A stretch of DNA of 54,554 nucleotides from the NCBI GenBank assembly GCA_003021685.1, contig PXRO01000023.1, forward strand, positions 46,815 to 101,368, in the 5' to 3' direction. The translations under genes and the position numbers were made by a program. Below are positions 1 to 54,554 of the stretch, piece by piece (the stretch's first letter is position 1; the number at the start of each line of letters is the position of its first letter). The notes below the pieces were generated by a model. The model saw nothing but the letters and a program-made list of their open reading frames with translations. It had not been told where the DNA came from and ran no database searches. Source of the DNA: Halobacteriales archaeon QS_4_62_28 (GTDB taxonomy: Archaea; Halobacteriota; Halobacteria; Halobacteriales; Haloarculaceae).

Positions 1-246
1 GTTCGAAAGACCGGAGGTCTTTCGTCATCACGAGAGAGCTGGGCTCTCTCGGACGACAGCGAGCCCCGGAGCGGTCGAGCGCCGCGAGGGCTTTCGGTGT
101 CTCTGATGTATTCAGCACGGCTGCTTATTCGGACATCTATGGAAATACGACATCTGCACCTATGGAAACGCGACGTCTGCAAACTCGAAGCGGGCACCGC
201 CCGCGGTGATCGGTGTCCTTTCCCGTCGCTAGTTCATAGCAGTGGC
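1..246. other. Non-coding leader with hairpins and a short tandem repeat
   Basis: I see no supported gene here. Two perfect hairpins lie at 5-23 (8-bp stem, 3-base loop) and 31-51 (9-bp stem, 3-base loop). An imperfect 22-base unit occurs twice at 137-158 and 160-181, with 19 of 22 bases identical. An open frame starting at 97 runs through this region into the next gene, but its extra N-terminal residues look random (Arg/His-rich) compared with the acidic protein that follows. Confidence 0.5.
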
Positions 247-450
247 ATGGCAACCCAGCCCTGCGATAGCTGTGGCATGGATGTCACTATCGCTGGTGGC
301 ATCGCGAACATCTGGACCCAGGAGGCGACTGTGACCGGTGGGATGACGCTGGAACTCGTCGATGGGACCGAGCACTTCCTCTGTTTCGACTGTATCGACC
401 GTCTGCCCGACGACGAGGACGTGACCGCCGACCACGTCCGCGGGCTGTGA
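247..450 (+). CDS. Small cysteine-rich protein of unknown function
   Basis: This 67-residue acidic protein has CDSC near the N-terminus (residues 5-8) and CFDC further on, so two Cys pairs that could bind one zinc ion. I chose the ATG at 247 rather than 97 because the protein becomes acidic and structured only from there, with MATQPCDSCGMDV as a typical small zinc-protein start. It resembles a haloarchaeal conserved hypothetical family. It stands alone, convergent with the lipoprotein gene downstream. The function is not known to me. Confidence 0.7.
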   Translation: MATQPCDSCGMDVTIAGGIANIWTQEATVTGGMTLELVDGTEHFLCFDCIDRLPDDEDVTADHVRGL

Positions 451-466
451 CCGTTCGGGGACGGAC

Positions 467-1732
467 CTACGCTTCGGGTCCGGAATCACTACCGAGCGTG
501 ACGCCGCTGTCACCGCCGCTGTACAGGAGTAGCAACTGGTAGGACGGTGTGACACCGATGACGACGCTGTCGCCGGAGGCGACCGCGTTCTCCTCCCCAC
601 TCGTTTCACCACCCCACGTGCCAGCGGCCGTCTGGTCGGCGCTCTCGCGCTCGGCAAAGCCGTTCCCGCGGATCTGCAGGTCGCCGGCCGGAACCGGGTC
701 GCCGCCGCCGTGAGTGATCGTCACGGTGCCGGCCTCACCGTCGTACTCGAAGGTAAACGAGGCCTGTGGCGTGTCGGTGCTCGAACTGGAGAGATCGAAC
801 GGCCCGAGCGAACTGGTCGGCACATCGGCCGTCGCGAGGACGACTCGTCCGTCGGTCGACAGGGTCGGCGTCGTCTCGCCGTATGGTCCCGCCGTCGTCG
901 CCCACGATTCGACGGCATCGGTGTCGGTGGCCCCGCTATTCTCAAAGACCACGGCGGTCTTCATCTGTGTGGTCTCACTGCCGACTCGCCAGCGCCCGCC
1001 CTGGGCGAGTGCGGCCTCCGTGTCGAGTCCGGTCGATCCTCCCTGTCCGATGACGACGTGGCCCGTTCCGAGCGCCGTGAGGAGTGCATCGCAATCCGCA
1101 TCGACGGTCCGGTAGCTCTCGCCGTTCCCAGTGGCCGCATCGAGTGCCGATTTTGCGACGGCGCTGGCGGTGGCTGACACGTCCTCACGCCGGCGACGGT
1201 CGACGAGGACGACCTGTCCGTCGCCGACGGCGACAGCCCGCTTCTCGTCCGGACTGTACAGATCGAAGCCCCGATGGGTGCCACCGTCACTGAACCCGGC
1301 ATCGGTGAGTTCGGTGACGAGTGTATCGCGCTCGAAGGGACCGTCGTAGACGGTGACATCCCCCGCAATCCGGTGGATGCTGCGAAGCGACCCGAGCGTG
1401 TCGAACCCGGCGAGGCCGATATCGTTGCGAAGGTTCCGGACGCGTGCCGCGGGCAGTGCGTCGGCGTGTTCGAGGAGCGTCGACGGCTGGAGAGTGAGAA
1501 ACGAGTAGTCGTCTCGGTCGATAGCCGATGGGGCGAACAGCCACTGTCCGACAGTCTCGCTGTCGGTGACGGTGGCCCGTGTCGCCGTCTCAGTTCGAGT
1601 CGTCGCTGCCGTCCCCGCCGTGGTCGATGTCTCGGTCGAACTGCTGGTCGAGAAGGTCGAACACCCGGCGACGCCGCCGGTCGCTGCGAGTGGTATCGTC
1701 CGGCGGAGGAGGGCCCGGCGCGTCTGATCCAT
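467..1732 (-). CDS. Tat-exported lipoprotein of unknown function
   Basis: The 421-residue product begins MDQTRRALLRR and continues to a lipobox ending AGC, which is a twin-arginine signal with a lipidated Cys. It should therefore be exported folded and anchored on the outer face of the membrane. A Ser/Thr-rich linker follows, then a globular domain. Near residues 320-360 a segment with FTFEYDGEAGTVTITHGGG resembles the beta-rich C-terminal part of haloarchaeal pilin-like proteins. I preferred the start at 1732 over 1759 because it places the RR motif at residues 5-6. The substrate or partner is unknown. Confidence 0.8.
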   Translation of the reverse strand: MDQTRRALLRRTIPLAATGGVAGCSTFSTSSSTETSTTAGTAATTRTETATRATVTDSETVGQWLFAPSAIDRDDYSFLTLQPSTLLEHADALPAARVRNLRNDIGLAGFDTLGSLRSIHRIAGDVTVYDGPFERDTLVTELTDAGFSDGGTHRGFDLYSPDEKRAVAVGDGQVVLVDRRRREDVSATASAVAKSALDAATGNGESYRTVDADCDALLTALGTGHVVIGQGGSTGLDTEAALAQGGRWRVGSETTQMKTAVVFENSGATDTDAVESWATTAGPYGETTPTLSTDGRVVLATADVPTSSLGPFDLSSSSTDTPQASFTFEYDGEAGTVTITHGGGDPVPAGDLQIRGNGFAERESADQTAAGTWGGETSGEENAVASGDSVVIGVTPSYQLLLLYSGGDSGVTLGSDSGPEA

Positions 1733-1977
1733 GTTCGAACCCACCCGTTCACACGGCAAATACTTGTTCGTCTCGGGCCGACGCTGGCCTGCTGGCCGTC
1801 ACACGGCCGTCTGACGGGTTTTTAAATACCGTCCTGGCGACCGTTTGCCACGGGCACGCATACTGACGACCACTCGGCATCCTCATCCTCCCACGCGTGC
1901 CCGGATACGACGACCCACCCTCTTCGGGAATGTCGGAACCACTCACCGCGATTTTCGCCGACCGACAGCAGACAGTA

Positions 1978-2634
1978 TCAGGTGCCCTTCAGCGACGCTC
2001 GAACGTCGTCAAGTGTTTCCGGACTGGCCATGACGGCCACCGTGTCACCGGCCTCGAACCGCGTCCGTGGCAGTGGAATCGTCATCGCCTCGTGGCCCCG
2101 ACCGTGGGCGTAGATGCGTGCATCGCCGGGCAAGTCCAACGCGACGACCCGGTCACCGATCACTGGCGATCCGTCCGGGACGATGACGCTGGCGACCGAG
2201 AGTTGCTCGGTCAGGTCTGCGAGGACGTTGAAGTCCCCACCCAGCAGTGCCGTCTTCGCGCCCGCCGCGCCGAGTCGCTCCGGATAGATGATCTCGTCGA
2301 CGTCGGCGGCGTACTTCTCGTAAATCTCCTCGCGGTAGTCCTCGTCGATGCGTAACACCGTTCGGCAGTCGTGTTCCTTGCCGATCATGCACGCAGCGAA
2401 GTTCGTGTTCAGGTCGCCCGTCAGCCCCCCGATTGCATCGGCCTCGCCGATGCCCGCCGATTCGAGGACGGACTCGTCGTTCCCGTCGCCCTGGACCGTC
2501 TCGAAGCCTTCCTCTCTGCTTCGGTCGACTTTGTCGATGTCCCGTTCGACGATGACGACTCCGTGGCCCTCGCTTCCGAGGATGCGCGCAGTCCGCGTCC
2601 CGACGCGTCCGTACCCGACGATAACGAACTTCAT
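1978..2634 (-). CDS. TrkA-family potassium transport regulator (RCK domains)
   Basis: The 218-residue protein starts MKFVIVGYGRVG, a Rossmann nucleotide-binding motif of RCK_N (TrkA-N) domains, which bind NAD(H) or ATP and gate K+ channels or Trk transporters. An acidic residue at the end of the second strand (VERD) and the QGDGNDESVL loop fit the family. Residues from about 140 form an RCK_C domain. No membrane channel subunit lies next to it, so it acts on a transporter encoded elsewhere. The ATG at 2634 fits the family start better than the upstream one at 2661. Confidence 0.88.
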   Translation of the reverse strand: MKFVIVGYGRVGTRTARILGSEGHGVVIVERDIDKVDRSREEGFETVQGDGNDESVLESAGIGEADAIGGLTGDLNTNFAACMIGKEHDCRTVLRIDEDYREEIYEKYAADVDEIIYPERLGAAGAKTALLGGDFNVLADLTEQLSVASVIVPDGSPVIGDRVVALDLPGDARIYAHGRGHEAMTIPLPRTRFEAGDTVAVMASPETLDDVRASLKGT

Positions 2635-2883
2635 ACCACGTGCTACGTCATCACCCCACAAAACGGTACTGCCCCGTAGCCACCTCTCGCTGGAGTTGAC
2701 AGCCGTGTGGTGGTTGCACGCCCCGAACCCCTCTCTTTCGACTAGAAGGGGACTGTCGTCTTGCGGTTATGGGTGTCGGAGTTCACTTTCACTCCGGTTC
2801 GTCAGACGGCCGAAAGACGCACGACGGGAACGGGTTCGAGGTGAAACGGTCACGTCGAGGCGTGGCCCTCCGTCTGGCTCTCG

Positions 2884-3933
2884 TTACTCGTCCATCAGAC
2901 CGCCTTCCTCGACGCGCATGACTGCCTCGCCGTCGGGCAGGTTCGGCGCGTCGACGAGTTTGACGATGCGCTTGTTGCCCTTGGACTTGCGCAGGTAGAT
3001 CCGGAACGTGGAGGTGTGGCCGAGGATGTTCCCACCGATTGGCTGGGTCGGGTCGCCGAAGAAAGAATCGGGGTTCGAAGCGACCTGGTTGGTGACGACG
3101 ACGGCGGTGTTGTTGAGGTCGCCCACTCGCATCAGGTCGTGGAGGTGCTTGTTGAGTTTCTGTTGTCGTTCGGCGAGTTCGCCACGACCGACGTACTCCG
3201 CGCGGAAGTGGGCCGTCAGCGAGTCGACACAGAGCAGTCGGACGGGGAACTCGCCGTCCTGACTCTCGCTGGCGATCTCCTGTGCTTTCTCGGCCAGCAG
3301 GATCTGGTGGTTGGAGTTGAACGCTTTGGCGACGTGGATCTTGTCGAGCACTGACTCGACGAGTGCATCGAGCAGTGCCTCGTCGCCGGCGTCGGCCGCC
3401 TCTTCGTCCTCGACGACGTCGTGGCGGACCATCGTATCTTCGAGCACCTCGTCGTCGAGGCCCTTGACTATCTGATCGATTCGCTCGGGACGGAACGTGT
3501 CCTCGGAGTCGACAAAGATCGCACTGCCCTCCAGTCCCCCGTGTTCGGTTGGCAGCTGGACGGTGACCGAAATCTGGTGGGTCACCTGGGACTTGCCGGC
3601 CCCGAACTCGCCGTACACCTCGGTGATCGACTGGGTTTCGATGCCCCCGCCCAGCAGGTCGTCGACTTCCTCGACAGACCAGGTGAGTTTGCCGATCTGT
3701 TCGCGCCGTTCCAGCACTGCCGCACCGGTCTCGAAGCCACCGATGTCGGCGGCTTCACGCGCGGCCTGGATGATGTCGGCGGCCGAGGATTCGCCGATGT
3801 CGGCGGTGTTGGACAGTTCACCGGGGGAGGCAACGGCGATCCCCTGGTAGCCGTCGAACCCGTTGTCTTTGAGTTTTTCTGCTGTCGCCGGTCCCACTCC
3901 TGGCAGGTCTTCGAGGTCCTCTGATGCGGACAT
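2884..3933 (-). CDS. radA: DNA repair and recombination protein RadA
   Basis: This is the archaeal RecA/Rad51 recombinase, which forms filaments on single-stranded DNA and drives strand exchange. The 349-residue length is normal. Residues 1-60 form the helix-hairpin-helix domain ([12 protein letters not shown]). Walker A is GEFGAGKS at 108-115, Walker B is LLCVDSL near 240, and the L2 region contains NPDSFFGDP. No intein is present. It is read leftward behind a strong TATA-like box and lies downstream of the element-interrupted membrane gene. Confidence 0.98.
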
Positions 3934-3953
3934 ACACGTCGCTTGTGCGTCTG

Positions 3954-3964
3954 GGGATATAAAC
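3954..3964 (-). promoter_or_regulatory. TATA-like box of radA
   Basis: On the minus strand the sequence reads TTTATATCC, centred about 25 bases before the radA ATG at 3933. That spacing predicts a transcript starting at or almost at the start codon (leaderless), as is common in haloarchaea. This is read from sequence only. Confidence 0.6.
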
Positions 3965-4034
3965 CCACGTTAACAGGAGAGTGAAAGTGAAACTGGCCGA
4001 CAGCGGCGGTATGACTGTCACCGAATACGAAGAG

Positions 4035-4574
4035 TTATACGAGATGCGAACCGATAGCTGCCAGTCCGAGGCTCCCGGTGAAGACGGCGACGCCGAACGT
4101 CCAGTCGGGTCCGGCGACGAACTGGTCGCCGACGAGTCCGGTGGCGAGGACGGCAATCGCCACCATCGAGAGGACGGGCCGGTCGGCGAGCGAACGACCG
4201 AAGGTCCGGAGTCGCCAGACGAAGTCGTCGAGTTGGCCGATACCGGTGGACGTAACGTTTGATACTTCTCAGCCGTCACGGTCCCCGGCTGAATATATCA
4301 TTGCTTACGTCCACCGGTAGAGGAGTGTTGCACTGATCGGTCGGTTCCCGTCGGGGTTCTCGGCCGGTTCGAACGCCGAGAGCGTCCCGTCGTCGACGGT
4401 CAGCAGGTCCCCGGTGTGGCGGCGGCGACCGTCGGCACCGGCGACACGCAAGAGCGTTATCGCTTCGTCGTCGGTGCCGACCACGCGGTAGATGCCAGGT
4501 GTGGCGTTCGCTGCAACCACGTCGGCGTCGGCGAGACGGTAATGATCGTAGGCCGCGGGCGCATTCGCTGTCAT
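4035..4574 (-). pseudogene. Membrane protein gene split by a 79-bp palindromic element
   Basis: The upstream part (4574 to 4305) encodes an acidic domain ending in the tail YRWT, whose last codons and stop lie in the inserted element. The downstream part (4238 to 4035) carries on in frame with GQLDDFVWRLRTFGRSLADR and then two hydrophobic segments. Removing 81 bp (4239-4319, one GA copy plus the element) joins both parts into one 156-codon frame counted from 4586, or 152 from MTANAPAAYD at 4574. The gene follows pspAB with a 2-base gap and precedes radA. I infer loss of the two-helix membrane anchor; the soluble part may still be made. The family is unknown to me. Confidence 0.8.
4241..4319. 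mobile_element. Family A palindromic element, copy 1 (79 bp)
   Basis: The ends are perfect 15-bp inverted repeats TACCGGTGGACGTAA, and the similarity between the arms continues inward to about 35 bp, so nearly the whole element can fold back. It contains no open frame. It is flanked by GA on both sides (4239-4240 and 4320-4321), read as a 2-bp target duplication. It is 76/79 identical to copy 2 at 13783-13861. This has the form of a non-autonomous MITE; no transposase is in the window. Confidence 0.85.
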
Positions 4575-4576
4575 CG

Positions 4577-5194
4577 TCACTCCCACGGGTGCTCACCGGG
4601 TCGGTCCGGCCAGAGCGGGTACCAGTACTCCGTGTCGGACTCGACGGCGAGTTCCCCGTCGAGGTTCGAGTCGAGTTTGAACTCCGCCGACGAATCGCGT
4701 TCGTGGGACTCGTGCTCGTCGGGCGCGAAGGGGTAGTACCGGCCCCGCCGGAAGGAGTACACCCAGTAGACGAGTTGGCCGCTTCGCTCGTCCTCGAACG
4801 CGAAGACGGCCGCCAGTAGCCGCGAGCCATAGCGGGCCTCGATCAGCGTATCGGCGGCGAAGTGGATCGACGTGACCAGATCCTCGAACTCGTCGTCGTG
4901 GAGGACGATCCACTGGTAGCCGTGATCGTCGGTCGTGAAATCGGCCGTCGTGCCGGTCTCGACTTCGCCTGCCGCCAGAATCGCCTCGACCTCGTCCATC
5001 GCGTCCTGGAAGTCGGTGTTGTCCACGTCGGCGAAACACAGCGCCGCGTCACCGGTCGGCGCGTAGCCCAGTTCCGCCTCCATCGTAATGTACGCCGTCG
5101 ACATGCCAAAAAGGTCCTCGGGGTCTGCATCCCGGGTGGCGTCGGCCTCGGCTTTCGTCCCGAGGATTCTCTTGAGTCCGTCCAGCAGTCCCAT
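4577..5194 (-). CDS. pspAB: PspA-associated protein PspAB
   Basis: The 205-residue protein begins MGLLDGLKRILGTKAEADAT and matches my recollection of the haloarchaeal PspAB family, found near HtpX and linked to the PspA membrane-stress response. It is soluble and acidic, with no membrane segment. I chose the start at 5194 over 5317 because the longer N-terminus is not haloarchaeal in character. The neighbouring htpX gene at 6077-6952 supports the family call, although a toxin-antitoxin pair now lies between them. The biochemical activity is not known to me. Confidence 0.75.
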   Translation of the reverse strand: MGLLDGLKRILGTKAEADATRDADPEDLFGMSTAYITMEAELGYAPTGDAALCFADVDNTDFQDAMDEVEAILAAGEVETGTTADFTTDDHGYQWIVLHDDEFEDLVTSIHFAADTLIEARYGSRLLAAVFAFEDERSGQLVYWVYSFRRGRYYPFAPDEHESHERDSSAEFKLDSNLDGELAVESDTEYWYPLWPDRPGEHPWE

Positions 5195-5295
5195 ACGCGT
5201 GTTGTGTGGACGGTCGCTCTTAGGTCTCTCCCTCGCCAGTGTTGTATGTGTGGCCCGTGCGGGAATAGATGAGGGATTTGTCAGGCCAGCGACCA

Positions 5296-5322
5296 TAGTG
5301 TGCGTCCACACTACCATTTATC
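5296..5322 (+). promoter_or_regulatory. Palindromic operator and TATA box of the vapBC-like pair
   Basis: A perfect 7-bp inverted repeat TAGTGTG/CACACTA with a 4-base spacer (5296-5313) directly abuts TTTATC (5317-5322). The TATA-like box is about 27 bases before the ATG at 5347, so the transcript should be leaderless. A dyad over the BRE/TATA position is where a dimeric AbrB-type antitoxin would repress its own operon. The assignment is by inference. Confidence 0.6.
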
Positions 5323-5346
5323 AAGAGTGGAGCCGTTCTCTCGTGT

Positions 5347-5598
5347 ATGAGCAGTGAACGGGTCGATTCCGAGAGCAAAGTGTCGGGGAATCAGGCGAAC
5401 ATTCCCGCCCGTATCCGTCGAGAACTCGATATCGACGACGGTGACACGCTCCGCTGGCACGTCGAAGGCGACGGGACAGTCCGCTTACAGGTCGTCCAGC
5501 AGCGTAGCGATACGTTCAGTGACTTCGACGGCTACGACGGCGATCGGGAGACCGACGGCACGACCGAACACGACACGTGGGGCGTCGACCGGGAATAG
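5347..5598 (+). CDS. AbrB/SpoVT-type antitoxin (VapB-like)
   Basis: The 83-residue protein has the swapped-hairpin AbrB pattern: SKVSGNQANIPARIRRELDI, then DDGDTLRWHVEGDGTVRLQVV. Such proteins bind DNA as dimers and neutralise a partner PIN toxin. The acidic C-terminal tail (residues 50-83) is the likely toxin-binding part. The stop codon abuts the ATG of the toxin gene, so the two are translationally coupled. A palindrome at the promoter fits autoregulation. Confidence 0.88.
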   Translation: MSSERVDSESKVSGNQANIPARIRRELDIDDGDTLRWHVEGDGTVRLQVVQQRSDTFSDFDGYDGDRETDGTTEHDTWGVDRE

Positions 5599-6033
5599 AT
5601 GCCGCGCGCACTCGTCGATACGACGGTGCTCTTTGCCGCCGCGTACCGCCGCGACGGCGCACACGACGATGCCCTCCCGCTTCTCCAGGGTATCGACGAC
5701 GGAACGCTCCCGGAAGCCGTGGTGCTCGATTACGTGCTTGCGGAAACGCTGAACGGACTGACGACACACGCCGGTCACGACGCTGCCACCGACTTCCTCC
5801 ACCGGATCGAGGAAAACACCCGGTTCCACATCGAGGCGCTGACCACGGGCGAGTTCGCCACGGCGAAAGCGCTCTTTCGCCAGCACGATCGGTTCTCGTT
5901 CGTTGATGCCGCTATCGTCGCGTACATGCAGGGGGAAGGGCTCGGGTATCTCTACGCGTTCGACGACGACTTCGACGCCGCCGAGGGCATCTACCGCCTC
6001 GACACCGCGACGAACCCGTATCGGCCAGAGTGA
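5599..6033 (+). CDS. PIN-domain ribonuclease toxin (VapC-like)
   Basis: The 144-residue PIN domain begins MPRALVDTTVLFAAA, giving the first acidic residue (D7). Further acidic residues occur at the family positions: DYVLAETLNGL (E at about 49), SFVDAAIVAY (D at about 102) and the C-terminal DDDFD. PIN toxins cleave RNA in a metal-dependent way. It starts directly after the antitoxin stop codon. The pair sits between pspAB and htpX, both on the other strand, and so looks like an insertion into a stress locus. Confidence 0.9.
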   Translation: MPRALVDTTVLFAAAYRRDGAHDDALPLLQGIDDGTLPEAVVLDYVLAETLNGLTTHAGHDAATDFLHRIEENTRFHIEALTTGEFATAKALFRQHDRFSFVDAAIVAYMQGEGLGYLYAFDDDFDAAEGIYRLDTATNPYRPE

Positions 6034-6076
6034 CCGGCTTGCACTCTGTGTTCGGCACGGTACGTGAAAACGTCGT

Positions 6077-6952
6077 TCACCGCCCTTCGAGTTCGCGTTC
6101 GAGGTCTCGCAGGCGTTCGATCCGTTTCTCGGTCGAGGGGTGTGTGCTGAACAGTTTCCCGACGACGCCGGACTTGATCGGGATGATGAAGAAGGCGTTC
6201 ATTTCGGCCTGGTCGCGCAGGTCCTCCTTTGGCACCTTGTCCATCCGGCCGTCGATTTTCATCAGCGCCGTTGCCAGCGCCGATGGCTTGCCGGTGATCG
6301 AGGCCCCACCGCGGTCGGCGGCGTACTCCCGGTAGCGACTCAGCGCGCGGATCAACAGGAACGAGATGATCCAGACGACCAGCGAGACGACGATGGCGAC
6401 GATGATCGGTGCGCCGTTGCCACCCCGGTCGCGGCCGCCCGAGAACAGCCAGCCCCAGCGGACCACGAGGAAGGCAATCGTCGAGAGGAAGGAGGCGATG
6501 GTCATCACCATCACGTCGCGGTTCTTGATATGGGCCAGTTCGTGAGCGAGGACACCCTCCAGTTCCTCCTGGTCGAGGGTGTTCATGATCCCGGTGGTCA
6601 CGCAGACTGCCGAACTCTTCTTCGACCGGCCGGTCGCGAAGGCGTTTGGCGCGCGCGAGTCGGCGACGGCGACTTTCGGCTTTGGCAGGTCGGCCTGCTG
6701 AGCGAGGCGGTCGATCATCCGGTGGAGTTCGGGGTACTCGTCGGGGTCGACCTCGCGGGCCCCCATCGAATAGAGCGCGAGTTTGTCGCTGAAGAAAAAC
6801 TGCCCGATCAGGAAGACGCCCATGCCGAGGATGGCGACCCCGAAAAAGCGGGTCTGTGTCATCACTCCGATGAAGACGATGTACAGTACGAACAGCAGGA
6901 ACATCGTCAATATCATCCGGGCGCGAAGCCCCCAGTCGGTTTGCCACTCCAT
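6077..6952 (-). CDS. htpX: Zinc metalloprotease HtpX
   Basis: This integral-membrane M48 protease degrades misfolded membrane proteins. The 291-residue sequence has two N-terminal membrane segments, the zinc site HELAH in GVLAHELAHIKNRD, another pair of hydrophobic segments, and the EYAADRGGA motif that supplies the third ligand. I chose the ATG at 6952 (MEWQTDWGLRARM) because the TATA-like box at 6974-6983 is then at leaderless spacing. It would work with pspAB in envelope stress. Confidence 0.93.
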   Translation of the reverse strand: MEWQTDWGLRARMILTMFLLFVLYIVFIGVMTQTRFFGVAILGMGVFLIGQFFFSDKLALYSMGAREVDPDEYPELHRMIDRLAQQADLPKPKVAVADSRAPNAFATGRSKKSSAVCVTTGIMNTLDQEELEGVLAHELAHIKNRDVMVMTIASFLSTIAFLVVRWGWLFSGGRDRGGNGAPIIVAIVVSLVVWIISFLLIRALSRYREYAADRGGASITGKPSALATALMKIDGRMDKVPKEDLRDQAEMNAFFIIPIKSGVVGKLFSTHPSTEKRIERLRDLERELEGR

Positions 6953-6973
6953 ACGCGACCGTACGCGGGTCAC

Positions 6974-6983
6974 GAATAAAAGG
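6974..6983 (-). promoter_or_regulatory. TATA-like box of htpX
   Basis: The minus strand reads CTTTTATTCG, centred about 26 bases before the ATG at 6952. This supports leaderless transcription from that start rather than from the upstream ATG at 6973, which would lie in the promoter. Confidence 0.55.
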
Positions 6984-7138
6984 GTTGTTCGACCGCCTGC
7001 GACCGATTGTCACGTAGAGACCGTTGTAAGCCGGTACCGGATCGCACCGACCCGGGGTCGGTGTCTACCGGTACATAGTTACAACGATCCCTGACTGCCC
7101 GACACAACCACTATGGCACGACCGACCGAACGACAGGT

Positions 7139-7642
7139 ATGTCCCTCGCTGACACGGCTCCCGACCGGTTCGACCGACGGTCACTCCTGTCCGCGCTCGC
7201 TACAGTGGTCCTCGTCAACATCCTCGGCGGCGCACCGGCAGTGCTCGGCGGCCCGGACTCGGCGTGGTTCGACGCGCTCACAAAGCCCGCACTTTACCCT
7301 CCGAGTTGGCTCTTTGGCGTCGTCTGGACGCTCCTGTTCACACTGCTCGGGGTCGCCGTCTTCCTCGTTGCCCGCGAAGGCCTCGGCCAGCGACAGGTTC
7401 GGGTCGCACTGGGCCTGTTTGCCCTCCAGTTCGTGTTTAATATCGCCTGGACGCCCACCTTCTTCACCCTCCAGCAACCGCTGGCCGCACTCGGCGTGAT
7501 CGCCGTGCTCGATGTCCTCCTGCTCCCGATTCTCTGGGCCTTCGACCGCGTCGACCGCCGGGCCGCCCTGCTGCTGGTCCCGTATCTCGCCTGGGTGCTC
7601 TTCGCGACGGTGCTGAACTACCAGTTCTGGGTGCTGAACTAG
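7139..7642 (+). CDS. tspO: TspO/MBR family membrane protein
   Basis: The 167-residue protein has five hydrophobic segments and TspO signatures: WFDALTKPALYPPSWLFGVVWTLL in TM1-2, FNIAWTPTFF in TM3 and a final LNYQFWVLN. TspO proteins bind tetrapyrroles and have roles in porphyrin handling and stress. The N-terminus before TM1 is short. It is a single gene, followed by a long non-coding block. Confidence 0.93.
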   Translation: MSLADTAPDRFDRRSLLSALATVVLVNILGGAPAVLGGPDSAWFDALTKPALYPPSWLFGVVWTLLFTLLGVAVFLVAREGLGQRQVRVALGLFALQFVFNIAWTPTFFTLQQPLAALGVIAVLDVLLLPILWAFDRVDRRAALLLVPYLAWVLFATVLNYQFWVLN

Positions 7643-8225
7643 GTGCGAAAGCAGCTGTCGACGACTGAACGTCTACATGAGGAACAGACGCGGCCACTCA
7701 CGACTGAACGCCCTCACCCCGCTCGGCGGTTCTGTGCGGGATATTCTCGCGTCGCTCGAATAGTGCCCGCGCAGAACCGCCGAGCGCGCCTCGCCCGTTC
7801 GTCCACCCCTCCCCGGATTCGCGCCCGCCGGCGCGAATCACGCGTCCTGACCGCCCAGCACAGCAACGCACAGCCTGGTACACCCCCGCACCGCAGTGGC
7901 CGGGAGCGAGTGCGGGGCGCTTGCGCCCCAATGCCGAGCGACCCGGGGAAGGGCAGGCCTGCCGTGCAGTGCTGTCGGTGCTGTCCTGGTGGACGAACGG
8001 GCGAGGCACGTCTCGCGCCGGAGGGAGTCGCTGTTCGGCCGCTATCGGCGCGAGCGGAGCGAGCGTCGATATGCCGAACAGCGACCGCGAGCGTGCCGAG
8101 GGCGTTCAGTTGTTGGTGTCCATAATCGTTGCTGGCGAGCGTGCCGAGGGCGTTCAGGTGTCAACTGCTCGCTCGGCAAATCAAGAACACGTCACTTAAC
8201 CGCGCCACAGGCATAGCATCGTCAC
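7643..8225. other. Hairpin-dense non-coding block
   Basis: No frame here has haloarchaeal coding character: the translations are Arg/Pro/Cys-rich. Visible structures are 21-base arms at 7720-7740 and 7766-7786 (20/21 paired), a perfect 10-bp stem at 7816-7825/7830-7839, and a perfect 13-bp stem at 8027-8039/8073-8085. A 23-base direct repeat occurs at 8087-8109 and 8135-8157. A 13-base motif at 7703-7715 is exactly inverted at 8098-8110 and so encloses most of the block. It could be a structured RNA or repeat DNA. Confidence 0.5.
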
Positions 8226-9344
8226 ATGAGTCGTTCCGGCGAGTTCTGCCCGCGCTGTGGGAGCGAGATTCCCGACCAGGAGGTCGAGCGGCCGGGCGTC
8301 GCAGGCCAGCGAGACCCCGACAGCGTCCTCTGTGACGCCTGTTACTTCGAGGAGTTCGACCTGGTCGACGCACCCGACCGGATCGAGGTGCGGGTGTGTG
8401 CCCAGTGTGGGGCGGTCCACCGGGGGAACCAGTGGGTCGACGTGGGGGCCGAGGATTACACCGACGTGGCCGTCGACGAGGTCAGCGAGGCGCTCGGCAT
8501 CCACGTCGACGCTCAGTCGGTCGCCTGGCAGGTCGCGCCCGAGCAAGTCGACCAGAACACCATCAGGATGCACGCGGAGTTCTCGGGAGTCATCCGCGAG
8601 ACACCGGTCACCGAGGCGGTCGTCGTGCCGGTGAAGATCAGCCGACAGACCTGCAAGCGCTGTGGGAAAATCGCCGGTGGCTCCTACGCCAGTCTTATCC
8701 AGGTACGAGGTGACGACCGGGTGCCGACCAGCGACGAGCAGGCCCGCGCACAGGAAATCGCCGAGGAGTACATCGCAAAGCGGGAGGCGACGGGCGACCG
8801 CAACGCCTTCATCACCGAGGTCTCCGAGGTCTCCGAGGGCCTGGATATGAAGATTTCGACTACCCAGATGGGCCAGGGCATCGCCAGTCGGATCACGGAC
8901 GAACTCGGCGGGGCGTTCACCGACAACGAGACCCTCGTCACCGAAGACGAGGACGGCAACGAGGTGTACCGCGTCACCTTCGCCGTCCGCCTGCCGAAGT
9001 ACCGGCCCGGCGAGATCATCGATCCCCAGGACGGCGACGGCCCGGTGCTGGTACGCTCGGTCCAGGGCAACCTCAAGGGGACGCGACTGGCCACCGGCGA
9101 GGACTTCGAGGCGTCTTTCGAGGACGAGAACGCACCCGACGCCCGCCGCCTCGGCACTCGCGAGGACGCCGAACCGACGACGCTGGTCGCCGTCGAGGAC
9201 GACCGCGCAGTCCAGGTGCTCGACCCCGAAACCTACGAAGCAAAGACCATCACCCGCCCGGACTTCCTCGATCCCGACGCCGACGAGATTCCGGTCATCA
9301 AGCACCGCGAGGGACTCCACGTGGTGCCGCCGGACGACGACTGA
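8226..9344 (+). CDS. NMD3-like 50S/60S ribosome biogenesis protein
   Basis: The 372-residue protein carries the NMD3 zinc modules: CPRCG (residues 8-12), CDACY (about 39-43), CAQCG (about 58-62) and CKRCG (about 143-147). In eukaryotes NMD3 caps the nascent 60S subunit during export and works with eIF6. The archaeal protein is probably a large-subunit maturation factor. An aIF6 gene lies at 51671 in this window. The start is the ATG at 8226, 32 bases after a TTAACC box. Confidence 0.9.
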   Translation: MSRSGEFCPRCGSEIPDQEVERPGVAGQRDPDSVLCDACYFEEFDLVDAPDRIEVRVCAQCGAVHRGNQWVDVGAEDYTDVAVDEVSEALGIHVDAQSVAWQVAPEQVDQNTIRMHAEFSGVIRETPVTEAVVVPVKISRQTCKRCGKIAGGSYASLIQVRGDDRVPTSDEQARAQEIAEEYIAKREATGDRNAFITEVSEVSEGLDMKISTTQMGQGIASRITDELGGAFTDNETLVTEDEDGNEVYRVTFAVRLPKYRPGEIIDPQDGDGPVLVRSVQGNLKGTRLATGEDFEASFEDENAPDARRLGTREDAEPTTLVAVEDDRAVQVLDPETYEAKTITRPDFLDPDADEIPVIKHREGLHVVPPDDD

Positions 9345-9386
9345 TCGGTCCAACCTTTTTGAGCCGGCGCCGACGATAGCCAGACG

Positions 9387-9812
9387 ATGCTCTCCACCGA
9401 AATCCGAGCAGCGGGCCAGCGCTGGCTCGAAACCCTCTTCCGACTAGTCCCGGTCCTGATCGCGCTCGTGACGCTCTTTATCGCGGTGATGCAGCAGATC
9501 AACGGGCTCGGGACCGAAGTCACCGTCCAGACGCTGCTCTTCGGGTGGCTGCTCCTCACGCCCGTCGCCACACTCCTGCTGTGGCCGACGCCGGACTTCG
9601 TTCCCGAACTCGGCCTGGGACTGGACACCGACTCGTCGGCCAGTGCAACCGACGAGGACCCCGTCCAGCACCTCCGGGACCGCTACGCCCGAGGCGACCT
9701 CTCCGATGCGGCGTTCGAGCGCAAACTCGACCGGTTACTGGAGACCGAAGACCGATCCGACGTGGACAGCGAGTCGGCCCGCGAGCCCGAACGCACGCTC
9801 GAACGCGACTGA
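9387..9812 (+). CDS. SHOCT-domain membrane protein
   Basis: The 141-residue protein has two hydrophobic segments (about residues 17-38 and 47-67). After an acidic linker it ends in a SHOCT motif, DPVQHLRDRYARGDLSDAAF. SHOCT is a short helical C-terminal domain that often mediates oligomerisation of membrane proteins. It follows the NMD3 gene by 42 bases and may be cotranscribed. The function is unknown. Confidence 0.8.
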   Translation: MLSTEIRAAGQRWLETLFRLVPVLIALVTLFIAVMQQINGLGTEVTVQTLLFGWLLLTPVATLLLWPTPDFVPELGLGLDTDSSASATDEDPVQHLRDRYARGDLSDAAFERKLDRLLETEDRSDVDSESAREPERTLERD

Positions 9813-9851
9813 CGCGAAACGCGTTTCACTGCTGCCCATCTGTTTCGAGTG

Positions 9852-10928
9852 ATGAATGATGATCAGTCCCGGGCCGACATCGGGGACGACCGCCCCCAGG
9901 TCGACACGTCCGGAGACGGCCAGCGCCTCGCCGTCGTCGTCGCCGAGACGCGCGCCCAGACCGTCATCGAGCGACTGGGCGACCGCGGCGCGTACGACGA
10001 CACCCGGAGCGTCCAGCCCTGGGACGAGGACAGCGTCGCCGTCCCGGTCGAGCACGTCCCCGACGACCTCGCAGTCAGGGACGTGGTTCGACAGGTCGGC
10101 GAGCCACGCCTGCGCACGCTCGACGATTACCTGCGCGAAGCGGGCTGGACCGACGAGGAACTGGCCGCTGCGCCGGGGTCGTGGGCCGTCATCGGCAGCG
10201 TCGTCCTCGTGGACGTCGGCGACGCCCCACGACCGGCCGAGGTCGGCGAGGCCCTCTTGCAGTTACACGGCGGCGCGGATACGGTCCTCGCCCGCGGCCC
10301 GATCACCGGCCAACACCGCGAGCCGTCGGTCGAGGTCATCGCCGGCGTGGGCGACACCGAAATGATCCACCACGAACACGGCACGGCCTACGCGCTGGAC
10401 CTGGCCGAGGTGATGTTCTCGCCGGGCAACGAGGCAGAACGCGTCCGGATGGGCGACATCGTCGAGACGGACGAGCGCGTCATCGATATGTTCGCTGGCA
10501 TCGGCTACTTCACGCTCCCGATGGCCCGTGCCGGCGCGACCGTGACCGCCATCGAGCGCAATCCCGACTCCTTTCGCTACCTCATCGAGAACGTCCGACT
10601 CAACGAGGTCGACGACCGGGTTCGTCCCTACCGGGCCGACTGCCGGGACGTGACGCCCGAACTGGCCGCCGATCCCGTCGACCGTGTCGTGATGGGCTAC
10701 TACGAGAGCCACGCATACCTCGACAGCGCCCTCGAAGCCCTCGCGCCCGGCGGCGTCGTCCACATGCACGAGGCCACTCCCGAGAACCTCGTCTTCGACC
10801 GGCCGATCAGCCGACTGGAAGCCGCCGCGTCGGCTGCTGACCGGAGCGTCGACGTTCTCGACACCCATCGGGTCAAAAGCACCGGCGAAGGCGTGGCTCA
10901 CGTCGCCGTCGACGCCCGAATCGAGTGA
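9852..10928 (+). CDS. taw2: Class I methyltransferase-fold tRNA enzyme Taw2 (wyosine pathway)
   Basis: The 358-residue protein has an N-terminal Trm5/TYW2-type region and a Rossmann domain with the SAM-site motif DMFAGIGYFTLPMA. It has VMGYYES where Trm5 methyltransferases carry an NPP-type motif. Both features favour TYW2/Taw2, which transfers the aminocarboxypropyl group of SAM to 4-demethylwyosine at G37 of tRNA-Phe. The partner enzyme Taw1 is encoded at 21388. A Trm5-like m1G37 methyltransferase is the main alternative. The second ATG (9852) is taken as start; 9849 is equally possible. Confidence 0.8.
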   Translation: MNDDQSRADIGDDRPQVDTSGDGQRLAVVVAETRAQTVIERLGDRGAYDDTRSVQPWDEDSVAVPVEHVPDDLAVRDVVRQVGEPRLRTLDDYLREAGWTDEELAAAPGSWAVIGSVVLVDVGDAPRPAEVGEALLQLHGGADTVLARGPITGQHREPSVEVIAGVGDTEMIHHEHGTAYALDLAEVMFSPGNEAERVRMGDIVETDERVIDMFAGIGYFTLPMARAGATVTAIERNPDSFRYLIENVRLNEVDDRVRPYRADCRDVTPELAADPVDRVVMGYYESHAYLDSALEALAPGGVVHMHEATPENLVFDRPISRLEAAASAADRSVDVLDTHRVKSTGEGVAHVAVDARIE

Positions 10929-11000
10929 TCCGAATACGAATGGGAAAACAGTGAGCGAGCACGACGAAAGCACTATGCCTGCTCGCCGGAAAGTCCGAAT

Positions 11001-11087
11001 ATGGACCGACAGCAGATCACTGCAATTATCCTCGTCGTGTTGATGATCGGATCGTCCGTCGTCTATGGGTTGTCATTCTTCTTCTGA
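11001..11087 (+). CDS. 28-residue single-span membrane peptide
   Basis: The frame ATG to TGA encodes MDRQQITAIILVVLMIGSSV followed by a short aromatic tail, giving a charged N-terminus and one hydrophobic helix. It lies between taw2 and the oppositely oriented helicase gene, with its stop touching the helicase stop. It resembles very short haloarchaeal membrane peptides I have seen as hypothetical genes, but I cannot name a function. Confidence 0.5.
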   Translation: MDRQQITAIILVVLMIGSSVVYGLSFFF

Positions 11088-12845
11088 TCACTCGGTGTCC
11101 CAGACGTCGGCCATCGGGCTCGTTCCCGAACTGCGTCGTCTGCGTGACCGCGACCCGGAGCGACCGCTGGACTGAGAGCCGGTCGTGCTTCCGGCACTCC
11201 CGCTGTCGCCGAGGGCACTGCCGGGGTCGAACGCCGGCAGGTCCGGCGGCCCCATCCGGTCGACCTGCGCGGCGAACCAGTCGGGCATGTCGACGCGGGC
11301 GCGCTCGAACAGGTCCAGCAGCGAGGAATCCGCGAGGTAGGTCGCGCCGTAGTCGTCGGGCGCGCGCACGACGCGGCCACAGGCCTGGATCACCGTCCGG
11401 AGCGCGGTCCGGTAGTACCAGCCCCACTGCCCGTCTTCGAGTCGCTGGGCGACCCGCGAGTCACGTGTGTTCGGGTACGGTGCTTTACAGATGACCTGCC
11501 AGCGACACAACTCGCCCTCCAGGTCCAGCGCTTCCTCCATCTTCACCGAGAGGAACACGTCGGGGTCGTCGGTCCGCTTCCAGGCGGTCAGTTGACTGTC
11601 TCGGTCCTCGGTATCGTGACTGCGGAGCCGTTCGCCGACGCCGAAGTCGACCAGCAACGCCTCCAGTTGCTCGGCGATGGCGTAGGAGTGACAGTGGACC
11701 AGCCCCGCCTCGTCGGGGTGGTGTTGCATGATTCGCACGACCGTTCGAGCGATCTCGGGCAGGGTGTCGTCGCGTTGCTCGTAGGTCATCTTCCCGCGTG
11801 TGACGTCGTACAGCGGCCGGTTCTCGACGGGAAAGGTGTGGTCGACCTCGATAAGGGCAACGCGGTCGGGCGAGAGGCCGACGTTGGCACAGAACGCGTC
11901 CTTGTCGAGAATCGTCGCCGACAGCAGGGCAAAGCGGTTGCCCCGATCCCAGACGGTGTGTTTCAGGTACTTCTCGGGGTCGAGTGGCTTGATCGTCACC
12001 GGCCCGCCGTCGCCGCCTGGCTGGTCGACGACCCACGTCGTGACGCTCTCGGGGTCGCGGTACTCTTCGAGGAACCACTGGAGGTCCCGGCGCAGCGTCT
12101 GCAACTGGTCGCGCTCACCGGCCTCTTCACTGGTGAGTTCCGCTTTCGCCCGGAGTTCCGTGAGACGGCGCTCGGCGACGTGTTCGAGGCCCTCGGCGTA
12201 GCTTGTGGCGTCCTCCAGGCCACCGATTTCGGGCGGTCGCTTGTCCGACCAGATCGGGACGGTGTCGGGGCCGAGTTCGATTGTCGCGTACATCTCGGCC
12301 CAGTCACCGAGTCCGTGGGCCTCGTCGATGACGACCACGTCGCGCTTGCCGAACACGTCCGACCCGGCCGTCTGCATGAAATACGCGAGCGTCATCGCGG
12401 CGATCCGGCGATTGGCGGCAATCGCCCGGTCGGAAAAGTACGGACAGCGGTGTTTGACCTGGCAATCGAACGTCCGCTCGCGGGCACAGGGGGCCTGGTT
12501 GACCGGCGTCTCGGTCTCGCCGGGCAGGATGCAGTCGTAGTTGTTCTTCCCGCGGATGACGTTCAGATCCGACAGGAGCGTATCTTCGGCCACGTCGTCT
12601 AGCTGTGAGACCTGTGGCGTCGTGTAGTAGGCGTCGATCACCTGCTCGGGGGCGGCCTCGCCTGCTGTCCGGGCACATCCGGCGATGGCCCGCGCCAGCA
12701 GGGACTTGCCACTCCCGGTCGGCGCACGCACCAGTACCACGTCGTTGCCCTCGGTGAAGGCGTCGCGGATGTCTGCGAGTGCCTGCCGCTGGTTACCCCG
12801 GTACTCCGGGGCTGGAAACTCCTCGACAATGCGTGCAGGCTGCAC
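11088..12845 (-). CDS. XPD/Rad3-like ATP-dependent DNA helicase
   Basis: This superfamily 2 helicase of about 585 residues has Walker A APTGSGKS (41-48 from the chosen start) and a DEAH box in VVIDEAHGL (174-177). Between them lie four cysteines at about 105, 120, 128 and 134 that fit the XPD-type 4Fe-4S domain. HD2 motifs include QACGRVVRAPDD. I favour the GTG start at 12845 (VQPARIVEEFPAPEYRGNQR) because upstream residues are not conserved in character. The C-terminus is a Ser/Arg-rich low-complexity tail. Likely role: DNA repair. Confidence 0.9.
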   Translation of the reverse strand: MQPARIVEEFPAPEYRGNQRQALADIRDAFTEGNDVVLVRAPTGSGKSLLARAIAGCARTAGEAAPEQVIDAYYTTPQVSQLDDVAEDTLLSDLNVIRGKNNYDCILPGETETPVNQAPCARERTFDCQVKHRCPYFSDRAIAANRRIAAMTLAYFMQTAGSDVFGKRDVVVIDEAHGLGDWAEMYATIELGPDTVPIWSDKRPPEIGGLEDATSYAEGLEHVAERRLTELRAKAELTSEEAGERDQLQTLRRDLQWFLEEYRDPESVTTWVVDQPGGDGGPVTIKPLDPEKYLKHTVWDRGNRFALLSATILDKDAFCANVGLSPDRVALIEVDHTFPVENRPLYDVTRGKMTYEQRDDTLPEIARTVVRIMQHHPDEAGLVHCHSYAIAEQLEALLVDFGVGERLRSHDTEDRDSQLTAWKRTDDPDVFLSVKMEEALDLEGELCRWQVICKAPYPNTRDSRVAQRLEDGQWGWYYRTALRTVIQACGRVVRAPDDYGATYLADSSLLDLFERARVDMPDWFAAQVDRMGPPDLPAFDPGSALGDSGSAGSTTGSQSSGRSGSRSRRRRSSGTSPMADVWDTE

Positions 12846-13260
12846 AACAGACCGCAACCGGTCTGTGCTCCTAAAACTGCCGGTCAGTACAGCGACCTTT
12901 TTTATCGTCGGGTGTCCTCGCTCGCTACGCTCGCTCTGAGCACCACTCCTCAAAAAACGTCGATGAAAAAGGCCGAGCGGCGCGAACTACCGGGTCCTTC
13001 GGACCGCTCGTTCGCGCGAATGCTCACAGTCAATCCGCACACGTACCAAACGGCAGTATCACTGCGTCATCGGATGAAAGCAATCCCGTGCGAATGACTC
13101 TGTGACACGCTTCAACAACGGTAGCTGCTTTCCTGATACTGTCGGCTGTAACTTCGTGGAGAGATTCGCTACCGCGAAATCGTCTACAGATTTACAGCCG
13201 GTAGTATGAACAGTGCCGATTGGCGTGAGCTTTTATGCGGTTCCGACCATCGGTCGGGAC
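12846..13260. other. Intergenic region between divergent genes
   Basis: I see no gene in these 415 bases. The part near 12900-13010 holds GC-rich inverted repeats such as cgctcgctacgctcgc and gggtccttcggacc. It also holds a family B palindromic element at 13137-13206. The promoters of the helicase (leftward) and of the 31-residue peptide gene (rightward) must lie here. Confidence 0.6.
13137..13206. mobile_element. Family B palindromic element, copy 1 (70 bp)
   Basis: The inverted ends are TACTGTCGGCTGTAA and, on the other strand, TACTACCGGCTGTAA (14/15). The element is flanked by TGA on both sides (13134-13136 and 13207-13209), a 3-bp target duplication. It has no open frame. It sits 54 bases before the 31-residue peptide gene and may affect its promoter. 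Confidence 0.8.
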
Positions 13261-13356
13261 ATGACCTGGGGCGAGTTGTTCGACCGTGCAAGCGAGTACG
13301 AGACGAGCGTCGACCGCGTTCGGTCGGCACTGCGGGAGCAAAGAGATGGAGGCTGA
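13261..13356 (+). CDS. 31-residue peptide overlapping the next gene
   Basis: The frame encodes MTWGELFDRASEYETSVDRV followed by a charged tail. It is an acidic, helical peptide and its end overlaps the start of the 152-residue gene at 13346 in another frame, which suggests translational coupling. The composition is haloarchaeal (acidic, GC3-rich codons). I recall similar short genes before this neighbour family in haloarchaea, but the role is unknown. Confidence 0.6.
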   Translation: MTWGELFDRASEYETSVDRVRSALREQRDGG

Positions 13357-13804
13357 ACCGACCCGGATCGTCGCCGGCGCGGACGTGCTGGCTGCCGACC
13401 TGCTGGTCGGCGGTGACGCACGCGCGGCGCTCGACCACGTTCGCGAGCATAGCTGGCTCACACTGGTTGCCAGCGACCCACTCCTCGACGACGCAGAGGC
13501 CGTGATCGAGACACTCGCCGACGACGCGCTGGCGGCCGACTGGCGAACGCGAATCGAGGCCGAGCGCGAGGGCGTCTCCCATCCGCCAGAGGACCACCCC
13601 GGACTCGCCTCGGCCTATCGCGGTGAGGCGGCCCACCTCCTGTCCTACGACGAGTCGCTCCGGTCTGCGAACGCGGGGTTGTCGATCCAGCCCTACGCCG
13701 ATTTGAGCGTGCGCCCGCCGGATGCCTTCGCACGTCTGTTCGACGCCCAGTCGCTGTACGAGGCCACGTTCGACGACGACTATACCGGTGAACGTAACGT
13801 TTGA
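13346..13804 (+). CDS. Conserved haloarchaeal protein (DUF7384-like) with a C-terminus altered by an element
   Basis: The 152-residue protein starts MEAEPTRIVAGADVLAADLL, then has alternating helices with ASDPLLDDAEAVI and HLLSYDESLRSANAGL. The pattern of Asp residues is PIN-like, but I cannot show nuclease activity. The last seven residues, YTGERNV, come partly from the family A element at 13783-13861. Removing 81 bp gives the ending DDYTGPNRDPRA, which looks like the native tail. The protein is therefore nearly complete and probably functional. Confidence 0.75.
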   Translation: MEAEPTRIVAGADVLAADLLVGGDARAALDHVREHSWLTLVASDPLLDDAEAVIETLADDALAADWRTRIEAEREGVSHPPEDHPGLASAYRGEAAHLLSYDESLRSANAGLSIQPYADLSVRPPDAFARLFDAQSLYEATFDDDYTGERNV

Positions 13805-13861
13805 TATTTCTCAGCCGTCACGGTCCCCGGCTGAATATATCGTTGCTTACGTCCACCGGTA
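13783..13861. mobile_element. Family A palindromic element, copy 2 (79 bp)
   Basis: It has the same length and nearly the same sequence as copy 1 (76/79). It is flanked by TA on both sides (13781-13782 and 13862-13863), a 2-bp target duplication. It lies within the last codons of the preceding gene and supplies the new stop codon TGA. It has no coding capacity. Confidence 0.85.
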
Positions 13862-13934
13862 TACACCGGTCCGAACCGGGACCCGCGCGCGTGAGACGGC
13901 CGCCCCTCCTGTGCCAACTCGATAACGACGGCGA

Positions 13935-14714
13935 TCAGCGGTCGCCGTTGACGAGTCGACCACCCCACCGCTGGAGCGACCGGGGAACGAACCGCAGGAG
14001 AACGACCAGCAGCGACATCGCAGCGCCCGGAATTACGACCGTCTCGCCCACCCGTAGACCGCGGTAGCCCGCCCGGGCGACCTGTTCGGGGGTATAAACC
14101 AGGTAGCTCCCGACAGCAGAGTCGCCCATCCCGGCCCGCTCTTGGAACTCGGTGTCCACCGGGCCGGGACAGAGCACGGTCACGTCGATATCTGTCTCGC
14201 GGTGTTCGGCCGCCAGCGCCTGCGTGAAACTGTTGACGTAGGCCTTGCTCGCGTAGTAGCCCGCCATGTGTGGACCGGGGACGAATCCGGCCACGGAACC
14301 GACGTTGAGGACGGCCCCTTCGCTGCGACCGTCGAGAAACTGCTGGGTGAGTTCCACGAGGACGGAGACGTTGAGCCGCAACTGCGTGCGCTCCGCTTCG
14401 AGGTCACTCTCGGCGAACCGACCGTAGGTGCCGATGCCGACGTTGTTCACGAGGGTATCGACCGCAATCTCGCGCTCCTCGAGTGTCGACCAGAGGCGCG
14501 TCGGCGCACCGTTGTCGTCCAGATCCATCGCGAGTACGTGAATCTCGACGCCGTGGTCGGCCAGCTCGGTTGCGAGGTCGTCGAGACGTTCCCGTCGACG
14601 GGCGACCAAGACCACGTCGTCGCCGTGACGGGCGAACTCCCGGGCCAGCGCCTCCCCGATGCCGGTGCTGGCTCCGGTAATCAGTGCCGTCTCGCTCGAC
14701 TCGCTGGCGCTCAT
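13935..14714 (-). CDS. Short-chain dehydrogenase/reductase (SDR)
   Basis: The 259-residue classical SDR has the cofactor motif TGASTGIG (about residues 12-19), the NNVG motif, catalytic Ser in NVGSVAGF and YYASK (Tyr and Lys of the active site). ARRRERL after strand 2 suggests NADP(H) preference. A hydrophobic segment near the C-terminus (VIPGAAMSLLVVLLRF) could associate with the membrane. Its start overlaps the stop of the pyrophosphatase gene (ATGA type), so the two are cotranscribed. The substrate is unknown. Confidence 0.9.
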   Translation of the reverse strand: MSASESSETALITGASTGIGEALAREFARHGDDVVLVARRRERLDDLATELADHGVEIHVLAMDLDDNGAPTRLWSTLEEREIAVDTLVNNVGIGTYGRFAESDLEAERTQLRLNVSVLVELTQQFLDGRSEGAVLNVGSVAGFVPGPHMAGYYASKAYVNSFTQALAAEHRETDIDVTVLCPGPVDTEFQERAGMGDSAVGSYLVYTPEQVARAGYRGLRVGETVVIPGAAMSLLVVLLRFVPRSLQRWGGRLVNGDR

Positions 14715-15370
14715 TCGAGTCGTCCCGTCGTCTCGACCCACTCCGAGAACTTCGCCAGCGCTCGCCCGCGATGACTGATCGCGTTCTTCGCCTCGGTGTC
14801 CATCTCGGCGAAGGTGGTGCCGTTGTGCTCGAAAATAGGATCGAAGCCAAAGCCGCCCTCGCCCCGCGGCGCGACAATCTGCCCCGGAACGCGGCCCCAG
14901 AACAGTTTCACCGGTAATTCGGTCCCCTGAACCTGTTCGTCGGTGGTGGCCCCGCCGCGTTCGCTGGCCGCCAGGTCTTGCCCACGGCGCTCGTCGCGGT
15001 CGACTGGTTCCGGCGTCGCCTCGAAGGAGTCCCCGTCGCAGTAGGCGATCACCGTCTCGAAAGCGCCGCTGTGGTCGTCCTCCGGTTTCGTCAATCGCCA
15101 CACGCGCTCGATCCCGAGGCGGTCCTCAACGTAGGACGAGTACGGGCCGGGAAAGCCGTCGAAGGCATCGATGAAGAGCCCCGAATCGTCGACGATCACT
15201 GGTTCGCCCGTTGCCCGGTGGGCCTCGCGTACACCGTGGGCGGCGACGGCATCGAGGTCGTCACCCTGAACCTCGGTGTAGTCGAAATCGAACTGTTCGA
15301 CAGTCTCGGCGCCGAGATACTCCCGGGCCTCGTGGATCTTCCCGGGATTCGTCGTCGCGAACTCGAGCAT
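14711..15370 (-). CDS. XTP/dITP diphosphatase (RdgB/HAM1 family)
   Basis: This house-cleaning enzyme hydrolyses non-canonical purine triphosphates (XTP, ITP, dITP) to monophosphates. The signature TTNPGKIHEAREYL is at residues 6-19. VDDSGLFIDAF carries the metal-binding Asp residues, and GFGFDPIF with SHRGRAL completes the active site. An insertion rich in charged residues between about 115 and 150 makes it 219 residues, longer than the usual 185-200. It overlaps the SDR gene by 4 bases. Confidence 0.94.
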   Translation of the reverse strand: MLEFATTNPGKIHEAREYLGAETVEQFDFDYTEVQGDDLDAVAAHGVREAHRATGEPVIVDDSGLFIDAFDGFPGPYSSYVEDRLGIERVWRLTKPEDDHSGAFETVIAYCDGDSFEATPEPVDRDERRGQDLAASERGGATTDEQVQGTELPVKLFWGRVPGQIVAPRGEGGFGFDPIFEHNGTTFAEMDTEAKNAISHRGRALAKFSEWVETTGRLE

Positions 15371-15496
15371 ACGCGCTGTCGGGCGAGCAGCGGAAAATAG
15401 CCGTCGATCAGTGTCGTCGGTTAGTTAGGCCTGCACCGCGGGACTGGCGTCTGTCTATCGATGGACGTCGAAAACTGTCGCGACAGAGCGGAACCC

Positions 15497-15766
15497 CTAG
15501 TCGACCACGACTTCGACGGCTTCGTCCTCGACTTCCGCAGCCTCGCTCTCGCTCCTGTTCTCCTGCCAGAGCAGGGTACCAACGACTGCCAGCACGACCC
15601 ACGACCGCCAGTTAGCGAGGTTGAGCGTGTAGCCGATACCGAACGGTTTCTCGACGAGCATGTCGTCGCTGGGTTGCCAGTACGAGGAGAGCAAACGTCG
15701 AACGCTCGGCCGTTCGAAGTTGTACGGGACCCCGAACAGTTCGCCGGACTGTGGTCTGTCAGCCAT
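15497..15766 (-). CDS. DUF5808-like small membrane protein
   Basis: The 89-residue protein has SGELFGVPYNFERPS near the N-terminus and GIGYTLNLANWRSWVVLAVVGTLLW, the conserved block of DUF5808, leading into a single membrane helix. The C-terminal 25 residues are acidic and probably cytoplasmic. It lies in the same-direction run after kae1-bud32. No function is established. Confidence 0.8.
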   Translation of the reverse strand: MADRPQSGELFGVPYNFERPSVRRLLSSYWQPSDDMLVEKPFGIGYTLNLANWRSWVVLAVVGTLLWQENRSESEAAEVEDEAVEVVVD

Positions 15767-15832
15767 GGCAATGGATACGGCGTGCCCGGTTAAGACGTTT
15801 TTCCTCGCCGCTCCGGTCCATCCGCTGCCCTC

Positions 15833-17458
15833 CTATCGATACCGACCGCGGCCTTCGATTGCTGCGAGTTGATCGAGTACGGTGTCGTCGCGTTCACTTT
15901 CGGATCGGTAGGCGGCCACAGTGGCGGCCTGGAGTCGGTCGGCGTCGTCGGACGTGCCCGCCAGTGACTGGTCGAACACGTGCAGATCCATCGCGTGGTC
16001 TTCCTCGTCGTTCGTATAGTAGCCCAGTCCGAAGTCGATCAGGAAGGGGCCGCCGTCACCGATACGGATATTGCGCGTCGTCGGATCGCCATGGACGAAG
16101 CCAGCGTCATGGATGCGTGCGAGATGCCGCCCGACTGCGCGAACGCGGGCTTCGGTCAGCGATCCGCGGAGTTCCGTCTCGCCGACCCGCTGGAAGACGA
16201 TGCGGGCCTCGACCGGATCCACGTCCCGGATCACCGGTGTCGGAACACCGTGCCTGCGGGCCTCGCTGGTGAGGCGGGCCTCCTGGCGCGTTCGTTCGGT
16301 TCGCAGGCGTTCGTCGAGTTCGGGGTGGCGATAGGAGCGTGGCCGACGCTCCTTGATGACGCGCTCGGCCTCGATACTGACGACGGCTTCGGCACCCTGG
16401 ATCTCGTCGGCGTCGCCACCGGTTCGGGCGACCGGTTCGCCGGCGTCCCAGGTCACGTCGACCTGGTCGGGCCGGAAGTCCGGATCGACGCCCGATGCTT
16501 CGACCGGAATCGTATCGCCGGCGGCGTACATCCGTGCGCCGAGGATGGCGATCATGCCGGCGTTGTCCCGCAGGAACCGGTTTTCAGGGGCGTTGAAGTC
16601 GGCCCCGCGTTGTTCGCACATCTCCGCGAGCATCGACTGGAGGCGCTGGTTCTGGCCGACACCGCCACCGAGTACCAGTTCGTCGGCGTCCGTCAGCGAC
16701 AGTGCCCGTTCGGACACCTCCGCCAGCATCGCGAAGATGGTCTCTTCGAGGCCGCGACACACGTCTTCGACGGGGACGCCGTCGTACGCCTGCTTTGCCG
16801 CCGACATGATCCCCGAAAACGAGAAATCCATCCCCTTGACGACGTAGGGTAACGCGACGTACTCGCCCTCTCTCGCGTGGGACTCGACCTTGGGGCCGCC
16901 CGGATGGGACCACCCGACGTGGCGCGTAAACTTGTCGATGGCGTTACCGACGCCGGTGTCCATCGTCTCGCCCAGGGCGCGGTACCGGCCCGACCGATAG
17001 CCCAGCACGTGGGCGTTCGCGCCGGAGGCATTCAGACAGACCGGGGCATCGAAGCCAGAGTAGTACCGCCCGACTTCGAGGTGAGCGACCATGTGGTTGA
17101 CGCCGATCAGCGCCACGTCGAATCGCTGGGCGACGGCCCTCGCGGCGGTGGCGACGATGCGCAGGCACGGTCCGAGTCCCGGCCCGCGGGAGAACGCCAC
17201 TGCGTCGACCGGCGGCGTCTCGTCCTCGCTGGCCCGCTGGCGAGCGTGATCGAGCGCTCGCTCGACGACTGCCGGGATCGCTTCGCCCATGTGTTCGGCG
17301 GCCTCGCGGGGGTGGATGCCGCCGCTATCGGGCTCGTAGGCCTCGGTCTCGATGACGACGTGATCGTCGTCACTGACCGTCGTCGGCGTCCGGGCTGTCG
17401 TCTCAAAGAGTGCGGCGCTGGCTGCCCAGGCCGTTCCTTCGATACCGAGAATACGCAT
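15833..17458 (-). CDS. kae1-bud32: Bifunctional Kae1/Bud32 (tRNA t6A synthase subunit and kinase)
   Basis: The 541-residue fusion contains a Kae1 ASKHA domain (about 1-325) and a Bud32 atypical kinase (about 340-541) of the KEOPS complex, which makes threonylcarbamoyladenosine at tRNA A37. Metal ligands are H122 and H126 in NHMVAHLE, and RDNAGM gives D298. LGGGVGQN is the nucleotide loop. In Bud32, HGDPTTRN (456-463) and DFG (475-477) are intact. It lies 24 bases after rps27ae in a ribosomal-protein operon, a conserved archaeal arrangement. Confidence 0.97.
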   Translation of the reverse strand: MRILGIEGTAWAASAALFETTARTPTTVSDDDHVVIETEAYEPDSGGIHPREAAEHMGEAIPAVVERALDHARQRASEDETPPVDAVAFSRGPGLGPCLRIVATAARAVAQRFDVALIGVNHMVAHLEVGRYYSGFDAPVCLNASGANAHVLGYRSGRYRALGETMDTGVGNAIDKFTRHVGWSHPGGPKVESHAREGEYVALPYVVKGMDFSFSGIMSAAKQAYDGVPVEDVCRGLEETIFAMLAEVSERALSLTDADELVLGGGVGQNQRLQSMLAEMCEQRGADFNAPENRFLRDNAGMIAILGARMYAAGDTIPVEASGVDPDFRPDQVDVTWDAGEPVARTGGDADEIQGAEAVVSIEAERVIKERRPRSYRHPELDERLRTERTRQEARLTSEARRHGVPTPVIRDVDPVEARIVFQRVGETELRGSLTEARVRAVGRHLARIHDAGFVHGDPTTRNIRIGDGGPFLIDFGLGYYTNDEEDHAMDLHVFDQSLAGTSDDADRLQAATVAAYRSESERDDTVLDQLAAIEGRGRYR

Positions 17459-17482
17459 TGCAAAGCCGACAGTGTGCCGTCG

Positions 17483-17614
17483 TTACTCCCACTCGGTGTA
17501 GCCACACTTGCCACAGTGGTTGCGGTCGTCGTGCTCGGCGAGGAACGTATCGCCACACCGTGGACACTGTTCGCGATTGACCTGGCCGTCGTCGTAGTAC
17601 TCGTTGCGGGCCAT
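17483..17614 (-). CDS. rps27ae: 30S ribosomal protein S27Ae
   Basis: The 43-residue zinc-ribbon protein has CPRC (residues 17-20) and CGKC (34-37) in the usual spacing and ends GYTEWE. It is translated directly after rps24e, whose stop lies one base upstream of this ATG, and precedes kae1-bud32. It is the archaeal form without the ubiquitin fusion. Confidence 0.95.
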
Positions 17615-17615
17615 C

Positions 17616-17927
17616 TTATGCCTCCTCGCCCTCGTCGCCCTCGCCGTCGGCGACGATCTTGTTGCGTTCGAGCATGTGATCCTGCTCGACGTCGCGGGCG
17701 AACTCGGGTGCGTCGTACACCTTGGCGTAGCCGATCGTCTTTCGCATGCCGAACTTCGTGTCGAGTTCGTGGACGACGACCTCCTCTGCCTCCTTGTTCA
17801 GTTTCGCCGTGAGCGAGTCGCGAACGGAGAGCCGGGAGGGCGTTGCCTCGTCGTGGCGCACCTCGAACCGAACGTCGGTCCGGTGCAACATCGGATTCTC
17901 GTCTTCCTCGATGATGTCGATTTCCAT
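17616..17927 (-). CDS. rps24e: 30S ribosomal protein S24e
   Basis: The 103-residue protein starts [21 protein letters not shown] and contains the S24e core [16 protein letters not shown]. An acidic tail is typical for halophiles. I chose the ATG at 17927 from the family start; an in-frame ATG at 17945 lies nearer a TTTTACG box at about 17962. It is the first gene of the rps24e-rps27ae-kae1/bud32 operon. Confidence 0.95.
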
Positions 17928-18133
17928 GGTTCGTTGTCCATACATTGCCCCTGAGGCGCGTAAAAGGATTTCGAAGCGCCCATAGATGCGCTTGCGTCGA
18001 CAGCACCCGTCTCGGGTCTGGTGTCGATCGATTCGGCGACGCCATTGTCGTCACGAGATCGGGGTCGGGCTCCCTTGATTCAGCTACCGGGCGACAGCTA
18101 TATCGAGATTCTGACTATTAGACAAACAGTACC

Positions 18134-18409
18134 ATGTCAACACCACCTCTCCACGCACGATTTGATCGTCGTCTTTCCACCAGTGACCCCTCCCTCGCCT
18201 CTGTGGTTGGGTTCCCGGTCCTGCTACTGGCGCTGCTCGTCGTCGTCAGTTACCCCCTGCTGGCCGCTACGGTCCTGTTCGGCACTGCGGTGGGGACGAT
18301 CGTCGTCCAGATCGGCCTGTCGGCGCTCGTTCGTCGGACGAGTGACGCACCCCGAGCGTTCACCGTTCCCGGTGTCGGGACCGTCACGGTCCGCCTGACC
18401 TTGACGTGA
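18134..18409 (+). CDS. Small membrane protein, unknown
   Basis: The 91-residue protein has two hydrophobic segments (about residues 22-40 and 43-64) followed by a short polar tail. It starts MSTPPLHARFDRRLS. I do not recognise a family. The GC3-rich codon use and clean ATG support a real gene. It is transcribed divergently from rps24e. Confidence 0.6.
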   Translation: MSTPPLHARFDRRLSTSDPSLASVVGFPVLLLALLVVVSYPLLAATVLFGTAVGTIVVQIGLSALVRRTSDAPRAFTVPGVGTVTVRLTLT

Positions 18410-18561
18410 TACTGCTGGCGGAACTACGACATTTCACAGAGTATTCTTGCAGTCTGCCGACCCGCCGGTCGTCTGTTTCGTTGTCCTGACTGTGAGAGGA
18501 CCTTCGACCGCCGAAGGTATCGAGTTCGCCGAGAGGCAGGCGACGACCGTTTTTCGACCAG

Positions 18562-19689
18562 CTACGCCCGCGCAGTCACGATGGCGTGTTCTTCGCTCGT
18601 ACAGCGCTGTTGGACCTCGGAACAGTGGGAGAGATGCGCCTGCAGATCGAGTGCGCGGTGGTGGACGACGGTGAGTTGGCCGCCGGGTGCCAGAACCCCG
18701 TCGATCTCCGCGAACAGTTCCGTCAGAACGTCCTCGCCAGCGTGTGTCGGCGGGTTACACAGGATTCGGTCGAAGCACTGGTCGGCGACGCCGTCGAGAC
18801 AGTCGGCCGTGACGACGATGCCATCGACGCCTGCGGCCGCCAGACTCCGCTCTGCACACGTCGTCGCGACCCTGTCGTCGTCGCTCAGCCAGAGGTCACA
18901 GTCGGCAGTTCGACCGGCGTACACGCCGACGGGGCCGTAGCCACAGCACAGGTCCAGCACCCGGTCGCCGTCTTCGACGCTGGCCGTCTCTAGTAGTAGT
19001 CGCGTCCCGTCGTCAAGGCTCCTGGCCGAGAACAGGCCCGGCACCGTCACCAGCGGAAGGTCGACCCCGTCAACTCGTTCGGTCATCTGGCGTTTCTCGA
19101 CGTACGACCGTGGCTCGACGGACGCCGGGCGCGTCGCCCTGAGCAGGGTCTGGGTCCCGTCCGTGGCCACTGTCTCGACGCTCGAAGCGAGTTCCTGTAG
19201 ACAGGCCTCGTACCGCGCGAGTCCGGTTTCCGTCGCGGCCGACAGCCAGAGGTGGCCACCAGGTCTGAGGGCTGCAAGTGCGTCGGCGATGCGCTGCTTG
19301 CCGATAGCGAGTGCAGTATACGGTCTAGGGGCGTACGCGACGGTGTCGAAGCGATCATCGAGCGTTGCGAGGTCGCCACAACAGTCGACCGTCGCGTCGG
19401 CATCGTTCCGGCGGGCGTTCCGTTCACACAGTGTCGCTGCGCGGGCGCTCGATTCGATCATCCGGACAGCGTCTGCGGTCCCGGCGAGCACCGTCCCGAC
19501 GACGCCGTAGTTGGCCTCCAGACAGAGGCAGTTGCCGAGCGGTTCGTCCCAGAGATGCTCCAGGAGTTGCAACTCGGCGGGCCTGAACGACTGCTTCGAG
19601 CAGACGCCGTCTGCCGTCCGAAACTGGTACTGCGCTGGCCCGCCAGAAACTCTCGCTTCGAGGGAGAGTTCGTACGGGGCCCGTCTCAT
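18562..19689 (-). CDS. RsmC-like SAM-dependent methyltransferase
   Basis: The 375-residue protein has two Rossmann-like halves, as in RsmC/RlmG-type rRNA guanine methyltransferases. The C-terminal catalytic half has the SAM motif VLDLCCGYGPVGVYAG and CNPPTH, which matches the N-P-P motif of N2-guanine methyltransferases. The N-terminal half (GNCLCLEANYGVVGTVLAG) is a degenerate copy without the NPP motif. The likely substrate is rRNA, but this is inferred from the family. Confidence 0.82.
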   Translation of the reverse strand: MRRAPYELSLEARVSGGPAQYQFRTADGVCSKQSFRPAELQLLEHLWDEPLGNCLCLEANYGVVGTVLAGTADAVRMIESSARAATLCERNARRNDADATVDCCGDLATLDDRFDTVAYAPRPYTALAIGKQRIADALAALRPGGHLWLSAATETGLARYEACLQELASSVETVATDGTQTLLRATRPASVEPRSYVEKRQMTERVDGVDLPLVTVPGLFSARSLDDGTRLLLETASVEDGDRVLDLCCGYGPVGVYAGRTADCDLWLSDDDRVATTCAERSLAAAGVDGIVVTADCLDGVADQCFDRILCNPPTHAGEDVLTELFAEIDGVLAPGGQLTVVHHRALDLQAHLSHCSEVQQRCTSEEHAIVTARA

Positions 19690-20249
19690 TGCCGGCCCTC
19701 CCGTGACGGTGTGTCTCGCTCACTGGTGCGAGCGGTCGATGGAGTGTGTCGATACTGCTGGTCGTGATCCGGAGCTACCGGTTCTGTGTCGGTCATTGAC
19801 GTGGGTTCGGTCGGTGTGCGGTCGAACGGCGAGACGACCCACGCGCTCCGCTCTGGCCAGTGCAGTTCGTCGAGAACCGAGAGAACGGTTCACGCACGGC
19901 TTCACGCAGCGCGCGAACCAGATACCAAACAGCGAGACGCCCGGGCGATGATGGCGACCGATCGCGTGTCCGGTCGGGTCGCCGGGACGACCACAGTTGG
20001 CAAGCCAGCCGAACCCCCGTCGAGCGCGTTCGTCACGCGACAATCAGGTCCGACCCCGAGCCGCTGGTCAATGTATCTTATACGTGCCGGGTTTCTCACT
20101 AAATTGTTTCGTTCGGATTGGACGCTAATCACCACCCCGAACGTCTGACGCTCGGCTGACGAGGTTCTCGTGGTCGACTCCCCTGCGGTGATCTTCACTT
20201 TCAGGGCGGTCTGGGGAGCTATATACAACCCTGTCCCGTTGGGCGGTGT
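19690..20249. other. Intergenic region without a supported gene
   Basis: The frames in these 560 bases have scattered composition and no family I recognise. An AT-richer stretch at 20060-20140 may contain promoter sequence. A TATA-like box at 20219-20226 belongs to the zinc-ribbon gene downstream. Confidence 0.5.
20219..20226 (+). promoter_or_regulatory. TATA-like box of the zinc-ribbon gene
   Basis: CTATATAC lies about 27 bases before the ATG at 20250, the spacing expected for a leaderless haloarchaeal transcript. Confidence 0.5.
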
Positions 20250-20402
20250 ATGATCGAGCAATTGCGGCGCGCACTCTCCGGTCAGCCAGCGTGTGAGCGG
20301 GGCGCTTTCCGCGAGTGCCGTCGGTGCGGGACGACTGTCGATGCCGACGCGAGCGGATGTCCGGCCTGTGGGTCGACGGAAATCGTACTGTACGAACTCT
20401 GA
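20250..20402 (+). CDS. 50-residue zinc-ribbon protein
   Basis: The protein starts MIEQLRRALSG and has two Cys pairs, CRRCG and CPACGS, spaced as in a rubredoxin-like zinc ribbon. It ends EIVLYEL. The good TATA spacing and Cys pattern support it as a gene although it is short. Such haloarchaeal ribbons are often annotated as small CPxCG-related zinc finger proteins; the function is unknown. Confidence 0.75.
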   Translation: MIEQLRRALSGQPACERGAFRECRRCGTTVDADASGCPACGSTEIVLYEL

Positions 20403-20426
20403 CAAGTCATGGACGGCTTCGAATGA

Positions 20427-21260
20427 TCAGACCGGCAGTCGACGCATTAGCGAGGGAAGCCGATTCCGGAGGCGCGTGCCGAGATCACCCTCGCGGGCGT
20501 CGATGCGGTCCATCTCGTCGTCGGTCAGCGAGAAGTCGAAGATTGCGAGGTTCTGGGCCAGATGTTCCCGACTCGTCGTTTTCGGGATGGCGACGACGCC
20601 GTCCTGCTGGACGAGCCACCGGAGCGCGATCTGTGCCGGGCGTTTGTCGTAGCGCGCACCGATCCGTTCGAGTTCCTCGTCGGCGAGGACCTGCCTCCTG
20701 GCCAGCGGGCTGTAGGCCGTGAGTGCAAGCCCGTGTCGCACACAGTACTCCCTGAGATCGGACTGGTCCTTGTAGGGATGGTACAGCACTTGGTCGACGA
20801 CGACGGGGCTGTCGGCGACCCGGCGGGCTTTCCGTAGCTGTGACCGGGTGAAGTTGCTGACGCCGATGTGCTCGACCAGTCCCATCTCCTGTAACTCCTC
20901 CATCGCTCTCAGCGTCTCCGCGACGGAGACCCGGGGATGGGGCCAGTGGATCAACAGGAGGTCCACGTAGCCGGTTTCGAGCTTTTCCAGGCTTGCCCGG
21001 ACCGAGTCGAACACGTCCTGCCGGTGCAGGTTCGAGCGCCACACCTTCGTGGTCAGGAAGACCTCCTCGCGGTTCACGTCGGCGGCGGCGATGCCCGCAC
21101 CGACCTGGCGTTCGTTGTCGTAGGCCTGTGCCGTGTCGACGTGGCGATATCCGAGGTCCAGCGCCGTCCGGACGGTCTCTGCACACGTCGGTCCCGTGTT
21201 CTGCCAGGTCCCGAGGCCGAGTTTCGGAATCTGTGCCCCGCCGGCTTCGACGTACTCCAT
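20427..21260 (-). CDS. Aldo/keto reductase
   Basis: The 277-residue TIM-barrel NADPH oxidoreductase has the family signatures YRHVDTAQAYDNE (catalytic Asp and Tyr), VFLTTKVW (Lys), LLLIHWPHP (His), GVSNFTRSQL and the cofactor loop IPKTTSREHL. I chose the ATG at 21260 (MEYVEAGGAQIPKLGLGTWQ). It is convergent with the zinc-ribbon gene and divergent from taw1. The physiological substrate cannot be told from sequence. Confidence 0.93.
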   Translation of the reverse strand: MEYVEAGGAQIPKLGLGTWQNTGPTCAETVRTALDLGYRHVDTAQAYDNERQVGAGIAAADVNREEVFLTTKVWRSNLHRQDVFDSVRASLEKLETGYVDLLLIHWPHPRVSVAETLRAMEELQEMGLVEHIGVSNFTRSQLRKARRVADSPVVVDQVLYHPYKDQSDLREYCVRHGLALTAYSPLARRQVLADEELERIGARYDKRPAQIALRWLVQQDGVVAIPKTTSREHLAQNLAIFDFSLTDDEMDRIDAREGDLGTRLRNRLPSLMRRLPV

Positions 21261-21387
21261 GCACAGGTATTGAAGCGGCGGGCACAGAAAACCGTCGGCG
21301 AGGGCCCCGTGGTCTGCCCCCGTTGGGTCTGGCACGAGGAGTCGGGACGGAAGGATGTTTGAGGCTCGGGATCAATGGACTCTGACA

Positions 21388-22365
21388 ATGAGCGAGTCCG
21401 ACGGCCCCAAACAGGTTGACGACCCCGATTATCACAGTGAGAACCACACGGCAGCCCAGACCTGTGGCTGGACGGCGAACTCGTTGCGCGGCGAGGGAAA
21501 GTGTTACAAATATATCTTCTATGGCATCGAGTCTCATCGCTGCATCCAGATGACGCCAGTCGTGAAATGTAACGAACGATGCGTGTTCTGCTGGCGCGAC
21601 CACGCGGGCCACGCTTACGAACTCGGCGACGTGGAGTGGGACGACCCGGCGGCGGTCGCCGACGCCTCCCTGCGTCTCCAGAAGAAACTACTCTCTGGCT
21701 TTGGCGGCAACGACAAGGTTCCCCGGGAGCGCTTCGAGGAGGCGATGGAACCGCGCCACGTCGCCATCTCGCTGGACGGCGAACCGTCGCTGTATCCCTA
21801 CCTGCCCGAACTCATCGAGGAATTTCACGACCGTGACATCACGACCTTTCTCGTCTCCAATGGGACGAACCCGGACGTGCTGGCCGAGTGCGACCCGACG
21901 CAGTTGTACGTCTCCGTCGACGCCCCCGACCGCAAGACCTTCGACGAGACGGTCAAGGCCGTCGAGGGCGGGGCCTGGGAGTCACTGATCGACACGCTGG
22001 ACGTACTGGCCGAAAAAGACGACACCCGCACCGTCATCCGGACGACGCTGGTCAAGGGCCACAACATGCACTACCCGGCGTGGTACGCGGCGATGTGTGA
22101 CCGCGCAAATGTCGATTTCGTCGAAATGAAAGCCTACATGCACGTCGGCCACTCGCGGGGCCGTCTCGACCGCGAGTCGATGCCCAGCCACGACGACGTT
22201 CGCGAATTCACCGAACGCGTCGGCCAGTTCCTCCCCGACCACGACGTGATGAAGGAAGTCGAGGAATCCCACGTCACCCTGTTGGCCCGCGAAGACCAGA
22301 CCTGGGTCCCGAAACTGGAGAAATCCAGTGACTTCTGGGAACGGGATCCGGTCGTCAATTACTGA
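21388..22365 (+). CDS. taw1: tRNA 4-demethylwyosine synthase Taw1 (radical SAM)
   Basis: This enzyme converts m1G37 of tRNA-Phe to 4-demethylwyosine with pyruvate. The 325-residue protein has the radical-SAM motif CNERCVFCW, a further Cys (CGWTANSLRGEGKCYKYIFY) of the second Fe-S cluster, and SLDGEPSLYPYL. The start at 21388 (MSESDGPKQVDD) is preferred over 21355. The Taw2 gene for the next step is at 9852. The last 32 bases or so of the locus are duplicated 142 bases downstream. Confidence 0.93.
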   Translation: MSESDGPKQVDDPDYHSENHTAAQTCGWTANSLRGEGKCYKYIFYGIESHRCIQMTPVVKCNERCVFCWRDHAGHAYELGDVEWDDPAAVADASLRLQKKLLSGFGGNDKVPRERFEEAMEPRHVAISLDGEPSLYPYLPELIEEFHDRDITTFLVSNGTNPDVLAECDPTQLYVSVDAPDRKTFDETVKAVEGGAWESLIDTLDVLAEKDDTRTVIRTTLVKGHNMHYPAWYAAMCDRANVDFVEMKAYMHVGHSRGRLDRESMPSHDDVREFTERVGQFLPDHDVMKEVEESHVTLLAREDQTWVPKLEKSSDFWERDPVVNY

Positions 22366-22510
22366 GTTCGGGCGCGAACGACCGGCGGGAGTGAGCGTTT
22401 TTCGCCCACGTTTTTGGCCGAGTGGTTCCCGGAGGCCCGGATGGGCCGAGGAAACCCGATGGCGAAAAAGGTGGTCTCGGGAACGAGACCCGGTCGTAAG
22501 TTACTGAGTT
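22337..22510 (+). repeat. Duplicated taw1 3' end flanking a hairpin region
   Basis: A 32-base segment covering the taw1 stop codon (22337-22368) recurs at 22479-22510 with about 28 matches. Between the copies there is a 9-bp inverted repeat TTTTTCGCC (22398-22406) with its partner at 22461-22469, and a 7-bp stem GGTCTCG/CGAGACC with loop GGAA at 22473-22490. No coding frame is evident. The second copy ends at the stop codon of the convergent gene. Confidence 0.6.
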
Positions 22511-23754
22511 TACCCGCTCTTGCCCCACTGCCACGCGCCCAGTTCGGCTTTCTCGTCGAGTTCTTCGATCCGCTCGGTCGTCACGGGTGCGGTTGCGTGG
22601 GCGTGGTGGGCCGCCAGCTCTCGTGCTCGTTCGAGCTGTGACTTCGCCTGTTCGTACTGCTCGACGCCGCTATCCTGCTCGTCGCCCGCCGCTTCGAGTG
22701 CGTCCCCGTGTTCCAGCAGCGAGTCGATCAGCCGCTGGGTGACCCACGCGAGCTGGAACTTCAGTGCCTCGGCGCTGACGCTGGCCTCGCCGTCCCACTC
22801 TGCGGAGAGTGCAGCCTGGTACCGTTCGCGGGCCATCCGCCAGGCCTCGACGGCCTCACCGGGATCAGACGCCGACTGCCCGTCGTGACAGGCTGCTTCG
22901 GCGTCCTCGAACGTCATCGTCACGAGTTCGTCGTACGTCGATCCGAGTTCGTCGATCGTCTCCAGAACGCCGCCGTCGGCAACGGCCTTCCGACCGTTTT
23001 CAATCGTCGTGTGGGCCTCTGCCAGCGCCGAAAAGGCAGACTCGTGATCGTCCTGTGCTTTCGCCTCGCGGGCGTCTTCGAGCAGGGATTCGATCCGGGA
23101 CGTGTCAATCGCAGTACAGAGTCGATCAAGCTTGCTTTCGACGGGGTCGATCATCTCGCCCATCGTCTCGCTTGGTGCGTCGTCGTCGTGGGTGGCAGCG
23201 TGGCGGGCATTCGAGATGTACGACCGCGCCGACCGGACGAGCCGCGACGTTTCCGTGCCGGATTCGAGTCGATGTTCGATCTCGTCGACTGTTTCACGGG
23301 CCTCTGCCAGTGCGTCGACGAAGTCGCTCCAGATCGACGAGAGTCGGCTGATGTAGTTGACGGCCGTCTCCGCCTGATCAGTATCTGCTGGCTTGAACCG
23401 GACTGCCTCTGCTGCCGTCTTGACCAGGACTGTCGTGCTGAGTAACCCGCTCTTGAGTTCGGCCATCGTCACGTCGACGTAGCTGAACGACACTTCCGCC
23501 GATTCGGGCGCGTCACCGAGAACGAAATAGACGCTTTCGTCGGTAACGAGCATGTATGCGGTTTGGTCCCCACTCGGTTCGAACGAAATCGAGCGGACCT
23601 CGGTCGTGTGATCGATACCACCACTTCCCGGGACGACGTACGTAATCGATTCGCTGTCGTCCAGCAGTGCAGCCAGTGGCTCATTGTCGGTGGCTGCCTC
23701 ATCTGGTGGCCCCCCGTTCGAGTTGCTTGATATATTACTGATGCGATCGAACAT
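22510..23754 (-). CDS. PH-like/coiled-coil protein of unknown function
   Basis: The 414-residue soluble protein has a disordered start, then a domain at about 25-125 whose strands (TAYMLVTDESVYFVLG, EVSFSYVDVTMAELKSG) resemble bacterial PH-like YokE domains. It ends with about 280 residues of predicted helix rich in Glu, Ala and Gln. No signal peptide or membrane segment is seen. The codon use is slightly less GC-biased than its neighbours, and the upstream region is AT-rich, which may suggest later acquisition. Confidence 0.75.
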   Translation of the reverse strand: MFDRISNISSNSNGGPPDEAATDNEPLAALLDDSESITYVVPGSGGIDHTTEVRSISFEPSGDQTAYMLVTDESVYFVLGDAPESAEVSFSYVDVTMAELKSGLLSTTVLVKTAAEAVRFKPADTDQAETAVNYISRLSSIWSDFVDALAEARETVDEIEHRLESGTETSRLVRSARSYISNARHAATHDDDAPSETMGEMIDPVESKLDRLCTAIDTSRIESLLEDAREAKAQDDHESAFSALAEAHTTIENGRKAVADGGVLETIDELGSTYDELVTMTFEDAEAACHDGQSASDPGEAVEAWRMARERYQAALSAEWDGEASVSAEALKFQLAWVTQRLIDSLLEHGDALEAAGDEQDSGVEQYEQAKSQLERARELAAHHAHATAPVTTERIEELDEKAELGAWQWGKSG

Positions 23755-23874
23755 TACTATCCCCTTGACAGCTGTCAACAACCTATTCGCAATTATAAAT
23801 TGCGGTAGTCAAATGTAGTAAGCAGATATACTGAAATTAAATATTCGACAAAAGTAGTACTGTGAGCGGAACTA

Positions 23875-24004
23875 TACCGGTGGACGTACCGTTTGATACT
23901 TCTCATACTGTCGGACGTAACTATCTGAAGATTCTCGCCACCCCGGGATGGCGAAATCCGTCACGGACTTCCGTCCGACAGTATCAGCCGCCACGAGCCC
24001 GGAT
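23875..24004. mobile_element. Family A element, copy 3, truncated and interrupted
   Basis: Bases 23875-23905 match the first 31 bases of family A with a single difference (cgtaCcg for cgtaAcg) and are preceded by TA. The match is then broken by a family B element and resumes weakly at 23987 (gccgccacg for gccgtcacg). The right terminal repeat is missing. It is therefore an old, decayed copy. Confidence 0.7.
23906..23983. mobile_element. Family B palindromic element, copy 2 (78 bp), nested in family A
   Basis: The ends are TACTGTCGGACGTAA and, on the other strand, TACTGTCGGACGGAA. It is flanked by TCA at 23903-23905 and 23984-23986, a 3-bp target duplication. It lies inside family A copy 3, so it inserted later. 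An inner stem TCGCCACCCCGGGATGGCGA increases its fold-back potential. It is non-coding. Confidence 0.8.
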
Positions 24005-24061
24005 CCGGCGGCTGGAACCCCGGAACCCTTTTCAGCAGGACTCACCTACTGCAGTTCAACA

Positions 24062-24514
24062 ATGGGTCTTGGCGGCTCCGATATGTACCGACAGCAGATC
24101 CTCGATCACTACAAGAGCCCGCGCAACTACGGGGAGATCGAGGATCCGACGTTCACCCACGTCGGGGAGAACCCGATGTGTGGTGACACCATCGAGATGG
24201 ATGTCGTGCTCGACGACGAGCAAGAGCACATCGAGCGTGTGGCCTTCCGGGGTGACGGCTGTGCGATCTCACAGGCTTCGGCGTCGATGCTCTCCGAGCG
24301 ACTCCACGGCATGGCACTCGAAACACTCGAATCGATGGATCGAGACGACATCGTCGATATGCTGGGCGTCGACATCTCGCCGATGCGCATCAAGTGTGCC
24401 GTCCTCGCGGAGAAAGTCGCTCAGGACGGCATAGAGATCTACTTCGGCGAGAAGGACCTCGACATGACCAAGACCGAGGACGACGACGCCGACGTTCCCG
24501 ACGACGTGCAGTGA
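24062..24514 (+). CDS. sufU: Iron-sulfur cluster assembly scaffold SufU/IscU-like
   Basis: The 150-residue protein matches SufU/IscU scaffolds: YRQQILDHYKSPRNYGE, then three conserved cysteines in NPMCGD, GDGCAISQAS and RIKCAVL, with the Asp of CGD. It accepts sulfur from a SufS-type cysteine desulfurase (encoded at 46145) and builds Fe-S clusters. GDGCAISQASASM is the SufU variant. The acidic tail is halophilic. I chose the ATG at 24062 (MGLGGSDMYRQQ). Confidence 0.9.
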   Translation: MGLGGSDMYRQQILDHYKSPRNYGEIEDPTFTHVGENPMCGDTIEMDVVLDDEQEHIERVAFRGDGCAISQASASMLSERLHGMALETLESMDRDDIVDMLGVDISPMRIKCAVLAEKVAQDGIEIYFGEKDLDMTKTEDDDADVPDDVQ

Positions 24515-24672
24515 GTGGTTCGTCCGTCCACCTCACGCCCCGAACGCGATGCAATCACGAAGTGTCACCGTGATCGCGCTGTCGCCGTCGTCGGCCTACT
24601 AGTATAGCAGGCGGCCCCCGATCTATCGCGGCGAGTCGTCGCGGTTAAGCCCGTGGACGATAGCCACGCGAT

Positions 24673-25218
24673 ATGGACGTACTCGCGGTCGTTGCGACGG
24701 CGATGTGGGCGATATTGCCGGCGTACGTGCCGAACAACGCGGCAGTCCTTGCCGACGGTGGTCGACCGATTGACGGCGGGCGAACGTGGGGCGGCCGCCG
24801 CGTGCTCGGTGACGGAAAAACCTGGCGTGGGACCGCCGCTGGCACGCTTGCCGGGACGGCGCTGGCGCTCGTTTTGAACGCGCTCCACGACTCCGTGGGA
24901 GCGGCACTCGGCGTCACAGCCGATCCGTTCCCCGTCCTCGCCGGCGTGGGATTGGCGTTCGGTGCGATGGTCGGCGACATCGGCGCGTCGTTCCTGAAAC
25001 GGCGAATTGGTCGCGAACGCGGTGCGGCCTTCCCCGGTCTCGACCAACTGGATTTCGTCGTCGGCGCACTCGCCTGTGCGACGCTGTTCGCGCCTGCATG
25101 GGCGCTCGCGACCTTCGAGATACCGGTGCTGGTGGTCGTCCTCGTCGTGACGCCGCTCTTGCACGTGACCGCGAACGCAATCGCGTACGTGCTCGGACTG
25201 AAAGACGAACCGTGGTGA
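24673..25218 (+). CDS. carS: CDP-archaeol synthase CarS
   Basis: This membrane enzyme joins CTP and 2,3-di-O-geranylgeranylglyceryl phosphate to make CDP-archaeol, the activated lipid for archaeal polar heads. The 181-residue protein has five hydrophobic segments and the family motifs [26 protein letters not shown] and [28 protein letters not shown]. The length is normal. It stands as a single gene. Confidence 0.94.
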
Positions 25219-25322
25219 CGAGAGACGCTGTGTGACCACAGCGGCAATGTCACGAGACAGTGCAGAGGGATTGGAAACGAGCAGTGCTGGCGGTACGGAC
25301 AGAACGCAGGTCGGTACGTGAT

Positions 25323-25784
25323 CTAGGATTCCTCGATGACGGTTGCTCCTTTCATGCCGACGGACTCGTGTGGACGGCAGTAATAGAGGTAGGTGCCGCT
25401 CTCCTGGAAACCCAGTTCGAACGTCCTGTCGGATCCAGACACCGGGCTCCCACTGGAGAAGTAGTCGGATTGCTCGACGATGTTGTGCTCGTTGCCTCTC
25501 CCGGTCCACTCCCAGGCGATGGTCGTCTCCGTCGTGATCTGCACGGCCGGCGGATCGAACGCGAAATACCCGCCGTTGCCCTCGGCTCCTACCGCAACAA
25601 GCACCCGTTCGGCGTCCGTTTCATCTTCCATGGACCCGTCGAAGTTGGACGTCTCCGAGAGGTACACAGCCACCTCCCCGGGTGCGGTGACCGTCCCGAC
25701 AGCACCTCTGTTCTCGCCGCTATCAGAACAGCCGGCAACTACCCCGGTCGTGAGAACGCCGATCCCGTGTACGTATCGCCGCCG
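25323..25784 (-). pseudogene. Halocyanin-like blue copper lipoprotein lacking a start codon
   Basis: The C-terminal cupredoxin domain is intact: His in GNEHNIVEQ and the Cys-His-Met set in YYCRPHESVGM. In frame upstream is a clear Tat lipoprotein signal, RRRYVHGIGVLTTGVVAGCS, but the codon before the first Arg is TAG (25785-25787) and no ATG, GTG or TTG occurs between it and a GTG at 25673 inside the mature domain. Either the start codon was lost or a non-standard start is used. A start at 25673 would give a 116-residue protein without export signal. Confidence 0.65.
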
Positions 25785-25879
25785 CTAAATAGGGTGTTTT
25801 CTAATAGCGTACTGTATTTTCATGGCCGGAGCGACAGCACTCTCCGGCCGGATGCCGACCGTCACTCGGCGAGACAACG

Positions 25880-26812
25880 ATGAAACGTGACATTCACGAC
25901 GTGTTAGAATCGTACGCCAGCAACTATCGTGTTCATGGTCTTCTCAACGACGTTCCTCCCCATCTCGTGTACAAGGCGGAGATAGACGGAGTCCGTGCGG
26001 TCTGTAAGCTGGCTGCTCAAGAACGCGCAACGCCAGCGGTCGAAGGCCGTGTACTTGAATACGTCGAATCGGCAACTACGGTACCTGTCCCCCACGTGCT
26101 TGCTGTCGGTGATGGATACTTCCTGACTGAGTGGTGTGCGGCAGCGCCCCAGGAGCAGGTGTCAGTCACCGAATCACAAGCCCATGTCCTGGGTGTCTGT
26201 CTCGCTACGCTCCACTCGCAAACGACGTTCGAGAATACCGGTCTTTTCGAGGCTGCTGACGGATTAACTGTCGAAGAACAGAACTCCTGGAGTGAAACAC
26301 TCGTCAGAATCATGTCCCACGTCCACGACGACCTCGCCGGGACTGGATACAGGGACGTGAGTGAGCGCGCTCTTGCGTTCATTGAGGATCATCGAACATT
26401 CTTCGACGAACACGACTCTGCGGTGCTCGTTCACGGTGACTTCGTGCCGAGTCATCTGAGCTTCGACGACGGAGACGTGAGTTGCGTCGTTGATTGGGAA
26501 CACGCAATAGCCGGCCCGGGTGAATTCGACTACGCCCGATGTGACCTGCACATCTTTGACGATCCTGTCCGGGAGAGCGGCCAGTACCGTGAGGCGTTCC
26601 AGTCCGGGTACAGATCTGTCCGGGAACTCCCGCCCTGTTCTGAACTCCGTAGACGCGCATACAAGGCCCTGATCTTCACCTATGATATCAGACAGGGCTT
26701 CGTTCAAAACCAGCGAGATGAATCGGAAATCCGGAACCGCTCCGATTCGTTCCGCGGCTACGTATTCGACATCCTGGAGAACGTGGCGGAAACACTCGAC
26801 GAAAGAAACTAA
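25880..26812 (+). CDS. Aminoglycoside phosphotransferase-family (APH) kinase
   Basis: The 310-residue APH-fold kinase has VHGDFVPSHLSFDD (the HGD catalytic loop) and VVDWEHAIAGPGEFDYAR (DxE metal site). An N-lobe lysine is in AVCKLAAQE. The natural substrate is uncertain: the family phosphorylates aminoglycosides, homoserine, choline and others, and archaea are insensitive to most aminoglycosides. The codon use is somewhat more AT-tolerant than its neighbours, hinting at transfer. It is a single gene before hemC. Confidence 0.82.
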   Translation: MKRDIHDVLESYASNYRVHGLLNDVPPHLVYKAEIDGVRAVCKLAAQERATPAVEGRVLEYVESATTVPVPHVLAVGDGYFLTEWCAAAPQEQVSVTESQAHVLGVCLATLHSQTTFENTGLFEAADGLTVEEQNSWSETLVRIMSHVHDDLAGTGYRDVSERALAFIEDHRTFFDEHDSAVLVHGDFVPSHLSFDDGDVSCVVDWEHAIAGPGEFDYARCDLHIFDDPVRESGQYREAFQSGYRSVRELPPCSELRRRAYKALIFTYDIRQGFVQNQRDESEIRNRSDSFRGYVFDILENVAETLDERN

Positions 26813-26953
26813 TCAGCGATAACAATCACTATGAGAAGGGTTCTACGACACGCTCACGGGTCACAGGTTCGGCTCCCGGTCCGTCTCGCGGCGTACCACT
26901 CGACACGTGCCCAAAGTGGTGGGCTTTTCTTTGCTGGCCGACGAGCAACGAGT

Positions 26954-28084
26954 ATGACTGACGCGACGACGGTACGACTGGCGACACGGGGGTCGGATCT
27001 GGCCCTGCGCCAGGCAGCGACCGTCAAAGACACGCTCGAAGACCGCGGGTCCAGGGTCGAACTCGTCGAGGTCGACACCACCGGCGACCAGTTGCGCGAC
27101 GAGTTGATCCACCGACTCGGCAAGACCGGTGCGTTCGTCCGGAGTCTCGACGAGAAGGTCATCGAGGGCGACGTCGACGCCGCCGTCCACTCGATGAAAG
27201 ACGTCCCGACGGAGCAACCCGACGAACTCGTCGTCGCCGGCGTGCCAAAGCGCGCATCGCCGGGCGACGTGCTGGTGACGCCCGACGAGACGACGCTGGC
27301 AGACCTCCCGGCGGGTGCGACCGTCGGCACGTCAAGTCTCCGCCGGACAGCCCAGTTGCTCGCCGAACGGTCGGATCTGGACATCCGGCCACTGCGGGGC
27401 AACGTCGACACGCGCGTCGAGAAACTGCTCGCGCCCGGACTACAGGCCGAACACGAGGAGCGCACCGAGGAGGTCAAGATTCGCGAGGAGACAGCCGACG
27501 AGGACTACGAGTTCCCCTACGATCAGTCCGTCGAGGAGTGGTTCGACAGCAGAAGTGAGATCGAACGTCAGGCACTCGGCCGCGAGGTCGACACCGCCTA
27601 CGACGCCATCGTCCTCGCCCGCGCGGGTCTGGAGCGTGCGGGCCTGCTCCACCACGTCGAGTACCGGGACCTCCCGGCGACGACGTTCGTCCCCGCACCG
27701 GGTCAGGGGGCACTGGCGATCACGGCCGTCGATAGCGAGTTCGCGGTTAAACTCAGCGACGTGCTAGATCACCCGCGCTCGCGGGCCGAGACGACCGTCG
27801 AGCGAACGATCCTCGCGGAACTCGGCGGCGGGTGTGTCGCACCGATGGGCGTCCACGCCGTCCTGCAGGGCAGCGTCATCCGGACGACCGTTCGCGTTCT
27901 CGACCGCGAGGGAGCCAAAGAGGTCCGGGCGACTCGGGACCTCGACGCACAGCGACATATCGAGGCCGCCCAGTCTTTTGGGGCCGCCCTCGCCGAGCAG
28001 GGTGCCGACGACCTGATCGCGGCAGCTAAGCGCGGGGCCGGTAACGACGACGCCGCGACGGTACAGGGGGACACCGACGAATGA
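26954..28084 (+). CDS. hemC: Hydroxymethylbilane synthase
   Basis: The enzyme polymerises four porphobilinogens to hydroxymethylbilane. The 376-residue protein begins TVRLATRGSDLALRQA, has KDVPTE, GTSSLRR and RPLRGNVDTR, and the Cys that carries the dipyrromethane cofactor in LGGGCVAPMG. A charged insertion of about 45 residues near 165-210 explains the extra length over the usual 310. The ATG at 26954 is favoured over upstream starts. The stop overlaps the start of the methyltransferase gene. Confidence 0.95.
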   Translation: MTDATTVRLATRGSDLALRQAATVKDTLEDRGSRVELVEVDTTGDQLRDELIHRLGKTGAFVRSLDEKVIEGDVDAAVHSMKDVPTEQPDELVVAGVPKRASPGDVLVTPDETTLADLPAGATVGTSSLRRTAQLLAERSDLDIRPLRGNVDTRVEKLLAPGLQAEHEERTEEVKIREETADEDYEFPYDQSVEEWFDSRSEIERQALGREVDTAYDAIVLARAGLERAGLLHHVEYRDLPATTFVPAPGQGALAITAVDSEFAVKLSDVLDHPRSRAETTVERTILAELGGGCVAPMGVHAVLQGSVIRTTVRVLDREGAKEVRATRDLDAQRHIEAAQSFGAALAEQGADDLIAAAKRGAGNDDAATVQGDTDE

Positions 28085-28890
28085 CTGACGGCGGCGCTGG
28101 GGGTGACACCGAGACGGGAACCGTTCATCTCGTCGGCTCAGGCCCCGGCGATCCGGAGTTGCTCACGATCAAGGCAAAGCGACTGCTCGAGGACGCTGAT
28201 GTCGTGTTGCACGACAAACTCCCCGGCCCGGAGATTATCGGGCTGATCCCCGAAGAAAAGCGCGAGGACGTGGGCAAGCGTGCCGGCGGCGAGTGGACGC
28301 CACAGGAGTACACCAACCGCCGCCTCGTCGAACTTGCCCACGAGGGTAAAGATGTCGTGCGGCTCAAGGGTGGCGATCCGACGGTGTTTGGCCGCGGTGG
28401 CGAGGAACTCGTCCACCTCGCGGAAAACGAAGTGCCGGTCGAAGTCGTCCCCGGCATCACCTCCGCAGTCGCCGGTCCGGAGGTGGCGGGCATTCCGGTC
28501 ACCCACAGGGACTACACTTCGTCGGTGTCGTTCGTCACCGGCCACGAGGACCCGACCAAAGACGAGTCGGCTATCGATTGGGGCGCATTGGCGGCCACCG
28601 GCGGGACCATCGTCGTCCTGATGGGTGTCGGCAAACTCCCCGAGTACACGCAGGTCCTCCGCGAGGAAGGCCTGGCTGGTGACACCCCAGTTGCGCTGAT
28701 CGAACGGGCGACCTGGCCCGACCAGCGAGTGGCGACTGGCACCCTCGACACCATCGTCAACGTGCGCGACAGAGTGGAGATCGAACCGCCCGCAATCACC
28801 GTCATCGGCAGCGTCGCAGCGACACGCGAGAACGTTCTCGATTTCCTCGTCGGGGCGAAAGACGGCGACGGGGGCACCGAGAATGCGTGA
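28081..28890 (+). CDS. cobA: Uroporphyrinogen-III C-methyltransferase (SUMT)
   Basis: This SAM-dependent enzyme methylates uroporphyrinogen III at C2 and C7 to precorrin-2, the branch to siroheme, cobalamin and the archaeal alternative heme route. The 269-residue protein has VGSGPGDPELLTIKAKR near the N-terminus, LKGGDPTVFGRGGEE and the VVPGITS motif. It overlaps hemC by 4 bases and hemD by 8 bases, giving a tight three-gene operon. Confidence 0.94.
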   Translation: MTDGGAGGDTETGTVHLVGSGPGDPELLTIKAKRLLEDADVVLHDKLPGPEIIGLIPEEKREDVGKRAGGEWTPQEYTNRRLVELAHEGKDVVRLKGGDPTVFGRGGEELVHLAENEVPVEVVPGITSAVAGPEVAGIPVTHRDYTSSVSFVTGHEDPTKDESAIDWGALAATGGTIVVLMGVGKLPEYTQVLREEGLAGDTPVALIERATWPDQRVATGTLDTIVNVRDRVEIEPPAITVIGSVAATRENVLDFLVGAKDGDGGTENA

Positions 28891-29635
28891 GAACCCGCGC
28901 CTGCAGGTCGCCGTCTTTCGCCCCGACGACGAGCGCAAAGCAGAAGCCGTCGAGTTACTCGAAGCGCTCGGTGCCGACCCCGTCGCCGACCCGATGCTTT
29001 CGGTCGAACCGACCGGTTCCCGGCCCCGGTCTGACGCCGACTACGTCGTTCTGACCAGCAAGACCGGCGTCGAACTCGCCGCCGAGGTTGACTGGTCGCC
29101 CGACGACGCCACCGTCTGTGCTATCGGCCGGTCGACCGCTGACGCATTCGAGGCGGCGGGCTACACTGTCGACCTGATCCCCGAAGAGTACTCCTCGACG
29201 GGACTCGTCGACACCCTCGAAGACCGCGTCGCGGGACGACGCGTCGAAGTCGCCCGCTCGGACCACGGGTCTGACGTACTGACCGACGGACTGGAAGCCG
29301 CCGGCGCGTACGTCCACGAGACGATCCTCTACCGACTGGTCCGCCCCGAGGGGTCGGGCGAGTCGGCCGAACTGGCTGCGGAGAGTGAACTCGACGCCGC
29401 CCTGTTTACGTCGTCACTCACCGTCTCACACTTTCTCGCGGCCGCCGACGTGCGCGGTGTCCGTCGCGAGGCCGTCCAGGGTCTGAACGACGCCGTCGTC
29501 GGTGCCATCGGTGCGCCGACCCGCCGAACCGCCGAGAACGCCGGCCTGTCTGTGGATGTCGTACCCGAGACCGCCGACTTCGAGACGCTGGCGACGGCGG
29601 TCGTCGAGGACGCTGCGCCGACCTATTACGAGTAA
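28883..29635 (+). CDS. hemD: Uroporphyrinogen-III synthase
   Basis: The enzyme cyclises hydroxymethylbilane to uroporphyrinogen III with inversion of ring D. The 250-residue protein is weakly conserved, as is usual for HemD, but shows VVLTSKTGVEL, AIGRSTADAFEAAGY and FTSSLTVSHFL with GAIGAPTRRTAENAGL at the expected places. Its position directly after hemC and SUMT secures the call. Confidence 0.9.
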   Translation: MRENPRLQVAVFRPDDERKAEAVELLEALGADPVADPMLSVEPTGSRPRSDADYVVLTSKTGVELAAEVDWSPDDATVCAIGRSTADAFEAAGYTVDLIPEEYSSTGLVDTLEDRVAGRRVEVARSDHGSDVLTDGLEAAGAYVHETILYRLVRPEGSGESAELAAESELDAALFTSSLTVSHFLAAADVRGVRREAVQGLNDAVVGAIGAPTRRTAENAGLSVDVVPETADFETLATAVVEDAAPTYYE

Positions 29636-29673
29636 CGAGAGGCGAGGAGAACGAAGTGAGTCCTCGGCCTTCA

Positions 29674-29782
29674 GAATTGCGAGCGGGGACGGAGGATCCG
29701 TGAGCAGCGAGACGCCGACTGTAGTGAGGGGTCTCGGAATTGCGAACGGGGACGAAGGACCCGTGAGCAGCGAGACGCCGAC
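29674..29782 (+). repeat. Tandem-like 46-base direct repeat
   Basis: A 46-base unit at 29674-29719 recurs at 29737-29782 (63-base period) with only a few differences. It lies between hemD and the DHH gene. Both units contain GTGAGCAGCGAGACGCCGAC. No gene is seen; the repeat ends just before a TTTAAAT box at about 29790 that should be the DHH gene promoter. Confidence 0.7.
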
Positions 29783-29820
29783 CGGAGGTTTAAATCCGAT
29801 CAGGCACCAACCTCGCGTCG

Positions 29821-31242
29821 ATGGGACCCGTCCCCGACCTCGACGATATTGCGACTGTCTGTGCCAGTCGGCTCTGTGCAGCCGACAGCGTCTTGCTGGC
29901 CTCGCACATCGACGCCGACGGTTTGACGAGTGCCGCCATCGCAGCGACTGCACTGGAGCGGGCCGAAATCCCCTTCGAGGTCGTGTTCAAGAAGCAACTC
30001 GACGAGACGGAAATCGGCTCGATTGCGGCGCTGTCCCACGACACGGTGCTCTTTACGGACTTCGGGAGCGGGCAACTGGACGTGATCAGCGATCACGAGC
30101 AGGCGGGGGATTTCCAGCCAGTGATCGCCGACCACCACCAGCCAGCAGACGCCGAGACGGAGTGTCACCTGAATCCCTTGTTGGTGGGGATCGACGGTGC
30201 ATCGGAGTTGTCGGGGGCCGGGGCGAGTTACGTCCTCGCGCGGGCGCTCGCGGACGTGGCTAAAACGGACCCGCCACGGGCAAACCGGGATCTGGCGGCG
30301 CTTGCCGTCGTCGGGGCGGTGGGGGATATGCAGGCTATCGAGGGCGAACTCGTCGGGGCTAACGGCGGCATCGTCGAGGAGGGGGTCGCGGCGGGCGTCC
30401 TCGCGGAGGGCACCGACCTGACGCTGTACGGCAAGCAGACGCGGCCGCTGCCGAAACTGCTGGAGTACGCGACGGAAGTGCCGATTCCGGGCATCTCCAA
30501 CGACGAGGCCGGCGCAATCGCGTTTCTGGAGGATCTCGGACTCGACCTGAAGCGGGCCGGTGACTGGCGCACCTGGGCGGACCTCGCCGACGAGGAGCGC
30601 CAGACCGTCGCCAGCGCACTTGTCCAGCGGGCAGTGACGCGTGGCGTCCCCGCCGACGAGATCCAGACGCTGATCGGGACGACCTACACACTTACCGACG
30701 AACCGACCGGAACGGAGTTGCGCGACGCCAGCGAGTTCTCGACGCTGTTGAACGCGACCGCACGCTACGAGCGGGCCGACGTTGGACTGGCGGTCTGTCG
30801 CGGGAACCGCGCCGGCGCGCTTGACCGGGCACAGACCTTACTCTCGAACCACCGGCGAAACCTCTCGGAAGGATTGGACCTCGTCCAGGAGCAGGGCGTC
30901 ACCCACGAGGGCCACGTCCAGTGGTTCGACGCCGGTAACGCGATCCGTGAGACCATCGTCGGCATCGTTGCCGGGATGGCACTCGGTACCGACGGGGTCG
31001 ACTCGGACAAGCCGATCTTCGCCTTTGCCAACAAGAGCGACGAGGAGACGAAAGTCTCGGCGCGTGGGACCGGCCCGCTCGTGGGCCGCGGTCTCGACCT
31101 CTCTGTGGTGATGCAGGAGGCGTCGCGGGCCGTCGGTGGCGACGGCGGCGGCCACGATATCGCCGCCGGTGCGACCGTTCCTGCAGGTGAAGAAAAACGC
31201 TTCGTCGAGGCCGCCGACGAGATCGTGGCCAGCCAGTTCTAG
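29821..31242 (+). CDS. DHH-family phosphoesterase (RecJ-like)
   Basis: The 473-residue protein has the DHH motifs: SHIDADGLTSAAI (motif I), DFGSG (motif II) and ADHHQP (motif III, the DHH). A C-terminal DHHA1-like half contains GHDIAAGATVP. Archaeal members include the GINS-associated nuclease (GAN) and other RecJ-like exonucleases. This could be a replication or repair nuclease or an oligonucleotide phosphodiesterase; I cannot distinguish these. A TTTAAAT box sits about 30 bases upstream of the ATG. Confidence 0.88.
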   Translation: MGPVPDLDDIATVCASRLCAADSVLLASHIDADGLTSAAIAATALERAEIPFEVVFKKQLDETEIGSIAALSHDTVLFTDFGSGQLDVISDHEQAGDFQPVIADHHQPADAETECHLNPLLVGIDGASELSGAGASYVLARALADVAKTDPPRANRDLAALAVVGAVGDMQAIEGELVGANGGIVEEGVAAGVLAEGTDLTLYGKQTRPLPKLLEYATEVPIPGISNDEAGAIAFLEDLGLDLKRAGDWRTWADLADEERQTVASALVQRAVTRGVPADEIQTLIGTTYTLTDEPTGTELRDASEFSTLLNATARYERADVGLAVCRGNRAGALDRAQTLLSNHRRNLSEGLDLVQEQGVTHEGHVQWFDAGNAIRETIVGIVAGMALGTDGVDSDKPIFAFANKSDEETKVSARGTGPLVGRGLDLSVVMQEASRAVGGDGGGHDIAAGATVPAGEEKRFVEAADEIVASQF

Positions 31243-31264
31243 TAGGACTGATGGCAAAAGCTAC

Positions 31265-32389
31265 TTACAGCCGCTGGGCAACGAGCGTACGGATCTGCTC
31301 GTGAAACCGACCGCTTTCGAAGCGGTCCCGGTCGAGGGTCGGACGGTCGCCACGCTCAATTGTAGCGGTGAGTAGCGTGGCGGCCTCGCTCGGGGAATCG
31401 AATAGCCTGTCCTGACGGCCGTCGAGAATCTCGCGTTGCCCGCCGCTATCGGGCGCGAAGGCGATCATTCCGGCAGCGACGCACTCGGCCAGCGACATGC
31501 CGAAGTGCTCGTCCGGCTTCGTGTTCAGGCCGTAGCGGTGGGTGCCAAGTAGTGTTTCGAGGCGGTCGCGGTCGACCTCGCGTTCGAGGTGGACGTACTC
31601 CCGACGCGTGGCGGCCCGTTCGACGCGGTCGACGTACTCGCGATACGAGGAGGCCGCCGACCCGACGATATGGAGGTGGCAGCCCCGGCCCCGTTTGCGG
31701 ACGCCGTCGATCACGCTGATCGCATCGAGGACGCGCTTGTCGGGGGCAAGTCGGCCGACGACGACGGCCCCCTGTTCGCGCTCGTGCCAGGGAACCGTGT
31801 CCTCGATCCGGTCGACCGGCGGGTACGCCACGGTTGGCCGGCGGCCGTAGAGTTCTCCGACGACGTCGGCGGTCCATCCGGAGTTGGCGACGAGTGTCGT
31901 GTCGGCCGGGAGACCGTCGTCGACGCCAGCGATCCGTGTCCAGAGTCCGTTCAGTCGACCCGGATCGGCCGGCGGGCAGTCCGACAGCGAGAACTGGGGG
32001 AAGTGGACGTACTGGACCGACGGCACCGGCAGGACGAACTCGTTGGCTGTCGAGACCGCGAGATCGTACCCGTCGAGACGAGACCGGATCCACCGGGAGA
32101 GCAGCGCGCTCCGGGCGGCCAGTTGCGGGCCAGCGTAGGGGGCCGCGGTGGCGAACGCCCGGGCTATTCCACGCCCAACCGGGGGTTGCCGAACGCGCAC
32201 GTCGACGTCGATCCCGAACAACTGACCGAGGTCGTGTGGGTCGGTCTCGGATATCGTGTACAGCGTCACGTCGTGTTCGTCGAGTGCGTGACAGACGTGC
32301 AAGCAGACGGCATCGGCACCACCACGGAGGTCGAGCGTGTTGTGCAGGACGGCGATCCGGGCCACGTTCTCAGGAGGGACGCGATTCAC
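31265..32389 (-). CDS. Glycosyltransferase family 4 protein
   Basis: The 374-residue GT-B enzyme starts IAVLHNTLDLRGGADAVCLH (acceptor loop). In its C-terminal half it has VVVGRLAPDKR, HIVGSAASS and the signature EHFGMSLAECVAAGMIAFAP (E-x7-E type nucleotide-sugar site). It resembles ALG11-like mannosyltransferases, so it may act in N-glycan or exopolysaccharide assembly at the cytoplasmic face. It follows a protein of unknown function in the same direction. Confidence 0.87.
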   Translation of the reverse strand: MNRVPPENVARIAVLHNTLDLRGGADAVCLHVCHALDEHDVTLYTISETDPHDLGQLFGIDVDVRVRQPPVGRGIARAFATAAPYAGPQLAARSALLSRWIRSRLDGYDLAVSTANEFVLPVPSVQYVHFPQFSLSDCPPADPGRLNGLWTRIAGVDDGLPADTTLVANSGWTADVVGELYGRRPTVAYPPVDRIEDTVPWHEREQGAVVVGRLAPDKRVLDAISVIDGVRKRGRGCHLHIVGSAASSYREYVDRVERAATRREYVHLEREVDRDRLETLLGTHRYGLNTKPDEHFGMSLAECVAAGMIAFAPDSGGQREILDGRQDRLFDSPSEAATLLTATIERGDRPTLDRDRFESGRFHEQIRTLVAQRL

Positions 32390-32395
32390 AAAGCC

Positions 32396-33007
32396 CTATC
32401 GCGGGTCAGGTGGTTCCAGCGGCCGGCCGAGCAGGCGGTCGATTACGTCGGCGAGTCGCTCGGAGAGGGGTCGAACGACCGGGTTCGGGCGGATGGCCAG
32501 ATACACTGGCTGTGGCTCGAACGGCGCTGTCGGGGCCAATAGGCGTGCGACGGCCCGGTGGTTCCCGTCGGCGACGGTCCAGGGGACACGACCCCGGCGT
32601 GTGTGGACCACCAGCGGGTGGGTCGCGCCGTCGGTCGCTGCCAGCGAGCGGATGTACGCGATGTCGATACCGGTTTCTGCGGTCAGCCGATCCGGATCGT
32701 TCTCGGCAATACGGTCGGCCGCGCCACCGACGGTGCCGTCCGGTGACAGTGCCTGCCACAGTGTCTGTTCCGGGCAGGCGATCAATCGGAGGGACCGCAC
32801 GGACGGGGCATCGAGCGTCGTCCGGTACCACTGGAGCGACGGCGACGTGACAATGAATTGCGACGCCCCCGGCTTTAGGTCCAGCAGCGCGGCCAAGGCT
32901 GCCCGTTCGCTCACCGATTCGGGGTCGTCGTCGAACGTCGTTTCCGGATTCGCGGCCTCCCGACGAAGCCAGTCCCGAACGACCGTGACCTGTCGAACGC
33001 GCTCCAT
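32396..33007 (-). CDS. Unknown protein, possibly ParB/Srx-like
   Basis: The 203-residue protein starts MERVRQVTVVRDWLRREA. I recognise no firm family. A segment PLVVHTRRGRVPWTVADGNH followed by RAVARLL resembles the DGNHR-type core of ParB/sulfiredoxin-like folds. It ends 6 bases before the glycosyltransferase gene in the same direction, so the two are likely cotranscribed. The role is unknown. Confidence 0.6.
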   Translation of the reverse strand: MERVRQVTVVRDWLRREAANPETTFDDDPESVSERAALAALLDLKPGASQFIVTSPSLQWYRTTLDAPSVRSLRLIACPEQTLWQALSPDGTVGGAADRIAENDPDRLTAETGIDIAYIRSLAATDGATHPLVVHTRRGRVPWTVADGNHRAVARLLAPTAPFEPQPVYLAIRPNPVVRPLSERLADVIDRLLGRPLEPPDPR

Positions 33008-33322
33008 GTGTTCGACAGGGAGCACGGACGGTAATCACTTTTCCAGCCACCGCGACATCGGCATAGTGCTTCGCTATGAAGCCAGTTTTTGCCGTTACGA
33101 ACGATGTGACCACCGCCGACACCACATCGACGGGGTCGAGCAACTGATCCGGGCTATCCGGCCGACGAGCGGTTCTGCCTGTCGCCGATTCTGGACTTCG
33201 TCGCCGACGCACTGGTCGATAGGGCACTCGACACCGACGCGCTGGCGTGCGACACGGTGTACTCGACTCGCAGCGGCCGAACTGACATACGTCGCCCACC
33301 AGTACGATCTGCTTGCACAGAC
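33008..33322 (+). other. Intergenic region with a possible frameshifted gene remnant
   Basis: Two plus-strand frames have coding-like composition in sequence: ADERFCLSPILDFVADALVD with RALDTDALACD (about 33159-33263), and then, shifted by one frame, LAAAELTYVAHQYDLLAQT ending in a stop at 33326 that overlaps the next ATG. Together they look like the decayed C-terminal part of a helical protein. The rest of the gap holds no gene. Confidence 0.3.
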
Positions 33323-33880
33323 ATGATGGTGATCACGCACGTCATCGTCGGTCTCGCACTCGCGGTCCCCGTTGCCCTGCTCGCCCCGACTGCGGCACTC
33401 CCGGCGGCCATCGGTGGCATCGTCGGTGGACTTGCACCCGACCTGGACGTGTTCTGGGGACAGCACCGCAAGACGCTTCACTTTCCCGTCCTCGGTCTCG
33501 TCCCGGCGACCGCGGGTGCCGTCGCCGCCCTGATCGCACCCGGTTCCGTTACCATCGGCCTCGCTGTCGGCGGTGTGGCGTTCGTCGCCCACGCCGCCAG
33601 TGACGCCCTCGGTGGCGGCAGAGAACTCCGGCCCTGGGAGCGGACGAACCCGAACGCCGTCTATGACCACGTTCGCGGGCGCTGGCTGGCGGCCCGCTAT
33701 GTCGTCCCTTACGACGGCCACCCCCGAGACCTGCTGGTCTCTGCGCTCGTCGCCGTCCCCGTCGTGCTGGTCTACGATGGCGCAGTCCGGTGGTTCACTG
33801 TCGCACTGCTCGTCATCGCGGCGGCGTACGCCGCCGTCAGAAAGCGCGTCCCGAAGTACGTCGCACCGATTGTCGAGTGA
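33323..33880 (+). CDS. YdjM-like membrane protein (metal-dependent hydrolase family)
   Basis: The 185-residue membrane protein has about five hydrophobic segments. It shows the family pattern of an N-terminal THVIVGLALAVP, GGLAPDLDVFWGQHRKTLHF with Asp/His residues typical of DUF457/YdjM, and HAASDALGGG. Such proteins are called membrane-bound metal-dependent hydrolases, but activity is poorly defined. A second ATG at 33326 could also be the start. Confidence 0.85.
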   Translation: MMVITHVIVGLALAVPVALLAPTAALPAAIGGIVGGLAPDLDVFWGQHRKTLHFPVLGLVPATAGAVAALIAPGSVTIGLAVGGVAFVAHAASDALGGGRELRPWERTNPNAVYDHVRGRWLAARYVVPYDGHPRDLLVSALVAVPVVLVYDGAVRWFTVALLVIAAAYAAVRKRVPKYVAPIVE

Positions 33881-33935
33881 TCACCATCCGAGGCGAAGTC
33901 GGCCGATTTTTATCCGCGCCGCCGTACCCTCACCC

Positions 33936-34253
33936 ATGAGTGAGTTCGACCCCGAGAAGTTCGAAGACAAATACGAACACTACTTTACGGAACTACAGAA
34001 GGCTTACAAGCAGGCCTTCGAGGTCATGAACGACCGCTACGATTCGGAGGTGATCCACGCCATCGACCAGCAAATCCTCAACGAGTCCGAACCGATCTAC
34101 GAGGGTAACGGCGAGTTCTCGATTTCCCTGCCCGACGATCCGACTGACCGACTCACGGCGATTCTGGTCGACGACGAGAAACTGGAGACCGTGCTGGACC
34201 GTTATGTCGACGAACTGGAGGCGCAGCATCGTCGGATCTTCGGGTTCGAATAG
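33936..34253 (+). CDS. DUF5783-like conserved protein
   Basis: The 105-residue acidic protein is mostly helical: MSEFDPEKFEDKYEHYFTEL, then YKQAFEVMNDRYDSEVIHAI and a C-terminal LDRYVDELEAQHRRIFGFE. It matches the pattern I associate with haloarchaeal DUF5783. It has a TTTTTATCC box about 25 bases before the ATG. It is cytoplasmic, with no known function. Confidence 0.75.
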   Translation: MSEFDPEKFEDKYEHYFTELQKAYKQAFEVMNDRYDSEVIHAIDQQILNESEPIYEGNGEFSISLPDDPTDRLTAILVDDEKLETVLDRYVDELEAQHRRIFGFE

Positions 34254-34261
34254 AACGCACA

Positions 34262-34666
34262 TCACGCGTCGAACAGGTCACCGAGGACAGCGCCGAGCCA
34301 AATAGAACCGATTCGCATCGCCTGTCGGGGCGTCGCAAGTTCTGTGTCCGCTAACGGCGGTCCGAGCCACTCGGCCGTCAGCCCGGTGGTGCTCAGATAC
34401 AGTCCAAGGCCGGCAACGAAACTCACTATCAACCCCTTTTTGATACCTGCCCATCGGCCGAAATTGACGTTTTTTCCTGTCAGGGCAGTCGCCATGTCGC
34501 CCGCGACAACGCCCAGAAAGCAGCCGAGGATCCAGCTCGCGAATGGCGGGAGTGGACCGATGCCGGTGAGCGACATCACTGCGCTGCCAGCGACACCGAA
34601 CGACTGCTCGATCAGTGCGCCAAGGACGCCAGTCAGCCCAAGGACCGTCCCTCGAACGATTCCCAT
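34262..34666 (-). CDS. Multi-span membrane protein, unknown
   Basis: The product has about four hydrophobic segments rich in Gly, Ala and Leu. From the start at 34666 it reads MGIVRGTVLGLTGVLGALIE (134 residues); an upstream ATG at 34705 would give 147. No signature is recognised. It is convergent with the DUF5783-like gene, 8 bases apart. Confidence 0.65.
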   Translation of the reverse strand: MGIVRGTVLGLTGVLGALIEQSFGVAGSAVMSLTGIGPLPPFASWILGCFLGVVAGDMATALTGKNVNFGRWAGIKKGLIVSFVAGLGLYLSTTGLTAEWLGPPLADTELATPRQAMRIGSIWLGAVLGDLFDA

Positions 34667-34870
34667 ACCGTAGCAAACCGAACCGAGATGCAAATTAGTT
34701 GTCATTTCTGCCAGGCGGTTTCGCGCTCTGCGGTCTGACCCTCGTTCCGCTGATCCACAGGACTGCCGTGCTCACGGCTCCTCCCGTCCCCGTTCTGTAT
34801 CTTCGGGGGTTCACTTCGTTTGCCCTCGCTTCCGGGAAATTCATACCCGTCGGCGGCAAACGGGGAGATG

Positions 34871-35881
34871 ATGGACGCGCCGCTGTGGATCGAGACACAC
34901 GCCCCGTCGCTCGAAGACATTCCTCAGTCACAGGCTCGCGAGCATCTCCGTGGCGCTATCGAGGAGCCGATGAATCTCCTCGTCCACGGGCCGGCCGGGG
35001 TGGGCAAGACCGCGGCGGTGCGCGCACTCGCCGAGGAGACGCACGCGAACCCGGATGCAGACCTCATCGAGATCAACGTCGCCGACGTGTTCGACATGAG
35101 CAAGAAGGAGGTCGCCAACGATCCGCGATTCGCCTCGTTTATCGACTCGAAGCGGCGTCGCAACTCCTCGAAGGCAGACCTGATCAACCACGTGCTCAAG
35201 GAGTCGGCCAGCTACACGCCGATGTCGGGGTCATACAAGACGATCCTGCTGGACAACGCCGAAGGGATGCGTGAGGACTTCCAGCAGGCGCTGCGTCGCG
35301 TGATGGAGCAGTACTACGAGGCCACGCAGTTCGTCATCGCGACCCGTCAGCCCTCCGCCCTGATCCCGCCGATCCGGTCGCGGTGTTTCCCCATCGTGAT
35401 GCGGGCCCCGACCCACGCCGAGACGGTCGGTGCGCTCCGGCAGATCATCGAGGCCGAGGCCGTCGAGTACGACGACGACGGTCTCGAATACGTCGCCGGC
35501 TACGCCGACGGCGACCTGCGTCAGGCGGTACTGGCCGCCCAGACGACCCACGAGCAGGAAGGCGAGATCACGATGAACGCCGCCTACGAGGCACTCAACG
35601 CCGTCGAGGCGGATGACCAGGTCGAAACGATGCTCGCGGCCGCGGAGGCTGGCGACTTTACCGACGCGCGGAGCACTCTCGACGACCTGCTCGTCGACGA
35701 GGGCCACAGCGGCGGCGACGTGCTCGAAGACGTGCTCGAAGTCGCTCGCTCGCGGTACTCCGGCGACCGAGTCGCCCGGATCCACCGTCTCGCAGGCCGG
35801 ATCGATGCCGACCTCGTCGAGGGAACCAGCGACCGCATCCACGTCGCTCATTTGCTCGCAGAGATCGGTGAGCTATCGTAG
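34871..35881 (+). CDS. rfcC: Replication factor C small subunit (RfcC type)
   Basis: This clamp-loader AAA+ ATPase loads PCNA. The 336-residue protein has Walker A HGPAGVGKT (39-47) and the SRC motif RSRC (169-172). Its Walker B is LLDNAE (126-131) in place of the usual LLDEAD, so the catalytic Glu is displaced. This fits the second small subunit found in haloarchaea rather than the canonical one. ATG codons at 34868 and 34871 adjoin; I use the latter. Confidence 0.87.
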   Translation: MDAPLWIETHAPSLEDIPQSQAREHLRGAIEEPMNLLVHGPAGVGKTAAVRALAEETHANPDADLIEINVADVFDMSKKEVANDPRFASFIDSKRRRNSSKADLINHVLKESASYTPMSGSYKTILLDNAEGMREDFQQALRRVMEQYYEATQFVIATRQPSALIPPIRSRCFPIVMRAPTHAETVGALRQIIEAEAVEYDDDGLEYVAGYADGDLRQAVLAAQTTHEQEGEITMNAAYEALNAVEADDQVETMLAAAEAGDFTDARSTLDDLLVDEGHSGGDVLEDVLEVARSRYSGDRVARIHRLAGRIDADLVEGTSDRIHVAHLLAEIGELS

Positions 35882-35970
35882 CCACTGAAAAGTACACTAA
35901 CGATCACCTGAGCGACCGCCACGAGTCCGACATAGGAAGGTTCCTTAGGGTCGAACCAGTAACTTCGGGT

Positions 35971-38031
35971 ATGAAACGAGAACCGCCACAGACGGAGGAG
36001 GGGTGGTACGCCCTCCACGACATGCGCCGTATCGACTGGGACGCCTGGCGGGCGGCCCCCGAACGCGACCGAGAGCGGGCGCTCACCGGCGGTATCGACT
36101 ATCTCGAGTTCTACGAGGCCGTCGAGGACGCTAGCGAGGGCCAGTCGGCCGTCTACACCGTCGTGGGTGACGACGCCGACATCATGCTCTTGCACCTGCG
36201 GCCGACGATGGCCGACCTCGACGCCGCCGAGCGCCAGTTCGAACAGACAGCCTTTGCACGCTTTACCGAGCGAGCGAATTCTTACCTCTCCGTGACGGAA
36301 GCATCGGGCTATACGGAGAGAGCCCGCGAGTACTTCGATGGGGAGGTCGCCGACGACGCCGGACTGGCCCAGTACATCCAGTCGCGTCTCCACCCCGACG
36401 TGCCCGACGACGAGTTCGTCTGCTTCTACCCGATGGACAAGCGCCGCGATCCCGACCAGAACTGGTACGACTTACCCTTCCAAGAGCGGGCCGAGCACAT
36501 CAAGCGCCACGGCGACATCGGCCGCGAGTACGGCGGCAAAGTCTCCCAGATGATCGCCGGATCCGTCGGCCTCGACGACTGGGAGTGGGGGATCACGCTG
36601 TGGTCCGACGACCTGACCCACGTCAAGGACCTGCTGACCCAGATGCGCTTTGACCCATCGACCTCGAAGTTCGCCGACTTTGGCTCCTTTACCATCGGCC
36701 GGCGTTTCTCGCCAGCGGATCTGCCGGCGGTCATGACCGGCCAGCGTGTTCCGACCGACGGTGCGAGTCGAGAGCGGGCCGATGCTGTAACGGCCGAAGG
36801 CCACGCTGGCGAGGCCCGGGCCACCGGGACCAGCGAGCACGCCGCCGGCGACGCCGACCCGAAAGGCAGCGCCCATCCCAGCAGTCCGGCAGCGGGTGAC
36901 CATCCCCACGCGAGCGGTAAGACGACCGACGGGGAGAGCGAGGGTGAGCGACCCGAGTCTGCCAGCGCCAACGGCGGCCATCCCTCCGGTGAGTCTGGTG
37001 ACGACCGTCCGTCCGAGACATCCGACGACGACCACTCGTCCAGCGGAGGCGGCGGTCGACCGTCGCCGGGTGACACCGCCTTCGAGGAAGTCGAGGACCT
37101 CCCACAGCGACTGGGGACGCTCGGTCTCTTCGAGGGTGAAGACTACGACGCTGGCGACTACGCGCTCCTGTTCTACTCCGGGACCGACGCCGAGGAGTTG
37201 GCCGACGATGTGGCCGACCTCAGAGAGAGTTTCGACCACTACGACCGCCACGTCACCACGTCCGTCCGCGCACAGAGCGGGCGGGCGGCGGCGGTCAGCA
37301 TCTGGACCGCGAAGGAGGCTGCAGACACCGCCGCTGGCTTCCTCGGTGATCTGTCCGGTGTCGAGGAAAAGTACGGCGGTCATCTCGATGACGGGGAAAC
37401 CGAGCGCGACGAGCCGGACGACGTGTCATCGCCAGACGAGGACGCTGGCGACGAGATTCGTGAGCAACTGGCCGACCTCGACATCTACGCGGGCCAGCCA
37501 CACGGCGAGGACGTGTTCGCGCTGGTGCTGTACTCCGAGGCCGACCCCGAGGAACTGTCGGCCGAGGTCACGGAGCTGCGAGAGAGTTTCGATCACTACG
37601 ACACCCACGTCAAGACGGCCGTCTACAGCGCACTCGAAGCAGACACGATGGCAGTCGTCAGCCTCTGGGAAACCCAGGACGCCGCCGACACAGCCAGCGG
37701 GTTCCTCACCGACCTGCCCGATATCGTCGGTCGTCCGGACGACCGGGAAGGCTTCGGCACGATGGGGATGTTCTACACCGTCAAACCCGAACACCGCGAT
37801 GAGTTCGTCGACACCTTTGGCGAAGTCGGAGCATTGCTCGCCGAGATGGACGGCCACCGCGAGACGGTGCTGCTGGCCAACCGCGAGGACGAGAACGACA
37901 TGTTCATCGCCAGCCAGTGGGACACAAAGGAGGACGCGATGGAATTTTTCCGCTCGGATGCCTTCGCCGAAACCGTCCAGTGGGGCCGTGGCGTGCTCGA
38001 CGACAAACCCCGCCACGTCTTTCTCGCGTAG
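35971..38031 (+). CDS. pitA: PitA-like chlorite dismutase/ABM fusion with an internal duplication
   Basis: The 686-residue protein has a chlorite-dismutase/HemQ-type domain (1-250), including FYPMDKRRD (152-160) and the likely heme-ligand His in IKRHGDIG (180). A disordered, acidic, His-containing linker (255-370) follows. Then come two homologous domains (about 376-464 and 495-586, both with ELRESFDHYD-type cores) and an ABM domain (about 595-686). Haloarchaeal PitA is a Cld-ABM fusion; HemQ relatives decarboxylate coproheme. The duplicated middle makes this copy longer than I expect for PitA. Confidence 0.88.
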   Translation: MKREPPQTEEGWYALHDMRRIDWDAWRAAPERDRERALTGGIDYLEFYEAVEDASEGQSAVYTVVGDDADIMLLHLRPTMADLDAAERQFEQTAFARFTERANSYLSVTEASGYTERAREYFDGEVADDAGLAQYIQSRLHPDVPDDEFVCFYPMDKRRDPDQNWYDLPFQERAEHIKRHGDIGREYGGKVSQMIAGSVGLDDWEWGITLWSDDLTHVKDLLTQMRFDPSTSKFADFGSFTIGRRFSPADLPAVMTGQRVPTDGASRERADAVTAEGHAGEARATGTSEHAAGDADPKGSAHPSSPAAGDHPHASGKTTDGESEGERPESASANGGHPSGESGDDRPSETSDDDHSSSGGGGRPSPGDTAFEEVEDLPQRLGTLGLFEGEDYDAGDYALLFYSGTDAEELADDVADLRESFDHYDRHVTTSVRAQSGRAAAVSIWTAKEAADTAAGFLGDLSGVEEKYGGHLDDGETERDEPDDVSSPDEDAGDEIREQLADLDIYAGQPHGEDVFALVLYSEADPEELSAEVTELRESFDHYDTHVKTAVYSALEADTMAVVSLWETQDAADTASGFLTDLPDIVGRPDDREGFGTMGMFYTVKPEHRDEFVDTFGEVGALLAEMDGHRETVLLANREDENDMFIASQWDTKEDAMEFFRSDAFAETVQWGRGVLDDKPRHVFLA

Positions 38032-38092
38032 GAGTCTCGATTCCTCGATTTGGCGGCAACACTGATACTCCAGCAGGCCCTACTACGAGGAG

Positions 38093-38926
38093 ATGATCCC
38101 GCCACTCGCGCGGCAGTTCATCGCCGGCGAGACACCACCCGAAGCGCTGGAACACGCGCGGCGATGTAACGGGGACGGCATCGGCGTCATTCTGAATCTG
38201 CTCGGCGAACACTACGAGGGGCGCGCCCAGGCCAACGAGGATGCGATGACCTACCAGCGACTCGTCGAGGACATCGCCGGGACAGACCTCCAGGCTTGCA
38301 TTTCGGTCAAGCCCTCCCAGCTGGGGCTGGACATCAGCGAGGACGTGTTCACCCAGAACCTCGGTCGGATCGTCGACCACGCCGCCCCCCGCGACGTGTT
38401 CGTCTGGATCGACATGGAAGACCACACGACCACTGACGCGACGCTCGATGCCTTCGAGCGCTTCACTCGCGAGACCGACGGCGGCGTCGGCGTCTGTCTG
38501 CAGGCGAACCTCAGGCGCACCCACGACGACCTCGAACGACTGGCCGACCTGCCGGGGAAGGTCAGACTCGTCAAAGGTGCCTACGACCCGCCGCGGTCAG
38601 TTGCGTACAGGGACAAGCGCCGTATCGACGAGGCCTACCGCGCGCAGTTACAGTACATGTTCAGGGAGTGCAACGACGGAATCGCCGTCGGCAGCCACGA
38701 CCCCGAGATGATCGCCCTGGCGCAGTCCCTGCACGATGACTGGGAGACGCCATACGAGGTGCAGATGCTGATGGGCGTTCGCGAGGCGGCACAGCGGTCC
38801 CTCGCCGGTGAGTGTCCGGTCTGGCAGTATGCACCCTACGGGACGAAGTGGCTCGACTACTTTTACCGACGGGTGTCTGAGCGCAAGGAAAACGCGCTGT
38901 TCGCTGTTCGGGCAATTCTCTCCTGA
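38093..38926 (+). CDS. Proline dehydrogenase
   Basis: The FAD-dependent enzyme oxidises proline to pyrroline-5-carboxylate. The 277-residue monofunctional TIM barrel has SVKPSQLGLDIS, WIDMEDH, LVKGAYDPP and YRRVSERKENALF, matching the PRODH core (substrate arginines in the last motif). The length is typical of the short archaeal/bacterial PutB type. No P5C dehydrogenase lies next to it. Confidence 0.92.
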   Translation: MIPPLARQFIAGETPPEALEHARRCNGDGIGVILNLLGEHYEGRAQANEDAMTYQRLVEDIAGTDLQACISVKPSQLGLDISEDVFTQNLGRIVDHAAPRDVFVWIDMEDHTTTDATLDAFERFTRETDGGVGVCLQANLRRTHDDLERLADLPGKVRLVKGAYDPPRSVAYRDKRRIDEAYRAQLQYMFRECNDGIAVGSHDPEMIALAQSLHDDWETPYEVQMLMGVREAAQRSLAGECPVWQYAPYGTKWLDYFYRRVSERKENALFAVRAILS

Positions 38927-38946
38927 TCTCCTTCAGGGAACACTGA

Positions 38947-39025
38947 TACTGCCGGCTGTCACTGTGTCACGAGAGTCCCGATCCTAGAGTCGCAAAAACC
39001 CGTGATAGACGGACGGCCGGCAGTA
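38947..39025. mobile_element. Family B palindromic element, copy 3 (79 bp)
   Basis: The ends are TACTGCCGGCTGTCA and, on the other strand, TACTGCCGGCCGTCC. It is flanked by TGA at 38944-38946 and 39026-39028, a 3-bp target duplication. It lies between proline dehydrogenase and the DUF502 gene, 45 bases before the latter's ATG, and has no coding capacity. Confidence 0.78.
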
Positions 39026-39070
39026 TGAGAAAGGGAAGGGCTCATTACCGGTGAGGGACACCGATCCTAC

Positions 39071-39745
39071 ATGGCTTCGGCGACGTGGAAACGAGACTTC
39101 GCGAGTGGGCTCATCATTCTGCTTCCCGTTCTGGTTACTATCTACGTTCTCGCCTATCTCTACGGGATTCTGGCGTCCGTGCCGCTGGCTGCCGTCATCA
39201 CCAACCAGACGCTGGTCAGCCTCGGGATTCCGGAAGACGCGAACTACGCACCGCAGATCCTCACGTTCGTCCGTGTCGTAACGACCCTTGCCGTCTTCGT
39301 CTTACTCGTGTTCTCGATTGGCTATCTGATGCGGACCGCGTTTGGCGACCTCGTCGAACGGACCCTCGACGATGTGATGAATCAGGTTCCCGGATTGCGC
39401 GTGGTGTACAATGCCTCGAAAATGGCGGTCGAAACCGCCGTCTCCGGGGCCGATGACCTCCAGAAACCGGTGAAACTCGAAGTGTGGGACGGGTTGCGAA
39501 TGACGGCGTTCAAGACGGGAAAAACCACGGACGACGGTCGTGACGTGCTCTTCTTGCCGACGGCACCCAACATTACGACTGGCTTCGTCATCGAGGTGCA
39601 CCCCGACGAGTACGAGGAGATCAACGAGCGCGTCGAGGACGCGCTGACGCGAATCCTCTCGGCCGGGTTCGGCGATGCAGACGAGAACCAGCGAAAGGTC
39701 CCGGTCGGTCTCGCAGACCCAGACGCGGAAACGGACGACGACTAA
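39071..39745 (+). CDS. DUF502 family membrane protein
   Basis: The 224-residue protein has two membrane segments (about 14-36 and 64-87) after a short basic N-terminus, WKRDFASGLIILLPVLVTIY. The conserved DUF502 blocks are LDDVMNQVPGLRVVYNASK and FLPTAPNITTGFVIEV. The C-terminal domain is probably cytoplasmic. No function is established. Confidence 0.88.
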   Translation: MASATWKRDFASGLIILLPVLVTIYVLAYLYGILASVPLAAVITNQTLVSLGIPEDANYAPQILTFVRVVTTLAVFVLLVFSIGYLMRTAFGDLVERTLDDVMNQVPGLRVVYNASKMAVETAVSGADDLQKPVKLEVWDGLRMTAFKTGKTTDDGRDVLFLPTAPNITTGFVIEVHPDEYEEINERVEDALTRILSAGFGDADENQRKVPVGLADPDAETDDD

Positions 39746-39761
39746 CCGCTGTCCTCGCCGT

Positions 39762-40700
39762 TCACACGTACGCGAACCACTCGTCGTACTCCTCGGGTGC
39801 TTCGTCGAGAATGTCGAAGAACCGCGACTGGATCTCGTCGGTCACCGGTCCCTTCGTCCCGGCACCGATTTCGTTGTCGTCGACGCTACGGATCGGCGTC
39901 ACTTCCGCTGCCGTCCCGGTGAAGAACAGTTCGTCGGCGGTGTATAGTTCGCCCCGTGAGATCGTCGCGTCGTCGTGGACGGTGTAGCCCAGGTTCTCGG
40001 CGATGGTGATGACGCTCCGGCGGGTGATCCCGTCGAGGATCGATTCCGACAGGCCGGTGGTGTAGATCTCGCCGTCACGAACGAGGAAGATGTTCTCGCC
40101 GGGGCCCTCGGCGACGTTGCCCTCCTTGTTGAGAACGATGGCTTCGCCGTAGCCATTACCCTTCGCTTCGAGCGAGGCCAGCACGCTGTTGACGTAGGTC
40201 CCGGTCGTCTTGGCGTTGGTCGGGATCTGGCTGGAGGCGTGTTTGCGCCACGACGAAATCGCGGTGTCGATCCCCTCTTCGAGGGCCTCCTCTCCCAGGT
40301 ACGCTCCCCACGGCCAGACGCCGATTGCGGTCTGGACCGGTGACTTGCCGGGGTTCAGTCCCAGCGGGCCGTAGCCATAGAACGCGATCGGGCGGATGTA
40401 ACAGGAGTCGAGGTCTTCACGCCGGATCAGTTCCAGCGTCGCCTCGGTGAGTTCCCCGGGTTCGAAGGGGATCTCGATGTCGTACACCTTTGCCGATTCG
40501 TACAGGCGGTCGAGGTGTTCCTCCCAGCGGAAGATTGCCGGGCCGTCGGCGGTGTCGTAGCACCGAACGCCCTCGAAGACGCCGGTCCCGTAGTGGAGAG
40601 CGTGGGTCAGGACGTGGATCTGTGCGTCCTCGAAGTCCACGAACTCGCCGTCCTGCCAGATCGTGTCGACGCCCTCGAACATTTCGGGCCGTTCAGGCAT
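39762..40700 (-). CDS. ilvE: Branched-chain amino acid aminotransferase
   Basis: This fold-type IV PLP enzyme performs the last step of Leu, Ile and Val synthesis. The 312-residue protein has HYGTGVFEGVRCY, SYIRP-like CYIRPIAFYGYG, the PLP lysine in NAKTTGTYVNS, EGPGENIFLV and FFTGTAAEVTPI. The ATG at 40700 (MPERPEMFEGVDTIWQDGEF) is the family start. It is a single transcription unit. Confidence 0.95.
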   Translation of the reverse strand: MPERPEMFEGVDTIWQDGEFVDFEDAQIHVLTHALHYGTGVFEGVRCYDTADGPAIFRWEEHLDRLYESAKVYDIEIPFEPGELTEATLELIRREDLDSCYIRPIAFYGYGPLGLNPGKSPVQTAIGVWPWGAYLGEEALEEGIDTAISSWRKHASSQIPTNAKTTGTYVNSVLASLEAKGNGYGEAIVLNKEGNVAEGPGENIFLVRDGEIYTTGLSESILDGITRRSVITIAENLGYTVHDDATISRGELYTADELFFTGTAAEVTPIRSVDDNEIGAGTKGPVTDEIQSRFFDILDEAPEEYDEWFAYV

Positions 40701-40789
40701 CGTGGCCCCTCCCGTGTGTGGCGGCGTCCTCACAGTACTGTCCACAAATCGTGTCGTCGCAGTCCATACCGGGCCATTGATTGCCACCG

Positions 40790-40966
40790 TTAAGAGTCTT
40801 GACGGTCTGTGTGTCTGCATGTCACCGTCAGCCGTCGGGGGTACTGCAGGCGGTCGACGATGGCACCGCCCTCGACGTTGACGAGCCCCTCGCGGTCGGT
40901 CGCGTCGTGGATCGGGCCGGGGCTGAACGCATCGATTGCGCTCTCGGTGCTTGAGACGCTGTGGTC
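40790..40966 (-). pseudogene. Decayed remnant of ribB (DHBP synthase)
   Basis: Directly behind ribK and one frame off, an open stretch of about 59 codons without a start reads AIDAFSPGPIHDATDREGLV followed by unrelated sequence. It aligns by eye with the N-terminal block of 3,4-dihydroxy-2-butanone-4-phosphate synthase (AIxAF...VHDxxDREGE). The essential acidic residue after DREG is replaced by Leu, and the remaining 160 or so residues are absent. Haloarchaea often have ribK and ribB together. The call is an inference from this short match. Confidence 0.45.
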
Positions 40967-41663
40967 ACTGCTCTGCGACGTGGATACTCACCTCGTCTCC
41001 GTCGTCGATATCGAGCACGTCGCGGAGCTTTTCGGGTGCGATCACTTCGATCTGGTCCTCGTCGTGGTGCGTTCGCTCGGGTGCGATGACGTGTGCAGGT
41101 TCGTACTCGCTGTCGCCGGCGACAATCGACGCCGGGTAGCAGTAGGCTGGGCCGTAGGTGCGCTCCTCGTCCTCCCAGCCCTCGATGGTGATCGGTTCGA
41201 ACGCGCTCAGGCGAGCGCGCTTGCGAACGCTCTCGTCGACCAGGTCGACGTTGAGCGTCCCGGCGAAGGGTTCGTAGGAGAGCTTCTCGATGAACTGCTT
41301 CATGTAGCCCGGGAGCGTGATGTAGTGGCGACCTTCCCCCATGCCGGACGTGACGATACCGGTGAGGGTAACCCCGACAGAGCGTTCGAAGATACGTCGG
41401 TAATCCGCGTACTCGCGCTGGAGGGCCTGCTCGCCCGACTCAGTGATCCGGAGTAGCTGTCCATCCCCCACAATGTCGCGGTCGATCATGTCTGCCTCTT
41501 CGAGTCCCTGGAGTCGCCGCGAGGCGGTCTGGTTCGAAGCGCCGAGTCGGTCGGCAATCGTCGAACAGGAGGCCTTTCGCTCGCCCTCGATGGCCCCGTC
41601 GAGTGCCAGCAGTTTCAGCGTGGCCAGTTCGTCGTGACCAACGGCCCGCGTTGTCTCTGCCAT
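40965..41663 (-). CDS. ribK: CTP-dependent riboflavin kinase with HTH domain
   Basis: The 232-residue protein has an N-terminal winged-helix domain ([21 protein letters not shown]) and a C-terminal DUF120 kinase domain, with [20 protein letters not shown] and FAGTLNVDL. It ends in a cradle-loop motif [15 protein letters not shown]. Archaeal RibK uses CTP to make FMN; the HTH-fused form may also regulate riboflavin genes (RbkR type). I chose the start at 41663 ([12 protein letters not shown]). The neighbouring ribB appears decayed. Confidence 0.93.
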
Positions 41664-41806
41664 ACCAGCCACTTCGTGGAGTCGTCGGATAAGAATAACG
41701 AATGTGGCATCCGTCACAGATGTGGAACGGTTGTCACGCGGTCGCCGCGTCCTCGTCAGGCCACACCGACGGGTATTCCCTGCTCCGGGCCAAGAACTCG
41801 ACGAGG

Positions 41807-42079
41807 ATGGACGACACTGACTCGACTACGTCCGGGCGTCGCGTCGTCGGCTGGGTATTCGTGACGGCGTTGACAATCGGTGTCGGATTCGGCTACTTCG
41901 TCGGTGCGGTCATCAGCAACGATGCCGCCGTGTCTATCGGCATCCTCTTCGTTACGTTCCGACCGACCCCACTGAATATGGCCACTTACGGTGGTGTTTC
42001 GGTCCTGATTCTGTCGGGCGTGTTCTACGGCGTCATGCGACTCACAGCCCGGTATGACGACGAGGCGAAATCGACCTGA
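41807..42079 (+). CDS. Small two-span membrane protein
   Basis: The 90-residue protein starts [20 protein letters not shown] and has two hydrophobic segments (about 12-34 and 53-75) and an acidic C-terminus. No family is recognised. It lies between ribK (divergent) and the metal ATPase; the stretch after it is AT-rich. Confidence 0.6.
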
Positions 42080-42160
42080 GGGCTCACACCTGCCAAAGAT
42101 ATTAAAACCGGATGCATATCTTGTTAAGCGTTGTTACCGAAAGCCGATTTTGTAGCAGCT

Positions 42161-42170
42161 GGATTAATAA
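42161..42170 (+). promoter_or_regulatory. TATA-like box of the metal ATPase gene
   Basis: GGATTAATAA is centred about 28 bases before the ATG at 42195, so a leaderless transcript is expected. The 80 bases upstream are AT-rich and could hold a metal-responsive operator, but I see no clear dyad. Confidence 0.5.
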
Positions 42171-42194
42171 ACTGGTGTGACATAGGTTCGTCCG

Positions 42195-44561
42195 ATGACT
42201 GATTTGCCTGACGACGGGAACACCGGCGAGGGCGACGACTACGCCTCAGGCAATCTGCTGTCGTTCGACGTGCCAGAGATGGACTGTCCGTCGTGTGCCG
42301 GCAAGGTCGAGAACGCGCTGTCGGCCGTCGAGGGGGTCGAACAGTTCGAGACCAGGCCGACGACCGGCACTGTCGATGTCGCCTTCGACGGAACTGCGAC
42401 GGACGAAGCAGCGATTGTAGCTGCCGTCGAGGGAGCGGGTTACGCCGTCGAGAGTGACGACAGTGGCACTGAAACCGGCGACGAGACGAGTGTCTGGGGA
42501 TCGCCGCGCGCGAAAAAGACTGCCGTCAGCGGACTCTTTCTCGCGTTGGGGGCAATCATCGACTTCGGGTTGCCCGGGACGAACCCCGAACTTCTCCCTG
42601 TCGCGGGCCGGACGCTGCTGGTGGGCGACCTCCTCTTTCTGGTCGGTATCGTCGCCGGCGGCGAAATCGTCGTCCGGAACGGCTACTACTCCGCCCGGAA
42701 CCTGAATCTCGACATCGACTTCCTGATGTCGGCGGCCATCCTCAGCGCGACAGGCGTCTCGCTTGCCGTTCCGGGCGTCCACCTCTATATCGAGGCCGCG
42801 TCGCTGGCCTTCCTGTTCAACGTCGCCGAACTGCTGGAGCGGTACTCCGTCGACCGGGCGCGCACCTCGCTGGAGGAATTGATGGACCTCTCGCCGGACG
42901 TTGCGCGGGTCCGGCGGGAGACCGCAGCGAGCGAGGCACACAGTGCCTCGAAGGCGAGCGACGATACCGCCGAGGTCCCCGTCGAGGATATCGACGTTGG
43001 CGAAGTGGTGCTGGTCCAGCCGGGCGAGCGGATTCCGATGGATGGGGTCGTCCGAGACGGGTCGAGCGCTGTCGACGAGTCGCCGATCACCGGTGAGTCC
43101 GTCCCCGTCGACAAGCAACCGGGCGACGAAGTGTTCGCTGGAACGATCACCGAACAGGGGTATCTCGAAGTCGAGACGACCGCTCGCGCCGAGGACAACA
43201 CTATCTCTCGGGTCGTCGAGCTGGTCGAGGACGCACAGGCAAACAAGACCGAACGCGAGCAGTTCGTCGAGCGCTTCGCCGACTACTACACGCCCATCGT
43301 CGTCGCCGCTGCGCTCCTGACGGCCGCCGTCCCGCCACTGCTGGGCCAGCCATGGGCGGTGTGGTTCCTCCGGGGCATCTCGCTGCTGGTGATCGCCTGT
43401 CCGTGTGCCTTCGTCATCTCGACGCCAGTCACGGTCGTCTCCGGGATCACGAGTGCGGCCCGCAACGGCGTCCTGATCAAGGGCGGGAACTACCTCGAAG
43501 CGATGGGTGAGGTCGACGCCATCGCGTTCGACAAGACCGGCACGCTGACCAGGGGCGAACTGGCTGTCACCGACGTGGTGGGGCTGAACGGCAACACTCG
43601 GGAGGATGTGCTGCGCTGTGCGCGCGGGATCGAGTCCCGGAGCGAGCACCCGATCAGCGAGGCCATCACCGAGTACGCCGACGACCGCGGCGTCGAGGGT
43701 CGCACCGTCGAGGACTTCGAGAGCATCACCGGCAAGGGGGTTCGTGCCGACCTCGATGGCACGCCACACTACGCCGGCAAGCCGGGCCTGTTTTCGGATC
43801 TCGGGTTCGACCTCGACCACGTCCACCTGACGACCGATGGCGGCGTTGCCATGCAGGACGCTACAGCGATGTGTACGGGCCGCGAGGACTGCCTGGACCT
43901 GCTCGAAGCGACGATTCCGCGCCTGCAGGCCGAGGGCAAGACCATCGTCCTCGTCGGGACCGAGGACGAACTCGAAGGCGTCATCGCTATCGCCGACGAG
44001 ATCCGGCCCGCCGCCCGCCCGACGCTCGACCGCCTCCACGAGATGGGTATCGAGCATCTGGTCGTGCTGACCGGCGACAACGAAGGGACCGCCCGCGTCG
44101 TCGCCGAGGCGGTGGGCGTCGACGAGTACCACGCCGGCCTGCTTCCCGAGGAGAAAGTCGAACGGGTCGACGCGCTGGTCGAGGAGTACGGCGACGTGGC
44201 GATGGTCGGCGACGGGATCAACGACGCGCCCGCGCTGGCGACCGCAACCCTCGGTCTCGCGATGGGAGCGGCCGGGACCGACACGGCCATCGAGACCGCC
44301 GACATCGCGTTGCTGGCCGACGACCTCTCGAAACTCCCCTATCTGTACGAACTGGCCCACACCGGCAACGGCGTCATCCGCCAGAACATCTGGGGCTCAC
44401 TCGCGGTCAAGGCCATCCTCGCTGTGGGGATTCCGCTCGGCTACGTCTCGGTCGTCCTCGCCATTCTGGCGGGTGATGTCGGCATGACGACGCTCGTCAC
44501 CGGCAACGCGATGCGCCTCTCGCGGCTGACCCCCGGGGACGTGTTCGACGAGTCGAAGTGA
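42195..44561 (+). CDS. P1B-type heavy-metal transporting ATPase
   Basis: The 788-residue pump has an N-terminal heavy-metal-associated domain (MDCPSC, residues 29-34), about eight membrane segments, TGES (299-302), the CPC ion-binding motif (402-404), phosphorylated DKTGT (446-450), SEHPIS and GDGINDAP. The last membrane segment contains GDVGMTTLVTGNAMRL, whose Asp favours Zn2+/Cd2+/Pb2+ (ZntA-like) over Cu+. It probably exports toxic divalent metals at the cell membrane. Confidence 0.93.
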   Translation: MTDLPDDGNTGEGDDYASGNLLSFDVPEMDCPSCAGKVENALSAVEGVEQFETRPTTGTVDVAFDGTATDEAAIVAAVEGAGYAVESDDSGTETGDETSVWGSPRAKKTAVSGLFLALGAIIDFGLPGTNPELLPVAGRTLLVGDLLFLVGIVAGGEIVVRNGYYSARNLNLDIDFLMSAAILSATGVSLAVPGVHLYIEAASLAFLFNVAELLERYSVDRARTSLEELMDLSPDVARVRRETAASEAHSASKASDDTAEVPVEDIDVGEVVLVQPGERIPMDGVVRDGSSAVDESPITGESVPVDKQPGDEVFAGTITEQGYLEVETTARAEDNTISRVVELVEDAQANKTEREQFVERFADYYTPIVVAAALLTAAVPPLLGQPWAVWFLRGISLLVIACPCAFVISTPVTVVSGITSAARNGVLIKGGNYLEAMGEVDAIAFDKTGTLTRGELAVTDVVGLNGNTREDVLRCARGIESRSEHPISEAITEYADDRGVEGRTVEDFESITGKGVRADLDGTPHYAGKPGLFSDLGFDLDHVHLTTDGGVAMQDATAMCTGREDCLDLLEATIPRLQAEGKTIVLVGTEDELEGVIAIADEIRPAARPTLDRLHEMGIEHLVVLTGDNEGTARVVAEAVGVDEYHAGLLPEEKVERVDALVEEYGDVAMVGDGINDAPALATATLGLAMGAAGTDTAIETADIALLADDLSKLPYLYELAHTGNGVIRQNIWGSLAVKAILAVGIPLGYVSVVLAILAGDVGMTTLVTGNAMRLSRLTPGDVFDESK

Positions 44562-44632
44562 GTGGCTGTTCGGACTGTGAGGGGTCAGTGTGAGTGACAA
44601 TTTTGACAAGGGAGGCCGCAGACTCATCAACC

Positions 44633-44899
44633 ATGCAACATTCCAGTGGCGGTCCCGACCGTCGAACGTTCCTTCGGAGAACCAGCGTGTGTCTGCTCGG
44701 CGTCGGACTTGCTGGCTGTAGCGGCCCCGGTGAGGACGGTGGAGAGGGCGGCGAGGAAGAAGGTGGTGGCGGAGAAGAAGGTGGCGGTGGCGGCGAAGAA
44801 GGCGGCGGTGGCGGCGAAGAGGGCGGCGGCGAGGAAGAAGAGGGTGAGCTACGTCGACAGGCCAGCGACCGGCACGGCGCTGTCCAGAACGGTCGGTAG
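44633..44899 (+). CDS. Gly/Glu-rich Tat lipoprotein, probably truncated
   Basis: The 88-residue frame begins MQHSSGGPDRRTFLRRTS and has a lipobox ending AGC at about residue 30. It then has an almost pure Gly/Glu tract of about 40 residues made of near-repeats (GGEEGGGG type), and stops soon after a short basic tail. Full-length haloarchaeal relatives continue into a cupredoxin or other domain after such a linker. I infer a frameshift or deletion in the repeat tract. Confidence 0.5.
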   Translation: MQHSSGGPDRRTFLRRTSVCLLGVGLAGCSGPGEDGGEGGEEEGGGGEEGGGGGEEGGGGGEEGGGEEEEGELRRQASDRHGAVQNGR

Positions 44900-45084
44900 C
44901 CTGCCGAGTCAGCCGGTTTCCTTCCCGTCACGTACGCGTTCACTACTAATTCTGATAACGACTCGCCAGTTATAATACCGAGAAAAAGAGTCGGTTATCC
45001 GGGATATGAGGGGTGCAATAGGCTGTTGTAGCAGGATGGTTAGAGAATGGGGTAGATACACTGCTAGCTTTACAACTGACACTG
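44900..45084. other. AT-rich intergenic region
   Basis: I see no gene. The region is noticeably AT-rich (for example around 44945-45080) compared with the rest of the window and should contain the promoter of the metalloprotease gene. Confidence 0.5.
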
Positions 45085-46245
45085 ATGTGTCGCGGTAATA
45101 CAACTTGCCAGCTACGCCCCAGTAGGAGACTCGGACTGACCGATCTGGGGCGCAGTTTCGGGGCTGTCCTCGTGGCCTTTCTCGTCGTCGCGGCGGCGTC
45201 CAGTGGCGCTCTCGTCGCGACCGTCGATAGCGACGAGGACGACACGCCGGCCGGCGGCGCGACACTCGGCGACACACCACTGTCAGCCCTGAGCGAGACG
45301 GTCGCCACCGACGGACAGCGCGTCCCGAAACTGGTTTCGGATCACGTCTCGCCCGTTGCCGTCCGAACCGGAAACGGCTCCGACGACGACAGCGACGGCC
45401 TCAACGACACCGCCGAACGGATCGCCGGCACCGATCCGCAGGACGCCGACACCGACGGTGACGGTATTCCTGACGGACCGGAGGTCGACGCGACCGAACG
45501 CTACCCGAAGGCCGATCCGTTGCACCACGACATCTACGTCGAAGTCGACGCCACTGGTGACGAGCAGTTGAACCTCTCAGTGATCGTTCGCATCCAGCAG
45601 GCGTTTGCCGACGCGCCGGTCGACAACCCCGACGGCGAACAGGGGATCGACGTGCACGTACTGGTCGACGACCACGGTCTGGTCGGCAACGGGACGATCT
45701 ACTCGCGGAACCGGCCGGGGACGCGAAACGACATCTACGACTACCGTGACTCGACCTTCGACGCCCGCGAAAGCGGCTACTACTACGTGCTTCTGACCGA
45801 CGACGCTGCCTACGACGGCGACCCACGCTACGTCGGTGGCGGCCGACCCGGTGTCGTCGTTATGGAGACCTTCGACCGCCCGCTGCTGACCGCGTCGCTG
45901 TTCATGCACGAACTCGGCCACGCCTTCGGCCTCGATGCCTCGACAGACGGTATTGACGAAAAGCGATACTCGACGGCCCAGTACGACAGCGTTATGAACT
46001 ACAGGGGGCTGTACAACCAACTGAGTTACTCGAACGGTACCGACCTCGTGGGCCGCGACGAGTGGGCCTTCGTCGCGAACGAACGCCACCAGCCAGCAGC
46101 ATCGTCACACCGGTCGAACGTATCGGCTGCTGCCGTGCGTCTCGCTAGGCAAACAGTTCTCTCGCCTGATCCAGCGCCTCGACGAGTTCGTCGACTTCCT
46201 CGCGCGTGTTGTAAATGTAGAACGAGGCACGTGCGGAGGCGGTGA
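45085..46245 (+). CDS. Membrane-anchored zinc metalloprotease with Ca-binding repeats
   Basis: The 386-residue protein has one membrane segment (about 25-46), thrombospondin-type-3-like acidic repeats (DDDSDGLNDTAERIAGTDPQ, DADTDGDGIPDGPE) that bind calcium, and a zincin site HELGHAFGLD followed by VMNYRGLY (Met-turn). It should act outside the cell. The last 101 bases overlap the convergent sufS gene, and the final 30 or so residues are Arg/Cys-rich, unlike the rest. The original stop has probably been lost, so the C-terminus is an extension. Confidence 0.75.
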   Translation: MCRGNTTCQLRPSRRLGLTDLGRSFGAVLVAFLVVAAASSGALVATVDSDEDDTPAGGATLGDTPLSALSETVATDGQRVPKLVSDHVSPVAVRTGNGSDDDSDGLNDTAERIAGTDPQDADTDGDGIPDGPEVDATERYPKADPLHHDIYVEVDATGDEQLNLSVIVRIQQAFADAPVDNPDGEQGIDVHVLVDDHGLVGNGTIYSRNRPGTRNDIYDYRDSTFDARESGYYYVLLTDDAAYDGDPRYVGGGRPGVVVMETFDRPLLTASLFMHELGHAFGLDASTDGIDEKRYSTAQYDSVMNYRGLYNQLSYSNGTDLVGRDEWAFVANERHQPAASSHRSNVSAAAVRLARQTVLSPDPAPRRVRRLPRACCKCRTRHVRRR

Positions 46246-47389
46246 CGCCGAGTTTGTCGTGCAGCGGCTGGGTGCAGTGGTCGCCGGCACGAACGGCGAC
46301 GCCGTTGGCGTTGAGAATCTCCGAGACGTCGTGTGCGTGGACGGTGCCGAGGTTGAACGAGACGAGTGCGGCCCGGTCGTCGCCAGGCGGCCCGAGAATC
46401 CGGATGTCCTCGAACTCGCTCAGTCGGTCGTAGGCGTAGGCGGCCAGTTGCTCGCCGTGGCGTTCGACCCGTTCCATCCCGATGTCGTCGAGGTAGTCAC
46501 AGGCCTCGGCCAGCGCGATGCCTTCACTGATGACGGGCGTGCCGGCCTCGAACTTCCAGGGGAGTTCGTGCCACGTCGAGTCCTCGAACCCGACTTTCTC
46601 GATCATCATGCCACCGTAGAGGTACGGTTGCATCGCATCGAGGAGGCGTTCTTTGCCATAGAGGACGCCGACGCCGGTCGGGCCACACATCTTGTGCCCC
46701 GAGAAGGCAAAGAAGTCGGCGTCGATTGCTTCCACGTCGACCGGCATATGTGGTACCGACTGCGCGCCGTCGACGAACACGAGCGAGTCGTGGTCGTGGG
46801 CGATGTCGGTCAGTTCCGAGACGGGGTTGACCGTTCCCAGCGTGTTCGAGACGTGGACGACGCTGACCATCTCGGTGTCGTCGGTGATCAGTTCCCGGGC
46901 GTGGTCCATGTCGAGGTAGCCCTCGTCGTCGACCCGGACGAACTTCACCTCGGCCCCGGTCTTCTTTGCGATCTGTTGCCAGGTCACCAGGGCAGCGTGG
47001 TGTTCCATCTCGGTGAGGACGACTTCGTCGCCCGGCCCCAGTTCCGCCAGCCCCCAGGCGTAGGCAACGGTGTTCATCGACTCGGTCGTGTTCTTCGTGA
47101 AGACGACCTCCTTGCGCCCGCCACTGGCCCCGATGAACGCCGCGACCCGGTCGTGGGCGTCCTCGTAGGCGATGGAGGCCTCCTGACTCAACTGGTGGAG
47201 GCCCCGGTGGACGTTCGCGTTGTACGTCCGGTAGTAGTCGCTGATGCAGTCGATGACCTGCTCGGGCGTCTGGCTCGTAGCCGCGTTGTCGAGATAGACC
47301 AGCGGCGTGCCGTCGAACTCCCGTTCGAGGATCGGAAAGTCACCGCGGATGCGGTCGACATCGAGCGCGTCTGCTTCACTCAGTCCCAT
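46145..47389 (-). CDS. sufS: Cysteine desulfurase SufS
   Basis: This PLP enzyme releases sulfur from cysteine for Fe-S assembly. The 414-residue protein has YLDNAATSQTP, EMEHHAALVTWQ, the PLP lysine in SGHKMCGPTG, and the catalytic Cys in RAGDHCTQPLH. The group II (SufS) length and loop fit. Its partner SufU is encoded at 24062, not next to it. Its 3' end is overlapped by the metalloprotease frame on the other strand. Confidence 0.95.
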   Translation of the reverse strand: MGLSEADALDVDRIRGDFPILEREFDGTPLVYLDNAATSQTPEQVIDCISDYYRTYNANVHRGLHQLSQEASIAYEDAHDRVAAFIGASGGRKEVVFTKNTTESMNTVAYAWGLAELGPGDEVVLTEMEHHAALVTWQQIAKKTGAEVKFVRVDDEGYLDMDHARELITDDTEMVSVVHVSNTLGTVNPVSELTDIAHDHDSLVFVDGAQSVPHMPVDVEAIDADFFAFSGHKMCGPTGVGVLYGKERLLDAMQPYLYGGMMIEKVGFEDSTWHELPWKFEAGTPVISEGIALAEACDYLDDIGMERVERHGEQLAAYAYDRLSEFEDIRILGPPGDDRAALVSFNLGTVHAHDVSEILNANGVAVRAGDHCTQPLHDKLGVTASARASFYIYNTREEVDELVEALDQARELFA

Positions 47390-47458
47390 TACAGTACGGA
47401 AGGGGCTCGACGGGCAACTTTCCTTCGGTTCGCCAAAACTTTTCTTTGGACTCCCGGG

Positions 47459-47905
47459 CTAATCGTCGCCGTCCGACGGACTCGTGCGACTGCGGGTGTG
47501 CTGGTGATACTCCCGGTAGTTGTCCCAGGCGAGGTCAGCGAGCAGATGGACGTACAGCACCGCGGCGACGAACACGGCGAGTGCGACATCGACCAGCGCG
47601 AGTGTGAGCACGACGACGGCGATGATAACGACGTGGCTCAGGAGTCGCTGGAGTGGCCGGATCGATTCGGGTTGGAAGATGCCGTCCTGATCGAAGAAAA
47701 CGAGTCGCGGGTTCGACAGGCACCGACGGAGCGCCTGCCACGTGCCGGTCGTCAGGCGTGCGATCAGGAAGTGATCGAAGTCGATTCCCACGCCAGCGAG
47801 GAGCGCGACGACCACTGCGACCGGCCAACTGATCGACAGATCGAGCGTGGACGTCCCGACGACGGCGACGACGAGCGAGAGAATCGCGTGATCGCGCGAA
47901 TACAT
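47459..47905 (-). CDS. Membrane protein, YdjM-like
   Basis: The 148-residue protein starts MYSRDHAILSLVVAVVGTST and has about three hydrophobic segments. GVGIDFDHFLIARLTTG carries the Asp/His residues common in DUF457/YdjM-type membrane hydrolase families. The short length suggests a minimal member. It is upstream of sufS in the same direction, 69 bases apart. The function is unknown. Confidence 0.7.
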   Translation of the reverse strand: MYSRDHAILSLVVAVVGTSTLDLSISWPVAVVVALLAGVGIDFDHFLIARLTTGTWQALRRCLSNPRLVFFDQDGIFQPESIRPLQRLLSHVVIIAVVVLTLALVDVALAVFVAAVLYVHLLADLAWDNYREYHQHTRSRTSPSDGDD

Positions 47906-47969
47906 TGCCCGTGTGATGTCCGGGCGTCTACTTCAAGACCTGCGTCTTGGGCGCTGCCGTCCCGAATGC

Positions 47970-48890
47970 TCACGCTTCCCAGTCGAGGTCGTCGCTCCAC
48001 GCCGCTGGAACGACTGCCAGCACGTGATCCGCGTCCGAGTCCATCGTGGCGAAGATGACGTCGTCGCCGCTGGCGACGCCAACCCCGCTGTCAGCAACCT
48101 CGTCCCAGTGGTTCGTTATCGTGTCTGGCACCGTGACGACCCGATCATCGTCGACCTGGCTACTCGCGACGTAACGGACTCCCGTTCTGCCCGTGATCGC
48201 GTCGTAGTCCTGTGAGAGGAAGACGAGGCCGTCAGCCTCGCGAATCCCCCAGGTGACCTCGCCCCCGAGAGCGATGTATTCCTGGTCGAACGCCCGCTGT
48301 GGTGCCGGTACTTCGTTCGTGTGTTCGTCGAACGCGGCTTCGCCGAGTCGCTCGTAGGTTTCGTCTTCGGGTGTCGCTTCGGTTTCGGATCCAGCGTCGG
48401 TCGCCGTCCCGGCGTCGGTCGCCGTCCCGGCGTCGGTCGCCGTCCCGGATTCCGCTTCCGCCTCGTATTTCGCGTCGTCCGATTCGGCTTCGGACTCCGT
48501 GTCACTCGCTGTCTCGGCGTCTGTGTCACCCGGAGACTCGATATCGATTGTCTGATCGACGGCGTCGGGGTCCGAATCGGATTCGGCAAACGTCGAGACG
48601 GTCGTTTGCTTGTCCGGTTGCTCTTCGAACGGTGTCCTGCTGGCCCACTGGGCGCGTGCAACGGCGAGCGAGAGTCCACCGGCAGCGAGATACAGGACGC
48701 CACGTCCCCACTCGCGTCGCTTGAGGGCCCCGAATCCGCGAAGCGTGAACGCGCCACCGGCGATGCCTGCCACACTACCCGAGTGGATCCCTCGTCGTGC
48801 GTACTGCCTCAGTGTCGCGAGTCGCGACTGACCACCTGTCTCACCTGGCCCCGGTTCGGCAGCCGAATCGCCGTCTGACTGACTCCTCAT
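47970..48890 (-). CDS. Acidic single-span protein with TATDAG repeats
   Basis: The 306-residue protein has one hydrophobic segment (about 60-80, RGVLYLAAGGLSLAVA). A long Asp/Glu/Ser/Thr-rich disordered region follows, with consecutive TATDAG hexapeptide repeats. The C-terminal globular domain (about 190-306) contains GIREADGLVFLSQDYDAI. The hexapeptide repeats correspond to an 18-base tandem repeat at about 48400-48450. I do not recognise the family. The ATG at 48890 is preferred; 48905 is possible. Confidence 0.65.
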   Translation of the reverse strand: MRSQSDGDSAAEPGPGETGGQSRLATLRQYARRGIHSGSVAGIAGGAFTLRGFGALKRREWGRGVLYLAAGGLSLAVARAQWASRTPFEEQPDKQTTVSTFAESDSDPDAVDQTIDIESPGDTDAETASDTESEAESDDAKYEAEAESGTATDAGTATDAGTATDAGSETEATPEDETYERLGEAAFDEHTNEVPAPQRAFDQEYIALGGEVTWGIREADGLVFLSQDYDAITGRTGVRYVASSQVDDDRVVTVPDTITNHWDEVADSGVGVASGDDVIFATMDSDADHVLAVVPAAWSDDLDWEA

Positions 48891-49041
48891 ATTACGTCCG
48901 TTCATACGGGAAGATGTTGTCTCCACAACCATTTAGACGTGTGCCTGTCGGTAGCGACGGGAAAGCGTATTTGTGCCGGCGGCGGAACGCCCATTCCCGG
49001 TCTCCTCGTCGGCAGTCCCAGAGGTCAGCCGTGAGAAGCGG

Positions 49042-49332
49042 TCACAGCCACAGCAACTGCGCGTGGCGGGTACCGTCGATGTCCAGGACGTTCTCCTCGT
49101 CGACGAACCCGTGTTCGACCGCGAGCGCGACGCTGTCGGTGCCGACGAGATTGGCGACCGAACACCGTGCGAGGCTGTCGATGACGGCCTGCTTGTCGGC
49201 TTCCTCGCCGTCGTAGAACCCCTCGTCGACCGTCAGCGAGACCGATTCGCTCTCGAAGGTTTCTCCGAGAACGTCCGTGTCACACACCGAAACGAGGAGT
49301 CCCTCGTCGGTCTCGCGTTCGTTGAGAATCAT
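49042..49332 (-). CDS. DUF424 family protein
   Basis: The 96-residue protein starts MILNERETDEGLLVSVCDTD and continues with LGETFESESVSLTVDEGFYDG and ARCSVANLVGTDSVALAVEHGFVD, the DUF424 pattern of Euryarchaeota. Such genes usually sit near RNA or translation genes. The ATG overlaps the stop of the TPR gene (4 bases), so the two are coupled. No function is established. Confidence 0.85.
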   Translation of the reverse strand: MILNERETDEGLLVSVCDTDVLGETFESESVSLTVDEGFYDGEEADKQAVIDSLARCSVANLVGTDSVALAVEHGFVDEENVLDIDGTRHAQLLWL

Positions 49333-50060
49333 TCGATCAGGTCTTCTTCGGCCTGCTCGCGCAGTTCTTCGGCCTCTTCGGCCAGGCGCTCGGCCCGTTC
49401 GTACTCCTCGATCTCTTCGAGGGCGCGGGCCTTCTCCTCCAGGATATCGGGGTTCCGGAAGCCGAGCCGAGTGGCGTTGTCGAAGGCGTTGACGGCGTCC
49501 TCTGCCAGCCCTCGCTCCAGAAGGAAAAAGCCACGATTGTACCAGGCTTCGGCGAAGCGAGCGTCGATTTCGACGGCCCGTTCGGCGTGTTCCAGTGCCT
49601 GCTCGGTGCGGCCCGACTCCCACAACGCGTACGCGAGGTTCGTCTCTGCTGTGGCGGCGTGTTCCGAATCGCCATCGACGTCGAGCGCTTCCTTGTACGC
49701 GCCGATGGCCATGTCCCACTCTTCGAGTTCGGCGTGGGCCGCGCCCTTGTTCGTCCAGGCCTCCTGTGCGAGGCGGTCGTCGTCGGTGAACATGGCGACC
49801 CGCTCGAAGGTCTCTGCGGCCTGTTCGTGGCGGTTGATGTGGACATACGAGATACCAACGTCGAGCAGTTGCTCGGCGTCGACCTCCTCACTGGCGAGGT
49901 TCTCGTCGTCGAGCATGTCCGTGATGACACGGGAGTCGACGGGGTCGACCTTGTCCGGATCGACCGACAGTTCCGGCGGATCGATGTCGAACCCTTCGTA
50001 CGTGTCGCCAAAGCCCTGGCCAGACGAGAACTCGTGGTCGTCAGGCTCTCGATCAGTCAT
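49329..50060 (-). CDS. TPR repeat protein
   Basis: The 243-residue acidic protein has at least four tetratricopeptide repeats from about residue 65 to 200, for example AWTNKGAAHAELEEWDMAIG and AWYNRGFFLLERGLAEDAVN. It ends in a charged helix. TPR domains mediate protein contacts. The start at 50060 (MTDREPDDHEFSSG) is chosen because the upstream 34 residues look untranslated. It is cotranscribed with DUF424 and divergent from thpR. Confidence 0.85.
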   Translation of the reverse strand: MTDREPDDHEFSSGQGFGDTYEGFDIDPPELSVDPDKVDPVDSRVITDMLDDENLASEEVDAEQLLDVGISYVHINRHEQAAETFERVAMFTDDDRLAQEAWTNKGAAHAELEEWDMAIGAYKEALDVDGDSEHAATAETNLAYALWESGRTEQALEHAERAVEIDARFAEAWYNRGFFLLERGLAEDAVNAFDNATRLGFRNPDILEEKARALEEIEEYERAERLAEEAEELREQAEEDLIE

Positions 50061-50154
50061 ACACCGAACTTGGCGACCGGGAAGGTTAAGGGCTACGTAA
50101 CAGTGTGGTGGCCGCGGTGGAACGCTCAAGTCTCCGCCGACCGACCGATCCTGT

Positions 50155-50712
50155 ATGAGCAAACGACTGTTCGTCAGCGTCGACCTCGATGGACTGGACG
50201 ACGCCGTCGCCGACGTACAGGACCTGCTGGTCGACGCCAGCGGCCTGAACGTCGTCGACCCGGCGCAGGCTCACCTCACGCTGAAGTTTCTCGACGATAC
50301 CGACGAGGCCCGCATCGACGACCTGATCAGTGAACTCGAAGCGGCTGTCACGGACAGCGGCGTCGAGCCGTGTACCGTCACTTTCGAGGGGCTCGGCGTC
50401 TTCCCGAGCCTCGACTACATCAGTGTCGTCTGGCTTGGCGTCGAGGCGGGCAACGAGGAACTGATACGCTTACACGAGGCCATCGAGGCCAGAACGACCG
50501 CAATGGGCTTCGAAGCCGAAGATCATGACTTTACACCACACGTCACGCTTGCGCGCATGAACCACGCTGGCGGCAAGGAACTGGTCCAGGAAATCGTCCG
50601 GGAGCGCGACCCGACGGTCGGTCAGATGCACGTCAAGGAGATTCGGCTGACCGAAAGCGAACTCACCGACGAGGGACCGGAGTACTCGACGCTCGCCTCG
50701 ATTCCGCTCTGA
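50155..50712 (+). CDS. thpR: RNA 2',3'-cyclic phosphodiesterase ThpR
   Basis: The 185-residue 2H-phosphoesterase has two H-x-T motifs, HLTLKFL (about 42-48) and HVTLARM (about 129-135). These give the paired catalytic histidines that open 2',3'-cyclic phosphates in RNA, including tRNA halves. It starts MSKRLFVSVDLDG, as in LigT/ThpR proteins. It is a single gene. Confidence 0.93.
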   Translation: MSKRLFVSVDLDGLDDAVADVQDLLVDASGLNVVDPAQAHLTLKFLDDTDEARIDDLISELEAAVTDSGVEPCTVTFEGLGVFPSLDYISVVWLGVEAGNEELIRLHEAIEARTTAMGFEAEDHDFTPHVTLARMNHAGGKELVQEIVRERDPTVGQMHVKEIRLTESELTDEGPEYSTLASIPL

Positions 50713-50716
50713 CCGA

Positions 50717-50977
50717 TCAGAGCGCGAGGGGCGCGCCGGGGAGCAGTCGCGTCACGACCCAGTCCAGTCCCTCCGGGTCGGCGGGGGTCAGTTCCAGTCG
50801 AACGCTCCGTCCGGCCGGACGATTCGCGAGTTTCTCTTCGAGGAGTGGGTCGGCGAAATCGACGACGTGATACACCGTGTCGGTTGCGGGGTCCCGGACC
50901 GTCAACGAGCCGTCGGTCGCGACTGGCTCTTCGATAACATACGCGCTTCCTCTGTTTGGGGCTTTCGCTATTGACAT
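50717..50977 (-). CDS. Small conserved haloarchaeal protein
   Basis: The 86-residue protein begins MSIAKAPNRGSAYVIEEPVA and appears beta-rich (VYHVVDFADP, VRLELTPADPEGLDWVVTRL). No Cys, signal peptide or membrane segment is present. I do not know a function. The start at 50977 lies 6 bases inside an earlier ATG. Confidence 0.65.
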   Translation of the reverse strand: MSIAKAPNRGSAYVIEEPVATDGSLTVRDPATDTVYHVVDFADPLLEEKLANRPAGRSVRLELTPADPEGLDWVVTRLLPGAPLAL

Positions 50978-51236
50978 ACACAACGACTGAAGAAATTACT
51001 GTATAAACGTTTGCCACTAGGTCGTGAAGACACTCGCATGAATAATAGTTCCTAATAGACGTTCGCGGCCAGTGGAACGTCGCACTGTGGGGTGTGGCGT
51101 CGGGTATCATGCTGGCCGCGTCGCTCTTCGGTCTCGTTCGGGAGGGGTTGGCCTACGGCGAGTCTGCTCGTGGCCCTGTCCCGACGTTGGGCGAAAAGAA
51201 CACACATTTAAGCTCCGCCGCGGAAAGACCCACATC
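50978..51236. other. Intergenic region before rpl39e, with a possible membrane peptide
   Basis: A plus-strand frame from about 51047 to 51240 reads [20 protein letters not shown] and could encode a single-span peptide. Its only ATG (51110) falls within the hydrophobic helix and its end overlaps the rpl39e start, so I treat it as a remnant or chance frame. The TATA-like box for rpl39e is at 51203-51213. Confidence 0.4.
51203..51213 (+). promoter_or_regulatory. TATA-like box of the rpl39e operon
   Basis: CACATTTAAGC lies about 28 bases before the rpl39e ATG at 51237, fitting a leaderless or nearly leaderless transcript for the ribosomal operon. Confidence 0.6.
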
Positions 51237-51389
51237 ATGAGCGACAAATCCAAGGCCAAGAAAAAGCGTCTGGCGAAGCTCGACAAACAGAACAGCCGGA
51301 TTCCCGCGTGGGTCATGCTCAAGACCGACCGCAACGTCCAGCGAAACCACAAGCGCCGCAACTGGCGGCGGAACGACACTGACGAATAA
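51237..51389 (+). CDS. rpl39e: 50S ribosomal protein L39e
   Basis: The 50-residue basic protein starts [20 protein letters not shown] and ends WRRNDTDE, with the conserved [10 protein letters not shown] and [10 protein letters not shown] blocks. It stands out by its basic charge in this acidic proteome. Its stop overlaps the ATG of rpl31e (TAATG). Confidence 0.97.
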
Positions 51390-51667
51390 TGAGTGCCAAC
51401 GATTTCGAAGAGCGGGTCGTCACCGTCCCGCTTCGTGACGCCGATGCCGAAGCGAACCACAAGAAGGCGGACAAGGCGATGTCGCTGATCCGAGCTCATC
51501 TGGCCACGCACTTCAGCGTCGACGAGGACGCCGTCCGACTCGACCCCTCGATCAACGAGACGATCTGGGAGCGGGGCCGTTCGAACCCGCCGAGCAAGAT
51601 CCGCGTTCGCGCCGCCCGCTTCGACGAAGCGGGCGAGAGCGTCGTGGAAGCCGAGACTGCAGAGTAA
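51389..51667 (+). CDS. rpl31e: 50S ribosomal protein L31e
   Basis: The 92-residue protein has the L31e core ERVVTVPLRDADAEANHKKA and LDPSINETIWERGRSNPPSK. It overlaps rpl39e by one base and precedes aif6 by 3 bases in the conserved archaeal order. Confidence 0.97.
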   Translation: MSANDFEERVVTVPLRDADAEANHKKADKAMSLIRAHLATHFSVDEDAVRLDPSINETIWERGRSNPPSKIRVRAARFDEAGESVVEAETAE

Positions 51668-51670
51668 ATC

Positions 51671-52336
51671 TTGCTCCGCGCGGCATTCGCGGGTTCGTCG
51701 TACGTCGGTGTCTTCGCACGGACGACGGACGACTGTCTGCTGGTTCGCCCCGACATCGAACAGTCGCTCCGGAACGATCTGGGCGCGGCACTCGACGTGC
51801 CCGTCGTCCCCACGACTGTCGGTGGCTCCGGGACCGTCGGCGCGCTCGCGACCGGGAACGAGAACGGCCTGCTCGTCTCCAGCCGCGTACGCGACCGAGA
51901 GATCGACCGGATCACCGACGCCGTGGACCGGCCGGTCCACGAGTTGCCCGGGCGGATCAACGCCGCTGGCAACGTCGTGCTGTGCAACGACAGCGGTGCG
52001 TACGTTCACGCCGATCTCTCGGACGAGGCCGTCCGGGCCATCGAGGATGCGCTAGCCGTTCCTGTCGAACGCGGAACGCTGGCAGACGTCGAAACCGTCG
52101 GGACCGCCGCTGTCGCGACGAACCGGGGCGTGCTCTGCCACCCGAAAGCGACCGATCCGGAACTCGACGCGCTCGAAGCACTCCTCGACGTGCCTGCCGA
52201 CATCGGGACGATCAACTACGGCGGCCCGCTGGTCGGTTCTGGCCTGCTGGCCAACACCCACGGCTACGTCGTCGGTTCGGACACCACCGGCCCGGAACTC
52301 GGTCGGATCGAAGACGCACTCGGCTACGTCGACTGA
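51671..52336 (+). CDS. eif6: Translation initiation factor aIF6
   Basis: The 221-residue factor binds the large ribosomal subunit and prevents subunit joining. It has the five-fold repeated alpha/beta modules, seen in [58 protein letters not shown] and [17 protein letters not shown]. Translation starts at TTG (51671), only 3 bases after the rpl31e stop, which suggests coupling. NMD3, its likely partner in subunit maturation, is encoded at 8226. Confidence 0.96.
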
Positions 52337-52428
52337 CCGGGCGTTCCGGCATACTCTCTCGATTTCGTTCTCGAAACCGACAGTCGTTTTTGCGTGCTGT
52401 CCAGCGCTCTCGACCGACTGTGAGCTAA

Positions 52429-52505
52429 TACTACCGGCTGTAAGTCCATGAACGATTTCGCTACCTGGGGTTGCGAATATCTTCACGAGGTTACAGCCGG
52501 CAGTA
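52429..52505. mobile_element. Family B palindromic element, copy 4 (77 bp)
   Basis: The ends are TACTACCGGCTGTAA and, on the other strand, TACTGCCGGCTGTAA (14/15). It is flanked by TAA at 52426-52428 and 52506-52508. It lies between aif6 and rpl18a, which are normally close together, and so splits a translation operon. Its right end and the target copy create the sequence AGTATAA. Confidence 0.82.
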
Positions 52506-52551
52506 TAACCGAAGGAGAAGATACTTCCCTGTCCCCCCCACATCCAGAGGC

Positions 52552-52725
52552 ATGAGTAAATTTACGGTCACGGGGGCATTCGAGTCTCGCGACGGCCAAC
52601 AGCCGTTCGAGAAGACTATCGAAGCACCGAACGAAACCGTCGCACGCGACCGGATCTACGCCGCTTTCGGCTCGGAGCACGGACTCACGCGTACACAAGT
52701 CGAAATCAGTGAGGTGGCACAATGA
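52552..52725 (+). CDS. rpl18a: 50S ribosomal protein L18Ae (LX)
   Basis: The 57-residue protein starts MSKFTVTGAFESRDGQQPFE and ends VEISEVAQ. It is the short archaeal LX form. The ATG at 52552 lies 44 bases after a TATAA box created at the end of the family B element. It overlaps the start of pfdA (ATGATG). Confidence 0.93.
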   Translation: MSKFTVTGAFESRDGQQPFEKTIEAPNETVARDRIYAAFGSEHGLTRTQVEISEVAQ

Positions 52726-53192
52726 TGGGCGGTGGCGGCGGTGGCGGTGGCGGCCAGATGCAGCAGATCCAGGAAGAGATCGAACAGATCCGTCAGGAAC
52801 AGGAAGTCGTCGAAGAGGAGATCGAATCCCTCCGCACGGAGCAGACCGAGATCGACGAGGCAATCGAGGCCATCGAAACCCTCGAGAGCGGAGCGACGGT
52901 GCAGGTCCCCCTCGGTGGGGACGCGTACCTCCGCGCTGAAGTGCAGGATATCGACGAAGTCATCGTCTCGCTCGGTGGCGGCTACGCCGCAGAGCGTGGC
53001 GAGGACGGTGCAATCGACAGTCTCGAAACGAAGCAAGACACCATCGACGACCGGATCGAGGACCTGCAGTCCGAGATCTCCGAGCTGGAAGCCGAAGCAG
53101 AACAGATGGAACAGCAGGCCCAGCAGATGCAACAGCAGCAGATGCAACAGATGATGCAACAGCAGCAGGAACAAGAGCAGGACAGCGAGTAA
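52722..53192 (+). CDS. pfdA: Prefoldin alpha subunit
   Basis: The 156-residue subunit of the hexameric chaperone that passes unfolded proteins to the thermosome has two coiled-coil helices (about 13-50 and 100-150) around a beta hairpin, VQVPLGGDAYLRAEVQDIDE, VIVSLGGGYAAE. A poly-Gly N-terminus and a Gln/Met-rich C-terminus are unusual but common in haloarchaeal forms. The start overlaps the rpl18a stop. Confidence 0.95.
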   Translation: MMGGGGGGGGGQMQQIQEEIEQIRQEQEVVEEEIESLRTEQTEIDEAIEAIETLESGATVQVPLGGDAYLRAEVQDIDEVIVSLGGGYAAERGEDGAIDSLETKQDTIDDRIEDLQSEISELEAEAEQMEQQAQQMQQQQMQQMMQQQQEQEQDSE

Positions 53193-53199
53193 GGAGCCG

Positions 53200-54336
53200 A
53201 TGTTCGACGGACTGAAAGACAAGCTCGGTTCGTTCACGTCCGATGTCGAAGAGGACGTCAACGAGGACGAACTTGATCAGGACGTGCCTGCCGATGCGGA
53301 CGATTCTGTGGAGCCTGTCGACGACACAGCGACCGCCAAACAGGCCGCCGACGGTAGTGCAACCGCCGACGCCGATGATGCGACCGCCGTCGAAGCGGAC
53401 ACAGCCGACAGTGATGACGCCAAGACCAGGGATACAGAGTCCGGCAGTGGCCGCGGGTTGAGCGAGAAAGCGAAAATTCTGGCGGCAGGCAAGTCGGTCA
53501 TCGACGAGGACGACCTGCAGGACCACCTCGACGACCTCGAACTGGCGCTACTGTCCAGTGACGTCGAGATGGGCGTCGCAGGCGAGATTCTCGACGGCGT
53601 CGAGCAGACCCTCGTTGGCGAGACGCGCCGTCGTCTCTCCAGCACGGGGAACATTGTCCGTGATGCACTTCGAGAGGCACTGTATGACGTGATTAGTGTC
53701 GGGCAGTTCGACTTCGAGCAACGGATCGCCGAGGCCGACAAGCCCGTCGTCATCATCTTCACGGGCGTCAATGGCGTCGGGAAGACGACGACCATCGCAA
53801 AACTCTCCCAGCGTCTCGAAAACCAGGGACGCTCGACGGTGCTTGCCAACGGCGACACCTACCGGGCTGGTGCAAACGAACAACTCCAGAAACACGCCGA
53901 CAACCTCGGCCAGACACTGATCTCCCACGAGCAGGGTTCGGACCCGGCAGCAGTGATCTACGACGCCGTCGAATACGCCAACGCGAACGACATGGACGTG
54001 GTGCTTGGCGATACGGCCGGCCGCCTCCACACCTCGGACGATCTGATGGCTCAACTCGAAAAGATCGACCGCGTGATCGACCCGGACATGACCATATTCG
54101 TCGATGAGGCCGTCGCCGGCCAGGACGCGGTCAATCGCGCCCGCGAATTCGACGAGGCCGCCGAGATCGACGGCGCAGTGCTGACGAAGGCAGACGCAGA
54201 CCCACAGGGCGGTGCGGCGATCTCGATTGCCCACGTCACCGGGAAACCGATTCTCTTCCTGGGGACGGGCCAGGAATACGACGACCTCGAAGGGTTCGAT
54301 CCAGAGGAAGTCACCGACCGACTGTTGACCGATTGA
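53200..54336 (+). CDS. ftsY: Signal recognition particle receptor FtsY
   Basis: This SRP GTPase docks ribosome-SRP complexes at the membrane. The 378-residue protein has a long acidic A domain (1-85), a four-helix N domain and a G domain with GVNGVGKTT (G1), NGDTYRAGANEQL, DTAGR (G3), LTKAD (G4) and GTGQEYDDLEGFDP. It closes the conserved rpl39e-rpl31e-aif6-rpl18a-pfdA-ftsY run. Confidence 0.97.
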   Translation: MFDGLKDKLGSFTSDVEEDVNEDELDQDVPADADDSVEPVDDTATAKQAADGSATADADDATAVEADTADSDDAKTRDTESGSGRGLSEKAKILAAGKSVIDEDDLQDHLDDLELALLSSDVEMGVAGEILDGVEQTLVGETRRRLSSTGNIVRDALREALYDVISVGQFDFEQRIAEADKPVVIIFTGVNGVGKTTTIAKLSQRLENQGRSTVLANGDTYRAGANEQLQKHADNLGQTLISHEQGSDPAAVIYDAVEYANANDMDVVLGDTAGRLHTSDDLMAQLEKIDRVIDPDMTIFVDEAVAGQDAVNRAREFDEAAEIDGAVLTKADADPQGGAAISIAHVTGKPILFLGTGQEYDDLEGFDPEEVTDRLLTD

Positions 54337-54554
54337 CGCCCACCAGACGAATCCCGCTTGCTTCCCGGGAAGCAGTGATATTTGCCACTGCTGGTGACAA
54401 ACCATCGTAGCGTTTGCAACCGATTGCTCGTTCGATCGCATGCGCGCTATCCGGTGAGTGACGACTTGCAAATGCTACTGTAACACCCGCTTTTCAGTTC
54501 TGTAATTGTGGCGTCGAAATCACCTGCTACGGCCCGGTGTACGGACTTCGAGTA
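54337..54554. other. Intergenic region after ftsY with inverted repeats
   Basis: Just after the ftsY stop are the palindrome GCTTCCCGGGAAGC (54360-54373) and a 7-bp stem AGCAGTG/CACTGCT (54371-54377/54386-54392), which may help termination. Further on, 13-base arms GTAGCGTTTGCAA (54407-54419) and TTGCAAATGCTAC (54466-54478) pair at 12 of 13 positions around a 46-base centre, a possible third palindromic element. No gene is seen up to the window end. Confidence 0.5.

Follow-up and report, generated by a model that had tools for sequence, protein, structure and literature searches.

A 79-bp palindromic element of MITE type in a pspAB-linked membrane-protein gene of a haloarchaeon

Between radA and pspAB of Halobacteriales archaeon QS_4_62_28, two minus-strand reading-frame pieces are separated by a short palindromic sequence, which raises the question of whether a mobile element has split a single gene. 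The window, i.e. the whole stretch of DNA that was analysed, is 54,554 nucleotides long. The upstream half (4305-4586) now comprises 93 codons from a GTG and ends inside the palindrome, and the downstream half (4035-4238) is open to its own stop and encodes two predicted membrane helices. On the same strand, pspAB (4577-5194; PF22742, E 5.2e-75) extends into the region around the GTG start of the split gene, and radA (2884-3933) and htpX, encoding an M48 membrane protease (6077-6973), were recognized by profile matches. Pfam, NCBIfam, and PHROGs contained no family for the split gene when queried with the upstream half and one intact orthologue. As described below, it is highly likely that a MITE-type insertion split this pspAB-linked gene. 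We designated the repeat family to which the inserted sequence belongs as E1.

The E1 element (4241-4319) is 79 bp long, palindromic and non-coding. The left terminal inverted repeat, TACCGGTGGACGTAA (4241-4255, plus strand), located by a repeat search and a motif scan, is perfectly matched over 15 bp by the right terminal inverted repeat (4305-4319, minus strand), and an inner inverted repeat (CAGCCG / CGGCTG, 4270-4291) was delineated by folding and alignment. Two copies of a GA dinucleotide (4239-4240 and 4320-4321) flank the element. A 79-bp element with 15-bp perfect inverted ends and a GA duplication had been proposed at this site, and the sequence and the repeat search agree with that proposal to the base. 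The 24-nt arms show a complementarity of 83%, and the folding z-score is -6.8, with an equal stability in none of 200 shuffled sequences. Allowing three mismatches or fewer, the window contains seven occurrences of the end motif TACCGGTGGACGTAA, whereas 1.28 are expected, and 0/100 shuffles reach this number. Because no shuffled sequence folds as well, the end motif is over-represented and many copies exist in the genome, E1 is not a chance structure.

A covariance model placed E1 at no fewer than 50 distinct places in the host genome (E <= 5.3e-13); 150 of 1461 first-look candidates were scored, and the count is therefore a lower bound. An earlier search had given 40 scored places among 77 first-look candidates, and these 40 copies were fetched with their flanks. 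After exclusion of two half copies (L046 and L047), 38 full copies of 78-80 bp were aligned. Their 2-bp flanks are equal in 27 copies (TA/TA in 24, and GA/GA, TC/TC, and TT/TT in one each) and unequal in 11 (TA/CA in four, and TA/CG, CA/TA, TG/TA, TA/TG, TA/GT, GA/TA, and GA/TC in one each). The presence of equal pairs other than TA indicates that the flanking dinucleotide is the target, which is duplicated upon insertion, and we tentatively read the 11 unequal pairs as products of later mutation. Two identical copies (L014 and L015) occupy separate places with differing flanks, which points to recent movement of the family. The window copy has only two differences from each of its nearest copies, L009 and L011, suggesting a recent insertion. 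It belongs to the AA group, in which the flanks match in 12 of 14 copies compared with 15 of 24 in the remainder, counts that may likewise reflect recent movement.

E1 was detected in only two of 97 genomes searched, namely the host and G036. An exact 20-mer of E1 was absent from the genome contigs and the viral contigs searched, and blastn against plasmids returned nothing; these three collections perhaps leave out near relatives of the window. Two further copies in the window are at 13783-13861 and 23875-23905 (both plus strand), the latter being the left part of a copy interrupted by a different element (see below). The copy at 13783-13861 has TA/TA flanks. A DUF7384 gene (13265-13861) has its 3' end inside this copy, so that E1 encodes the last residues; the DUF7384 profile is matched up to residue 147 of 153. 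Where an E1 copy lies at the end of a gene, it can thus provide the final residues of the protein.

The palindromic nature of E1 and the covariation of its arms in the alignment would also fit a REP-like or structured-RNA repeat that spread in some other way, in which case the gene would naturally end here and the downstream piece would be a chance frame or a separate gene. However, 12 of the 15 both-sided changes fall in one column pair, which divides two subfamilies, and Rfam gave no match to E1, its lone sub-threshold hit (E 0.99) falling outside the element. Matching target dinucleotides, including GA/GA, TC/TC, and TT/TT, also argue against such a repeat. The location of the copies is more favorable to it, because a codon test called 0/38 E1 copies intragenic compared with 142 of 400 random window positions, and E1 seems to avoid genes elsewhere in the genome. 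Nevertheless, the test is crude and of limited sensitivity, with 35% of randomly chosen window positions classified as intragenic and the window copy itself overlooked.

When the upstream half was used as a query, 39 places were found in 37 of 97 genomes, and 30 of these loci, the host locus included, were fetched and read. Among the 29 other orthologues, 19 are open past the junction, nine are short forms, and one (L062, in G005) is frameshifted just beyond the junction. The short forms, of about 90 residues, end approximately 14 residues past the junction, and pspAB was found in the fetched flank of none of them. Fifteen of the 29 have pspAB within the fetched flank, and 14 of these, including the same-genus orthologues G001-G003, are uninterrupted, the exception being L062. 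The original prediction of uninterrupted orthologues across the junction is thus borne out for genes beside pspAB, many of which are beside radA as well. Among the 15 pspAB-linked orthologues, only the frameshifted L062 lacks the element and yet stops at this position.

Relative to G001-G003, exactly 81 bases are added in the window, and the lengths otherwise agree. These form a single block in a five-sequence alignment with a raised gap penalty, whereas a four-sequence alignment drew the same 81 bases as 36 + 45, with eight orthologue bases placed inside E1. The number corresponds to E1 plus one copy of the GA dinucleotide, and the empty site foreseen to the nucleotide is matched by the 81 fewer bases in G001-G003, in a comparison between species rather than strains of one species. 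The extra bases largely contradict a repeat at a natural gene end, and the uninterrupted orthologues with a colinear tail also speak against it, which makes this alternative very improbable. Could the interruption be an artefact of assembly around a repeat of about 50 copies? The host assembly consists of 57 contigs (89.7% complete) and E1 is multi-copy, but the two flanks follow each other as parts of a single orthologous gene, with order, phase, and orientation all preserved, and the GA duplication is common to both. In addition, usual sequencing reads are longer than 79 bp, the length of the repeat. An artefact is therefore extremely unlikely, and the insertion of a MITE-type element is the preferred explanation.

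On the gene strand, E1 begins with TAC CGG TGG ACG TAA, corresponding to YRWT and a stop, and the minus-strand frame from the GTG at 4586 ends in this way within the right terminal repeat. The frame continuing beyond E1 reads GQLDDF...SHLV-stop, to 4035. The two halves, read separately and not joined, contain 89 and 67 codons, in agreement with the single frame of 156 codons that had been proposed for the uninterrupted gene. Two hydropathy peaks (Kyte-Doolittle, 19-residue means of 1.76 and 1.56) fall in the downstream piece, and the upstream piece lacks any. Followed upstream, the reading frame of the downstream half meets a stop after 11 codons, inside E1. Because no ATG, GTG, or TTG is present between this stop and the junction, re-starting is possible only further down.

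We propose the following course of events. E1 is most probably a short non-coding MITE with inverted ends that is mobilized by a transposase supplied in trans and duplicates a 2-bp target, usually TA, on insertion. In the window, it probably entered a GA in the linker between an N-terminal domain and a two-helix membrane tail. The gain of 81 bp keeps the frame, but the in-frame TAA in the E1 end stops translation after YRWT, so that the tail is not made in frame. The earlier reading of the element and its insertion is supported by these data; as for the truncated soluble protein that it envisaged, the stop after YRWT and the removal of the two helices agree with the sequence, and the solubility of the product and the tolerance of tail loss are presumed.

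E1 has the features of a MITE except for a proven partner. It is short (78-80 bp), contains no gene and has 15-bp inverted ends in the window copy; it is dispersed in near-identical copies over 50 places, two of which are identical with different flanks; and it duplicates its target, as indicated by the equal 2-bp flanks in 27 of 38 copies and the gain of 81 bases in the split gene. In addition, the TA duplication and TAC-type ends expected of an IS630-derived MITE, as in some local IS630 groups, are present. RUP, ERIC, and Correia/NEMIS are bacterial IS630-type MITEs of about 100 bp that are palindromic and target TA; they have other hosts, and we liken them to E1 by general description, not by sequence.

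In haloarchaea, the MITEs described in Haloquadratum walsbyi are short, lack a transposase, and carry terminal inverted repeats, frequently together with target duplications, and some of them moved although a functional matching transposase was not found (PMC3119063). Compared by description, E1 is similar to them in its small size, lack of transposase, inverted ends, target duplication, and haloarchaeal host (PMC3119063), and it is distinguished by its length of 78-80 bp, mostly TA duplications, and ends unmatched to a known transposon. The small mobile repeats (SMRs) of Haloquadratum are, like E1, very short and multi-copy with inverted ends, but the passages on them describe no target duplication, which E1 has (PMC3119063). 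Haloquadratum PATEs are also short, palindromic, and multi-copy, but they are described there as having neither terminal inverted repeats nor target duplications, both of which are found in E1 (PMC3119063). The literature searched, within the limits of these searches and with the end sequences included, gave no name for E1 or for the second family described below. As far as the literature and sequence searches go, E1 is a new MITE family with a known mechanism, set apart from the H. walsbyi MITEs by description.

The TA duplication is compatible with IS630-type transposases, whose usual target is TA. IS630-family elements (PF13358) are present in 45 of 145 genomes. We delimited the ends of seven multi-copy groups by comparing their copies and added the single-copy group G065. 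Five of the seven multi-copy groups have ends starting with TAC, whereas G134 and G143a have other ends; several IS630 loci carry CTATAG-type ends, so that the TAC type is one of several. The comparison of ends was made with six TAC-type groups, excluding G134, G143a, and the locus L202. These groups are 1.07-1.14 kb long and carry a transposase. TA is present on both sides in all four copies of G034b and G065, and equal TNA triplets flank nine of 11 copies of G107, G143b, G034a, and G001.

The ends of E1 agree with these TAC-type ends at 9-10 of 15 positions; of 20000 random 15-mers starting with TAC, 4804 and 1628, respectively, do as well. The best match (10/15) is thus not significantly closer than random. 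The features that E1 has in common with some of the haloarchaeal IS630 groups are a TA duplication and ends starting with TAC, other groups having different ends. Mobilization of E1 by an IS630-type transposase is therefore plausible, as judged by the type of duplication. The weak match of its ends would also fit mobilization of E1 by another transposase, for example an IS5-type enzyme with TA or TNA targets, since such targets are used by some IS5 subgroups. TA or TNA duplications do accompany the TAC-type ends of intact IS630 elements in haloarchaea, and the ends of the second short-element family match those of IS630 well, both of which speak against a non-IS630 enzyme. We regard such an enzyme as a serious contender, albeit with somewhat less than an even chance.

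An IS630-type partner of E1 would be expected to have TACCGGTGGACG ends. The host genome contains one IS630 fragment above the Pfam cut-off and one below it, and none at E <= 1e-10. Because the host genome is incomplete, the E1 partner may be missing from the assembly. Inspection by eye of the matches listed, out of 158 host places, revealed no long end pair of an autonomous partner but only pairs spaced by about 80 bp and single ends, and no E1-like end pair was found in 30 IS630 loci. Long end spacings in L095 and L102 were dismissed as chance, with ordinary open frames between the ends. A 1.49-kb end pair in G009 was also rejected, because it is a copy of the second family holding an IS4-family element (PF01609, NF033592; L155, about 500-2000), which has separate CAT ends and a duplication of 10 bp.

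This second family, E2, is represented in the window by a 78-bp palindromic element (23906-23983, plus strand) with TCA/TCA flanks, nested in the third E1 copy. E2 was scored at 40 places among 65 candidates in the host genome and occurs in 10 of 59 genomes, host included. Of 30 copies read, 20 have equal 3-bp TNA flanks. The E2 ends agree with the TAC-type IS630 ends at 12-13 of 15 positions, an agreement that 6 to 50 of 20000 random 15-mers starting with TAC attain. IS630-type mobilization of E2 is therefore well supported, which links a TNA-type family of short elements to IS630-type ends. The TNA-flanked haloarchaeal IS630 elements (L203/L299, L309/L310, L300-L302, and L200/L296-L298) have ends that resemble those of E2. 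A mixed copy with an E1-like body and an E2-like right end is present in L042 (1004-1083).

The locus thus provides an exact in-gene insertion of a haloarchaeal MITE whose empty site was predicted to the base, and two abundant families of short elements are defined in one genome. The insertion event itself is ordinary biology of a familiar kind; of more interest are the link between E2 and IS630 and the fact that the pspAB-linked gene is broken repeatedly. For the latter, we surveyed loci with a PspAB query, keeping 80 named haloarchaeal loci of 186 relatives in a set that overlaps the orthologue survey. The upstream domain is present in 13 of the 80 loci, and it runs on into one or more predicted membrane helices in 10 of the 13 and into none in three. 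The gene is disrupted differently in three named genomes, and in two of these the break lies at or close to the linker that precedes the helices. In L222 (MAG QH_10_67_22), the frame ends inside the domain and no tail is present before radA, a deletion-like loss. L218 (HArc-gm2, taken as the same genome as L062) is frameshifted, and so is L238 (Halapricum sp. CBA1109), whose helices remain in another frame; single-base frameshifts such as these are possibly sequencing errors. The tail may have been cut off on several independent occasions, by E1 in the window and by other breaks elsewhere, for the most part at or close to the linker; freeing a soluble N-terminal domain may then be favored and not merely tolerated, but we consider this idea unlikely. 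Short homologues without the tail also exist. The survey flags a pspAB-linked membrane protein without a family name that is broken in several haloarchaea.
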